Assembly (NCBI GenBank): GCA_022925895.1
Contig: JAKSYS010000006.1
Coordinates: forward strand, 186,001 to 250,000
Direction: 5' to 3'
Origin: Fragilaria crotonensis
Lineage: Eukaryota; Bacillariophyta; Fragilariophyceae; Fragilariales; Fragilariaceae
Length of the DNA stretch: 64,000 nt
Shown in pieces: positions 1 to 64,000 of this stretch (position 1 is the first letter of the stretch; each line of letters begins with the position of its first letter). The notes beneath the pieces were generated by a model. That model saw nothing but the letters and a program-made list of their open reading frames with translations. It ran no database searches and was not told the DNA's origin. The position numbers and the translations under genes are program-made.

Positions 1-744
1 GTTCTTTCGCTCCGCATTCTGTTCACTGCTGTCGGCGCTAGCGTCTTCTGAATTGTTCTGCGTCTGCTCTTTTGTTGATTCCTGGGAATTGCGCCTTAGT
101 GGCCAAATGTTCTTTCGTTGATCGGTGGAGCCTTGGTCCCGAAATCCTTCACTGTCGTCTGCCGTATCGGCAGATCGAGTTTCTTTCCGTTCTTTCATTG
201 ATTCCATCCTCAGTTGCCGCTTCTCTTGTCGAGCATTCCTTCCACTTGCATGCTCCAACGACCCTTTTTCCAGAAAGCCTTCACTCTCGATGACTGTTCC
301 AAACTCCGAAAAGTTGGAACCATTGGCAGTAGATTTACTTTTCTGATGTAACATGATCATTTTCTGTTGAAGAGAACGCAAAGCTTCCCGAAATGACGTG
401 ATTGCGCGGTCAAGCTCTGACAAATAATCGTCATCGATAATGTTCCTGGGGTATTCCTGAATAAACAGCACTTCATCATTACCGCCCCATTCCAGTTTTC
501 CAACGCCTCCATTTTTCCTCTTTGACCAGGCCTTGAGGAAGGCCCGAATTTCAACATCCGGGACACCATCTGGAAACGTAAAGACAGTAGAGCAAAGCTT
601 CAGACCCTTTCTCTTGTGGTAATCAACATAGACAAAAAAGTTTCCAAGCGAGAGGGTAAACGACCGAGGAGGGTCGAAGGTCAGGGATAGTGGTTCTGGC
701 AACTTCCAGAGCTGTTTCTGAAGCTGTTGTTGGTGTTCATTCAT
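1..744 (-). CDS. Hypothetical protein, N-terminal 248 residues, runs off the left edge
   Basis: An uninterrupted reading frame runs from an ATG at 744-742 to the first base of the window with no stop, so the gene continues outside. The protein begins MNEHQQQLQKQLWKLPEPLS. Residues of about 15-115 alternate strands and helices (FTLSLGNFFVYVDY, then LKLCSTVFTFPDGVPD, GKLEWGGNDEVLFIQEYP, DDDYLSELDRAITSFREAL). Residues 120-248 are hydrophilic, rich in Ser, Glu, Lys and Arg, and look disordered or coiled-coil. The order of strands and helices faintly recalls the CesT/YbjN-type chaperone fold, but that is only an impression. No family is recognised. The frame was read directly from the minus strand; continuous coding over 744 bases with sensible composition supports a real gene. 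Confidence 0.7.
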   Translation of the reverse strand, partial: MNEHQQQLQKQLWKLPEPLSLTFDPPRSFTLSLGNFFVYVDYHKRKGLKLCSTVFTFPDGVPDVEIRAFLKAWSKRKNGGVGKLEWGGNDEVLFIQEYPRNIIDDDYLSELDRAITSFREALRSLQQKMIMLHQKSKSTANGSNFSEFGTVIESEGFLEKGSLEHASGRNARQEKRQLRMESMKERKETRSADTADDSEGFRDQGSTDQRKNIWPLRRNSQESTKEQTQNNSEDASADSSEQNAERKN

Positions 745-1610
745 TGTTGATTTTGTCGTTTGTATGGATCGTCAAAGCTCTTGTCAGACGCTCAAAGGAG
801 CCATCAATTGTGCAATCTTTTTTCCCTTTGGGCAGTTTGGGAGTTTAGGTTGTCGAACCGTTCGTGCTTGCCCAAGATGTAATCCGCACACGGGAGTATG
901 AAAGAACTTGCGCCGAGCGATGCATTTCTGTTTGGTAGCAGTCCACACATGCCGTGAGAGTCGTACATACAGAAAAAACGAGCACAACGCTGATACAGTA
1001 CCATAGGGTATAGGGTACTTGGCGCTATGTATCATACGGATAGCTACCGGTAGCGGACACGAGTTCCGCATACTTCATGTGGTCATCATAAATTTGTGAC
1101 TATAGTATGTGCGATTCAGAACCATCCACTGGCCTTGACACCTTTCGTTTCAGGCTTATGCAGAAGCAACAGATGGTTCCAACATTTAATCTTTAAGAAA
1201 ATCGAAAAGTGTCTGTTTCTGACAGACGCAATACAATGTTCACACAAAAAAGTATTTAAGTGTCGTAGGGTGAGTGACATTAGGTGCGATTTGAAACATT
1301 TATGGCCATCTGCGGGACTTGCACATAATTCTCCGATACTCCGATTGCACGAGTACAACGCAACCTACAATCATACTACAGTTTCTCACATAGGACATCA
1401 TACTGGACTACTACCTTTCTACGTAATACCGGAACAATGATGTGTAAGACTTTTTCATAGCGTCGACGAAGACGCGACACGCGGAGCCACCAAAACGTGA
1501 CGATCAAGCTTGCAGAAGAATGCGACACAGGAACTCCCGTACCCGAACCTAAGAAAATCGAACTTTTCAATTTTTCCTGTCAAGCACGACAACATTCATC
1601 AGACAAACTA
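745..1610. other. 5' flank of the left-edge gene, no gene seen
   Basis: This is the upstream region of the minus-strand gene ending at 744. Several short open frames occur on both strands, but none has protein-like composition. It ends at the CTA that precedes the pogo-like transposon. Confidence 0.5.
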
Positions 1611-1634
1611 CACCGACTACAGTAATTAGTCTGG
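1611..1634 (+). repeat. Left terminal inverted repeat of the pogo-like element
   Basis: 24 bases, starting CACCGACTAC and ending TTAGTCTGG, preceded by TA at 1609-1610. The reverse complement at 5388-5411 is identical. Confidence 0.9.
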
Positions 1635-3359
1635 TCCAGACTATTTTCGAACATGGCTTTTTTCGACCACCCACATATATTACTGTGGACCAGACTATTT
1701 TGGAATCCAGACTATTAGGGTGCTTCGGAATTAAAAGTGGACCAGACTAATAATAAATATTCCAAAATAGTATGGATTTATTCTGAAGCTTCGGAATCAA
1801 CCTGGACCAGAGTAATTCACCAACTCCACAGGAAAGATGAATTCCTATTAACAAGCACACCAGACGACAAGTACAAGTTACAAGTTACAAGTACTCCGAG
1901 TACTTTGTAGACCAGACTACAAGTAGACGTATACAAGTTACAAGTACTCCGAGTACTGGATCACTTCGTACTCAGGACTCTGGACTACGAACTCGTACTC
2001 GAGTATCATTGCATGTTGTATCCACCATCCAACGCAAGCATTCGGGCATCGTGCTGGAGGTGTGAACTCCGAGCATTGCTCATGGTGTACGAGTACGAGT
2101 CTACTCAGACATATCTTGCATGGTTGCATGGCCGCGTGACAGGGCTGGCATCGCACTATACATTGAGCTGATGGGTTCCAGATACCAGGATCACGATCGT
2201 GCAATTTGTATGATGTACTACTATGATCTTGCGAGTACAACAATTGTGCAATCGAAATCGTTGTCAGTTGCTTACCAACTGCCGCCACACCCACAACATC
2301 CGTGTTGTGCCATCCATCTCAAACAAAAGCAACATACAGTGGATATTTCTACAATTTTGACTGCAGCCAAATAGTTGAGTAAGCATCTACCCTGTCGATT
2401 ATTTTTCCTTGAACTGCCCGTGTCATGCATGCTGTTCACACCGCATTGACCTCGTCCATCTCTCTAACAACGAACTCCTAAAATTTAAACCAGATGTGAT
2501 TTAAGATGAGGATGATGTTGATGACACGGATTACGAATCTGGACCGATGACAGAAAGAAGTATACATCACTGTCATAATTGGAGATTGACACCGGCCATA
2601 AGCTTCTTGTCAATATTGCAGCAGCAACACCAACCTGGAGTAGTGACCCTCTTCTTCACACGATACTTTGTTGCTTCTATTACTGTTGGTCTCATCAAGG
2701 GAAATGGCGCAGAGGAGTCTCTTATTTGAACAACATGACCATTGAAGCGATGAATTGGACAATACTGGAAACAAAAACCGTCCAAGGCAAGAAGACAGTA
2801 AACGATCTTCATGTTGCGGGGTACCTTTTGCAGCAATCAAATCATGTTGATACAGCAGTGGGGTAGCTAAATACCAACGCAATCTTATCTCGCAGAGATA
2901 TTGCAGTGTAGCAGCACCTGCCGCCACTGTGGGCCATTCATATGATATCCGTGCGACAGCATCGCCCTGAATTCTGAACTCGCACGACTATGGAAACAAG
3001 AACAAAAGTGTATAGTACAGTAAGTAGATGCAAATCTGAAGCCTAATGTGACGGTTGGACACGTTGCATAGCAAACGAGGTCATGAACAAAATCTCAGTC
3101 AACAACTACTAGGCCTCGAAAAATGCAGCTCAATCTGTCGCAATGGATGTACTTCCCTAACAATGCTGCAGTAAGATTTTTGACAGGTGTTGCAATGGGG
3201 TAATGGGTGTGCTTCTTGGTGTGCATTAATTTGGCTCCTAATACGTTTAGGTACATGTACTGGCTGTGTCCAACTGCATTCTCATCATTGTTCGTAGACC
3301 TGCCTTCTCATAAATGACGTCAATTCTACTCGTTGATGATGCCGAGTGTGAGAACTTAC

Positions 3360-5048
3360 TTAACCAGGTGGGGGGACTGCTTCCCCTTCAAAGTGATTGG
3401 GGTGTCTAGCTACGATAGCTTGCAATTGCGGGGACAGCTGCTGGATTCGCCATTGGCCGGTAACATCAAGAGCGAGCCCACATCGAATCATTGCCTTCCT
3501 TGAATAGGTAAGACCATTTGCATCACGCTGCATATTGACATCCCGGACAGAATCAGCAGCAAGCTGTAGGAAAAACCTCTTTCCCGGGTTCTGCAGCTTA
3601 CCTGACCATGCACCATCCCTTCGAACACCGTTCGACCACATGTTCTCGCGAATCATTTCCATCTTTTTGAGGTCCCACCTTTTATTCCAGGCATCCTTTA
3701 TCTTTGATATCACAAACGAGTCTGCTGGCTGAACTTTATCAGTTGCACATGGAGGAAAGTACTTGATGTGTGTATTCGTAGCTTCCAAGGCAGCTATTAA
3801 TGCATCAGAATGATTGTGCCCACCGCAGTTGTCGAGGTACATCAGTTTTTGTCGCCCATATTGGTCGCCTTGGTATGCTCGAGGTTCCATGAACCATTGT
3901 GGAAAGAGGGTTTTATCGTTCCATCCCTTGGGCCCTGAGCGGTAACATACCCCTGGAACAGTGTCTGCGACAGTGGCAATTGGGTAGCTGCGACTTTTGT
4001 TGGTGAATATCATCATGGGGGCCTGTATGTATGATGTGGCACCTCCAGTGAGACGAACCATCATCGTCATGCCTTCGCCTCCAGATACAACGTCTGCATA
4101 CTTTACATCATTGTCACCTCGAACACCCAAGGTCCTCCCATTGTCCACGTTGACGACAAAGTGAGTTTCATCCATATTCTCAATTAGGTTCTCATCCAAT
4201 TCTCCAGATGAAAAACCGCGATGCAATTCACCCATGTGAAACGCAATGGTCTTCTGTATGTACAGTTCCTTCTCAGGGCTGCACATCAGCTTTCCAGTCT
4301 GGGAACGAACAACAACATTGTGATTAGACATAAAACATTGCACCCATCGTGATGTAATCTTGTCGTGAATCAACTTGTTATCAAAGGGATCTCTGTAATT
4401 TGAATTGAATGCCCCTTCTTCCTTTTTAATTATGTCACGTGCAAGAGTTCCCAAGAGTGCTGTAGAAAACTTGAGTCCAGTCTTTCGGAGACGGAGGAAT
4501 TCGTCCATCAGCTCGGCATAAACATGGACTACCCATGCACTTGCTTTGCGGCCTCGACCTGCTGAAGCCTTCAAGTTCACCCGGGTCACCTTGGAGATCT
4601 GATTCCTTTGCACTGATGCTGGCGGTAAGATATTGTTATTGTAGTACTTGTGTCGATCTTTCCACCAACTTGATGCCTTCTGATGGTTGGCTTTATAGCT
4701 GCCTCTGAAATACTCAGGAAAGTTGGCCACTGCTTTCGAAAGCAGTTCCTTCTTTCCATTTGCATCAAATTCATTCATCATCCACCGTATGGTCTCTCTG
4801 CGACTTCCGATGGAAACCACCTGCTGTAGGCTCCTTTTTCGATTAGGTATCCCATTCTCCTCTACTCCTGTATTCTCATCTTGTTCGATATCTTGTGTAT
4901 CAGATTCCTCCTCACGTGCCCGGATTTCATCTGCCATTTCCTGTGCCACTATACCAATGATGTCCTCATCGTCATCATCCTCAGCAGCAGGCCCAATGTT
5001 GGCACGAGCAAAGGCTGCTACAATTGGAGATGCAGAGAAGCGGGACAT
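3360..5048 (-). CDS. pogo-like DDE transposase, 562 aa
   Basis: Full-length frame from ATG at 5048 to a stop at 3360. Residues 1-75 are acidic and low in complexity (AAEDDDDEDI). About 80-250 is the DNA-binding half with helical, basic segments. About 285-450 is the DDE_1-type catalytic core: NMDETHF holds the first Asp (D293), YLDNCGGHN the second (D406), and KVQPADSFV the third (D443), giving 36 residues between the last two. This spacing and the QPxD context fit pogo/Tigger/jerky transposases. No frameshift or internal stop is seen, which is unusual next to the broken transposases elsewhere in the window. Similar genes also occur in oomycetes, so horizontal spread is possible but cannot be judged here. 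Confidence 0.85.
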   Translation of the reverse strand: MSRFSASPIVAAFARANIGPAAEDDDDEDIIGIVAQEMADEIRAREEESDTQDIEQDENTGVEENGIPNRKRSLQQVVSIGSRRETIRWMMNEFDANGKKELLSKAVANFPEYFRGSYKANHQKASSWWKDRHKYYNNNILPPASVQRNQISKVTRVNLKASAGRGRKASAWVVHVYAELMDEFLRLRKTGLKFSTALLGTLARDIIKKEEGAFNSNYRDPFDNKLIHDKITSRWVQCFMSNHNVVVRSQTGKLMCSPEKELYIQKTIAFHMGELHRGFSSGELDENLIENMDETHFVVNVDNGRTLGVRGDNDVKYADVVSGGEGMTMMVRLTGGATSYIQAPMMIFTNKSRSYPIATVADTVPGVCYRSGPKGWNDKTLFPQWFMEPRAYQGDQYGRQKLMYLDNCGGHNHSDALIAALEATNTHIKYFPPCATDKVQPADSFVISKIKDAWNKRWDLKKMEMIRENMWSNGVRRDGAWSGKLQNPGKRFFLQLAADSVRDVNMQRDANGLTYSRKAMIRCGLALDVTGQWRIQQLSPQLQAIVARHPNHFEGEAVPPPG

Positions 5049-5387
5049 TTGTTCTTGCTCTTGGTTTTAAATTACTATGAAAAGTGATTTCCAATGCGAC
5101 GAAGCAAAAACAATAGTCGTCGACTGCCTATGAATCAGCATTGGCATTGGTGTGAACGTACACATATTGATTCAACAATTGTAGAAGCAACTTGTACCTA
5201 GTACACGTACTAGTACGTACGCATGAGTACTTCGCACTGAACACCACACCATCACACAGACACACAATGCACGTGGGAACCTATCTCAAGTATACAGCCA
5301 GCACACAAACAACAATCCCGACGAGAATTACTCCTAACATATATTAGTATGGACCAGACTATTTAGTAATCCAGACTATTTAAATAT

Positions 5388-5411
5388 CCAGACTAATTAC
5401 TGTAGTCGGTG
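5388..5411 (-). repeat. Right terminal inverted repeat of the pogo-like element
   Basis: Perfect inverted copy of 1611-1634, followed by TA at 5412-5413. Confidence 0.9.
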
Positions 5412-5429
5412 TAGTGGGTTCCTCACAAC

Positions 5430-5569
5430 TGAGAAAAGGTGGACGGTATACGATGTACAGTACACACCGTACAAGTAACGCTCGTTCATGTACATGTAGT
5501 AATTGCGCACAACTTTAGTTTTACGTTTGTTACGTCTGACCAACTTCGTTGCTTGCCGTACTTTACTCA
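5430..5569 (+). repeat. Left LTR of the young copia element
   Basis: 140 bases, TGAGAAAAGGTGGACGG to ACTTTACTCA, the same as 11863-12002 at every position compared by eye. Very short for an LTR. Confidence 0.92.
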
Positions 5570-5590
5570 GTTGATCAGACCCAAGGACCT
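5570..5590 (+). other. Candidate primer-binding site of the young copia element
   Basis: GTTGATCAGACCCAAGG follows the LTR directly. The core ATCAGACCCAA is shared with the second copia element at the same place (41184-41197). It lacks a TGG complementary to a tRNA 3' CCA, so priming from an internal (half-tRNA) site, known for copia, is more likely. Confidence 0.5.
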
Positions 5591-6071
5591 CTAATGGACA
5601 CGCCACATCCATACTTGGCCACGATGGAGAGCTGAGAATGGAACAGGAGTAACGACGGTCCTCGGTAGCCGTCACCATGCCGGATTCATGAGTCATGACC
5701 ATGATGAAATCGTTGCGGGCCTGGGCATGCGTTGAACTGCCTCGCTCCAGTGCACCTTAAATGTAGATGGTACATCTGGCCTGGAGTGTATATCCAACGA
5801 AACGGAAATAGTATCCGGGATATACCGCATGACGTGAAAGGGTACGAAGGACGCTTCATATCCCACCCGAACCATCCGGGTAAAACGCACATCGACATTT
5901 TGGTCTACCAAATGTACGAGATATATGAATTCAGCGTGCTCATATATTACAAATTAGATACAACGGACGTTCAGTCAGTTGGACATTTTACTAGAACACT
6001 CGAAACCAAAACCTCTGCATAATCTTGCACCAGATTAGCGCTCGCACCGGTTTTCTAGTTTACTCGACACG

Positions 6072-7580
6072 ATGGAACCCGCCGCCATACGTACCGCCCT
6101 TGTCCGTATCGGATTCTTGGATGCTGCTGCACAGGCAATTGTTGAAGAACAGGGCATCGATTCTCTCGATGAGATCAGGCTCCTGACTGATGCTGAGATT
6201 TCCAATCTTGGCCAGTTGCTTCGTCGCCCCGGCGGGACTGTTCCCGGTGCTGATGGGCCTGCGATCCCCAACCCCGGCATCCAAGTTAACGCAAGAGCTG
6301 AGACTAACATGAAGCTCCTCGCGTTTTATCTACGCCACAAGGTCCGTACGAGCCGTACGATTGCCCCGGCGGCGGTGACTCTCGACAATATTCGCAGCAT
6401 ACGCGAATTGCGTGACTTCGAAGCCACATACAAACCCTCAGAAGACATTCCCTCTATTAACGCGAAAGACTGGCCGAAGACAATGGAATCCATTCTCGAA
6501 TACTTGCGCTCGTATCTCGGCGACAAGAAAATTCCATTGGCTTATGTGGTCCGTAAGGATGAGAACGTCCCTGATGAAGACCCCGACGGTGGTTACGCCA
6601 CTGTACAAGACGAGATGATCGCTAGGGCACCACACTTTACGATGGTTGGTGCCGTACGCACTCTCGACCCAACATTCCTCGTGAACCGTGAGAAGGTATG
6701 GGAGATCATAGCCCGTATCACTCGTGAGCACAGTTGTTGGACGTACGTTAAACCCGCGCAACGTACTAGGGATGGCCGCATGGCCTACCTAGCCTTGTAC
6801 ACTCATTTCCTTGGACCTAACAACGTGGACAATATGGCCACGCAGGCCGAAGACAAACTCAAATCCACTGTCTACAATGGAGAACAGAGGCGATGGGATT
6901 TCGAAAAATATGTTAATGTGCATAAACAACAGCACTCCATAATGGAGGGTCTTGTTGAGCACGGGTACACCGGAATCGACCCACGTTCGAAAGTCAGGTA
7001 CCTTCTGGATGGTATCAAGACCGACAAGTTCGATTCGGTCAAAACGCGTATCATGTCCGATGCTACCCTGCGAAATGACTTTGACGCTTGTGTCACGCTT
7101 TACCAGGATTTTATAAAGCAGACCACCTCAAAGTCTAGAGGCAACCCAAATGTCAATATCTCGGAAATTAAGGTTCAACACGGCGGCAAACGCAAGCGCA
7201 GTGACGAAGCGGAAGACCGCTACTACACCAAATCTGAGTATGACGCTTTGTCTCCGGCCCAAAAGAAAGATTTAGCCGCGAAGCGCCTGAAACGCGGACA
7301 CAAACCCGGGGCCAAGGATAGCAAGACAAAGAAGGACAAGAATGCGAAAGACAAGGATGACACGAAAGGAGTTATCAAGAACCTCAAGGCCGTTAACCGT
7401 ACTGTGGCTCAACTGGCTAAGCAAATGGGCAAGACTGAGATCGGCGCGGTTGACGACGCCACGACCGATGCTTCTGTGTCGTCCGATGAAACTCAACCAC
7501 GTGCGATCAAGTCTGCATCGGCCGGTACTAACCGTACCAACTCATCCTTGACTCGTCAAAGCACCAAGACATCGAAGTGA
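6072..7580 (+). CDS. copia gag-like polyprotein, 502 aa
   Basis: ATG at 6072, about 500 bases after the left LTR. The protein is largely helical, with a Lys-rich stretch in the C-terminal third (about 365-440) that could bind nucleic acid. The segment YYTKSEYDALSPAQKKDLAA matches the style of gag tails of diatom copia elements. No classical CCHC knuckle was seen. It is treated as part of a retroelement fossil. Confidence 0.75.
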   Translation: MEPAAIRTALVRIGFLDAAAQAIVEEQGIDSLDEIRLLTDAEISNLGQLLRRPGGTVPGADGPAIPNPGIQVNARAETNMKLLAFYLRHKVRTSRTIAPAAVTLDNIRSIRELRDFEATYKPSEDIPSINAKDWPKTMESILEYLRSYLGDKKIPLAYVVRKDENVPDEDPDGGYATVQDEMIARAPHFTMVGAVRTLDPTFLVNREKVWEIIARITREHSCWTYVKPAQRTRDGRMAYLALYTHFLGPNNVDNMATQAEDKLKSTVYNGEQRRWDFEKYVNVHKQQHSIMEGLVEHGYTGIDPRSKVRYLLDGIKTDKFDSVKTRIMSDATLRNDFDACVTLYQDFIKQTTSKSRGNPNVNISEIKVQHGGKRKRSDEAEDRYYTKSEYDALSPAQKKDLAAKRLKRGHKPGAKDSKTKKDKNAKDKDDTKGVIKNLKAVNRTVAQLAKQMGKTEIGAVDDATTDASVSSDETQPRAIKSASAGTNRTNSSLTRQSTKTSK

Positions 7581-7704
7581 CATAGTCGTGCCCTTTCGGT
7601 TTTTCGGTTGCTCAGCTCTGTCGATGTGTCGGTTACTGAATCGCGTACCGATCTCGACTCCCATGCGGACCAATGTGCGATTGGTCGTAACGCTTTATTA
7701 GCTA

Positions 7705-10700
7705 GTGCATGATTATGAGAGACCAATTGATGTATCTGGCTATAACCCTACAGGACCAGTTGCTACAAACTTGCGCACGGTCTCTGCTGCACTCGCATAT
7801 GACGACCCTTTGATGGGACGAACGGTCATTCTTATTGTCAATCAGGCTATTTACATACCTGAAATGCCACATAACTTACTTTCGACGATGCAAGTTCGAC
7901 TTAATGACGTCAAGATTAACGACATACCACGTTTCTTGACTGAACACCCCGACGAACTCACACACTCGATTGTAATCCCGATGGATGCTTCCGACTCCCC
8001 GCCGTATGTTATTCCATTAACACTCAAAGGCGTTGCGTCTTCGTTCCCTACCCGTAAGCCGACGCTCGACGAGTACGAGCAACTACCACACCTCGTTCTG
8101 ACCAGTGATTCGCCCGACTACGACCCTCATGACCCTACCTTTGCTGAACATGAAGACATGCTCGCCAAATGCATATCGGATTCAGGGGACCGGACTTGGG
8201 CTGCTCCGAACGTCAATCGCATCTGCGTGGTATCCAATAGGCATTTGGCCCCCGCGCTCATCGGAGTGGATAGGATCCAACTGTCCCTTCAAGCAATATC
8301 AGCCACTTTAGACGACGCCACCCTGCCGAACGCAATTGGTACTGGGATCATGACAGTTCGGACATCGGCGCCTGGGAAACAATTTGATGCGGTGCATTTA
8401 TCGAGAAATTTGGGGATTGATATTCATGCTGCACGCCGCACAGTCCAAGCGACGACTCAGCGTGGAATCCGTACGCTCCTTCACCCAACCCTCTCGAGGA
8501 GATTTCGGACTAATGACAGGCAACTACGTTATCGACGGTTGCCAATCGACTGTTTTACCGACACGCTGATATCAAATACAGCGTCGGCGAGAAACAACAA
8601 ATACGCACAGATATTCGCAACGGCGGATGGCTGGTGTCGCGCCTACCCGATGCGAAAGAAGAGTGAGGCACACGAGGGCTTGTCTCTGCTGTTCCAACGG
8701 GAAGGCGTTCCGAACACTCTTATCATGGACGGTGCCAAGGAACAACTCCTCGGACAATTCAGGAAGAAATGCCGAGAGGCTGGAGCTAGGATCAAACAGA
8801 CCGAACCTCACACACCCTGGTCAAACGCCGCTGAATCCGCCATACGTGAACTCAAGCGTGGCGTGGGACGCCAGATGGTTCGATCGAAAGCACCCAAGCG
8901 ACTATGGGATCATTGCCTTGAAAGAGAGGCTTACGTCCGTTCCCTGACCGCCCACGATCAGTATAGATTAGAAGGGCAGGTACCGGAAACCATAGTCCGC
9001 GGTGAGACTGCCGATATCTCTGCTTTAGCCTTATTTGGTTGGTTTGAATGGGTGATGTTCAGAGACACGTCGACAACGTACCCCGACGATAAAATGGTTC
9101 TGGGGCGCGACCTTGGTCCGGCGATTGACATCGGACCGGCCATGACTCGGAAGGTGATAAAGGCAAATGGTCAAGTTGTGTACCGTTCGACTGTCAGATC
9201 GTTAACGCCTGACGAGATCGCAGACGAGACGCACAAGGCCGAACGCTCGAAGTTCATCCTATCGCTTGAAAAGGTGTTGGGTGATTCATTCAAATTTGAG
9301 GACTTTGCATCGGATCCCGAATTGGAAGACCTTGGGACCCCAACCTATGAGCCGTATGCTGATGGTGACACGGATGAAGGGATGCGATTCACACCTGACG
9401 CCGATGATGTGGATGAAGATACATACGACAAGTATGTCGGAGCTCAGGTCTCCCTACCGACAGGGGACACCGTTAAGACTGCACGAGTCTGCGGAAGGAA
9501 ACGCAGTTTAGATGGGACCCTTCAGGGGAAGGCGCATTCAAATCCCATTCTTGACACTCGAACATACGAGGTCGAATTCGCCGATGGCCAGAGGATCGAG
9601 GTTGCGGCCAACATCATAGCGCAAAACATGTATGCGCAATGTGACTCGGAAGGCAACCAATACCTTCTCTTGGCTGGGATAGTAGACCACAAACGAACCG
9701 ACGCTGCTGTCAATCGAACGGACATGTGGATCACCAGAGGTTCCAATCGACGCATGCGCCAGACTACTAAAGGCTGGCATCTATGCGTGGAATGGAAAGA
9801 CGGGACCACGTCATGGGAGCGATTGGCGGACCTCAAGGAATCGAATCCGATTGAGGTTGCGGAATACGCCATCGCACGTGGAATAGATGGGGAGGCTGCT
9901 TTTGCATGGTGGGTCCCGTACACAATGAAGCGGCGGGACCGTATTGTGGCTGCAGTTAACAAACGATATCATAAAAGGACTCATAAATTTGGAATCGAGG
10001 TTCCGAAGACTTATGACGACTGCGTGAGAATTGATCGGGAAAACGGGAATACGTTATGGCAGGATGCCATCCGCAAGGAGATGACAAAGGTTCGCATTGC
10101 ATTCGATGTCTTGGAAGATGGGATGGAACCGCCACCCACGTTTCAGGAGATGAAATGTCACCTCGTGTTCGACGTCAAGATGGAAGACTTCCAGCGTAAG
10201 GCACGTTTGGTGGCAGGTGGCCATATGACAAAGCCATCATCAGGTACCGTCACGTATGCTAGCGTCGTTTCACGAGAGTCTGTGAGAATCGCATTGACCA
10301 TAGCCGCGTTAAATGACTTGGAAGTCAAGACGGCGGATATCGAGAACGCTTACTTGACAGCCCCTGTCGGCGAAAAGATCTGGTGCCGACTGGGACCAGA
10401 ATTCGGACAAGACGCTGGCAAGCGTGCCATAATTGTCAGAGCTCTTTATGGACTCAAGTCGGCCGGGGCGTCTTTCAGGAACCATCTCGCCGATTGTATG
10501 CGTCATCTCGGATGGGAATCTTGTAAGGCCGACCATGATCTGTGGTTTAAACCCGAGATTCGTCCGGATGACAGATACAAGTATTATGCATATTGCTTAT
10601 TATACGTTGACGATATTCTCGTCGTTCACCACGACGGTGTAAAGGCATTGAAAGAAATAGATCATTTCTTCAAGACCAAACCTGGCTCGATACGCAACCC

Positions 10701-11712
10701 AGAGTTTTACCTTGGTGCCAAATTGCGCCCTGTGACACTGTCGAATGGTGTGGTTGCGTGGGGCATGAGTTCCAGCAAATACATTCAGGCAGCGGTTGCA
10801 AACGTGAAGGCATTCCATACCAGGGTATACCCGACCAGGAAGTGGGCGAAGAGGTCATCAGGACCATTTCCCTTGAACTACGCACCAGAACTTGATGTGA
10901 CTCCGGAATTGTCACCGGAGCTGGCCACATTTTACCAATCGCAGATCGGTGTACTTCGATGGTGTGTTGAGCTCGGACGAGTCGACATCATCACCGAAGT
11001 ATCTGAACTTGCTTCATACCTGATCATGCCACGCGAAGGACACTTGGAGGCCGTGTTTCACCTCTTCAACTATTTGGAAAAGAAGCATAACGCCCGGATC
11101 GTGTTTGATCCGTCCTACCCGGACATCGACCGATCAGCATTTAAGGAATGTGATTGGAAATCATTCTATGGCGATCATGTAACCGAAGCGATCCCTCCCA
11201 ATGCACCACCTCCACGTGGTAAGGATATGGATCTTCGCTTATTCGTTGACTCAGATCATGCCGGTGATCAACGTACTCGACGATCCCGAACTGGGTTTCT
11301 GTTATATCTCAACATGTCTCCCATCCTATGGTACTCAAAGAAGCAGGCAACGATCGAAACTAGTGTTTTTGGGGCTGAGTTTGTCGCCATGAAACACGGG
11401 ATGGAGTCGCTGAGAGGACTCCGTTACAAATTACGAATGATGGGAGTACCCATCGATGGCCCAGCGTTTATATATGGGGACAATATGTCGGTCATACATA
11501 ACACGCAGCGCCCAGAATCAACATTGAAGAAGAAATCAAATTCAGTGTGCTATCACGCGGTGCGTGAAGCAGTCGCTATGGGTGAATGTGTGACGGCCCA
11601 TATTTCAACCCATGATAACCCCGCTGATCTATGTACGAAGATCATACCGGGCGGTCAGAAGCGAGACCACCTAGTGAGTCTCGTTCTCTACGACGTCGTT
11701 GATTACACTTGA
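7705..11712 (+). CDS. copia pol polyprotein: integrase, chromo-like segment, reverse transcriptase, RNase H
   Basis: A long pol frame of about 1335 codons. Order of parts: a protease-side segment; integrase core at about 265-430 (CFTDTLISN, LIMDGAKEQ, NAAESAIRE); a chromo-like patch at about 675-720 (TKGWHLCVEWKDGTTSWERL); reverse transcriptase at about 780-1010 with RKARLVAGG, ALYGLKSAG and the YVDD box; RNase H at about 1170-1320 with LFVDSDHAGD, WYSKKQATIETS and IYGDNMSV. The chromo-like patch before the reverse transcriptase is characteristic of diatom copia lineages. Confidence 0.9.
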   Translation: MHDYERPIDVSGYNPTGPVATNLRTVSAALAYDDPLMGRTVILIVNQAIYIPEMPHNLLSTMQVRLNDVKINDIPRFLTEHPDELTHSIVIPMDASDSPPYVIPLTLKGVASSFPTRKPTLDEYEQLPHLVLTSDSPDYDPHDPTFAEHEDMLAKCISDSGDRTWAAPNVNRICVVSNRHLAPALIGVDRIQLSLQAISATLDDATLPNAIGTGIMTVRTSAPGKQFDAVHLSRNLGIDIHAARRTVQATTQRGIRTLLHPTLSRRFRTNDRQLRYRRLPIDCFTDTLISNTASARNNKYAQIFATADGWCRAYPMRKKSEAHEGLSLLFQREGVPNTLIMDGAKEQLLGQFRKKCREAGARIKQTEPHTPWSNAAESAIRELKRGVGRQMVRSKAPKRLWDHCLEREAYVRSLTAHDQYRLEGQVPETIVRGETADISALALFGWFEWVMFRDTSTTYPDDKMVLGRDLGPAIDIGPAMTRKVIKANGQVVYRSTVRSLTPDEIADETHKAERSKFILSLEKVLGDSFKFEDFASDPELEDLGTPTYEPYADGDTDEGMRFTPDADDVDEDTYDKYVGAQVSLPTGDTVKTARVCGRKRSLDGTLQGKAHSNPILDTRTYEVEFADGQRIEVAANIIAQNMYAQCDSEGNQYLLLAGIVDHKRTDAAVNRTDMWITRGSNRRMRQTTKGWHLCVEWKDGTTSWERLADLKESNPIEVAEYAIARGIDGEAAFAWWVPYTMKRRDRIVAAVNKRYHKRTHKFGIEVPKTYDDCVRIDRENGNTLWQDAIRKEMTKVRIAFDVLEDGMEPPPTFQEMKCHLVFDVKMEDFQRKARLVAGGHMTKPSSGTVTYASVVSRESVRIALTIAALNDLEVKTADIENAYLTAPVGEKIWCRLGPEFGQDAGKRAIIVRALYGLKSAGASFRNHLADCMRHLGWESCKADHDLWFKPEIRPDDRYKYYAYCLLYVDDILVVHHDGVKALKEIDHFFKTKPGSIRNPEFYLGAKLRPVTLSNGVVAWGMSSSKYIQAAVANVKAFHTRVYPTRKWAKRSSGPFPLNYAPELDVTPELSPELATFYQSQIGVLRWCVELGRVDIITEVSELASYLIMPREGHLEAVFHLFNYLEKKHNARIVFDPSYPDIDRSAFKECDWKSFYGDHVTEAIPPNAPPPRGKDMDLRLFVDSDHAGDQRTRRSRTGFLLYLNMSPILWYSKKQATIETSVFGAEFVAMKHGMESLRGLRYKLRMMGVPIDGPAFIYGDNMSVIHNTQRPESTLKKKSNSVCYHAVREAVAMGECVTAHISTHDNPADLCTKIIPGGQKRDHLVSLVLYDVVDYT

Positions 11713-11862
11713 TTTCCCCCTCTATACGAGGTTCGCAGGTTTTATAGGGTTCCCTTGCACGCACACTATGTGGCGGCTAAATATCAGTGTTATGATCAAT
11801 GGTCCACCGCGACGACCTAGTATGCCATCCATCCTCACTTGCCATACTAAGTCGAGGGGGAC

Positions 11863-12002
11863 TGAGAAAAGGTGGACGGTATACGATGTACAGTACACAC
11901 CGTACAAGTAACGCTCGTTCATGTACATGTAGTAATTGCGCACAACTTTAGTTTTACGTTTGTTACGTCTGACCAACTTCGTTGCTTGCCGTACTTTACT
12001 CA
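11863..12002 (+). repeat. Right LTR of the young copia element
   Basis: Second copy of the 140-bp LTR, preceded by the polypurine tract near 11852-11862. Confidence 0.92.
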
Positions 12003-12242
12003 CAACTGATCGGAGTATGATACATACTGGTGTTTTACAGTAGCACATGTCGAGCAACCTGTTCACAGCAAATTCAATGACCATTCCATCCAGTAACTTT
12101 GAATTCGTACAGTATTGTAATTCAGTAACGTAAGACACCGTCGTTTCAACATAAATTACCGTCGATTTATGTACTGTAGACCTGTAGTACATGTAATCCA
12201 CGTAACAGTACAACAGTACCCCAGAGTGGTCATACTCCGTAA

Positions 12243-12297
<55 letters not shown>

Positions 12298-15200
12298 GCA
12301 CAAAGCAAATTTAAAAAAGGAGTAGGATATATTTTAAAAATCTGGACACATTTTTGGGATGTCATGAGATGCTGACGTCCAATCAATGTATTGATTGAAA
12401 AATCATTCATCAATGAGGATCAAAACAACGTCGTTCTTTGCAGCCTCGCTCAACACAGTATTTTGCTGAAAATCAGCATCGTGTCCAAATTGCAAACAAA
12501 TGAATTTGACAGGTGTTGAATCAAATTTCCTGTTTTGAGAAGTTATCTGAAGTGATGTGTTTGTTTCCATGCTTAGGATTGGCCAAAGTGAATGATGCAT
12601 GGCTGAGCGACATGTACATTTGATACTTGGATGACCTTGTTATTGTGAACAACAGCAAACAGCAGTAGTAATGACTCTCTAATTTGATCTCACTACCCAT
12701 TCAGTTTGATACTTGACTGCATTTTCAAGCAAACAGTTGGGACTGAGAACTAGCATAAACTGAGAGCACCATCAGTTACAAGCAAGAGTGGCACAAAATC
12801 TTGGACGAAATTGTTCTCTGCGGATTTGTCGGGGATTCTTGAGTCAATTCTAGTTTTTACACAGTTACACAGTCCTCAAAGAATAGAGCAATTCTATGAT
12901 AACGGTAACACAAGACAATGCATCATAAACTTTATTGCTGAGTACAGCAATTGCACAAATCTGTTTTCAGAACGCTTGCTTCCAGTTTTCTTTGCTGACA
13001 TTTTATCTAATATTCTATTGGCAACAAGCTGTCGCTAGTAGCCTACACTTATCAAAGATGGGGAAAACTGCCAGGATGCACTCCAGTCATGTAGGATGCA
13101 AGAATACACTGTCCTCATCAACAGCATTCAACATGAGATATTGTCTGCGATCAGCAGGCAGATGCTCACCATGATAAAACTGCAGTGCAAGCAATACTGC
13201 TGGCCGCCCTTGCTAAAATTGAAACAATTTTGCTGCATGTTTTGTGAAAGGCACAAGCAGCATTTCTTCCTTTATGTCGTGTGTGCGTAATGTATGACCA
13301 ATTGTTCTGACTCCCAAATTAATTGATGTGAAAACTGCCGTTCACCAATGGCACGGACAAAATACTGATCATGTTGCAGCGTGATGACCAAGAAGCCAAC
13401 TGGAACATTTCAATTTATGGAGCGTTTTTTTGCAAAATACTGGCTGGTTTATATCAAAACTTGATGCAAGGGTTGCCAAAAATTCCGAATTAGTAGCCTG
13501 ACTTCACAGCATTTGGTTGTTTAAATGAACACCAGAGTAACAAAACCTACAGCAAGAAGTGTTTTGATATGTTTGCAAGATTGCTTGTCAATAGTGTGTA
13601 GTATTGTCCTTGTTTGTACAACAGGTTCATGCAAAAGTATGGTAGATCAGCAGTATTGCTTTACATTTGTTGCTTCTCTTATTCACTGTTAATCATATGC
13701 GCAGTACATCATTGCAAGCAACCGCGCTCCAGCAGTAAACGCTGTGATACTGGAAAAGAGTAACAATCATAACGCATCACATTGATTCAAAATCATCAAA
13801 TTTGATTTCGACATTCATTTTCAAATTATACTCCACAACTTGTTGGCTGACCAAAGCCAACACATCAATGAAAAGCAACACCAAAGAGATGATGAGAGAA
13901 TTGTCCCTTACTTTTCCCTGTTAGCATTCATTTCATTTTCCTCACAGCCTCCCACTCGCTCACATGTGTCAAATTTACATATGATTGTGCCATGCACAGC
14001 CTTTACTCTCTGCAGATGATGATTTCTGTGATGAGTACCTGCCAACATCATGATAACATGCACACCTCAGGTGATAGAATGGTAGTTCTCATATCTCACT
14101 ACTGCGCGGGTGACACCACACAAAATGATGATCAGCATTCCAGTACTGTTTGTTCTTTCTAAGTGGCTCTGGCATACTGGACGTTCTCTATTAGTTCTGG
14201 AGGATATCTGGTCGTGTGGGTCGACTGCTCCTAATCATGAGCAACGCGGCAGCACGTAACATAGATTTCTAGTTTTTTTTGTTCCCCTGGCTAGCCACAT
14301 GCTGCACACTCAGGTCTATCCATCACCATGAATGTATCACGCCATTCACGCCATTCAAAAAGAATACAATTTGATTTTGATTCAGTTCTGATATGGGCTC
14401 TTAGGGTCATTCTGTGGTAGAAGTTTGGTATGAATGGCGGATTCATTGTGATGCATGTTGAATTGTCTCAACAGCCAGCATTTACATTTAAAGAAAGTTC
14501 TTCGCATGTTTGTAAAATTCTGCTTATGCTGCATGCTGTCACACCTGCTCACCAATGACATGCAAATTACATACTGAAGGATTAAAAATGGATGTATTGA
14601 ATGATAGCTCAAATATAGGATGAGTTTGAAAGACAATTGCTCCTTAGCTACAACTTGAACCAGCAAAACTTGCAGGTGCATGGCTCTTGAAATTCTCTAT
14701 GCATACCTGCACAACATATCTTCTTATGTTAGAAAATTTCTACTTATGTTGCGAGCTGTGTGCTGTCACAGCTCCAAACCTCTTCACCAACAAGCAACAA
14801 GTGCCGTCACACCTGTTCACCCAAAAAACAAGAAAACGTACAACCTATGTACATTTAGTGTGTATGGTACAGTACCACCAGCGATTTCGATTGTACGCAT
14901 GTACACATGTACCACACGTTCTCTACATAAAATTACGATTGTGTCAATTCGACCTATTTGTGCCCAGTGTAAAGTGGTAGACCTACAACAGTACTGTTGG
15001 TGCAACGAGTCATACATAGATGTTCAGGAACCTCCGCAGTTGTCTCATGCTCTGTGTGCGCTGTACGTCATGATGCATATATCGCATATCTCAAACCCTG
15101 TCACGAGTCGCTTCAAACGGCCACGTTAACCTGTACCCTAATATTGTAGTTGTATCATACAAACAGACACTGTAGTACGTTAACATGTAGTCGTATGTAT

Positions 15201-15369
15201 GAATATGTCATATATGAATCCAAAAGTTCACGAAGACCACACTGCGGCACTGCAAAGCATCAAACAAGGCATAATATGCACATGTGTTGTATGTGCATCA
15301 ACGAAAAAGATTCGGCCCCTACATTTGTTCATACACCTCGGAACACTCAGGACCAGCACAAAAGACAAC
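12003..15369. other. Gene-poor AT-rich spacer with an (AC)n microsatellite
   Basis: About 3.4 kb between the copia element and the PAN-like gene. No convincing coding frame was found. It contains a pure (AC)n tract at 12246-12292. Two loosely similar segments around 14500-14570 and 14720-14820 (both reading CTTATG-TTGC... GCTGTCACA... CACCAA) may be a diverged direct repeat. GTAC motifs become frequent from about 14850 toward the next gene. Confidence 0.5.
12246..12292 (+). repeat. (AC)n microsatellite, about 23 units
   Basis: Uninterrupted AC dinucleotides for about 47 bases, followed by GCACGCACAA. The open frames on both strands here are products of the repeat. Confidence 0.97.
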
Positions 15370-16185
15370 ATGATATTCAGAAGTAAATCGAAACAACCGA
15401 GCCACGACGACAACGACTATGAAGTACAACGACTGCTAGAAGACGACCCGAACGACAAGAAGGGAGGAACCAAGGGATGTGGTATAGGTTCAGTCGTTGT
15501 CGGCGTGACCTTCATTGTTGCTGTCTACTTTCATGCATTTTCGTCGCAGATAGGAGTATCGTGGGATGCCTTGTCGTCAAAAGAGACAATCGCTGAGTGC
15601 CTTTCGTCGCCCTGGAAGCCAGATGAAGTTTTAGTTGGGCTCTGTCCTGGCGTTTTGGTTCCGGATGGCTTGGATCACCTAACATCAGCGCAGGCTTGTG
15701 CAGAAGCCTGTTGTGCAAATCCCGAGTGCATTACCTGGCAATATCGAACACATTGTCTTCACGGACCAGACGTGCGTGTGGGCTTGGAGAAAGACGGACC
15801 TGGTGCCTGGTGTCATCATGCTCCACCAGCACCGTGGCAAGGACAAATGTTCAGACAGCCCCGAGGAGACGGTGTTGTCGCTGTGGACCGGGAGAATGGG
15901 TGCAATCTTGAGAGTTGGGATCCAAACGAGCAAATGGGTCAGTGCCTCGGACTTGGAGATGTTCGGGTAGAAGCCAGTGGAAGTCCTCAGCAATGCATGG
16001 AGGCGTGTTGTAAGGACACCACTTGTGTGGGATGGCAGTGGCAGAAGGGATTGGGATGTTTTTATGGGGCAGACATGTATTCATGCACCGTCGTAGACAA
16101 CCCCGTGGTGTTTGAGCCCTTTGTGGGAAGGCGAAAGAAGCTATCATCCAGGTCGTACGCAATTCCCGAAGAAAAGCCTGTGTGA
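15370..16185 (+). CDS. Single-pass membrane protein with two PAN/Apple-like Cys-rich repeats, 271 aa
   Basis: The start chosen is the ATG at 15370 (MIFRSKSKQPSHDDNDYE), because the in-frame extension back to 15199 has no protein-like character. Residues 1-37 are hydrophilic, about 38-60 form a membrane segment (GSVVVGVTFIVAVYFHAF), then two Cys-rich repeats follow: about 77-140 (ending CITWQYRTHCLHG) and about 178-245 (CMEACCKDTTCVGWQWQKG). Both share the pattern CxxxCC...C-x-x-WQ-x...C-x-x-G, which resembles PAN/Apple modules that bind protein or carbohydrate. This layout fits a type II protein with the Cys-rich part in the lumen or outside the cell. Function beyond binding is not known. No intron is needed. 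Confidence 0.75.
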   Translation: MIFRSKSKQPSHDDNDYEVQRLLEDDPNDKKGGTKGCGIGSVVVGVTFIVAVYFHAFSSQIGVSWDALSSKETIAECLSSPWKPDEVLVGLCPGVLVPDGLDHLTSAQACAEACCANPECITWQYRTHCLHGPDVRVGLEKDGPGAWCHHAPPAPWQGQMFRQPRGDGVVAVDRENGCNLESWDPNEQMGQCLGLGDVRVEASGSPQQCMEACCKDTTCVGWQWQKGLGCFYGADMYSCTVVDNPVVFEPFVGRRKKLSSRSYAIPEEKPV

Positions 16186-16422
16186 TAAAAGACGTTGTGA
16201 AGAGAGCTGCCTCCTTGCTTCGGTCTTACATAAGCTTCCTCAATTAATGACAGGATTCAAGAGTTCATGTAACCTGTCACCTTTGAATGCTATCTACGAC
16301 AATCCAATCTTTATATCAGGCTCATTTAGTGCTTAGGATTAGAAAGCTGTGAGCTGCAATTCATGATAACAAAACTACCTGGTACCGGACAGGTTTTCCG
16401 GGTTCCTTCTCCTGGTAAAGGA
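16186..16422. other. 3' flank of the PAN-like gene, no gene seen
   Basis: Short non-coding stretch leading to the foldback element that starts at 16423. Confidence 0.5.
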
Positions 16423-16898
16423 CACTAGAGACCATTCGGGCCACGAAGGAGTGGACCGATCCGGCCGGTCAACGGTATACGGCGGTTTCGACTATCACTG
16501 TTTAACGAGGTATATACTCATTTTTTTTTTCGGAGTGTTAACGGTCGATTTTGGGTCAGTCCCATATTTCATTTCGCAATATCTCCACCAATTCCTGAAA
16601 CGACGATAGAAACGTGCACTATGTGTTAGTCCACCACACAAAGAATGACATAGTGCACGTTTCTATCGTCGTTTCAGGAATTGGTGGAGATATTGCAAAA
16701 TGAAACTCCAGACTGAAAATCTATGGACCGTTAGATACTCTGAACCAAAATATGAATAAAAAATATCCCCTGATCCAAAAAATTCGAACCCCTAAGTAGA
16801 TTCAAGAAAAGTCCGTAAAAGACGGGTAAATTTTTCATAAAAATGGAATCATAACCTAAAATCGGTCCAGTCCTTCGTGGCCCGAATGGTCTCTAGTG
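16423..16898. mobile_element. Foldback MITE with nested inverted repeats, 476 bp
   Basis: The outer inverted ends begin CACTAGAGACCATTCGGG and run about 37 bases (16423-16459 against 16862-16898) with one mismatch. Inside, a second inverted pair of about 57 bases (16567-16624 and 16648-16704) differs at one position and encloses a 23-base loop. There is no coding frame. The CACTA start recalls CACTA/EnSpm ends, but no 3-bp target duplication is evident, so the superfamily stays open. Confidence 0.8.
16567..16704. repeat. Near-perfect 57-bp stem with a 23-base loop
   Basis: The left arm (16567-16624) reads TTTCATTTCGCAATATCTCC and onward; the right arm is its reverse complement with a single change. 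If transcribed it would form a long hairpin RNA. Confidence 0.93.
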
Positions 16899-17273
16899 TT
16901 TTAGATTTTACCACGCCTTCGTATACAGTGCAAGTACTACCATACAAAAGACAAATGTTGAAAATGGCACTGTACACGTGCGTACAGTACCATGTACTTT
17001 TATGTACTCCAGTACAGTTTTGTGAATTGTATCATAGTGATTGTGTGATGTTATGTAGTGTTCAAGATTCGAGATTCCGTCTGGCCGCAGTTCTATGTTC
17101 AATGTTCAATTCGTTGTTACGTTCTCATAGCATTGTAGTGGTGCAAGTGTTAGGTACTCGAGTACAGTATGAACAATTTCAACATCTCGCGGTCGGTTAC
17201 TTTCGACCTTTTTCAAAGGCTGCAACGCACTACGCAGTCCCACAAAATCTTGGGTTGGCTGTGACCTGTGACC

Positions 17274-18703
17274 ATGGACGATGAAAACAGCCGCGATGAA
17301 CATCCGAACGATGGAAACCCCAGTCAGTTTGGAAATGGTAACGGCGGAAGTGAATCGGCTGGAAGCCTTGTTCTTCGACCTGTTTTCCTTGGAAACCTGA
17401 ACAACACTTACACGTCCGAAGATGTAATCGAGGTCTTCGAGCGACCGATCACTCCTCCCAACTCAAGCTTCAATTCTATCCCTGTTGAACGCGTTGACCT
17501 TAAACGAGGCTACTGCTTCGTCTTCCTCAAGGATGCTGTCTCACAGGAGGCAAAACAGAATGCGGAACGCTTCGTTAGTGACATCAACGGCATGTACGTT
17601 CCTACTTGAAATTCTTCGTACACCATGTACCACGTTCTACGCGCGCCATATGACAGGTTACCGAATCTTCACCATCCATCATGTGTCTTTTCACTACGCG
17701 TGCTTTGTTCGTGCTCTGCGCGATCTCAGCAACTTCATTTTTTATCATTTACTTCCTATCCCAATACCTCCACGCCGTTAACACCGATCCTACTCGCTGC
17801 TGTCACCATGTTCGATGACGGGCTGTCCTTCCTCCTGTGCTCCGTCTGTCATCGTCGTATTCACGCAGCGAACGTCTTCAACGGCCCAACCAAATTTCAA
17901 CCACATCGTTTCACACCCTTCATTGTTTCTTCCTCCTACGACCACGCCAACCTCTAACTGCCAGAGAAGCACACTCACCCTTCTTCATTCCTCCACCTTC
18001 CACCAGGGAAGTCCCTAACGTCTCTACCTCCCTGCGCGCCGAGTTTGCTCGTGGTGATGGACGCGTCAAGCGCAAGGAAGATGATCGTCGCAAACGCATT
18101 CAACCCTCGGAAACTCTCTTCGTTGTGAACTTTCCCGAACAAACTACGAAGCGCGATGACTTGCGCATGCTCTTTGAACCCTACGGCGAGTTGGTCCGAA
18201 TTGAAATGAAGCGAAATTACGCCTTTGTGCAGTTTCAAAATATTGAACATGCCATTCGAGCTAGGGATGAAGTCAATGGCGGAAAGTTGGATCAGTCGGT
18301 CTTGACAGTGGAATTTGTGGCACAGCATCGCGGAGGGGGCGACCGTGGCGATCGTCGTGGGGGCGACCGTGGTGACCGCAGACGAGACAGTCGCGATCGT
18401 CCGGGCGATCATCGCCGCAGGTCTCCTCCTCGCGATCGCCATTACTATGACAAGGATTACCATCGTAGGTCGCCACCTCCGCGTTATCGCGGTGGTCGTT
18501 CCAGATCCCGGTCTCGATCTCCACCCAGGTATGATCGTCGAAGCAGAAGTCCTCGTGGTCGGGATTATTACGATGACCGCGGCGGGGATCGTGGTGGTGA
18601 CCGCGGTGGGGATCGCGGTGGAGATCGTGGGAGGGGCGATCGTTCTTATCGCGGCAGCGACCGCCCTAGAAGTACGAACACAATTCATGGGCTAAACATG
18701 TAA
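17274..18703 (+). CDS. SR-family splicing factor, two RRMs and an RS/RGG tail, 338 aa, one intron
   Basis: Exons are 17274-17593 and 18007-18703. The 413-bp intron has GTACGT at its start and CCAG at its end, and splicing restores ...DINGMEVPNVSTSLRAEF, continuous between the two domains. The ATG at 17274 sits in ACCATGG. RRM1 covers about residues 27-107 (RNP2 VFLGNL, RNP1 KRGYCFVFL). RRM2 covers about 140-210 (RNP2 LFVVNF, RNP1 KRNYAFVQF). The tail is Arg-rich with RSRSRSRSPP and repeated RGGD units. It is expected to act in the nucleus in splice-site choice and mRNA export. If the intron is retained, translation stops a few codons after RRM1, a typical layout for SR autoregulation. The exact SRSF orthologue cannot be fixed. 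Confidence 0.9.
17594..18006 (+). other. 413-bp intron of the SR gene
   Basis: GTACGT ... CCACCAG. It is longer than the other introns seen here (68 to 223 bp). It brings a TGA 15 bases into the intron if retained. The open frames inside it are not conserved-looking. Confidence 0.85.
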
Positions 18704-18863
18704 TGAAGTGGAATACTTACTTGTCCATTGTGCCGTTCGTTTTCTGGTAGTTGTCGTTGACGTGTTTCGCCATGTCTGGTGCCCTTGTAACAAAACCAAT
18801 GTGTAACTCCAGCAAGCGCAAACGAAATGCAGTCTAATGTACCGGTAGTTTACCTTCATTCCC

Positions 18864-19225
18864 CCGTATTTCTCGGTATTTTGTACCCCTTGGATTCATG
18901 TACCCACCACCCCAAAATTATGTATTTTTTCGAACCACTCGACTCCAAAATGAAAGTCAATATTTGATCCTTTGGTAGGAAAATCCTGGCATTTCACTGA
19001 AACGTCAGGTCATTTGAATTCCACACGTTGAAAGCCACCTATGAATGTATAACTCTAATCATCAGAAGCCGAGTTTAAATCTTCATTTTCCATTATTGAG
19101 TTGTCAGCCCGATGTCCATTTTTCACGGATTCCCTTTACCCGTCGGACATTTTTGATGAACTTGTGGTGGGATTTTTGCACCCATCGGTGTACATTTGGG
19201 GGGTACAAAATACCGAGAAATACGG
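18864..19225. mobile_element. MITE-like element with 26-bp perfect inverted ends, 362 bp
   Basis: The left end starts CCGTATTTCTCGGTATTTTG (18864-18889) and is repeated perfectly inverted at 19200-19225. Imperfect inverted similarity continues inward on both sides. There is no coding frame. It lies about 160 bases after the SR gene stop and may sit in or near its 3' UTR. No clear target duplication. Confidence 0.75.
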
Positions 19226-19274
19226 TAGAGCTTTCGATCTCGTCGCTGTCCGCCCCTTACACGTGGTACTAGTA

Positions 19275-21128
19275 TGGCAGGTTTCACGTCCCAGAATCCT
19301 GGCGCAGGACATGGTATATATTGTACATAAGATGGCAATTTGTTCTCATATGACGTCACCTTTGCATTAAATCGTCGTGCTAAAAGCAAGCGTTTCGCAA
19401 TGAGATTGCATGCCGTCGTTTACATCAGATGCACTCCTTTTAAACTACCCAGCCCCAACAGTTGCCTTCAAAATACTCCCAAGCAATGGTCTGTGTAGGC
19501 TGGGTAGTCTATCTCCGTGTCTGACACAGATACACGGTTTTGGGGCTGTCGCCTCCATGCGATGCAACACAATGTGCCGATACAGATTGTTGAATTCTCA
19601 ACCTGTGTGTTGGTTTAGCCCTCTCCACAACTGGACTTGCAATGGGATGTAGAACCTAATACAGTTTCAATGACAGTCTTGCTAGTATCTCCTGGCAATC
19701 CGATCAATTGTTACTTTAGGCCTTCATTGTTGTGCGGCTCATGCACCTTACAGCATCCAAGTTGAACTAGCTAATTATGAACTAATGTCGCTTCCCCTGT
19801 CATCTTCTTCAATTTACGTGCATCGCAATGGCACATGTACCTGCTCTCTCTCTCGTTAATGCTCTCCAAGCACGCGTCGGATCCTTGCTTGCATCCTTGC
19901 CTTCACCGTTGAGTCATTTCGGTTTGGCATGATGATACTGCCTCTGGTGACTTGAGCTGATAATTTACATCGTGTATAGATCATGTTGCATTTGTCTTAA
20001 TGGAGAACATACCCTGTAGAATAAAATACATATTATGGATACATGAGCGAGTTGCGTTGGGAATGCATTCATAGCAGGATTTTAGTACTTACTAACAATG
20101 TGGGCAATCGATGAGGCATTTGTGATTGCGCGAACAGCTTTCGTACAGGGCCAAATTGTCAACCCATCACGAACTTGATCATACCACGACAAGTGTACCA
20201 TGGCTGACGTTGTCAATAAGAGCTTATTGTTCATCACTGTCATCACTTCAAAACAATAGTGGAGGATTGCCTGCTGTCTCGCATGCAACCAGAAACAGAG
20301 TTCAAAAACACAAATAAACCGTGACTTATCCGCAGCATTCAACAGTTGATGACAATACAGAAAGAATTTGCATGAGAGTTCCGCTGCAGAACACAATCAT
20401 CCAATGGCTTTGCTTCTCGCATGCACTATTCTTTGCAGGACAGGATCACGGACATCATCCAACGAGAGGCGTGGGTTTAGCAGATTCATGGCCAACATCA
20501 AGCCTGCTGCTTGATGATGGAAAGAATATTGTAGCTAGTGGTTCTTGGAATACAACAGCCGGTTGTACTCTGAATACTTGATAGCGTTGTTTGTGATTCT
20601 CGATGATGATCATGATGATGACAGCATGCTCAATCTTGTGGCCAGCCTAGGATGTCGCCGGTTCTCAAAGACCTTCATTTGTAAGCTCAGGAGCCAGTGT
20701 TTGCACACTCCTGTTGTGCTCCATTCTGGTTAAACTCTTTCAATGATGGTAGTTCCAGTGGGGCTGCTGCTTCAGGGAGCTTGCGAATGAATGGATGTAA
20801 ACGTACTTTTGAAGAATCCGCATGCCACAGCTCCGAGCTGGAGTTCCACTCGCTTGTAACATACCACCTTCTTCGTGTACTGAAGCAGCTTCTTCTGGCA
20901 AGAATAGGTAGGTTCAGAAGACCTGGGTTAGTCACTACGAAGCTACTGTCAACAGTGCTGTTCACAAGCGTACCAGTGTGATTGTGATGATTGATGATGA
21001 TACAATGATGGCAACAGCATCATTCTGATGACCGAACAATTTCGCGGAAGATTTACTATGGCGTTTTGTGATCGTGGTATGTATCTTACCTGGATATACG
21101 CGAGGATGGTTCAGGGTGAAACCTGCCA
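19275..21128. mobile_element. Possible non-autonomous TA-flanked element, 13-bp inverted ends
   Basis: TGGCAGGTTTCAC at 19275-19287 is repeated inverted at 21116-21128, and each copy is bordered on the outside by TA (19273-19274 and 21129-21130), as for Tc1/mariner-type insertions. Inside are 1.8 kb without a recognisable gene and one internal hairpin (19444-19454 with 19498-19508). The case rests on the ends only. Confidence 0.45.
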
Positions 21129-21479
21129 TACCAAGAGAGGGCCTGGTCTGTAAACAGTATGTGCTGCATCGCTACGTATGTTGTACCAGTACTGTCCTAA
21201 CCAAAGCTCCCAGCATCCAAAATTGAATCATTCGACTAACGTACTAGTACTGCGTATCCTTCTCGACTATAGTGTCAACGGTGAACTGCAACCAAACAGG
21301 ATCGACGATCTTGACATCGAGAGAAATGCCAACTTTCCAACACTCATCAGCCGTAGTCCTCTATCTTGATTCTTGACTTTTGACTCACAATCGACCTGAT
21401 CAGTGCAGCGACGTTTGTCAACTTCTTCGTAATACAAGATTTCTTCAGTCGAGCTTAGCATCATCGCTGTAGCAACATT
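21129..21479. promoter_or_regulatory. 5' flank of the fusion gene, GTAC-rich, no gene seen
   Basis: Short upstream region. GTAC occurs repeatedly around 21181-21251 (GTACCAGTACTG, ACGTACTAGTACTG). No specific promoter box can be named. Confidence 0.35.
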
Positions 21480-24333
21480 ATGCGAAGGATCCTTGTCTCC
21501 CTCGTCGTATGCCACATCACCGTGGTTGCATTGCCCGGGGGTGGCAGTGCTGGCCCTCCTCCTTTGCTTCCGGATCGACTACTTATTCTGGACGTGGACA
21601 ACACCCTCTACTCAGAAGTTCAAGCTCTCCGAGCGTCTGGCAGGGGCATTGAAGAGCAAATCATTGCCAATACCTACAAATTTTGTGAAGGTCTCAATGT
21701 GACACGAGACGAAGCCGATGCTCTGTTCCAAAAGTACGGTTCTACCATTGAGGGTTTGCGACAAACGATGTGGTCAAATCACAAGCCGGAGGACGTGGAA
21801 CGATTCATGAAAACGTTTTATGATCAAGTCTGGCCTGATGATTTTGACTATACTGGAATCACAACGAGCTCGACACTTACGAAAAACATTGAAATCGGTC
21901 CATCGTCAGATGAGTCTGGATACAGTCACATTCCTTCAGTGCCATTGCACAAATTGCTTCGCGCATGTCCCTTCCCTATTTCTTTCGCTTCCAATTCTCC
22001 AATCCGACACGTGCAACACGTCAAGGAGGCATTGGGTTTGTGCCAAATCACAGCGGAAATCGTGACTCCCGATACGCCGCGCAGCAACAGTAACGACGAC
22101 AATGACAACGACAGTCCAGATCCACCTCTCCCGCCCTTCCCCACCAAGGCGAATCCTGTTGCATTCTTTAAAGATCTATTTCGAAAGCATCCCACGCGAC
22201 GAATCCTATTGGATGATTCCAAATTGAATTTGGAACGAGCGTGTTGGCATGGCGTCGAGGGCATTCACGTCGAGAGTGGTCGAATCGATGAGGCCCTGGC
22301 GAAAGCCATGGGCCATGTCGACCGAGAATTTGTTTTTTCAGATGTGGAATACTTGAAAGACAAGAATGTCGTCGATGCCAGATCAATCGATCGAGGAACT
22401 TGGGAGAAACTTGCGGACGAGATTGAAATCGGGGAGGATGGTATCTTGAGAATAGCAGACTTGGGATCGGGTCTTTTCTTCATGCTGGAGTTGATTTTGA
22501 ATGGAAAAGAGGATAAGGCGTCCTTGGTCAGCTTGGTAACGGGTGTTGAGAGAATAGAGTATCATGCCTACGAGTCGAACCTTGGCCTCTTCCAAGGTTG
22601 TCTCGACAAGTTGTATGCACTCGGTTTCGCTCAGACACCACGAAATCAACCAAAGCGAGGAGACACTCAGGTTTTCTTTCATGCGGAGCGTGATATTGTT
22701 GTCCATTTGCATTGGTATGACTATCGGAACGAAGAAAAATACGGATACGACGAAACCCCACACGCTATTGTGGGATGCTGCTTTGCAGACTTGATAGAGC
22801 CCACTGCCCTAGTCCAAAGTCTCAAGTGTTACGTCGGAACAAGGAATGGCCCTTCACCTCTTGTGTACTTTCCGATCACGTTCGCTGGAACGACCCAGTT
22901 TCTTCATACTCAACCATACGGCAAGTCAGCACGAGGTTGGATTCCGTCAGATACACAGGTGTTCCGGTCGTACGCACAGTCGCTGCGCGATGATCAAGGC
23001 CATAACCTAGACCCTCGACAGTTGGTGGAAGCCTTTGAAAGACACGGTGGCGAACTTTTGATACAAGCCAAATCCCGTTGGAATATCAACAAGGAAACAA
23101 CCCCGTACTTCTGGAAGGCGATGCTATACTTTTTTGGCATCGTAGCGGCACCGAAGCTCATGGTAGAAGGGTGGGATTCTATTGGTTGGATACAAAGATC
23201 TGAAGCTGCCCACGATACCATCCTCGTCGGCAATGTTGACTTGCTATTTCGGCTAGAAGCCATTGTATCGGATGAATCATCCATAGGTGATTCGACCGGC
23301 TCACTTGTTGATGTGGAACAAATTCAATTCGCTGGCCCTTATTTTGTCGAGACCGTGAAGAAAACAATCGATGTCAGCAATGAGTTGAAGCCTGATCAAG
23401 TTCTAATACAGACAGTGTGTTCTCTGATCAGCTCTGGAACAGAACTCAAAATATACAAGGGTGAGTTCGATGACTCTGCGCTTGATGTCAATATTGATGG
23501 TATGGCAGACGAACGTATGGCATATCCACTGTCGTATGGATACAGTTCTGTGGGACGAATCACTCACGTTGGGAGTGAATCAGATACCGATCTTGTTGGA
23601 AAGCTAGTCTTCACGTTTTCGCCTCATGCAACCCACGTGATTGCTACAAAAAGAATCGCTTCAATTGGTGCCCGATGGTATCTCCGCAGAAGATGCCATT
23701 TTCATGCCATCAGTGGAGACTGCCTTGTCTCTGGTTCATGACGCACATATTCGTCTTGGAGAAAAAGTTGCAGTGTACGGTCAGGGCTTAATCGGTCTGC
23801 TGGTTACTTCCATTCTAGCCATGCAGAAGTCGCCACTAGACTCCTCTCCAGGAGGTTGCAATTTTGGAACAATAACCACGTTTGATACGCTGCCAGAACG
23901 ACTCGCCATGTCGGCTGTCATGGGTTCCTCCCAAGCGTTGCATCCCGACGACGCGAGAAAATCAGGTCCCTTTGATGTTTCCATCGAAGTGAGTGGCAAT
24001 GAACGGGCCCTGCAATCCGCCATTGACCACACGCGGAACGGTGGGAGGATCATTATTGGTTCGTGGTATGGCAACTCTGACGTGACTCTGAAACTTGGCA
24101 TTGACTTTCATCGGAGTCACAAAACCATCCAAACGTCGCAAGTGAGCGAAATTCCCGCAGAGTTGTCAACCCTGTGGACCAAGGAACGTCGATTTGAATT
24201 GACATGGGAATTGGTGAAGCTCATACGCCCTTCCCAACTCCTCACCACAATCACCACTTTGGACTCGGCTGCTGATGCGTACGACTCTCTCGATAAGGGC
24301 AATGACATTGCTGTAGCGTTCAAGTACTCATAA
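21480..24333 (+). CDS. HAD hydrolase / methyltransferase-like / BchC-like dehydrogenase fusion, one-base frame break
   Basis: The ATG at 21480 opens a 5' frame of about 724 usable codons; the rest continues one frame over to a stop at 24333, about 950 residues in all. Residues 1-25 are hydrophobic and may be a signal peptide. Residues 33-270 are a HAD domain of pyrimidine 5'-nucleotidase type: DVDNTLY (nucleophile D38), SFASNSP, RRILLDDSKLN. Residues 320-590 resemble a class I methyltransferase, with IADLGSGLFFM as motif I. From about 635 a zinc-free medium-chain dehydrogenase follows (SSGTELKIYKGE, YPLSYGYSSVGR, then GEKVAVYGQGLIGLL), closest in style to bacteriochlorophyllide dehydrogenase BchC. 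The frame changes at an A5 run near 23647-23651, inside the conserved dehydrogenase part, with no plausible intron. Sequence error, a real lesion and programmed shifting are all possible. The substrate is unknown. Confidence 0.75.
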
Positions 24334-24564
24334 ATGTAAAATGTGTTTGTTGCATTGATTGACAATCGAACGAACACATCCTCGCCCTACTGCAGCAATA
24401 TCAGGAGTAGCTGTCATTCTATTCTGTGCTTCATACAACAGCACTCTACAACTTTCAAGAAGCCTCCAAATGACTAAAAATTACATGTACGAATCGAGCA
24501 CTTTGTTTTTATCTACTCACGCTCCCTGTTTTGGATAGCTCACGCCATTTCGAAATAAAACAAC
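24334..24564. other. Convergent 3' spacer
   Basis: Short spacer between the fusion gene (+) and the aldolase gene (-). Nothing else seen. Confidence 0.6.
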
Positions 24565-25994
24565 TTACTTGGCAATCGTCTTCATGAGGAGAGTAGCAGC
24601 GGACCCGACCACAGCACCGGCAACGACCAAAATCAAAGGAGACACTCCCTTCTTGGGTTCTCCAATTTGCGGCGATCCAGCCTCAGAGGGTGCCGGTTCG
24701 TAGGTGCCGGCAGAGCTGAGTTCCTCGCACGACGTGATGACGCGGGCCGTCATGGCCTCCTCAGCCTTTCGGATCCACACGCGGGGGTCGTAAAACTTCT
24801 TGTTGGGCTTGTCGGCGCCCGTTGGGTTTCCAATTTGGCCCTGGAGGAAGTCGTGCTTCTCCTTTTCGAATCCTCGAAGGCCGTCCCAGTAGGCCCACTG
24901 AGTGTCCGTGTCAATGTTCATCTTGACAACACCATTCTTGACGGCAGTTGAGATTTCCTGGTCGGTGGATCCGGAACCACCGTGCATGACGAGGAAAATA
25001 GGCTTGTCGCTGTCGGTACCGAGCATCTTCTTTGGCGTACGCCTGATGCTGTCCGAGCTTCTCGGGGGAGAGAACGACATTGCCGGGCTTGTAGACACCG
25101 TGCACATTTCCAAAGGCGGCAGCGATGGAGAACATGTTTCCGATTTTGGAAAGGGCCTCGTACACAGACCAGACCTGCTCAGGAGAAGTGTAGAGCTTCT
25201 CTGGGTCAATATTCTCATTATTGACACCATCTTCCTCGCCTCCGGTAATTCCAATCTCCATCTCGAGCCAGATCTTCATAGGGGCCATTCTCTTGAAGTA
25301 CTCGACGCAGATAGCGATGTTCTCCTCATCAGGTTCTTCAGAGAGATCATCAAGCATGTGAGAAGAGAAAAGTGGCTCGCCGTACTTGTTGAAAAACTCT
25401 TCATCCGCCTTGAGCATGCCGTCGAACCATGGCAAAAGATTCTTTGCGCAGTGATCCGAATGGAGAACGACAGGGATTCCGTAGTACTTGGCAACGGATC
25501 GAACGTGCATGGCAAGAGCAACTGATCCGACCGATGCGGAATCGTCGATCTTGATGCCCTTTCCGGCCACAAACGCACCACCTCCGTTGGAGACCTGGAT
25601 GATGACCGGAGACTTGGCCTTGCGAGCTGCCTCCAAGACGGCGTTGCATGTGGATGAACTGATGATGGGGAGGAAGGAGGTACACGAATTAAATGGTGAG
25701 CCACGCGAGCCATAAATTGGAGACTGGATATCAATGTGTGCAAGAGAGCCTTTGCAAGGACGAAGTGACCATTGCTGCACGTCAAACGTTGGCAGCAAAC
25801 ACACTGATGACCATCAGTGGAATCCAAATAGATCTCAGGTGAAACAAACCACTTCTAAACGTCTGCGAGTTTCGCCCTTACCTGGTGCAGTTAACAGCAG
25901 GAATCGCATATCCATTGGCACGTGCATGTGTGAGGAGAGTCAGGAGATCATCTCCGGTAACAACACCTGGGGGGACAATATCAGCGAGGGACAT
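24565..25994 (-). CDS. fba: Class II fructose-bisphosphate aldolase with hydrophobic C-terminal tail, one intron, one-base frame break
   Basis: Exon 1 is 25994-25882 (MSLADIVPPGVVTGDDLL...), followed by a 223-bp intron 25881-25659 (GTAAGG...CATCATCAG) and exon 2 from 25658 to a stop at 24565. The splice joins ...AVNCT and SSTCNAVLE. Signature residues of zinc aldolases are present: VVLHSDHCAK (catalytic Asp and zinc His), EIGITGGEEDG, NVHGVYKPGNV, MHGGSGS and NIDTDTQ. It cleaves fructose 1,6-bisphosphate in glycolysis or gluconeogenesis. There is no plastid presequence, so a cytosolic form is likely. The last 25 residues (SPLILVVAGAVVGSAATLL...) form a tail-anchor-like helix, unusual for this enzyme. 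Near 25027-25033 (GCCAAAGAAGATGCTC on the coding strand) the frame moves by one base between HQAYAK and MLGTDSDKP. Confidence 0.85.
25659..25881 (-). other. 223-bp intron of the aldolase gene
   Basis: GTAAGG donor at 25881 and CAG acceptor ending at 25659. Splicing makes the conserved N-terminus continuous. Confidence 0.85.
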
Positions 25995-26794
25995 GGTGAA
26001 AGGTCAGCTTCAGGTTTTCGGAATTGTAATTTTTGATATACGCATACGTTAGAGAAGGTGTACGAGTACTTGTAGTAAAGATACTCCGTGTACTGGATAC
26101 CGCACTATTACGGATTAGAAACTTAAAACTGCTGGGGTTGCAGTCTCCACAGAGAACAGGGATTCGGTATACCACACCAGCGTAAAAAAAGATATGTACT
26201 TGGAGTGTCGTCTTACGTAACTTACGTACACCTTTGGGTACTACATTTGAGACCTCTTACGTATGTCCACTGCCAGGAGAAGATTCCTTACTTTCTACCG
26301 TGAAAATAAAAGATTCTACACATGATTCTCACGAGGTAGATACATTGATAAAAACATAACGAGGCATATTTTTTGGTTGGGCTGCAGAGTACTGACGTCG
26401 AATTGCAGTGCATGCCTTGAGTAGTTTCCACCAATAACCCGGAAGAAAGACCGGACAGCACACTCGTTTGGAAGTGCAACAGGTGGCGCACCCATCCTAC
26501 GGTGGATATGCGACGACGCGACAACCAAATGGCTCGAATTTGCAAAAATTACTGGTATTACCTTGTGGCAGTCTTGTGTCGTGCACAACGATTACCTGGT
26601 ACTTGTAGCGGTTGAGTACGACAAGTACAAGTACACGTATCGGGGACCCGGCGGCCTGAGTGCAGGGGGTCACATGGAATGCTACAGTTACGTGGTTATC
26701 CAGTACACAGTACTCAGTACGTCAGTACTACAAGTACTAGTATTGGATTATTACTCGTATTGTCATATGAATACTACTTGTACCGGTACAAGTA
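25995..26794. promoter_or_regulatory. Divergent promoter region, GTAC-rich
   Basis: Lies between the aldolase (-) and the C2H2 membrane protein (+), whose 5' ends face each other. About eleven GTAC palindromes fall in 26609-26790, against fewer than one expected by chance. No gene seen. Confidence 0.45.
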
Positions 26795-27940
26795 ATGCAA
26801 TCTTCGGCCACACTCACAACTACATGGTTGTTGATCGATGATTGTACTTCGTCGTTTGCCCGACCCGCAATGGCAACGTTGCTTCCTCCCGCCAACGCGA
26901 CCGGAACTTGCGATCGTCGCATGTCTCGTGCCGCTCGACAGCTGTTGATGGAGCAGCTGGTCCCATTGTTGGATCATTGGTTGCAGTTGACTTCGAGGCA
27001 CGAGGGTATTGCCAAGGACAAGGGGCAGAAAGTGCCTGGTTCAGTATCTCGATGGGCGAGCAGCAGCGCAAGCCGCCATGCCGAAGCAGCACTGAAAGGA
27101 GCGCAAACATCGCTCGCGTCACCTCCGTATTTGTGGGAGACGTTACGACTCGCCGCGTCCCCCGAGTGTCCTCTGTTTTGGGACGTGTATCGTAATTTCG
27201 AAGAACAATCCTACATGGTACGCCCTCGAGCACCCAAATTGGCACCACGAAGAAACTACCCGCATTGGTATTCTTGCGGCATGTGCGGAAAAGTATTTTC
27301 AAGTCGATACTATCTTGATCGGCATCAACATTTACGTCACAATAATGATACTGACACCAAGAATTTCAAAAAAGTGTGTTTGGGCCATGTTGTCTGTGAC
27401 GCATTAGGCGGATGCGACCAGGTGGCCTTGGACCTTGAACCATACTACGGCCGCGGCAGTGGGTTTGCCGAACTCCCGGACGGGACCGCTGTCCGACGAG
27501 CTTGGGCCGCCCAAATCCAACCGTGTCATGAAACTCACGTTCAAACCATTTTGAAACCAAATTGTCGAAAACTCATGGAGGATTGTTTTCATCATGATGA
27601 TGAAAATCGTCTGGATGACTCTACTCAGACAAGTTTGAGTCGCATGTTGATCGACACATTGTGTGAACCACTGTCTTGCCATGCCCTATTGCATCGGCAG
27701 GAATTGATGCATCGACATTGGATCAGATCTACGGGATGGCATCCAGTGCACCCCTCGTGGACAACCGTTGGGTTAGTGGTTGGATTATTGGCAATGTTTT
27801 ACTTTGCTTACTTCACATGGTTGGCGGAACGAGGTAGTCATGGTGGTAAGGCTGTCGGAGGCCGAACGCTGCTGCGAAAGAAAAAGAGATCTCCCAGTTT
27901 AACATGGTTCACCAGACGAATGAAGAAGAAGCTCCATTGA
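26795..27940 (+). CDS. C2H2 zinc-finger protein with C-terminal membrane helix, 381 aa
   Basis: An uninterrupted frame from ATG 26795. A second in-frame ATG at 26870 (MATLLPPANATGTC) has as good a context, so the N-terminus is uncertain. About residues 157-180 form one C2H2 finger (CGMCGKVF...DRHQHLRH). About 190-310 is Cys- and His-rich (CLGHVVCDALGGCDQ, CHETHVQT, CEPLSCHALLHR), and about 322-344 is a strong membrane helix (TVGLVVGLLAMFYFAYFTWL), followed by a basic tail of 37 residues (RKKKR, RRMKKK). The layout suggests a membrane-bound protein with a structured, disulphide- or zinc-bound domain rather than a soluble transcription factor. The family is not recognised. Confidence 0.7.
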   Translation: MQSSATLTTTWLLIDDCTSSFARPAMATLLPPANATGTCDRRMSRAARQLLMEQLVPLLDHWLQLTSRHEGIAKDKGQKVPGSVSRWASSSASRHAEAALKGAQTSLASPPYLWETLRLAASPECPLFWDVYRNFEEQSYMVRPRAPKLAPRRNYPHWYSCGMCGKVFSSRYYLDRHQHLRHNNDTDTKNFKKVCLGHVVCDALGGCDQVALDLEPYYGRGSGFAELPDGTAVRRAWAAQIQPCHETHVQTILKPNCRKLMEDCFHHDDENRLDDSTQTSLSRMLIDTLCEPLSCHALLHRQELMHRHWIRSTGWHPVHPSWTTVGLVVGLLAMFYFAYFTWLAERGSHGGKAVGGRTLLRKKKRSPSLTWFTRRMKKKLH

Positions 27941-28670
27941 TGGGAGCTTCATCTCATGGTGGCGATTACGCCATCGCTGGGTGAGAAAGCATGTTCCATT
28001 CTCTTAGAAAAAGGCTGCAGACATTCCGAGCACACATCTCGATGTGATGAAGGTTACCTTTGGACGTGGTGCGTTCATCATCCGCATATGGCATAACCCT
28101 CAGGAGTCCGTAATCAGATTTTTGAAGGTGCTTGTATTTACAAGAAATCAAATGTTCCAACTTTTTCTACCCACCTGAATCGTCCCCGTCCAGTTACAAT
28201 GGGCATTGCATGCGCACCACCTGTCACTTGATGGTAAACATGGAACAGAGAAAAGGAAGCACCCAAGGCGAAGGGTTGCCTTTTGCATCACCTTGGCTGG
28301 AATGTCTTCAATTTGGATTGCGAGGAAGCACATCAACCCCAAAGTGAGCGACGACTGGGTCGTGAACAAACTGGCTGAAATCTGGCCTTGTTAGAATTGC
28401 GAAACGAAATTCATGAGTTCGCGGCAGCAGAGACCCGAATGTGAATCATTGGTAGGCTGCAGGCCTGCCTGTAGTTGAATCGATGGCTACATTTGAGTGG
28501 TCCCATCCATCGAACCAGATGATAACGTGACCCTGGTGTCTCTACCGTGAGATCACAGGAGTAGCTAGATCGAACAATCCAACAGCAACGAGGTCACTCT
28601 TCAAATTTGAAAATCAAGGCTGTCCCGCCTATCCACTGCAGGCAGTCGCAAATGGTTCACGGCATTTTGA
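27941..28670. other. 3' spacer, no gene seen
   Basis: Convergent spacer between the C2H2 protein (+) and the PC-esterase-like gene (-). No convincing frame. Confidence 0.5.
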
Positions 28671-29968
28671 TCACAACTTAGTAGAGGTATTGATGGGTCT
28701 TAATGTCATGAACTTGTCATTACATTCCTTTTGGCATTTTAGAACATACGCTTGCGCTTGCTGCCTCGAATTGCCCTTGTTTCTATCTGGATACAAACAT
28801 TGTAGGAGACACCCTGTTGCAGCGACGATTCGACCACCGAACGTATTGGGACACACGTGTATTCCGTCCAAACTGATGGCGTTCTTGTCACAAAGAGTAA
28901 AGTTGCGAGAGCCTCCTTCCTTTCCAAACATTGGACCTGCACAGACATGAGCCGCTGCGGGTCGTACGCGTGGCGTATAGTCCTGAATTCGAGTCAGCAA
29001 GTATGGCATTTCGGGAGAGTCCGTCCCGCTGAGGTATCCCAAGAAAGCGGCGTTTGCACGAATAAATTGAAACATGAGCTCGGCAAAATCCATCACAACA
29101 AGGCCCGTGATCCCGGGTATTGTGCGGTTGGCTTCAAAGTTTGTTACCAGCGACTGGATCTCTCGATTCTTTTCCAACAACATGGGGACTTTATCATAGT
29201 CGATGTTGTTCATGAAAGGCATCGTCAAAAGGATTGCCTTTTGGACACCAAATACTTCATTCGCCTATTGTAGACTCTCGTTGAGATCGGAAGTTCTGAA
29301 CTTCTGCAATTTCATCCACGGAAGTGGAATCACAAGAAAATGGTGTCAAATGATCGAATGGGCTCGCCATTACTTGGATCTGTCAAATTGAGTAGGACAC
29401 GAGCTGTTGTCGCGTTCCACCCTCCGCCTTGCAAGTTTGGAGGTGGTTTGTTTTCATTGGCCCGAAGAAACAGGTCTGTGATGCGCCAGGCACCAACCTT
29501 GGATGTGCTTGACAGAGCATAGGAATAGTGGTGACCAAAAGCGTATTCAACAACAGTACGGTTGTCAAACGAACCTCCTGCAGCCATGTCGATCATGTGG
29601 AAGAATTGCATGGCGACCGAGTCTCCCATGACAAGGATTCGAAGATTTTCAAGGGACATTGTAGTAGAGAAGTTGGTCCACTCTTGAATTTGGGGATGCA
29701 ACGGTGCACGAATCTGTTGGCGGCGACCAAATTTATTCGTGTAGGGTTCAGCGGTGCAGTTGGACCAGTCCTCGCTGTAGTCGACAACCTCTTTTGCAAC
29801 AATCTGATATGATGCGGAGGACTTGCTTGCGCTCGTTGTGACGGCGGCTGAATAAATATTCGGGATCGCAACGTATAGCTCTTGAAAGTCATCAGAATGA
29901 GCCAAGAATGATATACAAACAAGGAAAACCATCGACAGGATTGCCACATGCTTCTGTATCACACGCAT
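28671..29968 (-). pseudogene. PC-esterase / TBL-like (SGNH) secreted or type II membrane protein, reading frame interrupted
   Basis: ATG at 29968. The N-terminal helix (ILSMVFLVCISFLAHS) is a signal peptide or anchor. LRILVMGDSVAMQFF carries the GDS motif of the PC-esterase/trichome-birefringence-like group, and the C-terminal SLDGIHVCPNTFGG gives the DxxH partner motif. Such proteins transfer or remove acyl groups on glycans in the secretory path. Between 29228 and 29335 coding continues in another frame (reading IPLPWMKLQKF, then ANEVFGVQKAILL), with a one-base shift near 29330-29335 and an in-frame TAG at 29265-29267. Alternatively an intron of 119 bases (29373 to 29255, GTAATG...GAAG) could remove both, at the cost of about 40 family-like residues. 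I favour a damaged gene or sequence error. Confidence 0.6.
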
Positions 29969-30277
29969 TTTCCGTTTAATGTGTATACAGTGTCAATAAG
30001 GAAAGTCAAGTTCACGTTTGTTCGATCATGAGAGAGCCTTTAAGTGACTGTCGAGAGTCGAGAGTCAAGAGGCATCATGATTATGTGACGGCGAGTGAAA
30101 TGACGAAATGACACACTTGTACTGGCGACAATGCCGCACGCATCGTCCACAGCAACGAATACTGATTTGCGAGGGTAGGGATCACATATTTTGTGACTGT
30201 GACGCTTGTGAGATGCATTCCACCCTTTCAAATCGAGGCATACCACCTCCGAAAAATCATCAACATCAATTATAACA
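29969..30277. other. Short spacer, no gene seen
   Basis: 5' flank of the PC-esterase-like gene and 3' flank of the plastid protein gene. Nothing recognised. Confidence 0.5.
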
Positions 30278-30775
30278 TCATCGAGTTGATGATGGTGGTG
30301 GACCAAAGAATGCTGCAACCACTTGTTCCGCAGGACTCATTCCTGGTAGCTCGATAACTTCTGTGACAGTAGCAGGATCCTGCATCATGGTGCCAGCATC
30401 GTTAATGCCCAGAATTCCCTGGAGGGCCAGAAAGGTATCGATGTCGAAATATCCAACTGGATTCTCGAAGCGAAGGAACGCCAACAGCGGCCAGAATGCT
30501 GTGAAGGCAACGACTCCAAGAAGCACGGGAACACTAGGAAGGCGATCCGTATTGATTTCTGCCGGCGGCGACGACGACTCTGCGAAGGAATGATCCACTA
30601 GTTCGTTATCATCCTCCGTTTCAAAGTACAACGGATTTAGGAACCTTTTCCGTGGAATTGAGGGTCTATTTGGATGCAAACGCGAGCTCTTCAAGACAAA
30701 TGATACGCAGCTTGGGATGTGCCCGACGGATAAGAACACGATTATGAGCCATCGCTGGGAAAAGCTGCGCATCAT
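30278..30775 (-). CDS. Plastid-targeted small membrane protein, 165 aa
   Basis: The start chosen is the ATG at 30775 (MMRSFSQRWL). The N-terminus is a bipartite diatom plastid presequence: a signal peptide (WLIIVFLSVGHIPSCVS) with cleavage before Phe in SCVS/F, the ASAF-type motif, followed by a basic, Ser- and Pro-rich transit segment (VLKSSRLHPNRPSIPRKRF). The mature part has an acidic stretch and one membrane helix (VPVLLGVVAFTAFWPLLAFL), then GYFDIDTFLALQGILG and a short tail. It probably sits in a plastid membrane, perhaps the thylakoid. The family is not recognised. Confidence 0.75.
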   Translation of the reverse strand: MMRSFSQRWLIIVFLSVGHIPSCVSFVLKSSRLHPNRPSIPRKRFLNPLYFETEDDNELVDHSFAESSSPPAEINTDRLPSVPVLLGVVAFTAFWPLLAFLRFENPVGYFDIDTFLALQGILGINDAGTMMQDPATVTEVIELPGMSPAEQVVAAFFGPPPSSTR

Positions 30776-31689
30776 GGGGACATGTGTGTGTGTTGTTGTT
30801 TTTGATATGCTCTTTAATTGTGAGCTGATCAACTGATCAGTGATGGGTGATGAGTGATGAGTGATAAAGTGATAGGTGACGAGTGATAAACGAAGAATGT
30901 TGATGAGATATGAGATGGTGAAGATGGTGAGTGATCATGAGAGGCAGTCTCCAGTCTCCAGTACTGGTACTAGTACTCTGTACTGTAATACCTTGCATCA
31001 TGTACTATGATAGTATCGTGTACGTAGTTCAGAATTCAGAACTCAGAAGACAGGACGAGCACCTGGTACTGTACTCCGAGTACCGATACTGTACTGCTGT
31101 AGCCTGCGCTCGTGGTATTGTGCGTTGTGCGTTGTTCCCTTCACGTTCGAAGTTGTACATATACTGGGTACGTCGTACAAGTACGTCGTACTTCCACTTT
31201 TGCTCCAATCCTCAAGTACTGGAGTATGATACTAGCTACAAGTACTGTCAAAGCTATCCGTCTCTGCATCGTGCATTTCCTGTCCGTCCATGACCGATGA
31301 TTACCGACAGTCTGAATCTGATTTCATCGCGATCGTCCCTCGATAACAACACTCTCATCGCTCTGGATCATTCCTCTCTCCATACCTCCCGTCCTGTTGA
31401 TTAGTTGTGAGTTTTGAGTGGTACAGCATTAAGATCTACGCGCGCACTACAATCGAACTGTTCATCGATCATTGTTGATCTTGGCTGTGGCAGCAGCAGT
31501 GGCAGCCCCGCAATCAACCTCCAATTCATTCACGAACTTGGACAATACTCCGAAAAACAAGTATCTGGTAGTCGAGTTCAATTGATTTTAAGTCAATTCT
31601 CTATACTGATCTTCATTCGACCTCCAAAGTCGAGCAACGCTTGCCGTACCGCAAGGCGCATTGCATAACGGTGAGACCTGCATCAAATC
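30776..31689. promoter_or_regulatory. Divergent promoter region, GTAC-rich
   Basis: Between the plastid protein (-) and AP-3 beta (+). About 17 GTAC palindromes lie in 30957-31240, many as AGTACT or TGTACT. A run of TGATGAGTGAT-type repeats lies at 30840-30925. No gene seen. Confidence 0.45.
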
Positions 31690-34600
31690 ATGCAATCCTC
31701 TGTGTGGGGCGGAGTCCCAACCGTTGCAGCAGCATCGGGAGCTGCAGATCCTGCCGCCTTGCTAAATTCACAACTTGCCAATGCGCTGAGTACGATGGGA
31801 GACGCTCATTTTTGGGAGGAATCCATTTCTCCCTCGACCATTCGCACATCCTTGGCATCCAGTGATCCATCGAATCCTAATTCGACACCGACTTTGCTGC
31901 GTGGTATGAAATGGCTATTGGCGAGTATCAGTAAGGGAAGGAACGTGTCTGATTTTTACCCGCACGTTGTCAAATTGGTCGGCGCATCCTCCTTGGAAGT
32001 TCGTAAAATGGTCTACATGTTCCTCGTACAGTACGCCGATCATGACGCCACCACCCGTGAACTGTCCCTCCTGTCGATCAACAGTTTCCAGCGCGGCCTT
32101 GCCGATCCTGAACAGCTCATCCGGGCTCTGGCACTCCGAGTCTTGACATCCATCCGAGTATCAGATATCGTGCAGATTCAAATTCTGGGAGTTCAAAAGT
32201 GTGCTTCCGATAAGAGCCCCTATGTTCGCAAGTGTGCAGCGAATGCACTCGCAAAATTGCACAATCAGTGCTGTAGCGATCAAAGACAAAAACAAATGCT
32301 GGAAGACATTATGAAGACGCTCTTGGATACAGATGATTCGTCCATGGTCTTGACGTCGGCTGTCATTGCATTTGTGGAGCTCTGTCCAGAGCGATTGGAA
32401 CTATTGCACAGTTCGTATCGAAGATTGTGCAATCAATTGGTGGATATGGATGAATGGGGCCAAGTTGTTATTATTGATGTCTTGCAAAGATATTGTAGAA
32501 AATTCTTTTGTGCTCCCAGCGGAATCGGATCGGCGGAAGCTATTGATGCGGAACGACGAGTTGTGCGGACCATGCAAGGGATCAAGAAGGCTGCAGCCAC
32601 TGCGGCAGTTGCAGCTGCAGCAGCGCGAAAGAGCACCACTACAGCCTCACCAGCAACAGCGACACTGCCTCCAGGGGCACCACTTCGCAAGGTCAAACGT
32701 CGAGTGGTCAAGAAGGGATTTTATTCCGATGAAGAAGATGAATCGACGGAAGAAGAAGTCTACGCTGGAAGTGGTGGTACCGCGCTGCAAGTCGCTGCAG
32801 CTGCACGCCAGCACGCGCTCTTATCAACCTCCCAAACTGCCAATAGCACCGTGAAAGATAACGATTTGGAGGATGAGCATTTGGACGAGGATCATCGGCT
32901 CTTACTCAGATCAACACTGCCACTTCTCAAGAGTCGTAATTCTGCCGTGGTGTTGGCAGTTTGCAGTCTTCACTACTATTGCGGAGTTGCTAGCATCCGG
33001 GTGCGATCCTCCCTCGGCAAGGCCCTGGTGCGAATTCATCGCGATCGAAGAGAAATCCAGTATGCTGTTCTCACCTCGATTAAGGCTCTCGTCAAGGAGT
33101 GTCCATCGGCTTTCACGCCCTTTCTGCAAGATTTTTATGTAAAAGGCATGGATCCAAGTTTTACTCGACTCATCAAGCTGGAAATTTTGACCTTGCTCGC
33201 ACTAGAACCCAATTCTATTGATGCTGTTCTGATGGAGTTACGAACCTATGTCCGCCATGACGATGATAAACCCTTTTGCTGTGCTGCCATCCGTGCGGTG
33301 GGTAAGGTGGCTGAGCTAGCACGGATTGTTCATGACCGTCACGGTCAGAACACTGGCAACGTGGAGAAGGAACGCAAGCAAGCCAATAGTGTTGCTTTGA
33401 ATGCGCTCTATGGTTTGCTGACCTTGACACGCGCCAGTTCAGATCCTGTCATTGTGGGCGAATGCAGTATTGTCATGGAGAGAATACTGCTTCAACTATC
33501 CTCGGACAATGACGGAAATTTGAAGGTGGAAGATCCCAATCGCATTCAGGAAGAGAGCTGGAAGCGACTTCTGCTTTTGCTGGTATGGTCCTTGTCGTCT
33601 CGACCATTGGAAGGCCCTGATGAGCACGACGAGGAGGAGAACGGCGACGAAAAGTCTACTTTTCGGATACCTCCGTTGGCGACTGCAGCTACTCTCTGGA
33701 TTATGGGAGACTGGCTTTCTTCACCTAGCAGCCTCGTTACTGTCCGTGGCTTCGATCATCATGCCCGGCTCAGGACTCGCCTTGAGCTTTCAAGACTGAT
33801 TGCGCGCGCTTTTCCTTCTCTGGCCACTGTTGAAAAGCTGCAATCCATTCACTTTGCCAGCAAGCTCCTTATCGGATCTGATTCTCCTCAAGAAGCCGCT
33901 GTTTGTGAGTTTATTCTGTCCATGGCTCGTGCTGATGTTCTGGCAGATGTCAGGGACCGCGCTCGAATGGAAAGCAACCTCATTCATATTTCCCGTGGGC
34001 TCCAATACGACACAGACAACATCACCGCGAATACCTCAGGAAAAACGGTCAGTATCGATCTCGTAAAGAATGTGTTGCTTTCAAGCAAGCCTCCTTCGTC
34101 ATCCTTGCCTCTCCAGGATGAAGATGAAGAAAACGTATCCTTTCGCTTCGGCACCCTCAGCAGCTTGGTCAATCGTCGAGCCAAGGCGGCGTACCTTCCT
34201 TTACCCAAATGGGCAGATAAAAACAGTCCATCGTCGCTGCGGGATGGGCCGAAGATATCATCGAAGAGCGGCGGTGCTGGTATCAACAAACAAGATTCCA
34301 CGGGTGTTGGGGGCTGGAAAGTTGATTCTTCAAAAACGAATTCGGGATTCTATGAAAGTGATAACGGTACGTTCCTTATGTCATCGTGCTGCCCTAGTGC
34401 TTAAGGTCGATTCGTAACTAATTGCATCCCACAGATGAAAGCGACGATGATGATTCAGATGACGACGATTCGGATGCGGAAGCAGACGAAAGTGACTGGA
34501 ACTCAGATGAAGAAGATGATGACGACGACGACAGCAGCGATGACGATAGCGACGACGACACGGATGAAGATACTGATGATTCCGAACCCGCCGTACGAGA

Positions 34601-35780
34601 TCGTAGATCGGTATTGACCACGACCTCCCAAGCACAGGCTCAGCAACCCGTACGAGACCAGAGCTCCGCCTTGGCTGGTGTGCAGCCGCCCCTAATTCCC
34701 ATCCAAACCACTGCACTTGTTGAAGCGGCTGACGACGATGACGCCGACGATAGCAACGATAGTAGTTGGGATGAAGACGATGACAGTGACGACGACGTGG
34801 AACCTCCAGTCGCAACGAGCAACCTGTTGGGCATGTCGCAACAGCACCAAGCTCAAGCAGGGTCGTCCGGCCTATCTGGACCACCCCAACAGCAACCCAT
34901 GATGCCTTCGTCTTCTTCAAAACCGACTCAATCGAATGGTTCATACGCACAAGGGCTGGAGGGCCTCGTAATGGCCCCTGTTGTTTTGGAAGCAAGGGAA
35001 ATGGTTAATCCAGACATTGAAAGGGATTCCAGCGCCTGGGTCGACTTGATACGCCCCGAGTTGGGCGGTGGCTTGTATGTCAAGGCAAGATACCTTCGAG
35101 GCCCAACACGTGACCGGGAGGCTCGACTCATTGGACTCGATCCCAGCAGCCCAGTCGTTGTGTTGTTGCAGCTCCAGTTTCGGAACATGCGAACAGATCT
35201 GGGTGTCTTGCGACGAGTTCGGATTGTCAGCCGAAGCACGACTTCAGGATACATCGGTCCCAAAAGGGCTGCAGTGCCTCCTGAAATTGCCGCGCTTGGC
35301 AAGGATCAAATGGCGGTCGCAGTTCTGGGCCTCGAGTTCGCGTCGGTGTCCGATCGCGAGGGATCTCTGCAGGCTCGCCTGGATGTGAAATCGGATCGCG
35401 GCACCAATCCTTTGGATTTGCGACCGTCGTTGACTGAACTGGTCCAACCGTTAGTGATCACTGGGAACGTCTTCAGTGACAACATGAACCGCATGCAAGG
35501 TTTTCAACGTGTTGTTTCCAATTTTGCGATTCCGGCCAATCAGGTTGTCACGCTGGACAGTATCCTTCTCAAACATATCGCACTCCTGCCGCTGGACAAG
35601 AAAGAGACTTGTCAAGCGAAACGACGATTGCGATTTGTTGGTCAACTTCCCGCGAGTACCGACAAACTGTTCATCGTGGTGGAGTGTGATGAGAATGGGT
35701 CAGGTAGTCTGACTGTTTGCTGTGACAATGCCATAGCAACCAACAGTATTCTCGAGACCCTCAAGAAGGCACTCAAGTAA
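31690..35780 (+). CDS. AP3B: AP-3 complex subunit beta, 1340 aa, one intron
   Basis: Exons 31690-34366 and 34435-35780, separated by a 68-bp intron (GTACGT...CCACAG) that joins ...YESDN-DESDDD in frame. Residues 1-800 are the adaptin HEAT-like trunk: MKWLLASISKGRNVSDFYPH, VRKMVYMFLVQYADH, LSINSFQRGLADPEQLIRAL, CPERLELLHSSYRRL. An Ala-rich insertion and KKGFYSDEEDES lie at about 300-360. A long acidic Asp/Ser hinge of about 150 residues follows the intron, then the C-terminal ear. AP-3 beta is the large subunit of the coat that carries cargo from endosome or Golgi to vacuole or lysosome-like compartments. The hinge is the usual site of casein-kinase phosphorylation. It is longer than animal homologues (about 1100 aa), mostly because of the insertion and hinge. 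Confidence 0.93.
34367..34434 (+). other. 68-bp intron of AP3B
   Basis: GTACGT donor and CCCACAG acceptor. It lies just before the acidic hinge. Unspliced, the frame ends after about 12 more codons. Confidence 0.88.
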
Positions 35781-36297
35781 ATTAGTGAATCCGTTGTTGT
35801 CAGTGTGGAATGATCTGGCCGTATAGCTGACTTTTTCACGCCGACCACGCTTCATAGCGGCCTTCCTGATCTCCCAGTCTTGACCAAGATCATCAAGTCT
35901 CATGCTCATTCACTCTCCTTCAATCAGCAAAGCACCTTATGGTCTATCAACTTGTTCAGTAACACAACTATTACAAGTAAATGTAATCAAAAGGCTTCAC
36001 TTGCTACATCAGCAAATTCCCGAGATGCTTTTCCTCCTCATCGCATTTGATCCCTCCATCCCGTATCAAGTATTGTTCCTCTAGACCGATTGCAAGGGTC
36101 TACCTACACAGACTTCCCAATACTTCGGAGTTGATCGAGTAGAACTGTCCGCATTATAGTAGTATGAATGCAAGGCTATACTAAAATGGGTGTACCAAGA
36201 AGACAAAGAAGAAATATTCTATTAGAGGCAGCCAGACGCTGTCCTTCGCATTGCTATTTTCGACAGGACCACTATATCGGTAATTGCTGAGAATCAC
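35781..36297. other. Convergent 3' spacer
   Basis: Between AP3B (+) and V-ATPase c (-). No gene seen. Confidence 0.55.
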
Positions 36298-36810
36298 TTA
36301 GTTACCACCCTCACAGACGAAGGAGTTTTGGGAAAGAATCAAGGCAACAATCAATCCGTAAAGGCCAAGAGCCTCGGCGAAAATCAGAATCAAAATCATA
36401 CCGACGAAAAGCTTCTCCTGTTGTCCAACAGCACGCACACCAGCATCTCCAACAATTCCAATAGCCATACCAGCAGCCAACCCACTCAAACCGCAGCAAA
36501 GACCGGCGGCCAAGTGAGCAAAGCCAGTGTAGAGACTGTATTGACTCAATCCATTCTGAGGAGCAACAATAGATCCCTGAATAATGACGGCAACAATCAA
36601 TCCGTAGATACCCAACACTCCCGCCATGACAACAGGAATGATGTTACGCATGACGAGGCCAGGGTTCATCACTCCCATGCTTGAAATGCCCACACCAGAC
36701 TTGGCAGTTCCGTAAGCGGCGCCTACGTTTGCAAAAACAAGAGCGCTTGTCACTCCCATGAACCCGAAAAACGGCGCTGACGCCGGGCAAGTCTCCATCT
36801 CGACTGACAT
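36298..36810 (-). CDS. ATP6V0C: V-type H+-ATPase proteolipid subunit c, copy 1, 170 aa
   Basis: Intact from ATG 36810. Four membrane helices: [58 protein letters not shown], and [20 protein letters not shown]. The proton-carrying Glu is E146 in IFAEALG. Subunits of this type form the rotating ring of the Vo sector in vacuolar, endosomal and silica-vesicle membranes. The usual length is about 155-170. A nearly identical second gene lies at 58934-59443 on the other strand. The 5' leader seems to carry an intron of about 185 bases (37019-36835). Confidence 0.96.
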
Positions 36811-36834
36811 GATGCTTTAAGTGGTGCTGGGGAT

Positions 36835-37019
36835 CTAAACGAGAGGAGGACGGAGGCAACAGCGTTAGTTAACGTCATTGGACAGGACAGAGCACACAGT
36901 TGTCAACGGTTCTCGTATCAACATCATACAATCCTTGTCGTCTATTCCTGTCGCATCCCTGCGCAAACACTTTCCAGAAAGGCCGCCATGGTGGAGAAGA
37001 ACGAAGTCATCTTGCTTAC
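36835..37019 (-). other. Probable 5' UTR intron of V-ATPase c copy 1
   Basis: Donor CAA/GTAAGC at 37019 and acceptor TCGTTTAG ending at 36835. The equivalent region of copy 2 (58731-58909) has donor CAG/GTACGT and acceptor GTTAAG. A segment holding ATGACTTCGTTCTTCT is kept in both; in this copy it could encode a 22-residue upstream frame. Confidence 0.6.
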
Positions 37020-39336
37020 TTGAAAATACGAGAAGTGACTGCAGCAAGAAACAATGAAGTGAGACACATGGGTCGGTGTTCGTGTGTAGAAGATTCTTTG
37101 TACAATTCGCATACAAAACGAGCCGGCCGGATATATAGGGAAAAGACACGAATATGTATATATAAAACGATCGAACACGACTTCATCGACCGTAACGTCA
37201 GGTAACAATGGCGACCACCACAGCTCTCCTTGCATCGCGGTCTCTATTCATAGAGATCATCAAAACACCACAGCACCCAAGGACAACCAACGCTGTGCCT
37301 TAGGGGGTTCAAGATAGAAAAGAATAGCAAAACCAAGTGGTAGCGATTCAATATGTTCCTGACCGATTGCAACCAACCCTTTCCTCACAAATGAGCATCA
37401 TTTCAACTTGACATATTCCCTCATGACAGGATGCCTTCCCACCTATCTACTCGGTAGTCACGATAAATGCAACAATTGAATCGTCGGTGCCGACTGCCGC
37501 CGTTGCTTACCTGAAACAATTATTGTGTGCGGTGCAAAATGGTATGTTGGGGATGCCTGCAGGATCCGGAAAGTTTGTCTGCGAATATGTGTACGGCACT
37601 TCCCGTAGAATCATCTGGTATATGAACCAAAACTCCGATATCGGCGGAGCACAGGAGCAGCATTGTTCCCTTGTTTCGGCTGAGATATAAAATTGATAAG
37701 GTTCAGGATAACCAATGTTCAACACCCCATTTTCAACAACCATTGATTTCTGGTCCTGTCGTCCTGTCACAGCTTCTGTAGTTTTTCATAACATCCCCCG
37801 AATGCATCATGGTATCGTTGAGATGGTTACATCGAGAGATCGATGAACTGAACAAAAAAAGCCATGATGACTGATATGCTTATATGCTACAAGTGCCTAC
37901 TACTAGCTAGAGTACACCTGAAAATGCCATACTGAGCAGTGACCATCGCGCTCTCTCAACCCCTGCATGAATTCGGCGTTCTTTGTACGTCGTTCGCACT
38001 GATCGTGCATTGACCTTGCGGCTCGCGGCTCAACAGCTTTCAACTTTAATCTGATCTTGTACCGGTGCGTTTGTATCATGTGCAAATCAATGAATCAGAT
38101 TTCCATGCAAGCGTCGCAATAATACCTTGTTCCCAGACACTCTATCCCTGCCGACCATCAAGGAAAGAGTCACAAGCGTTCGCACACTCACACTTTGATC
38201 AAACTGACTTTAGATTCGGATTCAAAGATTGTGAAGGTGCGAACTGCCAATCAAAAGTACTCGAGTTGGGGCCATTGTTTTTGGTTTATTACTGGTAAGT
38301 TCCGCTGAGCTCTCTCTGAGCAACAATACCAACAATTTCTGGTTTCCCGATTTTCAAAAACAAAAACAATATGCCTCCCACAAATTAGTCAGGATTCGTT
38401 CGCTACCCCATCGATTGTGGTCTGTTACATTTGTGGTAGAGTATCGCAATGGGACGCACGCCATGGATTTCGTTCTGAAATCTTGGCACTTTGTCCAACT
38501 TATCATTGTCGTACCGCAACCCTCGAGAGTGGATGACATTGTATACCATCCTGAATCATCCTAGTGGGTCTAACGCATACAAACCTCAATGTTTCTTCCA
38601 GAGAGAACAATAGCAGTGTGTCTTTGCCATTGACTGGCAGGGACAAGTACAGGTACGTGCGGTATACAAGTCCTACCAACCAGCAACCAGATGGGGCTTA
38701 TCACTTTGTGCCACGAGTCGATTTTTTCGGCAAGGACTGTCCACCATTCAAGACCCCGAGAGTAGAGCATTGCAACCCTAGAGAGTTGGTGATTATACTA
38801 TTATTCCAAATGTTCACCGTAGTGGGTCTAACGCAAACAAATTCTTAAACAGGGTCGGGGACGATCATGAACTATTGAATACGTTGGTGTACTAGATGTA
38901 CATGAATCGACACAATTTGACACGCTACGGAGTAACAGTGATGGATGTTGCCCTTTGGTTAACACAACTCAGCAGGAATCAGATGACCGGGTATTGCCCC
39001 ACAAGTTCATTTGGGAAATGAGACGAGCCTAAAGTCTTGACTCGGAATGAAAGTCGCTTATTTGGTATAGACTTTGGGGAGAAAACGAAAAGGGTACACA
39101 ACAATTTCTGGCGATTGAACGTGAGTTACGTAGTTTCTGTCAGTATAGTTTGCAAGACCGCAAAATACGTTCGTCACAAAGTTTGCGTTGTATTGGAGTA
39201 GCCCTGTAGGAGAGAAACCCAACCGTCTCTATACGTAACAACCTTGGTTTTTCTGAGAGGGAATGAGGGGCCATGAGGGACAATGAAGAAGCGGTGTTCC
39301 CGAAGGCGTTCCTCAACCAGAAGCCGTAGTTCAGCT
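37020..39336. other. Long spacer, no gene seen
   Basis: 2.3 kb upstream of V-ATPase c copy 1. Short direct repeats of GTGGGTCTAACGCA occur at about 38562 and 38822 (260 bases apart). No coding frame is convincing. Confidence 0.5.
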
Positions 39337-39525
39337 TCAGTTCTCCACCTCTCTTAATTCAGCGCCCTCTCCATTGCACAAGGGACAGTGATTGTATTGT
39401 TTCAGCCACTTCTTGAGGCAATCGACATGACACTCATGATGGCATGCAAGGGATCCGATTCGCATTCCTACCTGCAAACCCCCCAAACAAATTGAATATG
39501 TTTGCTCTTCTTCCTCCTCTTCACG
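39337..39525 (-). pseudogene. Truncated tandem copy of the RING-H2 gene 3' end
   Basis: Read on the minus strand it gives ICLGGLQVGMRIGSLACHHE, then CHVDCLKKWLK and HCPLCNGEGAELR up to a stop at 39337-39339. It matches the last exon region of the gene at 39590-40516 but has no upstream part, and the first zinc Cys (TCSIC in the intact gene) is Tyr (TYSIC). It is a 3' fragment from a tandem duplication, not a working gene. Confidence 0.8.
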
Positions 39526-39589
39526 CTAAACCAAAATCGACGAAGTCGAGTTACCGAAGGCGATTCTCGTCAGGATCGCCATTAACAGC

Positions 39590-40516
39590 CTAGGGCTCGG
39601 CATCGAGAGCAGCAGTACTACCGTTCTCTGTGACTCTCAATTCAGCACCCTGCCCATTGCATAAGGGACAATGATTCTTTCGTTTCAACCAAGTCTTGAG
39701 GCAATCAACATGAAACTCGTGATGGCATACCAGGGACCCGATTCGCGTTCCTTCCTGCAAAGTCCCCAAACAAATTGAACATGTCAGCTCTTCTTCTTCC
39801 TCTTCCTCCGTACCCGAACTCCTCGCAGAAAGTGTTTTGGTCTTCAACACTAGATGCGGCATTAACTTCATTGCCTGCTTCGCTTCATCCACTGACGCAT
39901 CGTCATCTTCAACTGTCGCCGAGTCATCTTGTCCTTCCTCCTGCTCCGTGCGGGATCTTCGAGCACGGCGGGCCATGCGCCTTTCATACCTTTGTATAAT
40001 GTTATGGACACGATCCGGGTGATCGCGCAGCATGCTATCCAGCTGTTCTTCTGCGCGATCTCGACAGACGATACGCCTAACGTAGGATCGGGCAAGGCGA
40101 CCTCGAAACGTCACAGCCATGATCAAGAACACGATGGGAATCCACATGAAGATGAAAGGAGCAAAACTGCCTATCATTCGTTTCCCGGAAGATTTCCAAC
40201 AAACGAGCACACCGGCCCTACTCGTTCCACAAACGTCATCTTCTATTGGGCAATAAAGCGGACTGCTCGTCAACTCCAGACTGCAAGGGCACAATCGAAC
40301 TAAAGGAGCGACTTGCTGCTGACGACGATCCTGGTGGGGATGGGATGAAGTGGTAGTTGTTCGGAGGTGTCTTTTGCCATCAAGATCCGGATTCACCGAC
40401 TCATCGACCGGCTTCATGTACAATTTGTTGGTGAATTCATCTCGCATCATCACAAGAGTCGGCTGATCTGCAAGGCTGCAATGCCCGAATGAACTTCTGC
40501 TGGTTGGCGTTGGCAT
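39590..40516 (-). CDS. Membrane RING-H2 E3 ubiquitin ligase, 308 aa (copy 1)
   Basis: Intact from ATG 40516 to TAG 39590. The N-terminal 115 residues hold several Cys (RLCPCSLELTS, YCPIEDDVC, VLVCWKS), then one membrane helix (FAPFIFMWIPIVFLIMAVTF), a basic and helical segment (RARRSRTEQEE), an acidic linker, and the C-terminal RING-H2 domain: CSICLGTL, then CHHEFHVDCLKTWL and CPLC, the C3H2C3 pattern. It should transfer ubiquitin from an E2 to membrane or secretory-path targets. A paralogue of the same layout lies at 54586-55518, and a broken 3' copy lies next door at 39337-39525. Confidence 0.88.
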   Translation of the reverse strand: MPTPTSRSSFGHCSLADQPTLVMMRDEFTNKLYMKPVDESVNPDLDGKRHLRTTTTSSHPHQDRRQQQVAPLVRLCPCSLELTSSPLYCPIEDDVCGTSRAGVLVCWKSSGKRMIGSFAPFIFMWIPIVFLIMAVTFRGRLARSYVRRIVCRDRAEEQLDSMLRDHPDRVHNIIQRYERRMARRARRSRTEQEEGQDDSATVEDDDASVDEAKQAMKLMPHLVLKTKTLSARSSGTEEEEEEELTCSICLGTLQEGTRIGSLVCHHEFHVDCLKTWLKRKNHCPLCNGQGAELRVTENGSTAALDAEP

Positions 40517-40980
40517 GATTGATGTACATCTTCGAACGTTGTGATCAATCTCAGCTACGAGTACTGTCTGCGGTCTTGACTTCGTGAGATCTCATTTCGC
40601 TCAAAAGTAACGCGAAAAAATCGTCGGACACATCGGTTGGACAACTGTTCATAACGAATTTTGTCGTCAAAATCGGAAAATAGGGAACAAGTTCAAGTTG
40701 AGCTATGCGTGCGAATCTGATTGCCGAATCACACCGTATGTGACTCTCGACGACGAAGTCCGGCTTCAAATAAGAATAAATGTTCAAATACGGGCGACAT
40801 CTGGAGTTCTCGAATTGGTGACATTCATGATTGCCTTCGACTCTTTTAAATGATGATAGTACAGTACTTGTAGTATGATCGAGTCGAACTCCAGCTGGAA
40901 AAATCGATAACGATTGAGTTCTCGAATTGGTGACATTCATGATTGCCTTCGACTCTTTTAAATGATAGAGAGTACAGTAC
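40517..40980. other. 5' flank of RING-H2 copy 1 with a tandem 112-bp repeat
   Basis: Contains one whole repeat unit (40804-40915) and the first 65 bases of a second (40916-40980), into which the older copia element inserted. The second unit resumes after the element at about 50707-50753. Confidence 0.75.
40804..40980. repeat. Tandem repeat of a 112-bp unit, second copy split by a copia insertion
   Basis: Each unit begins GAGTTCTCGAATTGGTGACA and ends near GATAACGATT. The second copy is interrupted at GTAC. Its remainder is found beyond the right LTR at 50707-50753, with a few substitutions. Confidence 0.85.
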
Positions 40981-41181
40981 CAAATAAATTATGGTATGAT
41001 ACGGTCTTACCGTACTGTCGTATTCGCATTACGAATGTCAGGGTCTTCATACGATTGCACGTTCCATCATCTATCCGTGAGCAATCCGAACTGAATGCAT
41101 GGTATAGACATATAATTCTTTTAATCTAATCTTTGTAAGTTCGATCGATCCTGTCGATGTTATCATAGCTACTTTTACTTG
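40981..41181 (+). repeat. Left LTR of the older copia element
   Basis: Starts CAAATAAATTATGG and ends TTTTACTTG, flanked by GTAC. The exact edge is ambiguous by one to three bases because both LTR copies share neighbouring ACC/GGT bases. Confidence 0.85.
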
Positions 41182-41292
41182 GTTTATCAGACCCAAAGCT
41201 TCAGTGCTCCTAGGCCCACGGATGGAGGGTACGAAGGAATGGAGCAAGAAGGAAGAGGAAATGACTAGTTTCGACTAGGTCACCCTCCGTAT

Positions 41293-41366
41293 ACTGACTT
41301 TGGTCATGTGTTCCCTGACTTCGGTCATGCGATTCATATGTTGAACTTTGGTCACATATAAATGGC
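41293..41366 (+). repeat. Three imperfect short tandem repeats in the copia leader
   Basis: CTGACTTTGGTCATGTG, CTGACTTCGGTCATGCG and TTGAACTTTGGTCACAT follow one another at about 25-base spacing between the LTR and the gag-like region. Confidence 0.7.
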
Positions 41367-43624
41367 CACCATAGTAGTGGTACGAATGCAATATGCTCAC
41401 AAGACAGATCTCATTCAACTTACAGACAAATGGAAGGAGCATTTACTGTCGTTGACGCGTTGATCGCGTGCGGTGTAAACAATGAGGTCTTGTTTATGGA
41501 ACAGACGCAAGCCCAACGTATCGCTGGTGACATCTTTGATGATACCTTTACGTCTTGCATGGACATCACCTTTAAAGAACTTGAAGAACACTTCAAGACC
41601 TATTTTGATCTCACCGCAGTCCAGGGTCAGATTTGTCTGAAACCTGGCATCCGAAAAAAATCAAAGCTTTTGTGCAGTGGGCACGTGACAAAATTTGTCT
41701 TGGCCGTGACCCGAGGGACATTGCATTTCCGATTGAGCAGGTTACTGACCTTATTCGTCGTTACCATACGACTCATGAGAAGTTCAAGGTTGACTCGAAG
41801 ACTCTTGCTGAGGCTGCAAAGCCTGAGAGGTTCAAAGAAGGCACAAAATGGGAGGACTGGAAACCAACCTTTTTGAATTATATACGATCCATTCCTGGCC
41901 GCGACGGCGTTCCATTGAAGTACGTTTGCCGTGACTCGGACGAGCCCATAGTCGAATTGCATGATGATTTCCTCGATGATTATGTCGCTAAGGCCCCTCT
42001 GACTGGTGACTCATTTGCAATTGACACGGCACAAGTCCACACCTTTTTGGTGAACTTTGTTGCAGGTAACAACACTGCCGAAGCAAAGATCCAAGGCCTT
42101 CAGAGACCTAATGATGGACGTGAAGCATTTCGCCGCCTAGTTGAGCATTATGAGGGAGTTGGCATTCATGCCATAGACATTCGAGAGGCAGACGAGGTAA
42201 TTAAAAGTCTCTTCTATTCCGGTGAGCAACCTCCCCACATGTGGTGGTCTGAGTTCGAGAAACGTTTGACTCGTGCGTTCAATGCATACGTTAAACGAGA
42301 GGGCCGGATCGTCCACTCGAACTCAATGAAGATTCGATTGCTAATCGACAAAATCAAAGCAGACTTTCTCACGCCAACCAAAGCCCAGATGGAAATCGAA
42401 TTGTCACGTACGCCGATGACTATGACGTATGAACAGGCACTTTCGCTTTTTTGCAATATGGTCAATCAAAAGCACCCCCCCCCCCCCAGATGGGAGTGGC
42501 TCAAAACCGAGTTAGGCGCAATATTAACGAGACGAGTGCCGGACGTGGTGCAAGGGGACACACCGGCCGTGAAGGGTATGGGCGCGGTGGAAGAGGTGGG
42601 CGAGGCTCAGGCCGCAGTGGACGTGGTAATGTGCAGAAGACACGTAACGACAGTCGTATTATCACGCTCACCGATGGGTCTCAAATTGAGTACCATGCCT
42701 CTTTCAGTTTTCCTCGCCATATCTACATGAAGTTCAAGGCAGAGGACAAAGAGGCACTTCGCCGAGAACGTGCAGCTTACAATGAGCAACGTCGCAATCG
42801 GAATGAACTTCAAGAGCTTAGGACACAAGCTTCCGACATCCCGATGCAAGTCTCGTTACCTACCGATGCCGCCTCAGTCTCTCAACGCACCCATGTTAGT
42901 CAAGTTACAACGGGCCAATCTGTCATGGGTGGGCGGAATGAACAAGCCCAAAACCGACAGAACAGTAGGCGCATTGCTGCCCTTACGTCATGCCGACACG
43001 TTGCATCCGCAATGCCATTGCTTCGATCAGCGTTTGATGATCCACCACCCAATACGGCAGCTTACAACGAATGTGATTCAAATGCGGATACGTGTTGTCT
43101 CGGCATGAATTTCATTGTTTTGCATGCTACTTACCGGACAGCAGACGTGTATGCATACGATTCCTCCATTAAGCCTGCTATTGAGAATGTCCCTATTGTT
43201 TCAGGCGCCATGGCTTATGACGATCCTGTGACCGGCGACACCTTCATTTTAGTATTTCATGAATCCCTCTATTACGGCGCCGCCCTTGACCACTCACTGA
43301 TTAATCCCAATCAAGTACGTGCTTATGGCATTCCTTTATGGGATAACCCTTATGATGCAACCCATAATTTAGGTATCGAAGTTGATGATGACCTATTTAT
43401 CACCCTGCACACTGCGGGCACCAAGATCCATTTTCGCACACGCATCCCTACTGCCCAAGAACTACAGGATTGTGCTCACGTCCAGCTGACCAGCCCTTCT
43501 CCTTGGGATCCCACCAACCTTTCGATGGTGCAAGAATTGAATCAAGGCGGAACTCTTATGCCATGGCAAAGACATTTACCGTTTGTGGCTCCTTCATATC
43601 CTCATATTACGGAGTACAGGTTTA

Positions 43625-46600
43625 AACCATATAGATGGACGCAATTGTTGTCAGGTAGTAGCTAGACACTATTATAATGATCCATTATTGAGGTATTCGT
43701 CAACTAAGATGAATCATTTGCACCCCTTGAGATCTTTTCTACGCTCTATTTCCGTAGGGGGTACTGTAGGTTCTTTTTGAAATGCTGGCGCAGCTCAAGA
43801 GTCACATTGAACAGCAGATGTCATAAAAATCTGTCAACGCACGTCAGAAAACCTGACAACAATTGCTCATTCTATTAGTATGCCAACGAAAAGGAAGGCA
43901 TGCCCGAATCTTGTTGACACGGGGAAACAAAAGAAAGCAGGGAGGCCTTCAACAGAGTACACCACTCATGATGCTGTCAAACTGGTACGTCCTTATTGAG
44001 AAAAGGGTCTTCGAAGTTCACCATTTTGATTGCAAAATCGATCTGAGTTTGACACGAGATTTGCGATTTGTAAAATCTTTCTGTACTCACATTTTGTACT
44101 GCTAAATTTTTCGCAGGTACTCGATAATGGATTGAAATACCATTTGGCAATCAATGCTCTTTGTTTGCAAGGGTCTCTGACCAAGCAACGCCTTCAGTAC
44201 TTCGTTTCGCTTGAAAGAGAAAGGAGGAGGAGTAGAGGAGGCATGGTTGTTCCAAGCGCCATCAGTACAAACAGAGAAGGTCGTAACGAGGAAGATTCCA
44301 CGTTACTCACGGAGACATCACCGCTCACAATGGCAACCAATGAATCGAAGAGCACAAGCACTACCAACAGTTCTGAGTGCTGGAAGAGGAAGTCCACCAG
44401 AAGATCTCCGCGTCAGGCAAGCATAGCACGCCTACATGCCAAAACAAAACAAGATGCAGAGAGGAAACGATACTCAACGGCTTTCAAGGAGGCAACGACA
44501 ATACTTGCGGTTGATCCCATCAGCAGAGGTGAGACAGCCAACGAAACAATTGTTCGACTGAATAACAAGCATGGTTTCACCAATGAAACAAAGAAGCTTG
44601 TGAAGAGTACAGTGTACAGTGCTATTGCATCTGGAAATGCAGGTAAGAGCCCAAAAAAGAAAGGACCGAATGCAAGAATTCCAAAAGAATTAGTGGAGGT
44701 TTGTGGTGTGCATGCCGAAGTTGTCAGGTGAGTGCTTCCGGTGAACTCAGAGGTCGTGATATTAAAAGGCTGATTGGTGCTGCCACCATCGGTACCGAAT
44801 TCGAAGGTCAGTTCACTGTGGAATCTGTGTGGAGGAGGGTACGACGTGAATTCCCTGATAAGCTTCAGGCTGCTAACAAATTGAGTGTTGACGACGCTCG
44901 GGTGCAATGGACTACTCATCAGAACCTTCAGCAATGGTTTGACGATGCAAAGCTTGATCTGATTGCAACTGGCCTTTGTATTGACCAAGAGGTAAGAGGT
45001 GCCGATGGAACTCTTGTTTCCGAATTGGACTTTCGCTCCGACGAAGTGAAGCGTCGAATCCTCAATATGGACGAGACGCATCATGACCTTTCGGTGCCAG
45101 GAGATCGCGGAGGGCCACGTTCGGTTATGTATCACAATCCCCGATTCCAGCGTGGATGTAAGAGAGGTGTGAAATCATCTCGTCATGTGACTGGTGTGTA
45201 TGCAACGAGTGCAGCAGGCGAAAGTATTCCGCCGATGTATATCTTTGACTCTGGGGCAAAGATTGAGGACAATTTTCGCGTGAAGATGCAATGGCTTGAT
45301 GGTCTGCCAACTGTCACTGGAAGATTTGGCTGCCCATCGATTGTCGAATCATCTAGCTTCTATGCAGTGAGAACGAAAGGATCAATGGACGATTCCCTTT
45401 TTAATAGTTACATTGACGATGTTTTATTGCCGCTCTTTCCTAATATTTCGAAGCATGCATCCTTTGGTGCAGCAACTGGTACGTTTGTTGCTATCGAGTG
45501 ATTGAACAGCCGTCAATTTTGAAACTCACACGTTCTCTCATCCCATCAGGAAAGCTTCTCTCTGGTCCTGTTGTGCTCAAGGTGGATTCTGGTCCAGGTC
45601 GTATAGTCGGCTCGCTTCATAGCATATCGAAGCGAGCTGAGTACTTTGAGATGGGACTCATCATCCTGTCGGGCCTGCCTAATTCAACAAGTGTCCACCA
45701 AGAAATGGATGCCCTTTATGGGCCCTTCAAGTCCGCGACATATGCTCGCAGCGAATCCATTCTGATCGAGAAGATCAAGGATCGAGGAATGCGGCGAGCA
45801 ACGGGCGCAGCTCAAGGAGCATCGTCTATCCTGTCACTCGGATTCGACGACCTAGCCACCATTGTCAATGGAAACGAGAATGATGAGCTCTCCATGAAAC
45901 CTTTCGATAAGAGCTTCACCAAAGAGAAGATTTTGAAGGCATGGACCAAGATTGGATTTGTACCATTTACTCGGAACTGTGCATCTGATAAGAAGGTTCG
46001 CCACGAGCTTGGGCAAGCAAATGTTAACGAAGACTTGGAGAATCTGCAAGTGTCCTATTCTGAGGTTGTGGCACAGGCGGAGAAAGTGGGCATCAATCCG
46101 GGCATCTTCGACTCTGAGATTCCGGTTGCCCAGCGCTTGAACAGGGCTGTCGATGAAGACGAACAAGTTCGCAGACTGGTTGCTGAGAGGGGGGGCTTAA
46201 CTGCAGGCTTGTTGTGGAAGCATTGTGGAACGAGGGTCGGCAACTCTCGTGTAGCATTTCGAGCACAGCGTGAACTGATTGCAATTGATGAGGCGAAGAA
46301 TTCGTTGGTAAATCAGAATAGATTGGGTCGACAGGCAAAGTTGTTGGAGAATGCGCAGCTTGCGCTCGCTAAGTATAGAACACAGGGTAGCAGCACATTG
46401 ACCAATAAAGATTGGGGCAACATTGTGAGGTGGGTCCTACCAGAGGCGAAGGTGCCAGGACTCATGCGCGACTTGAAGACCAGAGATGTCATCATTGCGA
46501 AACTTGCAACACTGGAGAGAGACTGGACAACATACATTCCGTCTACACCTCCCATTTGAATGTCGACACTTCTTAATACCATAGATCTAGTGGTGTTGCA

Positions 46601-46904
46601 AGTGCTTGGACTAAAATACTCCATCTTGTTGTACAACTATGTCACTTTCTTTACTGCTTGCATTGTTGTCAGGATTAGTTTCGCTCGTGTATCGTGTTAC
46701 ATGCACGGTCGTCCATTTATATGGTTTAGAACCTCCGGGTACCCAAAACAGTCGAATGGACAGAACTTCCTCAATATCACACCTTTTTCAGATATTCTTG
46801 ATTCAGACTGTGTCTGGGAACGTTCTGCATGCTTTGGTAAAGTTTGAAGGAAAACAGAAGATTTTTTAGTATTACTCGAATTTCGGTCGTCCATCTATAT
46901 GGTT
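43625..46904 (+). mobile_element. DDE (pogo/jerky-like) DNA transposon nested in copia pol
   Basis: 17-bp perfect inverted ends AACCATATAGATGGACG (43625-43641 and 46888-46904), with TA duplicated outside (43623-43624 and 46905-46906). It carries a transposase gene with two introns at 43880-46559. A second, slightly changed copy of the right end (CGTCCATTTATATGGTTTA) lies internally near 46710-46728. It inserted after the copia element. Confidence 0.88.
43880..46559 (+). pseudogene. DDE transposase with two introns and one frame break
   Basis: ATG at 43880 (MPTKRKACPNLVDTGKQKKA). Intron 1 is 43984-44116 (GTACGT...TCGCAG); intron 2 is 45479-45549 (GTACGT...ATCAG) and joins GAAT-GKLLSGP. The N-terminal 240 residues are basic with helix-turn-helix-like parts. 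The catalytic core has NMDETHHD, VVLKVDSGPGR and SVHQEMDALYGPF as candidate D, D, D sites, the last two about 40 residues apart. Near 44727 the frame moves by one base between HAEVV and SASGELRGRD, with no workable intron, so this copy is probably not autonomous. The protein is not the same family member as the transposase at 3360-5048. Confidence 0.75.
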
Positions 46905-49900
46905 TAAACTCGTACTTAGAAGCAACGTCGAACGATGCCCTTTTGCACTCGGTTGATCCATCACTTGCACAGGTTGGTGAACTATTGTCAAAGCGAATGC
47001 GACAAGCCTCTGAAGTCGATGCAACAGCGCATGAACATCAAGACATCCCATCTCGTCGAACCTTTGTAAGCACCGAACGACACGTCAAGGTTTCGGCGGA
47101 ATTGTTAGCTGACCGGTTCGGCATTGGACCTAAACGAGCGCAACGTACTCTTAGAGTTACTACTCAGCGCGGAGTGCGATCGGCAATACTGCCCATTGGT
47201 AGACGCAACCGAGCAGATCGCGTGTTCAAAGTGAAACGGCTTTCTGGCAAATTTGCCACTGACACAGCATACGGGAAGCTCAAGTCCCTTCGTGGTAATG
47301 TTGGTTGCCAGGTTTACTCACACAAATGTGGATTCAAAGTTGCCTACCCTATGATGAAGGTTGACGGCAACCATGTTGGAGATTCACTTACTCAATTCAT
47401 CAGTGATTTTGGAGTACCGGCGGCTCAGTTGACTTTTGACGGTGCTTCCGTGCAAACTGGACCAAAAACGCGGTTCATGGATGCTATTAGACGTTACAAA
47501 ATCAAATACCATGTGTCAGGTCCGAGACGACCCAATGAAAATCCGGCAGAGCAGAGTATCCACAAGATCAAAAAGAGATGGTACCGGATTATGTTGAAGA
47601 AAAAGGTACCACCAAGATTATGGCACTACGGATTTGTTTGGGTCTGCAAGACTCAGAATTTATGTGCCAACTTCTCCAAGTATGCCGAGGGTAGGACACC
47701 TTTAGAGATAATTACCGGCAAGACACCGGATATTTCGGAGTACCTTGATTTTGAATTCTATGACTGGGTTACTTTCCGCAGCAATGCCGGCATTGGTGAA
47801 GTCCAACTTGGGCGTTGGCTCAGTGTATCTCACCGGGTTGGACGTTTGATGTCCGATTGGATTCTACCCGACAGCGCAATCCCAGTTTCGGCCACTACCG
47901 TCCAGAGATTGACGAACGATGAGCGTTCCACAGATGAAATGAAGCAACAAATGAACGAATACGAAGAGAAAGTGAAATCTACTTTTGAAGCTCGGTCATC
48001 AGACATCGCAAATGCAATTCGAGGTGTTGACTCAAGTAAGATCATCGATCACGAAAATGAAGATGAAACCTTCTTTAGTGAGTTCACAAGGGTGATTGAT
48101 GACGATGCAATGCTCCCGCATGCTGAAGACGAGATTGACGACAACAAAGGACTAGTGGAAGTTGAAAGCGATCAGTATGTTGGCATGGAATTGGCTCTCC
48201 CTAGAGGTGATGACTGTATGATGGTGCATGCGGAGGTGATTAAGCGTCTTAGGGATGACGAAGGAAATCCCGTTGGTACGGCGAACGTCAACCCATTACT
48301 CGATTCCCGAGCATAGGAGGTTGAATTCATTAATGGACATGTCGAGGAGCTCACTGCAAATATCATTGCAGAGAATCTCATTGCACAGGTGGACGATGAG
48401 GGTCGCCGACAAATGATATTGGAGGAAATACTGGATCATCGTACCACTTCGGAGGCCATCCCGAAGAGTCAGGGGACATATGTCAATCATTACGGAGTCA
48501 AGCGTCAGAAACAGACAACCCGAGGCTGGGAATCATTAATTCAGTGGAAAGACGGATCCACAGACTTGGATGCTCTGAAAGACTTCAAAGAATCTTATCC
48601 CGTCAAGTTGGCCCTGTATGCGGTTGAACACGGAATTGATGATGAACCTGCATTCGCGTGGTGGGTCTCCTACGTGTTAAAGAAACAGAAACGTATACTC
48701 CAGAAAGTGAAAGCGAAATCGAAGTACTGGTCACGTACGCACAAATACGGCGTGCGTGTACCAAAGAATATCAAGGAGGCGATAGAGATCAATAAAGAGA
48801 ACGGGAATACCCTTTGGATGGACGCGGTAAAATTAGAAATGAGTAACGTGCGCGTCGCATTTGAAGAGTTTGATGGCGACCCGAGTACTCTAATCGGATA
48901 CACACAGATAACAGGACATTTGGTCTTTGATGTGAAACTTGGAGAAAATTTCAGGCGCAAGGCAAGGTACTGTGCAGATGGACACAAGACGGGAGCACCT
49001 GCGTCGGTAACGTATAGTACGGTAGTATCCCGAGATTCTGTTCGCATCTTGTTGACAATTGCTGCCCTGAATGATCTGAATGTTCTAGGAGCTGACGTGC
49101 AGAACGCGTTTTTAACAGCACCCAACAAAGAAAATGCTGGATGATCGCCGGACCCGAGTTTGGACCTGATGAAGGAAAGACATTCCTGGTGGTTAAGGCA
49201 CTCTACGGGTTGAAGTCAGCGAGCTTCAGCTTCCGTTCTTATATGGCAGAGAAGCTTGTCGATCTTGGATTTCAATCTTCCTTGGCTGATCCTGATGTAC
49301 GGTTAAGGGCTGCGACTAAGTACGATGGGGAACAGTATTATGAGTATGTACTCATGTATGTCGATGATATATTGGCAATCTCTAGCGATGCCGCCGCCAT
49401 TCTCAAGGACGTCCAGTCCACGTTCAAATTTAAGAACGATAAGATTGAGCTTCCGGAGTTTTATCTCGGAGCCAAACTACAAGAGAAGTCCATTAATAAC
49501 ATCAAATGTTGGACGGTATCGAGCCACAATTATGTCAAAGCAGCCATCCAGAACGTCCAAGAAGCGATCAAAGATACGTAAGCTACCTACGAAGCACGTA
49601 GAGACTCCGATGTCAGCATCGTATGTTCCGGAATTGGACTTCTTTACTGAAGAATTGAATGAGAAGGACACTACGTTTTTCCAAGAATTAATTGGTGTTC
49701 TCCGATGGGCAACGGAAATTGGACGCGTCGACATCCTCTTGGAAGTTTCGTTATTGTCACAGTACCAAGCCAACCCGCGTGAAGGACACTTGGAGCAGCT
49801 ACTACATATTTTTGGATATTTGCATCGACACAAAAAGGTCACATTGTATCTATCTCCCGAGCTGCCGATGATCGATTATGGAGAATTCCGAACGAACAAG

Positions 49901-50501
49901 GATGACTTTGCGGAAATTTATAGGGATGCCGAGGAGGCAATGCCCCATCGCATGCCCATTCCTCGCGGACGCAGTGTGACTACGACGGCATACGTTGACG
50001 CTTCTCATGGGACCAACAAGGTGACACGACGTTGTTCACATACGGGTTTTATCCTTTTTCTTAATCGCGCTCCAATTGTATGGTATAGCAAGAAACAACA
50101 GACAGCGGAGACAAGTGCTTTTTCGGCGGAGTTCATTGCAATGAAGATTTGTTTAGAGGCAATCGAACATTTGCGATTTAAGTTACGTTGTTTCGGCGTT
50201 CCTCTACCTAAAGGCGAGCCAACACACGTATTCTGCGACAATGAGAGTGTCGTTAAAAATACTTCAAATGTGGAATCTACGTTAAACAAGAAGCATTCCT
50301 CCGTGGCATATCATTTTTGCCGATGGTCAGTTGCTGCAGGTATATCTCAGTTACTCATATCCGTTCGGAGTACAATTTGGCTGACTGTCTTACTAAACGA
50401 CTTCCTGTTGCGAAACGTGACTTTTTGTTTGGTGAATGGACGTATTGAGACTTACTGTCGAATTGAGTTCATGAGGCTCATTGTACCCAATTCGAGGGGA
50501 C

Positions 50502-50702
50502 CAAATAAATTATGGTATGATACGGTCTTACCGTACTGTCGTATTCGCATTACGAATGTCAGTGTCTTCATACGATTGCACGTTCCATCATCTATCAGTG
50601 AGCAATCCGAACTGAATGCATGGTATAGACATATAATTCTTTTAATCTAATCTTTGTAAGTTCGATCGATCCTGTCAATGTTATCATAGCTACTTTTACT
50701 TG
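50502..50702 (+). repeat. Right LTR of the older copia element
   Basis: Matches 40981-41181 except for about three substitutions. A purine tract (TTCGAGGGGA) precedes it. Confidence 0.85.
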
Positions 50703-50755
50703 GTACTTGTAGTATGATCGAGTCGAACTCCAGCCGGAAAAATTGATAACGATTA

Positions 50756-50899
50756 GGTTTCACTCTTTCTTGACGTCAGCGCTTGCCAATCAAGATGCTC
50801 TCAGTATATTACTGTCTTACTGTAGTACTGTATGTCAGTACATTGAAAGTGCAGACATTAGTACTGTGACGTGGGCGCTGACGTCAAAAGAGTGAAACC
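50756..50899. mobile_element. 144-bp MITE with about 26-bp inverted ends and TA duplication
   Basis: The left end GGTTTCACTCTTT...GACGTCAGCGC (50756-50782) is mirrored at 50875-50899, and TA flanks both sides (50754-50755 and 50900-50901). It lies just past the split tandem repeat that received the copia element. Confidence 0.85.
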
Positions 50900-50901
50900 T
50901 A

Positions 50902-51990
50902 GTCGGACCCGTCTCCGACCTTGCCGCGTACGACAGTACCTGGTACTGTACACTACTCTGAGTTTCTGAGAACTGATTGCGTCAAGGTGTCATAATGCAT
51001 ATATATGCATATGCATGTGGCTGGATGCAAATTTTGAGAACTTTGGGTACCTCCCGTAGGTCTGGTACTATGCTATAAATTTAGATTGCAGCCAACACAA
51101 GAACTGTTAACTCGTTGATTGCCATGCTTCTTTGCCGTCGACATTGATTACCCTTTCTCTCGTGCTGCATTGCGTCTCCCGCGTGCACAGATAGCTCAAA
51201 AGCTCTGTCAACATCATTATGAGCTGTAACAACATCTGTGCACGCGGCAAACATTTATTTTATCATGTGCGAGGACTGTTTTTGGTGACATACAACTTCA
51301 CGACAGATGGCTGCCTGCGGAACAACTCCGACTATACATGCACATGAAGTGCAACATTGGTGATGAGATTGCCTTCACCTTGACGACCATGATGAGAGTG
51401 ATCAACAAGTTGTTGCCATCAGTTAACTCTGAACCCAATACAATGGAAATTTCTGGCCTTGTGTTGCCGCTACAAATCTACAGATTCACACTCCAACATC
51501 GGACTCGATGATACTTCTTCTGGGTGACAACAAAAGTGGGAGCACCTTCACAGAAATATGCATCAGTCTGGGAGCAAGATTCGGTCTTAACAAGACTGCT
51601 ATCACGTAGTAACAGCACTCGGTGCTTACTACAGGATGAGCGACAGCCGAAACGACACAAGGGTTGTTGGATACTGATGAGTGCGGACCAAGTGAAAATG
51701 AAGCAGTTGTATCAGTTGCTTCTACCGCTGCTGATGATATCATTATAGAAGTGAGATGTTCTGATGGTTGGTGGGAGTCTGGTGACGCCCGAAAGCTCTT
51801 TGCACCATGCAAACTTCTGTATGACAGCAATTGTGACGTGAAAGCAATTGTTTTGGAGCGGATCGAGATTTTGGAGTCCGTCAATTGCTCTTCAATGAAT
51901 TGGAAGAATGTGATTGATGCAGGGTGTTCTTCTTCTTCCGAAGCAAAAGGCCATTACTCCGAATCGGATGTTTTTTCCTTGCGACGATAT
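50902..51990. other. Spacer with one perfect 14-bp hairpin, no gene seen
   Basis: CCGCGTGCACAGAT at 51179-51192 pairs perfectly with 51234-51247. The remainder may include the decayed N-terminal part of the transposase that follows, but it could not be read. Confidence 0.5.
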
Positions 51991-54155
51991 AGAGTATGTA
52001 TCTAGCAATGGATGCCTTTAAAAAGTATGCCATTGCAAACATTAAGGACCTTCGGGTTGAAATGATGCTTGAATATGTGCATCAAACGTGGTTGTTTATT
52101 AGACGACGATGGCCACGAGGAGGAGGATACTGCTGCTGTGGACAACAACAATACAGTAGCAGTAAGCAAAGGCAGTATTAGTGATGCCTTCAACAAGAAC
52201 CGCATTTTTACATTTGTACGGTCTATCTACGATGAGCATCTCAACAATCGCAAGGTGGATGCATGCCTGCGGGTTCCGATACAAAAAAAGAGAGAAGCAT
52301 TATTTCGTTGATGGTCATGAACGACCAGTGACACTTAAATACAGACCTGCGTTCACAAAAAAATACCTTGGATATGAAATACGTGCTCATCGTTGGCTTC
52401 AAATGACGCTTGAAGAGTCAAATGTCCTGTTGTCCGAAGACAAGATTGCGCCTCATTGCGGTTACAACTATACCACGGACGACGGTGTCAATATGGTTGA
52501 ATATCATATCGACACTTCGTACGCATTTGATGAGCGACTAATTCTCCTTCCATTTGGAGGCAACCTGAGTGTTCGCAAATCAATTGATTCTAAAACTGTG
52601 ATATTCTTTGGTCAAGACGAAGCTATATTTAAGCAGTTCCTATTCTTATACAAGATGTGGGTTGGTCCGAATGGAGAACGACCACTACTACCGAAGGATG
52701 AGGGCACTGGCATGATGATATCAACATTCATCAGTCGCGAGCATGATGGACTGATCAGAGAGATCACTTCTGACATTCTAGCACAGGTAAATCTGCGGCG
52801 CGCCGGTGAGCAATATGCAGATCAAGAAGCAGCAATTGAGATTTATGGCAGCCCCAACAAACGACCACTTACCTTGGACAAGTCGCCCTTTCTCGTGTTT
52901 TTTGAATACGACGAGAACAAAGAAGGCTACTGGGCATACAGCAATATGGTGCTTCAATTCGAGGACGCCGTTGACATTCTCAAGGTCATGCATTGCTCCC
53001 TTGTATGATTGCGTGTTCTTATTTGACCACAGGTCTGGGCATGCAAAGCAACGACCAGACGGACTTAATGAACACCGAATGAACCGAGCCTTTGGTGGCA
53101 AGACTGCACCAATGCAAAACACAACCATCACACAAGAAGAAGGATTCCTTGGACCGTTTCCTCGCATTGTTGAACCAGGAGATACCCAATGTCTCGTCTT
53201 TTCTTCATCGGACGCTGGGCCATTCTGGATGTGTGATGCCGAGAAGGAGGATTGGACAAACACCTTGGGAACACTACCCATATCCAGCTCAAGGGACCAG
53301 AGCTGATACTACAGCTGCGTGAGAACTGTGTAGATGATTCAGGATTCACCGTAAAGAGCATACCGCAGCTACGGAATCTTTGTAGTCAACATGGGCTTTC
53401 AACCCAAAAGGACGTTGAGATTGTTGTTGAGCGCAATCAAACCGAGTTGGACATTGACCTGCAAGCTAGGGGAATAACCACAAAAGGAAAAAACAAGCGG
53501 GAGTTAGTTGAATTGTGTCAGCAGCATCAAATTGCAACATCAAAAAATGTCGACAAAGTAAAGGAAGGATGGGAAGGAAAATCCAAAGGATTATTGTAGA
53601 TCCTTTGGGAGCGTGGCTTGATTGACGGCGCCAATTTGAATAAGTATTTGCTTACCGGTAAAAAGGACGAACTCGGTACAGTGGACAACAGCACAAGCTT
53701 GCGACATATCATGGGGATGTGCAGCCACTGACTTCTTTAATGAAGAAGGTATGATGCAGCATATTGCAAAAGGTCTCGGTGTCAAAGTTCTTGTGACACC
53801 TAAGTGCCATGCAGAGCTTGCCGGCGAGGGTGTCGAGTACGTTTGGGCGTGCACCAAGGGTGCTTACCGAAACATGAGCCCCCTCCAACAGAAGCGAGGC
53901 AACGACAACTTTAGAGCCAGTGTTCGCCATTGTCTGTCAGAGGAGGTGATAACAACAGTGAGAATAAGAAAGTTTGCGAGACGAGCACAACAATACATGA
54001 TGGCGTATCATGCCATCGATACCAAACAGGTGGATGAACAGACTCAACACCATGGCAAAATGCATGGTCCCGTGGCACTTACGAAGGTGATTGGTGAGTT
54101 TAAGACTCACCGCTGCGCATTCGACTTTGATCACAAGTTTGTCATGAGTGCTTAA
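51991..54155 (+). pseudogene. Decayed IS630/DDE_3-type transposase (DGHERPDV family)
   Basis: Recognisable blocks in order: TIARWMHACGFRYKKREKHY, YFVDGHERPVTLKYR (the DGHER signature of this family), VIFFGQDEAIF (first Asp), FLFDHRSGHAKQRPDGLNEH (second Asp), a segment with two SAP-like helical repeats (about 53290-53570), and LVTPKCHAELAGEGVEYVWA (catalytic Glu region, matching the PKxHxELNPIE box). The blocks lie in several frames: at least a one-base shift near 53000 (before YDCVFLFDH), another near 53290, and a stop near 53597 between EGKSKGLL and the following LWERGLIDG. No terminal repeats were found. It is a plain DNA transposon remnant. Confidence 0.75.
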
Positions 54156-54585
54156 GCATCACAATGATGTTGAATGTTTGTGAGTTTGCAGTCCTTCACA
54201 AATTTCTGTTTTGACGCCACTTAACTAGTGTGGGTTTATTCTTTACTAAAATTATATCATACCAGAGCTACTATGGTCTACCCAAAGAACTATGCATATT
54301 TTTCTTCGTCCAGCCATAGTGTCATAGACGAACAAAGGTCCTATCACAAGATACGAAGAAACGAGCAGTCCCAGGTCCCATGAAAAAAGTAGGCGTTACG
54401 GTTGCGGGAATGTGTGCACCTTTCACACCCATCACCCATTAACCACGTTTCAGGGGAGATTTATGACGGGCAGTCAATTCGACACAGCCAGAGGTACAAA
54501 TGGCTTTCCGTGCCGAAGGGGGAAAGTGGAGATGAGTTTGGGCAAGCTAGGTGAAGACACTTATCACAAGCAACCCACGAGGCTC
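54156..54585. other. Spacer, no gene seen
   Basis: Between the decayed transposase and the 3' end of RING-H2 copy 2. Confidence 0.5.
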
Positions 54586-55518
54586 TCACGGAGTACCATC
54601 GGCAGGCGCAGGAGTTTCATTGGCATTGACTCTTAACTCAGCAACTTGTTGATTGCAGAGGGGACAGTGATTTTTTCCGAGCAACCAAGTCTTGAGACAA
54701 TCAACATGAAATTCATGATGACACATCAAAGACCCAATTCGCATTCCCTCCTGTAGAGTCCCCAGACAGATCGAACACGATTGATCTTCATCGACATCCG
54801 CTGTTGTCCCTTCCTTACTTGTGGTGAACACTTTAGTCCGCAGTACCAAGTATGGCTGTCCAGGAGCAAGACCAGATTCCAATGGCGGCGAATCAGCATC
54901 ATCACTTGTGGACGCCGCCGCCGCCACGACGCCCGGTTGAGCTGCATTAGCCTCCATACGCTGTCGGGTCCGGAACATGCGAAGTTCATAGTCGTGAACA
55001 AGCTGGTGAACTCGATTTGGCTGGTCGCGACGCATCCGATCCAATTGTTGCTCCACAGTGTCCCGACATAGGACACGTTTGAGGTAGGCGCGAGCGAGAC
55101 GACCGCGGTGAGTAATTCCCATCATGAAAAGAAGGAATACTATCCAAAACATGATGAACGGAAGTAGATTGCCAACGAATCGTTTAACTGATGATTTCCA
55201 GCACAGTACACTTCCATTCCTGGTCAATTCACACACATCGTACTTGATTTCGCAGAAAAATGGATTGTTCAAATCCAAACTGCAGGGACAAGACCGAACA
55301 ACTGCAGCGACTTGCTGTAACTGACGGTTCTTCGCGGAAATGGCCGGAGTGGCCGTTGTTTGGAGGCGTCTTTGTCTTGTTACATTTGTACCGTTCGCGT
55401 GAGTCAGTTCATCAAAGTATAACTCGTTGGAAGATTCATTTCGTCGTAACACAACAGGTGGCTGATCCAAGAGGCTGCAAAGGCTATTAAAGCCGCTGCT
55501 GCGCGAGGGAACTGCCAT
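54586..55518 (-). CDS. Membrane RING-H2 E3 ubiquitin ligase, 310 aa (copy 2)
   Basis: The start at 55518 (MAVPSRSSGFNSLCSLLDQP) is chosen by alignment with the paralogue at 39590-40516; an ATG at 55626 in the same frame would add 36 residues with no counterpart. Layout: Cys-rich N-terminal part (VRSCPCSLDLNN, CEIKYDVCEL, VLCWKSS), membrane helix (LLPFIMFWIVFLLFMMGI), basic helical segment, Ala-rich and acidic linker, and RING-H2 (CSICLGTL, CHHEFHVDCLKTWL, CPLC). The RING is almost the same as in copy 1, while the linkers differ widely, so the duplication is not recent or the linkers evolve fast. Confidence 0.87.
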   Translation of the reverse strand: MAVPSRSSGFNSLCSLLDQPPVVLRRNESSNELYFDELTHANGTNVTRQRRLQTTATPAISAKNRQLQQVAAVVRSCPCSLDLNNPFFCEIKYDVCELTRNGSVLCWKSSVKRFVGNLLPFIMFWIVFLLFMMGITHRGRLARAYLKRVLCRDTVEQQLDRMRRDQPNRVHQLVHDYELRMFRTRQRMEANAAQPGVVAAAASTSDDADSPPLESGLAPGQPYLVLRTKVFTTSKEGTTADVDEDQSCSICLGTLQEGMRIGSLMCHHEFHVDCLKTWLLGKNHCPLCNQQVAELRVNANETPAPADGTP

Positions 55519-58242
55519 GATAGATGCGACCAGAAAGTGAATATACTGGAATGAGAAATGAGAGCTCGAACAATGTAAGTGGGGAGTGGGGACACGCAGC
55601 ACAACAGATGACTCAGAGAGCCTCATCCAGTTTACATAGCACGTACTGTAGCGGTATTCCGGATCACATATTCCGTAGAGGTTGGGGTAAGAGGTAAGAC
55701 ACTCGCGATCGTCTCGTGGCGAATTTGAAGGTGCTGTTCATGGCATACGGCATACATATGGCATGTGAGTACATACTGTATGTGCGTATCCGGTACAAGT
55801 ATCCCACCCTACAGTATAATACCTGTGTACAAGGTACAAGACACAAGTATGTCATACATGCATACTCCGAGAGAACAGGATACTACGTACTACGTACTAC
55901 GTACATGTCCATGGATCTGAGTACTACCGGTAGTACTGTACTACTAGCTATAGTACTGACAGACTTCCAGTATCGCCATATCGCCATACATATTTTTACA
56001 TCTATCCCGATCCCTAATTACTGTCGCCCGAGTGCACAGTAAAACATTGCATCCGTGCTCCAGTAACCAGTGTGACACTGCACGACTGGAATCAAATCTC
56101 TCGTCGTTTTAATTTCATGTTCATCTCATCCCATGAGATTGAACACTCATTTTCAAACGAGGCTCAACGCCTTGTGTACCGAAGACCACGCCGCGACACG
56201 AAACGACGTCTCCGCGAAACAAGGAGTGTTCCTTATTGTTCCAAGGAACACTCCCCATCGATCAGACCTCTCGCCTCGTGTTGCTCCTCACTCTTCTCAC
56301 AATTGTCAAAATAATTCATTTTTAGTGCCACTTGCCTTTTTCTGCACATACTGTGAATATTGCACATCATGAATGAAACTGACCATGACAAATTTTTACT
56401 GCTGGTCATCAAATTGTCAAACTCACCATACTGTACAAATATCAGTAGTCAGTATGACAGTACTCACTATTACGACAGCACACAACAGGGCAATCAGTAC
56501 AGCAGTACTTTTTGCTCATCACTTCCTCTGCCCAGCCATAGTCCGTGCACGTCTTAGTCTATCGTTACCGTACATAACGATAAACAGTAAGACAGTGCCC
56601 ACTATGACAAAAGCGATATTTCAACTAGTCAGTCTCTTGCACATTTATGTAGCGATAGAACGACAGATAGTATACGTATCATTATCCGTAGCGGTAGACA
56701 GCATTGTACTGCTGTACCGTACACAGATACATTAAGCAGTACTAGTCAGTGTCGTACTAGACACTTACCTACTGGGGGCGTGCCCCGTAACGGTCACGTC
56801 CTGGTTCTTATCCCGAACCCTATGCCAACCTAAGCGTCGACAGGTTCTGTTAACCCGAACCCTATCAAGTTCAGAGTACAGTGCAGTGTGCAGAGAATAC
56901 AACGGTCAACGGGCCCCGGGCAGCACGCAAGGGTACTCGAGTACTTGTATCTGATACCTACTGTATTAATGGACGACAAAGGTACTGTACACTGTAGTCC
57001 AGAGTCCACAGTCCAGAGTACTGGTAACAGAGAACAGAGTACGAGTTTAAACATAGTACCTGGACTAGAAAAATTATTCGCTATAATGGCGCCGTCATTT
57101 TTCAATTCTGAAGGCTGGATACCATAGACAGCACCTTGGGGATACTTTTAAGCACTTCATATGGTACTGAAGGTAGATAATTGATTAAGAGATGATTAGT
57201 CGAATTTTTTTGACATAGTACCTGGACAGTTCAGTCACTAGTGCAGTGCATTGAGTCCATTTCCATTATCTCATATTTGTTCGACGTTTTTTGCACGTTA
57301 AAGATACATCACAGGCGTATGTGCTACGATTATGTTGCCTTAGAAGTGACACATTTGTAACGAGGGCATTCGAATTGCAGTTGATCTGCACAACGTGAAT
57401 ATATTGTATTAATTATATAATAATAAAATAACTCAGATATTGTCTTACTGTATTTTCAAAAGTAATCGTATATATTTATTTTTTAATCCACGTACTGACG
57501 TAGCATTTGCGGTAGAAAAGTACATGGTACAAATTTTTCAGTAGAAATCTACATGAAAACTTTTTTACACTGTGTCCAGAAATGTATATTGTATAACGTG
57601 GTACGAATCGTTGTGTAGAACGGACAACAATTTTATGTACAAGTACTCCGTTAATGCCATATCCAGTTTGTTCGATCTGTCTAGAAATACTGGAAAATGT
57701 ATTTTGAATTCCAGATTCCAATGCTAATAAAGTGGTACAAATTTGCAGTAGGAAACTACATGTCCAGAATCAATAGTACGTAGTACGTACCTGTCGTACT
57801 CCGTACTCTAGGTATAGATCTTACCAGACCTCCTCTACCAGGTACCGTCGTGCAACAACCGCGGCCAACGGCCGCCCGCCAGACTGGTTTCGTAATAAAA
57901 TTATTGATTTTCGTGCGATTAAATTAGTAGCATGAGGTAGTTTGTAGGGAAACAGCCGTAGGATGAAAAAATTGATTCCCGAACAAACTAAAATTTTCAT
58001 AAGTTACTTTGACGATGTCGACTTTGCGGTAGCCGCTAGAAATGAAAAACTTACCGATAGGAAAACAGAGTCAGGCATTTGCTGCAGCATCGGTCTACCA
58101 ACATTTACCACTGGGATCACAAGAGCACTGAAGTCTTTCTTTCCTTTCCGTGACATGCTACGGTGATAAGGCGCTTAATTATGAAATTGAAACTAAGGTG
58201 AGCCCGGAAAAATCTCCATTTTTTTCTCGTTCCAACTTTTGA
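55519..58242. other. Long AT-rich spacer with GTAC islands, no gene seen
   Basis: 2.7 kb upstream of RING-H2 copy 2. GTAC islands at about 55790-55960 (TACGTACTACGTACTACG), 56940-57060 and 57600-57850. A perfect 12-bp hairpin lies at 56223-56254. No convincing coding frame. Confidence 0.5.
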
Positions 58243-58551
58243 ACACGACCATTTCAACAAAAAAGTCCTACAGTAACCCCCTATCGTTCGTGGCGTACTA
58301 TCGATGTTTACTCAGGTGCATCATCGATCTTACTGGATGGATACTTTGAAATCACTAATATTTTATTCCGTCCAGGTACTCGTCGTAATTTTGACCGTCC
58401 AGGTACTGTGTTTAAACCTGTACTCCGTAGGAGTACAACACAACTATCGTGGACAGACAAACACAACAATGACCTTCTCAACCTTCCGTCAATTGATGAA
58501 TTTTTGGAACAGCCAGACGGACAAAAGGTCGGCCTGAGGCTGGCGATTTAA
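58243..58551 (+). other. Open stretch of about 102 codons without ATG, protein-like, unknown
   Basis: Between a stop at 58240-58242 and a stop at 58549-58551 the frame reads sensible protein (for example RSWRTIDVYSGASSILLDGY, WTDKHNNDLLNLPSIDEFLE, QPDGQKVGLRL). There is no ATG near its start. It could be a 3' exon or a gene remnant. The family is not recognised, and chance cannot be excluded. Confidence 0.3.
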
Positions 58552-58730
58552 GCGTTATATTACTTAGATACCTTCGCAGTTTATTTTCCAATGATCCTAC
58601 AAAACAAATGTAGTTATTAATACACGAATATAGCATTTCACCAACTCGCGAAGCCCCTCCTGATCGAGCGGACAACAAAACTAGAAACAGCGCCTCGTAC
58701 CACATCTACCACTTCAAACTCTCCTTTCAG

Positions 58731-58909
58731 GTACGTTGGATGACTTCGTTCTTCTTCACCATGGCGGGCGTTCTGGAAAAGTGTTTGCGCAGGGATGCGA
58801 CAGGAATAGACGGCTAGGAGTGCATGATGTTGATACTAGACCCATTGTAGGCCATTCCATGTCCAATGACGTTCACTAATCAAGTTGTCTCCGTCCTCCT
58901 CTCGTTAAG
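58731..58909 (+). other. Probable 5' UTR intron of V-ATPase c copy 2
   Basis: Donor TTTCAG/GTACGT at 58731; acceptor GTTAAG ending at 58909 (or CCCCAG at 58917). Aligns with the intron of copy 1, with clear divergence. Confidence 0.6.
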
Positions 58910-58933
58910 CTCCCCAGCACCACTTAAAGCATC

Positions 58934-59443
58934 ATGTCAGTCGAGATGGAGACTTGCCCGGCGTCAGCGCCGTTTTTCGGGTTCATGGGAGTGACAAGTG
59001 CTCTGGTTTTTGCTAACATAGGCGCCGCTTACGGAACTGCCAAGTCTGGTGTGGGCATTTCAAGCATGGGAGTGATGAACCCTGGCCTGGTCATGCGTAA
59101 CATCATTCCTGTTGTCATGGCGGGAGTGTTGGGTATCTACGGATTGATTGTTGCCGTCATTATCCAGGGATCTATTGTTGCTCCTCAGAATGGATTGAGT
59201 CAATACAGTCTCTACACTGGCTTTGCTCACTTGGCCGCCGGTCTTTGCTGCGGTTTGAGTGGGTTGGCTGCTGGTATGGCTATTGGAATTGTTGGAGATG
59301 CTGGTGTGCGTGCTGTTGGACAACAGGAGAAGCTTTTCGTCGGTATGATTTTGATTCTGATTTTCGCCGAGGCTCTTGGCCTTTACGGATTGATTGTCGC
59401 CTTGATTCTTTCCCAAAACTCCTTCGTCTGTGAGGGGTGGTAA
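58934..59443 (+). CDS. ATP6V0C: V-type H+-ATPase proteolipid subunit c, copy 2, 169 aa
   Basis: Intact. The protein differs from copy 1 (36298-36810) only at one conservative site (FANIGAA for FANVGAA) and at the last residues (CEGW for CEGGN). The nucleotide sequences are almost the same, judging from both strands' translations, yet the leader introns and all flanks differ. Same four helices and same essential Glu (E146). Confidence 0.96.
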
Positions 59444-59805
59444 CTAGAGGAATTGTGTAAGAAGAGACAAGACTGTTTGGCTCACACACAGGCATGTAAC
59501 TTAGATCCAATCCAACCTTATGTTGCCGCTACAGTGACGAGCATTCGATATATTTCAGCCCTAACCTCTCTAGGACTCTGTGTATTCAGAACTGGTAATG
59601 TAGCATTAATTGTCGACAGTTCCGCTACTGGAGTATTTGCACCAGTACCATTTCAACAGTACAAGTACGATTGATACGGAATGTTTTTTATTGGAAGAAT
59701 CGTTGTTCCCCATGAAACTCCGCCAACCACGGCAGAGGGGCAGTAGCTCTTGTCCCTGTCCTTCCGTCGGCGTCTGCCAAATGCCAACTGCGATCTTTGA
59801 ACTTT
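59444..59805. other. Short spacer, no gene seen
   Basis: 3' flank of V-ATPase c copy 2 leading to the degenerate LTR that starts at 59806. Confidence 0.5.
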
Positions 59806-59950
59806 TGAGTAAAAGTAGACGTGCTAAGGGGAGACGGTGCAACGATATGCTAGTAACGGGTATAGATCATGGGATAGGTCAAGTTGTGAGATCGAGCTAT
59901 TGTACCGCATACTGTACAGTCGTGTACCGTACAACGCATACAATAAATCA
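59806..59950 (-). repeat. Degenerate LTR of the very old copia element
   Basis: TGAGTAAAAG...AATCA, about 145 bases. Matches the reverse complement of the 140-bp LTR at 5430-5569 only in patches (ends and the GTACTGTACA region). Confidence 0.7.
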
Positions 59951-62900
59951 GTCCCCTCGAACTAATCAGACGAAGTCGGGCGAGTCGCTTAGTTCGTCGT
60001 AATATAGCGAGCAAGATGTAAACGAAACATCGGATCAAAGTGATATTTAGTCGTCAAAAGACGATCAAGGTAACCCGTAGAACCCTTCGAACCTCAATGA
60101 GGGGTTATCAACGATGATCGGCAAGGTCGTGAAGATCAATCCCACAAGGTGATCATACTTCTGTCCACCTGGGATAAACTTCATACTTATGTCCGCGGGG
60201 TTGTCGTGGATTGACACATGTCAGTCAGACATTCACCCAGAGCTACCGCCTCGCGAACTGTATGATTACGTACGGAATTGGACTTCTTTTTCAAAGTCGA
60301 TTCGGGTCGTTGCGTGTTGTGTATCACATGTCCCCAAACAAATGAAGGAGGGACCGGATAGCTGTACACCCATCATTCGGAGCCTGTGGCGAAGACTGCA
60401 AAGAGTACCCATGCCTTGCTTCATTGCCACGAATTTGGCCCGAGGACACTAGTCTCAATCGTGGACTGTTTCCTTGAGAAGAACCACGTAATCAGCGGCT
60501 GCTGATTCATGTTGATGATGAAGCTAATTCACCTGTTCGTGAAGCTCCGGCATGATCGGAATCCACAAGTAGGCAAAGATCTACTGCTTCCCTTGTGGCT
60601 CCGGCGTATTCGGAGGTTTCGCCTCCTTCACGTTCCCGTAACATTGCTTCCAATCGCATTACTTAGACGAGGGCATGTCTATCACGAGATACGTCGGGTC
60701 GAACGCAGTCCTTGCGTTGTATTTCTTCGTATTGAGATAGTCGCGAAGTATAAAAGACAGCGGTCAAATGGCCGTCACGAGGTCGCTTGAGCAAGACAAA
60801 ACAACAACTCCGACATCTCAGTTGTGATATCGATTCGCCCCAAGTCAATGCACCATCGCAGAACACCAATCTGCGTCTGGGAGAACGAAGAGAGGTCGCG
60901 TCCAACAACGGGCTAGTAACATCGACTCCAGGCACATAGCTGGAAGGAACGGTCTCTCTGCTTGCTATATCCAATGCCGCGTGGGGAAGTTTACATCATG
61001 GAACTTCTGAACGTTTGTGCACGGCCTCGTGGATGTACTCACTGGACGAACTCGCTCATCGCCCAACGTTGCACTCCGTTCGGCAACGTGGTGGCATTTC
61101 ACAACGTCGTACCCAAGTAAAACTCAGGGTCGCAAATAGAGGTAGACCTTAGACACGCATCCGGATCTGCCACGCATGATCCTCAGCCCAAACGCCGCAA
61201 TCATGTAGTCGGCCAAACGATACATGAAATCTGCATCAGCAGTTCAAAGACTGTATAGTGCCCGAACAATTGCTGCCGCTATTTCAGCATTGGCCTCAAA
61301 TAACAGACCGAGTCGACACCGGATCTTCTCACTCTCTGGTGCCGTCAGGTAATCATTTTCAATGTTGGCAACTGTCACCTCTAAGTCGTTGAGATCAGCC
61401 AATAGTTTGAAAGAACGCTTGCGTATGCCACATACGTAGGCTGCGATTTCGTCACGTGGCCGCCGGCCACCAAGCAAGCTTTCCGTTCGACGTCCATCTG
61501 AATATCAAAACAAGATGGCAGTGGGTCTTCCCAAAATGGAGGAGGTTCCGAGTCACCTCTCATTACCTGAAAGGCTATTCGCACCTTAGTCATCTCAGTC
61601 CGAAAGGCATACCGCCATAAAATGTTACCGTTTTCGAGGTCGACGCGGGTGCAATCCTCATATGTTTTGGAACTTCGAGTCCAAATTTATGCACCCGCTT
61701 GTAGTATCGGTTATTTATAGTCGCAATTATCCGATCGCGCCGCTTTAATTGTGAATGGGACCCACCACGCGAAAGCGGGTTCGCTCTTGATTCCTTGAGC
61801 GATTGCATAGTCAGCAAACTCCACGGGATTGGACTCTTCCAAGTCCGCGAGTTGTTCTCATGAACAAATGCTTCCTTGTTCCATTCGACATAGAGTTGCC
61901 AACCCTTTGTCGTTTCGCGATGATGGCGATTCAATCCGTGCTGGACGAGCATATCTGCAAGTTAGACCGCAGAACCGTCTTCTTCATGATGAACAATCCC
62001 CTTCTGCAGGAGAAATCGATTGCCCTCTGTGTTGCACATTGTATACGTCTTCTGCATCATCACGTTGGCCGATAGTTCTGCCGTTTGGCCGTCGGCGAAC
62101 TCAACATTAAAAGTTCGAGTGTCCAAGCAAGATCAGATTGTGGTTCGCCCTTCAAACAGGACTTCCATCAAGCAAGTGCAACCTGTCAGCTTTGAACCTT
62201 TGCACTCAATATCTTATCGTCGTTTGGCAGAGTCACCTCGGCCCTAATAGACTGATTGAACGTGTCAGCACCAGGCTCATCATCGGCGTCAGGAACTCAA
62301 GACACTTCGCCGTCATCATCATCGACGTAATTCGAGAATGTTAGGCAGAGTCTCTAGGTCAACAAATCCTGGGTTTGTCGCAAAATCCTCACATTTGTAT
62401 TCGTCCCCTAGAATCGAGTTTGCCTTCTCCGTAAAGTCCTCGCACTTTGTTTCTTCATCGACTCGTCCGCCAATTTGTCTGGCGTCAACAAGCGAACAGT
62501 CGAACAATAAACCGTTTGGCCATTCCGCTTAGTAAGGACTTTCCTTGTCATAGCGGGCGGGACCTTTCTGGATATCAGGGCCCAAATCGTGGCCCAACAC
62601 CAGCGATGCACTCGAACAGCGCAAATGGTGGTACGACAGCAGTTCAGCCGCTGGAAACGGCCTCACCCGTCAAGTTTACAGATGTCGTGCGTGGTTAGAA
62701 ATCTAACATACGCCTCTCATTCCAGGCAATCATCCCAAAGGCGCTTGGGCGTACCGGATCGAATCGTTTGCCTCCCGACACCCTTCTTCCATTGTCTGAT
62801 TGCGGCCTCCGCAGGTTTTGACCACAGCGTGTGTGGCTCCGTGGTCCGTTTTCATCATGGTGTACACAGTACGCACGACACAGCCATCGGACGTTGCGAA

Positions 62901-63253
62901 TACTTGTACATATTTACAATTCCTTCGCGAATTAGTAGTATTCAATATCAGAGTGTCAGTGAAGAAGCAATCAGGCGATGTGAATGACAACGGTACCAGG
63001 TACCGTAGCTGATAGACGTTAGTGCAGAGCCGACGTGACAGCATCGGATGCAGTACGGTGGTGCGTAGTACTACGCCAGCACATTGACGAGTCGTCATGT
63101 ATATGGTACAGCATACGCTTCGCAGTTTGCATGTTAATTCCCCAATCCCTTGCCAACTAGCGTTGAGGACCAAATGGCTTTCCGGCGAGCAACGACCGAA
63201 GCGATGCAGTCGCGCGTCGCATCGAGTCCTCGTTATAATTCTGTAATTCGCTT

Positions 63254-63406
63254 GCGAGCGAATGCATGTTAGAAACCGAGAATAGTAGTCGCCTGGATGG
63301 TGGCGGTGCTGATTCGGTCCCCTGTTTCCGAGCGAATTACATGTTGGAAACCGAGCATAGTAGTCGCCTGGACGGTGGCGGTGCTCCGATTCGGTCCCCT
63401 GTTTCC
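63254..63406. repeat. Tandem duplication of a 77-bp segment inside the old copia element
   Basis: Two adjacent units, each containing AACCGAGxATAGTAGTCGCC and ending CCCCTGTTTCC, differ at a few positions. Confidence 0.85.
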
Positions 63407-64000
63407 AACAGGTATTTCGTGAGGCAGCTTCCTCGTCGGTGAAAACGTTGTCATAGGGGTCCCACGGGAGATCTTCGCCCGTGAGCGTAACATGAGGAGC
63501 GTCCCATATGCTTCAATGGGCGACTGTCGCGTCCGAAAGGTCAAGGTGACGCCGCGCACCGAGAGCGGAGACACGTACGGGGCGGAGGTGTCGTCAGCGG
63601 TGGGAATCACCAGCAACGAGTGTGTCAGGTCATTGCCATTTTCGGTTAAGAAACGAGGAATGTTGTTCACAAGAATAACATCATTCGGTGCGATATCAGG
63701 GATATGTATCGCCTGATGAACCATGAGACGAATCACTGTTTCACCGCTTACGAAATCATCAAACGCGAGCGCCGCCGAAACAGTTTAAAGATCCGTGGCG
63801 ACAGGACCTGATGTGTTGTAACCCGACACGTTTTATCTGACGATCGTAGTCACGGACTACTAAACAATTACTGCCTACTATGGCACAGTGGTCGGATGCA
63901 GATTCATGGGCAACCGACTTGTCGAGCAATCCCAACGTTCGAATGGCGGCCAAGCGTGCACAGCATCACTTCTTGGGCTCTTCGTTAGAGACTTTCTTCT

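Follow-up and report, generated by a model that had tools for sequence, protein, structure and literature searches.

GTP cyclohydrolase II and the RibD_C reductase act in the same pathway, that of riboflavin biosynthesis (RibA, RibD/Rib7 and a HAD phosphatase). Members of both families also adjoin PTPS proteins of the PTPS-IV subfamily of COG0720, where PF00925 and RibD_C (PF01872) are described as neighbours in the accessible parts of two accounts (PMC5445326, PMC5041015). The first of these names PF00925 as GTP cyclohydrolase I (FolE2), Pfam's own name for the family being GTP_cyclohydro2, and the second assigns PTPS-IV to F420 synthesis on the basis of unpublished work. As far as their accessible text goes, these accounts name neither a dehydrogenase nor a methyltransferase, and no fusion. 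In riboflavin synthesis, HAD enzymes carry out the dephosphorylation that corresponds to the one proposed below, and non-HAD phosphatases have been found in Aquifex (PMC12051542, accessible part).

Here we describe a gene of the diatom Fragilaria crotonensis that unites three enzyme domains, two of which, the methyltransferase and the dehydrogenase, have their homologues close together in a conserved prokaryotic operon. In this operon, PTPS, GTP cyclohydrolase II and RibD_C proteins stand side by side as they do around PTPS-IV. That PTPS/RibA/RibD neighbourhood is already in print; in the literature searched, most subscription papers being beyond reach, we found no account of the fusion, nor of an operon that includes the dehydrogenase and the methyltransferase. 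The main interest of the fusion is this tie to a widespread operon of unexplained product, which it makes testable, with three activities in one protein and GTP-derived substrates that enzymes can supply.

Architecture of the fusion gene

The window, a stretch of 64,000 nucleotides, holds the fusion gene at positions 21480-24333 of its + strand, where a HAD phosphatase, a class I SAM methyltransferase and a zinc-free BchC-like dehydrogenase follow one another in that order. All the motifs quoted in the earlier note were found on this strand, in order and within these limits: DVDNTLY starts at 21591, ASNSP at 21987, LLDDS at 22206, ADLGSGLFFM at 22455 and YPLSYGYSSVG at 23523, and YGQGLIGLL lies in a second reading frame. 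The first frame opens with an ATG at 21480 and runs for 753 codons without a stop to 23741, a length far beyond chance; it covers the HAD domain, the methyltransferase and the beginning of the dehydrogenase. The second frame (23641-24333, + strand) gives the last 230 residues of the fusion, the rest of the dehydrogenase. The features are:

21480-21554, + strand: N-terminal leader of about 25 residues with a hydrophobic stretch (hydropathy up to 2.66 over 11 residues)
21555-22316 (end not sharp), + strand: HAD phosphatase domain, SDT1/pyrimidine-5'-nucleotidase-like (motifs, TIGR01993)
22317-23249, + strand: class I SAM-dependent methyltransferase domain of the PTPS-cluster type
23250-23327, + strand: linker of 26 residues (from the end of the methyltransferase alignment to the start of the dehydrogenase profile match)
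23328-23652, + strand: N-terminal dehydrogenase segment (residues 617-724 match the cluster profile at E 4.4e-23; motifs)
23648-23652, + strand: A-run with a one-base frame change (two frames; profile alignment of the relatives)
23653-24333, + strand: nucleotide-binding and C-terminal part of the dehydrogenase, in the other frame (cluster profile, E 9.5e-56; PF00107)

From its composition, the leader could be a targeting signal. The three-domain fusion proposed earlier holds for the polypeptide as read, with a single frame through the HAD domain, the methyltransferase and the start of the dehydrogenase, but not as one frame reaching to 24333. Stand-alone relatives exist for the second and third parts, which would suit two or three separate genes whose frames run together by chance; with one stop-free frame leading from the HAD domain through the methyltransferase to the start of the dehydrogenase, and 26 residues between the last two, we regard this as very improbable.

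When the two frame pieces are joined, the profile of the relatives aligns without a gap across the join (...PHATHVIATK-ESLQLVPDGIS...), so that a one-base change in the A-run explains the frame break. The simplest reading is a base error in the assembly, which is the likely cause. The adjoining class II fructose-bisphosphate aldolase gene (24565-25804, − strand) is split in the same way, with positions 22-199 and 201-276 of PF01116 in two frames, which suits base errors in the assembly. This assembly comprises 62 Mb in 881 contigs, and each piece of the fusion gene was found at a single place. Were the one-base break in the third domain real, the fusion would be a once-active gene in decay whose last third is not made. 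The chance of this appears small, given 753 codons without a stop to just past the break, 230 well-aligned residues beyond it and the like splitting of the aldolase gene. An intron at the frame change was rejected: the sole GT..AG stretch considered by eye, of 53 bases, would leave the frames out of step if removed and encodes residues that align to the relatives. Read-through by way of a four-letter codon word was dropped, as the word was not unique.

The HAD domain

The elements that define the HAD superfamily (DxDxT/V, Ser/Thr, Lys and DD) are found in order in the first domain, as DVDNTLY, ASNSP, the K in PTKANP and LLDDS (residues 38, 170, 221-226 and 243). These motifs are held in common with SDT1-like pyrimidine 5'-nucleotidases/xanthosine monophosphate phosphatases, and the region matches TIGR01993 (pyrimidine 5'-nucleotidase) at E 1e-8. 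The fusion HAD differs from the SDT1-like nucleotidases in scoring below the TIGR01993 cut-off (35.2 bits against a curated 142.9), in being joined to two other enzymes and in carrying a low-complexity acidic insert near 22080-22140. No Pfam HAD family matched the fusion gene at E <= 1 or at 0.01, the match to the PDB was weak (7ef6, E 0.51), and the single-sequence fold model of the region was uninformative (pLDDT 36). The stretch LFQKYGSTIEGL is common to the fusion HAD and another HAD of the genome. At L114 (789-2103, + strand), a domain that is NUDIX-like by eye lies upstream of an SDT1-like HAD in overlapping frames, perhaps as one gene.

The methyltransferase and dehydrogenase domains

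The middle region matches the profile of its prokaryotic relatives, built without the window, at E 4.4e-23. Four other methyltransferases from the relatives' loci served for comparison: with the same profile, two gave E values of 0.27 and 0.66 and two gave nothing at E <= 10. By blastp at E <= 0.01 against the 12,288 ORFs found in 94 loci (14 plasmid loci and the best 80 genome loci, described below), the region found 23 matches, all of them cluster methyltransferases. Its predicted fold (pLDDT 86) is Rossmann-like, of the class I SAM type, and matches small-molecule methyltransferases. The earlier assignment of the middle part as a methyltransferase is thus borne out by both profile and predicted fold. 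Motif I departs from GxGxG, reading GSGLF with the third Gly replaced, the acidic residue after strand 2 is retained (by eye), and identity to the relatives is 12-26%. A search of viral contigs with the methyltransferase gave three stretches that fit a pattern and no relatives.

The joined dehydrogenase pieces score 286.6 bits against the cluster profile of PTPS-linked dehydrogenases, and the C-terminal piece scores 30.9 bits against PF00107 (E 2.9e-7; threshold 31.8). GSWYG and FHRSHK...SQVS are kept between the fusion dehydrogenase and its relatives, the best identity being 43% over 316 columns. A quick tree of 76 dehydrogenases, with the window pieces joined and one outgroup row, places the fusion on a long branch inside a 71-row cluster clade (SH-aLRT 95), outside of which fall alphaproteobacterial cluster rows and one from a spirochaete. 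At the positions of the catalytic zinc ligands (Cys, His) of medium-chain dehydrogenases, read here by eye, the fusion has Ser and Tyr (LISSGTE, YGYSSVG) and no Cys or His, which supports its description as zinc-free on that reading. Ser and Tyr were found at these sites by pattern in 76 of 93 cluster dehydrogenase ORFs; the pattern missed most of the remaining 17.

BchC (3-hydroxyethyl bacteriochlorophyllide dehydrogenase, TIGR01202) is also a medium-chain dehydrogenase, presumably zinc-free as well, and weakly similar in sequence. The earlier label BchC-like sets the third domain nearer to BchC than it is: the likeness is only distant, with TIGR01202 matches at E 8.6e-6 to 1.9e-4. Membership of the family is rejected: the pieces reach 20.6-25.1 bits against a cut-off of 291.25, the PTPS-linked dehydrogenases are much closer, and the gene company of the relatives differs from that of BchC. 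Although those matches would point to a BchC-type (bacterio)chlorophyll enzyme fused to unrelated domains, we consider this hardly credible in view of the two scores. The likeness to polyol dehydrogenases is weak too (L-idonate 5-dehydrogenase family, E 1.8e-7, 30.3 bits of 469).

A conserved prokaryotic operon

The operon runs in the order GTP cyclohydrolase II or IIa, RibD-type reductase, dehydrogenase, PTPS-family protein, glycosyltransferase, methyltransferase and CDP-alcohol transferase, and is found in Chloroflexi, proteobacteria, spirochaetes and haloarchaea, on plasmids too. A tblastn search of 72,556 plasmid records with the middle region (E <= 0.1) found four records, all haloarchaeal (E 1e-5 to 2e-2); in all four, the methyltransferase is in line with genes annotated '6-carboxytetrahydropterin synthase' and 'zinc-binding alcohol dehydrogenase'. 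With the C-terminal dehydrogenase piece, tblastn found 191 plasmid records, and in 9 of the 11 examined among the best 20 of these, the dehydrogenase has a PTPS gene, annotated or detected by profile, at no more than 1 kb (L014-L018, L020, L021, L023 and L024); at L019 and L022 none was found within that distance.

An alignment scan for the dehydrogenase over one genome per species gave at least 591 stretches, at least 547 of them confirmed, and the best 80 of these were kept. The partner profiles were built from the plasmid loci and then improved with the genome loci; that of the dehydrogenase was left as first built. Because these 80 loci were picked by likeness to the window's dehydrogenase, the following counts speak for its nearest relatives only (in brackets, those for the 40 loci that span 20 kb or more): dehydrogenase 80 (40), PTPS 75 (40), GT4 68 (37), RibD 48 (23), methyltransferase 45 (29), CDP-alcohol transferase 42 (25), RibA 32 (19) and GTP cyclohydrolase IIa 7 (5). 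When the plasmid loci are included, PTPS is present in 87 of 94 loci, on the strand of the dehydrogenase in 85 and at less than 400 bases from it in 77. The methyltransferase is present in 57, within 3 kb of the dehydrogenase in 56 and on the same strand in 53.

No ORF in the 94 loci joins the methyltransferase to the dehydrogenase. Among the profiled families, the sole fusions in these loci are GT4-methyltransferase (L057 11076-13133; L089 11817-13814) and RibA-RibD (L051 700-2175; L085 8271-9671). The eukaryotic fusion thus unites two proteins that are mere neighbours in the prokaryotic loci, which argues that both act on the same compound. The HAD region found no match by blastp in the 12,288 ORFs at E 0.01, and inspection by eye of the unassigned ORFs in 10 operon loci showed no HAD, so that a phosphatase step rests on analogy.

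Two further protein families recur in the loci. A flippase-like protein of the LPG_synthase_TM family (L028 11137-12153, − strand) has relatives in 22 loci and lies beside the CDP-alcohol transferase where examined; the operon product may be lipid-linked. A small membrane protein that is DUF7475-like (L027 2866-3204, + strand; 30.0 of 31.3 bits) belongs to a family recurring in 8 loci.

Chemistry of the operon

With a median of 252.5 residues (n = 52), the RibD ORFs of the cluster are short, and the single one scanned holds RibD_C only. Of the bifunctional RibD proteins that these genomes also encode, 8 of 8 show a deaminase pattern, against 0 of 52 cluster RibD ORFs; a stricter version gave 5 of 8 and 0 of 52. 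The GTP cyclohydrolase I exon of the window genome had no match at E 1e-3 among the ORFs of the 94 loci, in a search run without a positive control. Together, the lack of the deaminase pattern and that of a GTP cyclohydrolase I match suggest that the pyrimidine is probably supplied by way of GTP cyclohydrolase II, with the 2-amino group retained. As for PTPS, the motif GxExxxHxH is found in 76 of the 87 loci with this protein, in place of the PTPS-IV signature FGPAQ, which occurs in 4 of 87, all alphaproteobacterial plasmids; the four cluster PTPS proteins tested are all below the QueD cut-off. The window gene further differs from PTPS-IV in having no PTPS domain.

From the RibD, PTPS and cyclohydrolase findings, taken with the available parts of the PTPS-IV papers (PMC5445326, PMC5041015), we infer that the operon turns a GTP-derived diaminopyrimidine, its 2-amino group intact, into a pterin-like compound. 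Riboflavin biosynthesis, to whose HAD step (PMC12051542, accessible part) the proposed pathway is likened, differs in that the operon and the fusion add a methyltransferase and a dehydrogenase, and the cluster RibD is without the deaminase pattern. The product of the operon, which many bacteria and archaea carry, may be a ring compound similar to a vitamin.

Candidate partner genes in the Fragilaria crotonensis genome

The genome has three GTP cyclohydrolase II matches, two RibD_C genes (L105 and L106) and a GTP cyclohydrolase I, the last on the same contig as the fusion gene and about 110 kb off (G000 contig C764:97281-97751). Two near-identical (by eye) GTP cyclohydrolase II-like genes, L112 and L113, lie on two contigs, the second being frame-broken; they are a duplicate or a second haplotype. 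Neither PF01242 nor one cluster PTPS query found a PTPS gene in the genome, where an intron-split gene could escape; as a control, the PF01242 search found a match in 9 of 14 control genomes. One query for the cluster-type glycosyltransferase found none, giving four weak matches (best E 1e-5, 28% identity). At E 0.05, the PTPS, GT4, RibA, GTP cyclohydrolase IIa and CDP-alcohol transferase profiles found nothing in the whole window or in the adjoining 9.9 kb on its left; around L105, over about 24 kb, L105 itself was the only match to a partner profile.

Against the cluster reductase profile, L105 scores 186 bits and L106 93 bits; on this profile, the bifunctional RibD proteins of bacterial riboflavin synthesis score 115-202 bits, so the score of L105 alone does not decide its type. 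In a first RibD tree, L105 lies in one clade with 43 of 51 cluster rows (100/97), eight alphaproteobacterial and spirochaete cluster rows falling outside. PDB 4ha7, which we take to be yeast Rib7, falls beside L105 when added (81/3, long branches), so that L105 may serve riboflavin and may be an ordinary riboflavin reductase.

Proposed function of the fused enzyme

The earlier suggestion of a self-contained pathway did not hold up: the relatives stand for two steps in what appears to be a longer pathway, in which GTP cyclohydrolase II and a RibD-type reductase come first. We lean slightly towards a phosphorylated, GTP-derived pyrimidine or pterin as the substrate of one polypeptide with three catalytic domains. 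To a like degree, we favour a pathway that would branch from the RibA/RibD steps of riboflavin synthesis, as in the RibA-RibD-dehydrogenase-PTPS-GT4-methyltransferase operon. The identities of the methyltransferase and dehydrogenase domains and the adjacency of their relatives in the operon are observed; the substrate and the order of steps given here are what we infer. GTP cyclohydrolase II would open GTP, and a stand-alone RibD-type reductase would yield 2,5-diamino-6-ribitylaminopyrimidinone phosphate. By analogy with riboflavin synthesis, the HAD domain would then remove the phosphate. The zinc-free dehydrogenase would oxidise a side-chain hydroxyl, and the methyltransferase would methylate a ring nitrogen or a hydroxyl; the enzyme classes of these two domains are firm. 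The joining of the domains may keep unstable intermediates together.

In favour of this GTP-derived route, we count the presence in the genome of GTP cyclohydrolase II and the RibD-type reductase L105. Against it stand the failure to find PTPS or the glycosyltransferase, the want of partner-profile matches near the fusion gene and L105, the operon loci in which no HAD match was found, the ambiguity of L105, the missing third Gly and the 12-26% identity of the methyltransferase; the frame break, if it marks a decayed gene, could be added to these. Another possibility is that the methyltransferase and dehydrogenase were recruited together from the prokaryotic operon and then retuned, the fused enzyme acting on a substrate unrelated to GTP-derived pyrimidines, such as a phosphorylated sugar or polyol product. 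The genome in which neither PTPS nor the cluster glycosyltransferase was found, the weak likeness to L-idonate 5-dehydrogenase and the addition of a nucleotidase-like HAD speak for it; what speaks against it is that the domain pair was kept from one operon and that the genome encodes both GTP cyclohydrolase II and a RibD reductase like that of the cluster. We judge it unlikely, though with an appreciable chance of being correct.

Within the GTP-derived reading, a bolder idea, which we hold to be rather doubtful, is that the operon represents another natural way of making pterins, one that avoids GTP cyclohydrolase I, and that the eukaryotic fusion makes a methylated pterin. GTP cyclohydrolase II and the deaminase-free RibD reductase would supply 2,5-diamino-6-ribitylaminopyrimidinone phosphate; the zinc-free dehydrogenase would oxidise the C2' hydroxyl of the ribityl chain, and the 5-amino group would close the ring to give 7,8-dihydroneopterin. 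This oxidation and ring closure are chemical reasoning from the chemistry of GTP cyclohydrolase I. In prokaryotes, the PTPS-like enzyme would process the side chain, with glycosylation and methylation to follow, and in this eukaryote, dephosphorylation, oxidation and methylation would be condensed into one protein. If the idea of C2' oxidation is true, pterins have a second biosynthetic origin.

Other observations in the window

The regions 7813-11712 and 46997-50650 (both + strand) carry a copia-like retrotransposon polyprotein with RVT_2 and two later ORFs, without a Pfam match at E 0.001, that resemble it by eye. Two similar RING-finger proteins (39590-40516 and 54586-55626, both − strand) are likely local paralogues. 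A 75-base tandem repeat is present in two copies at 63255-63406.
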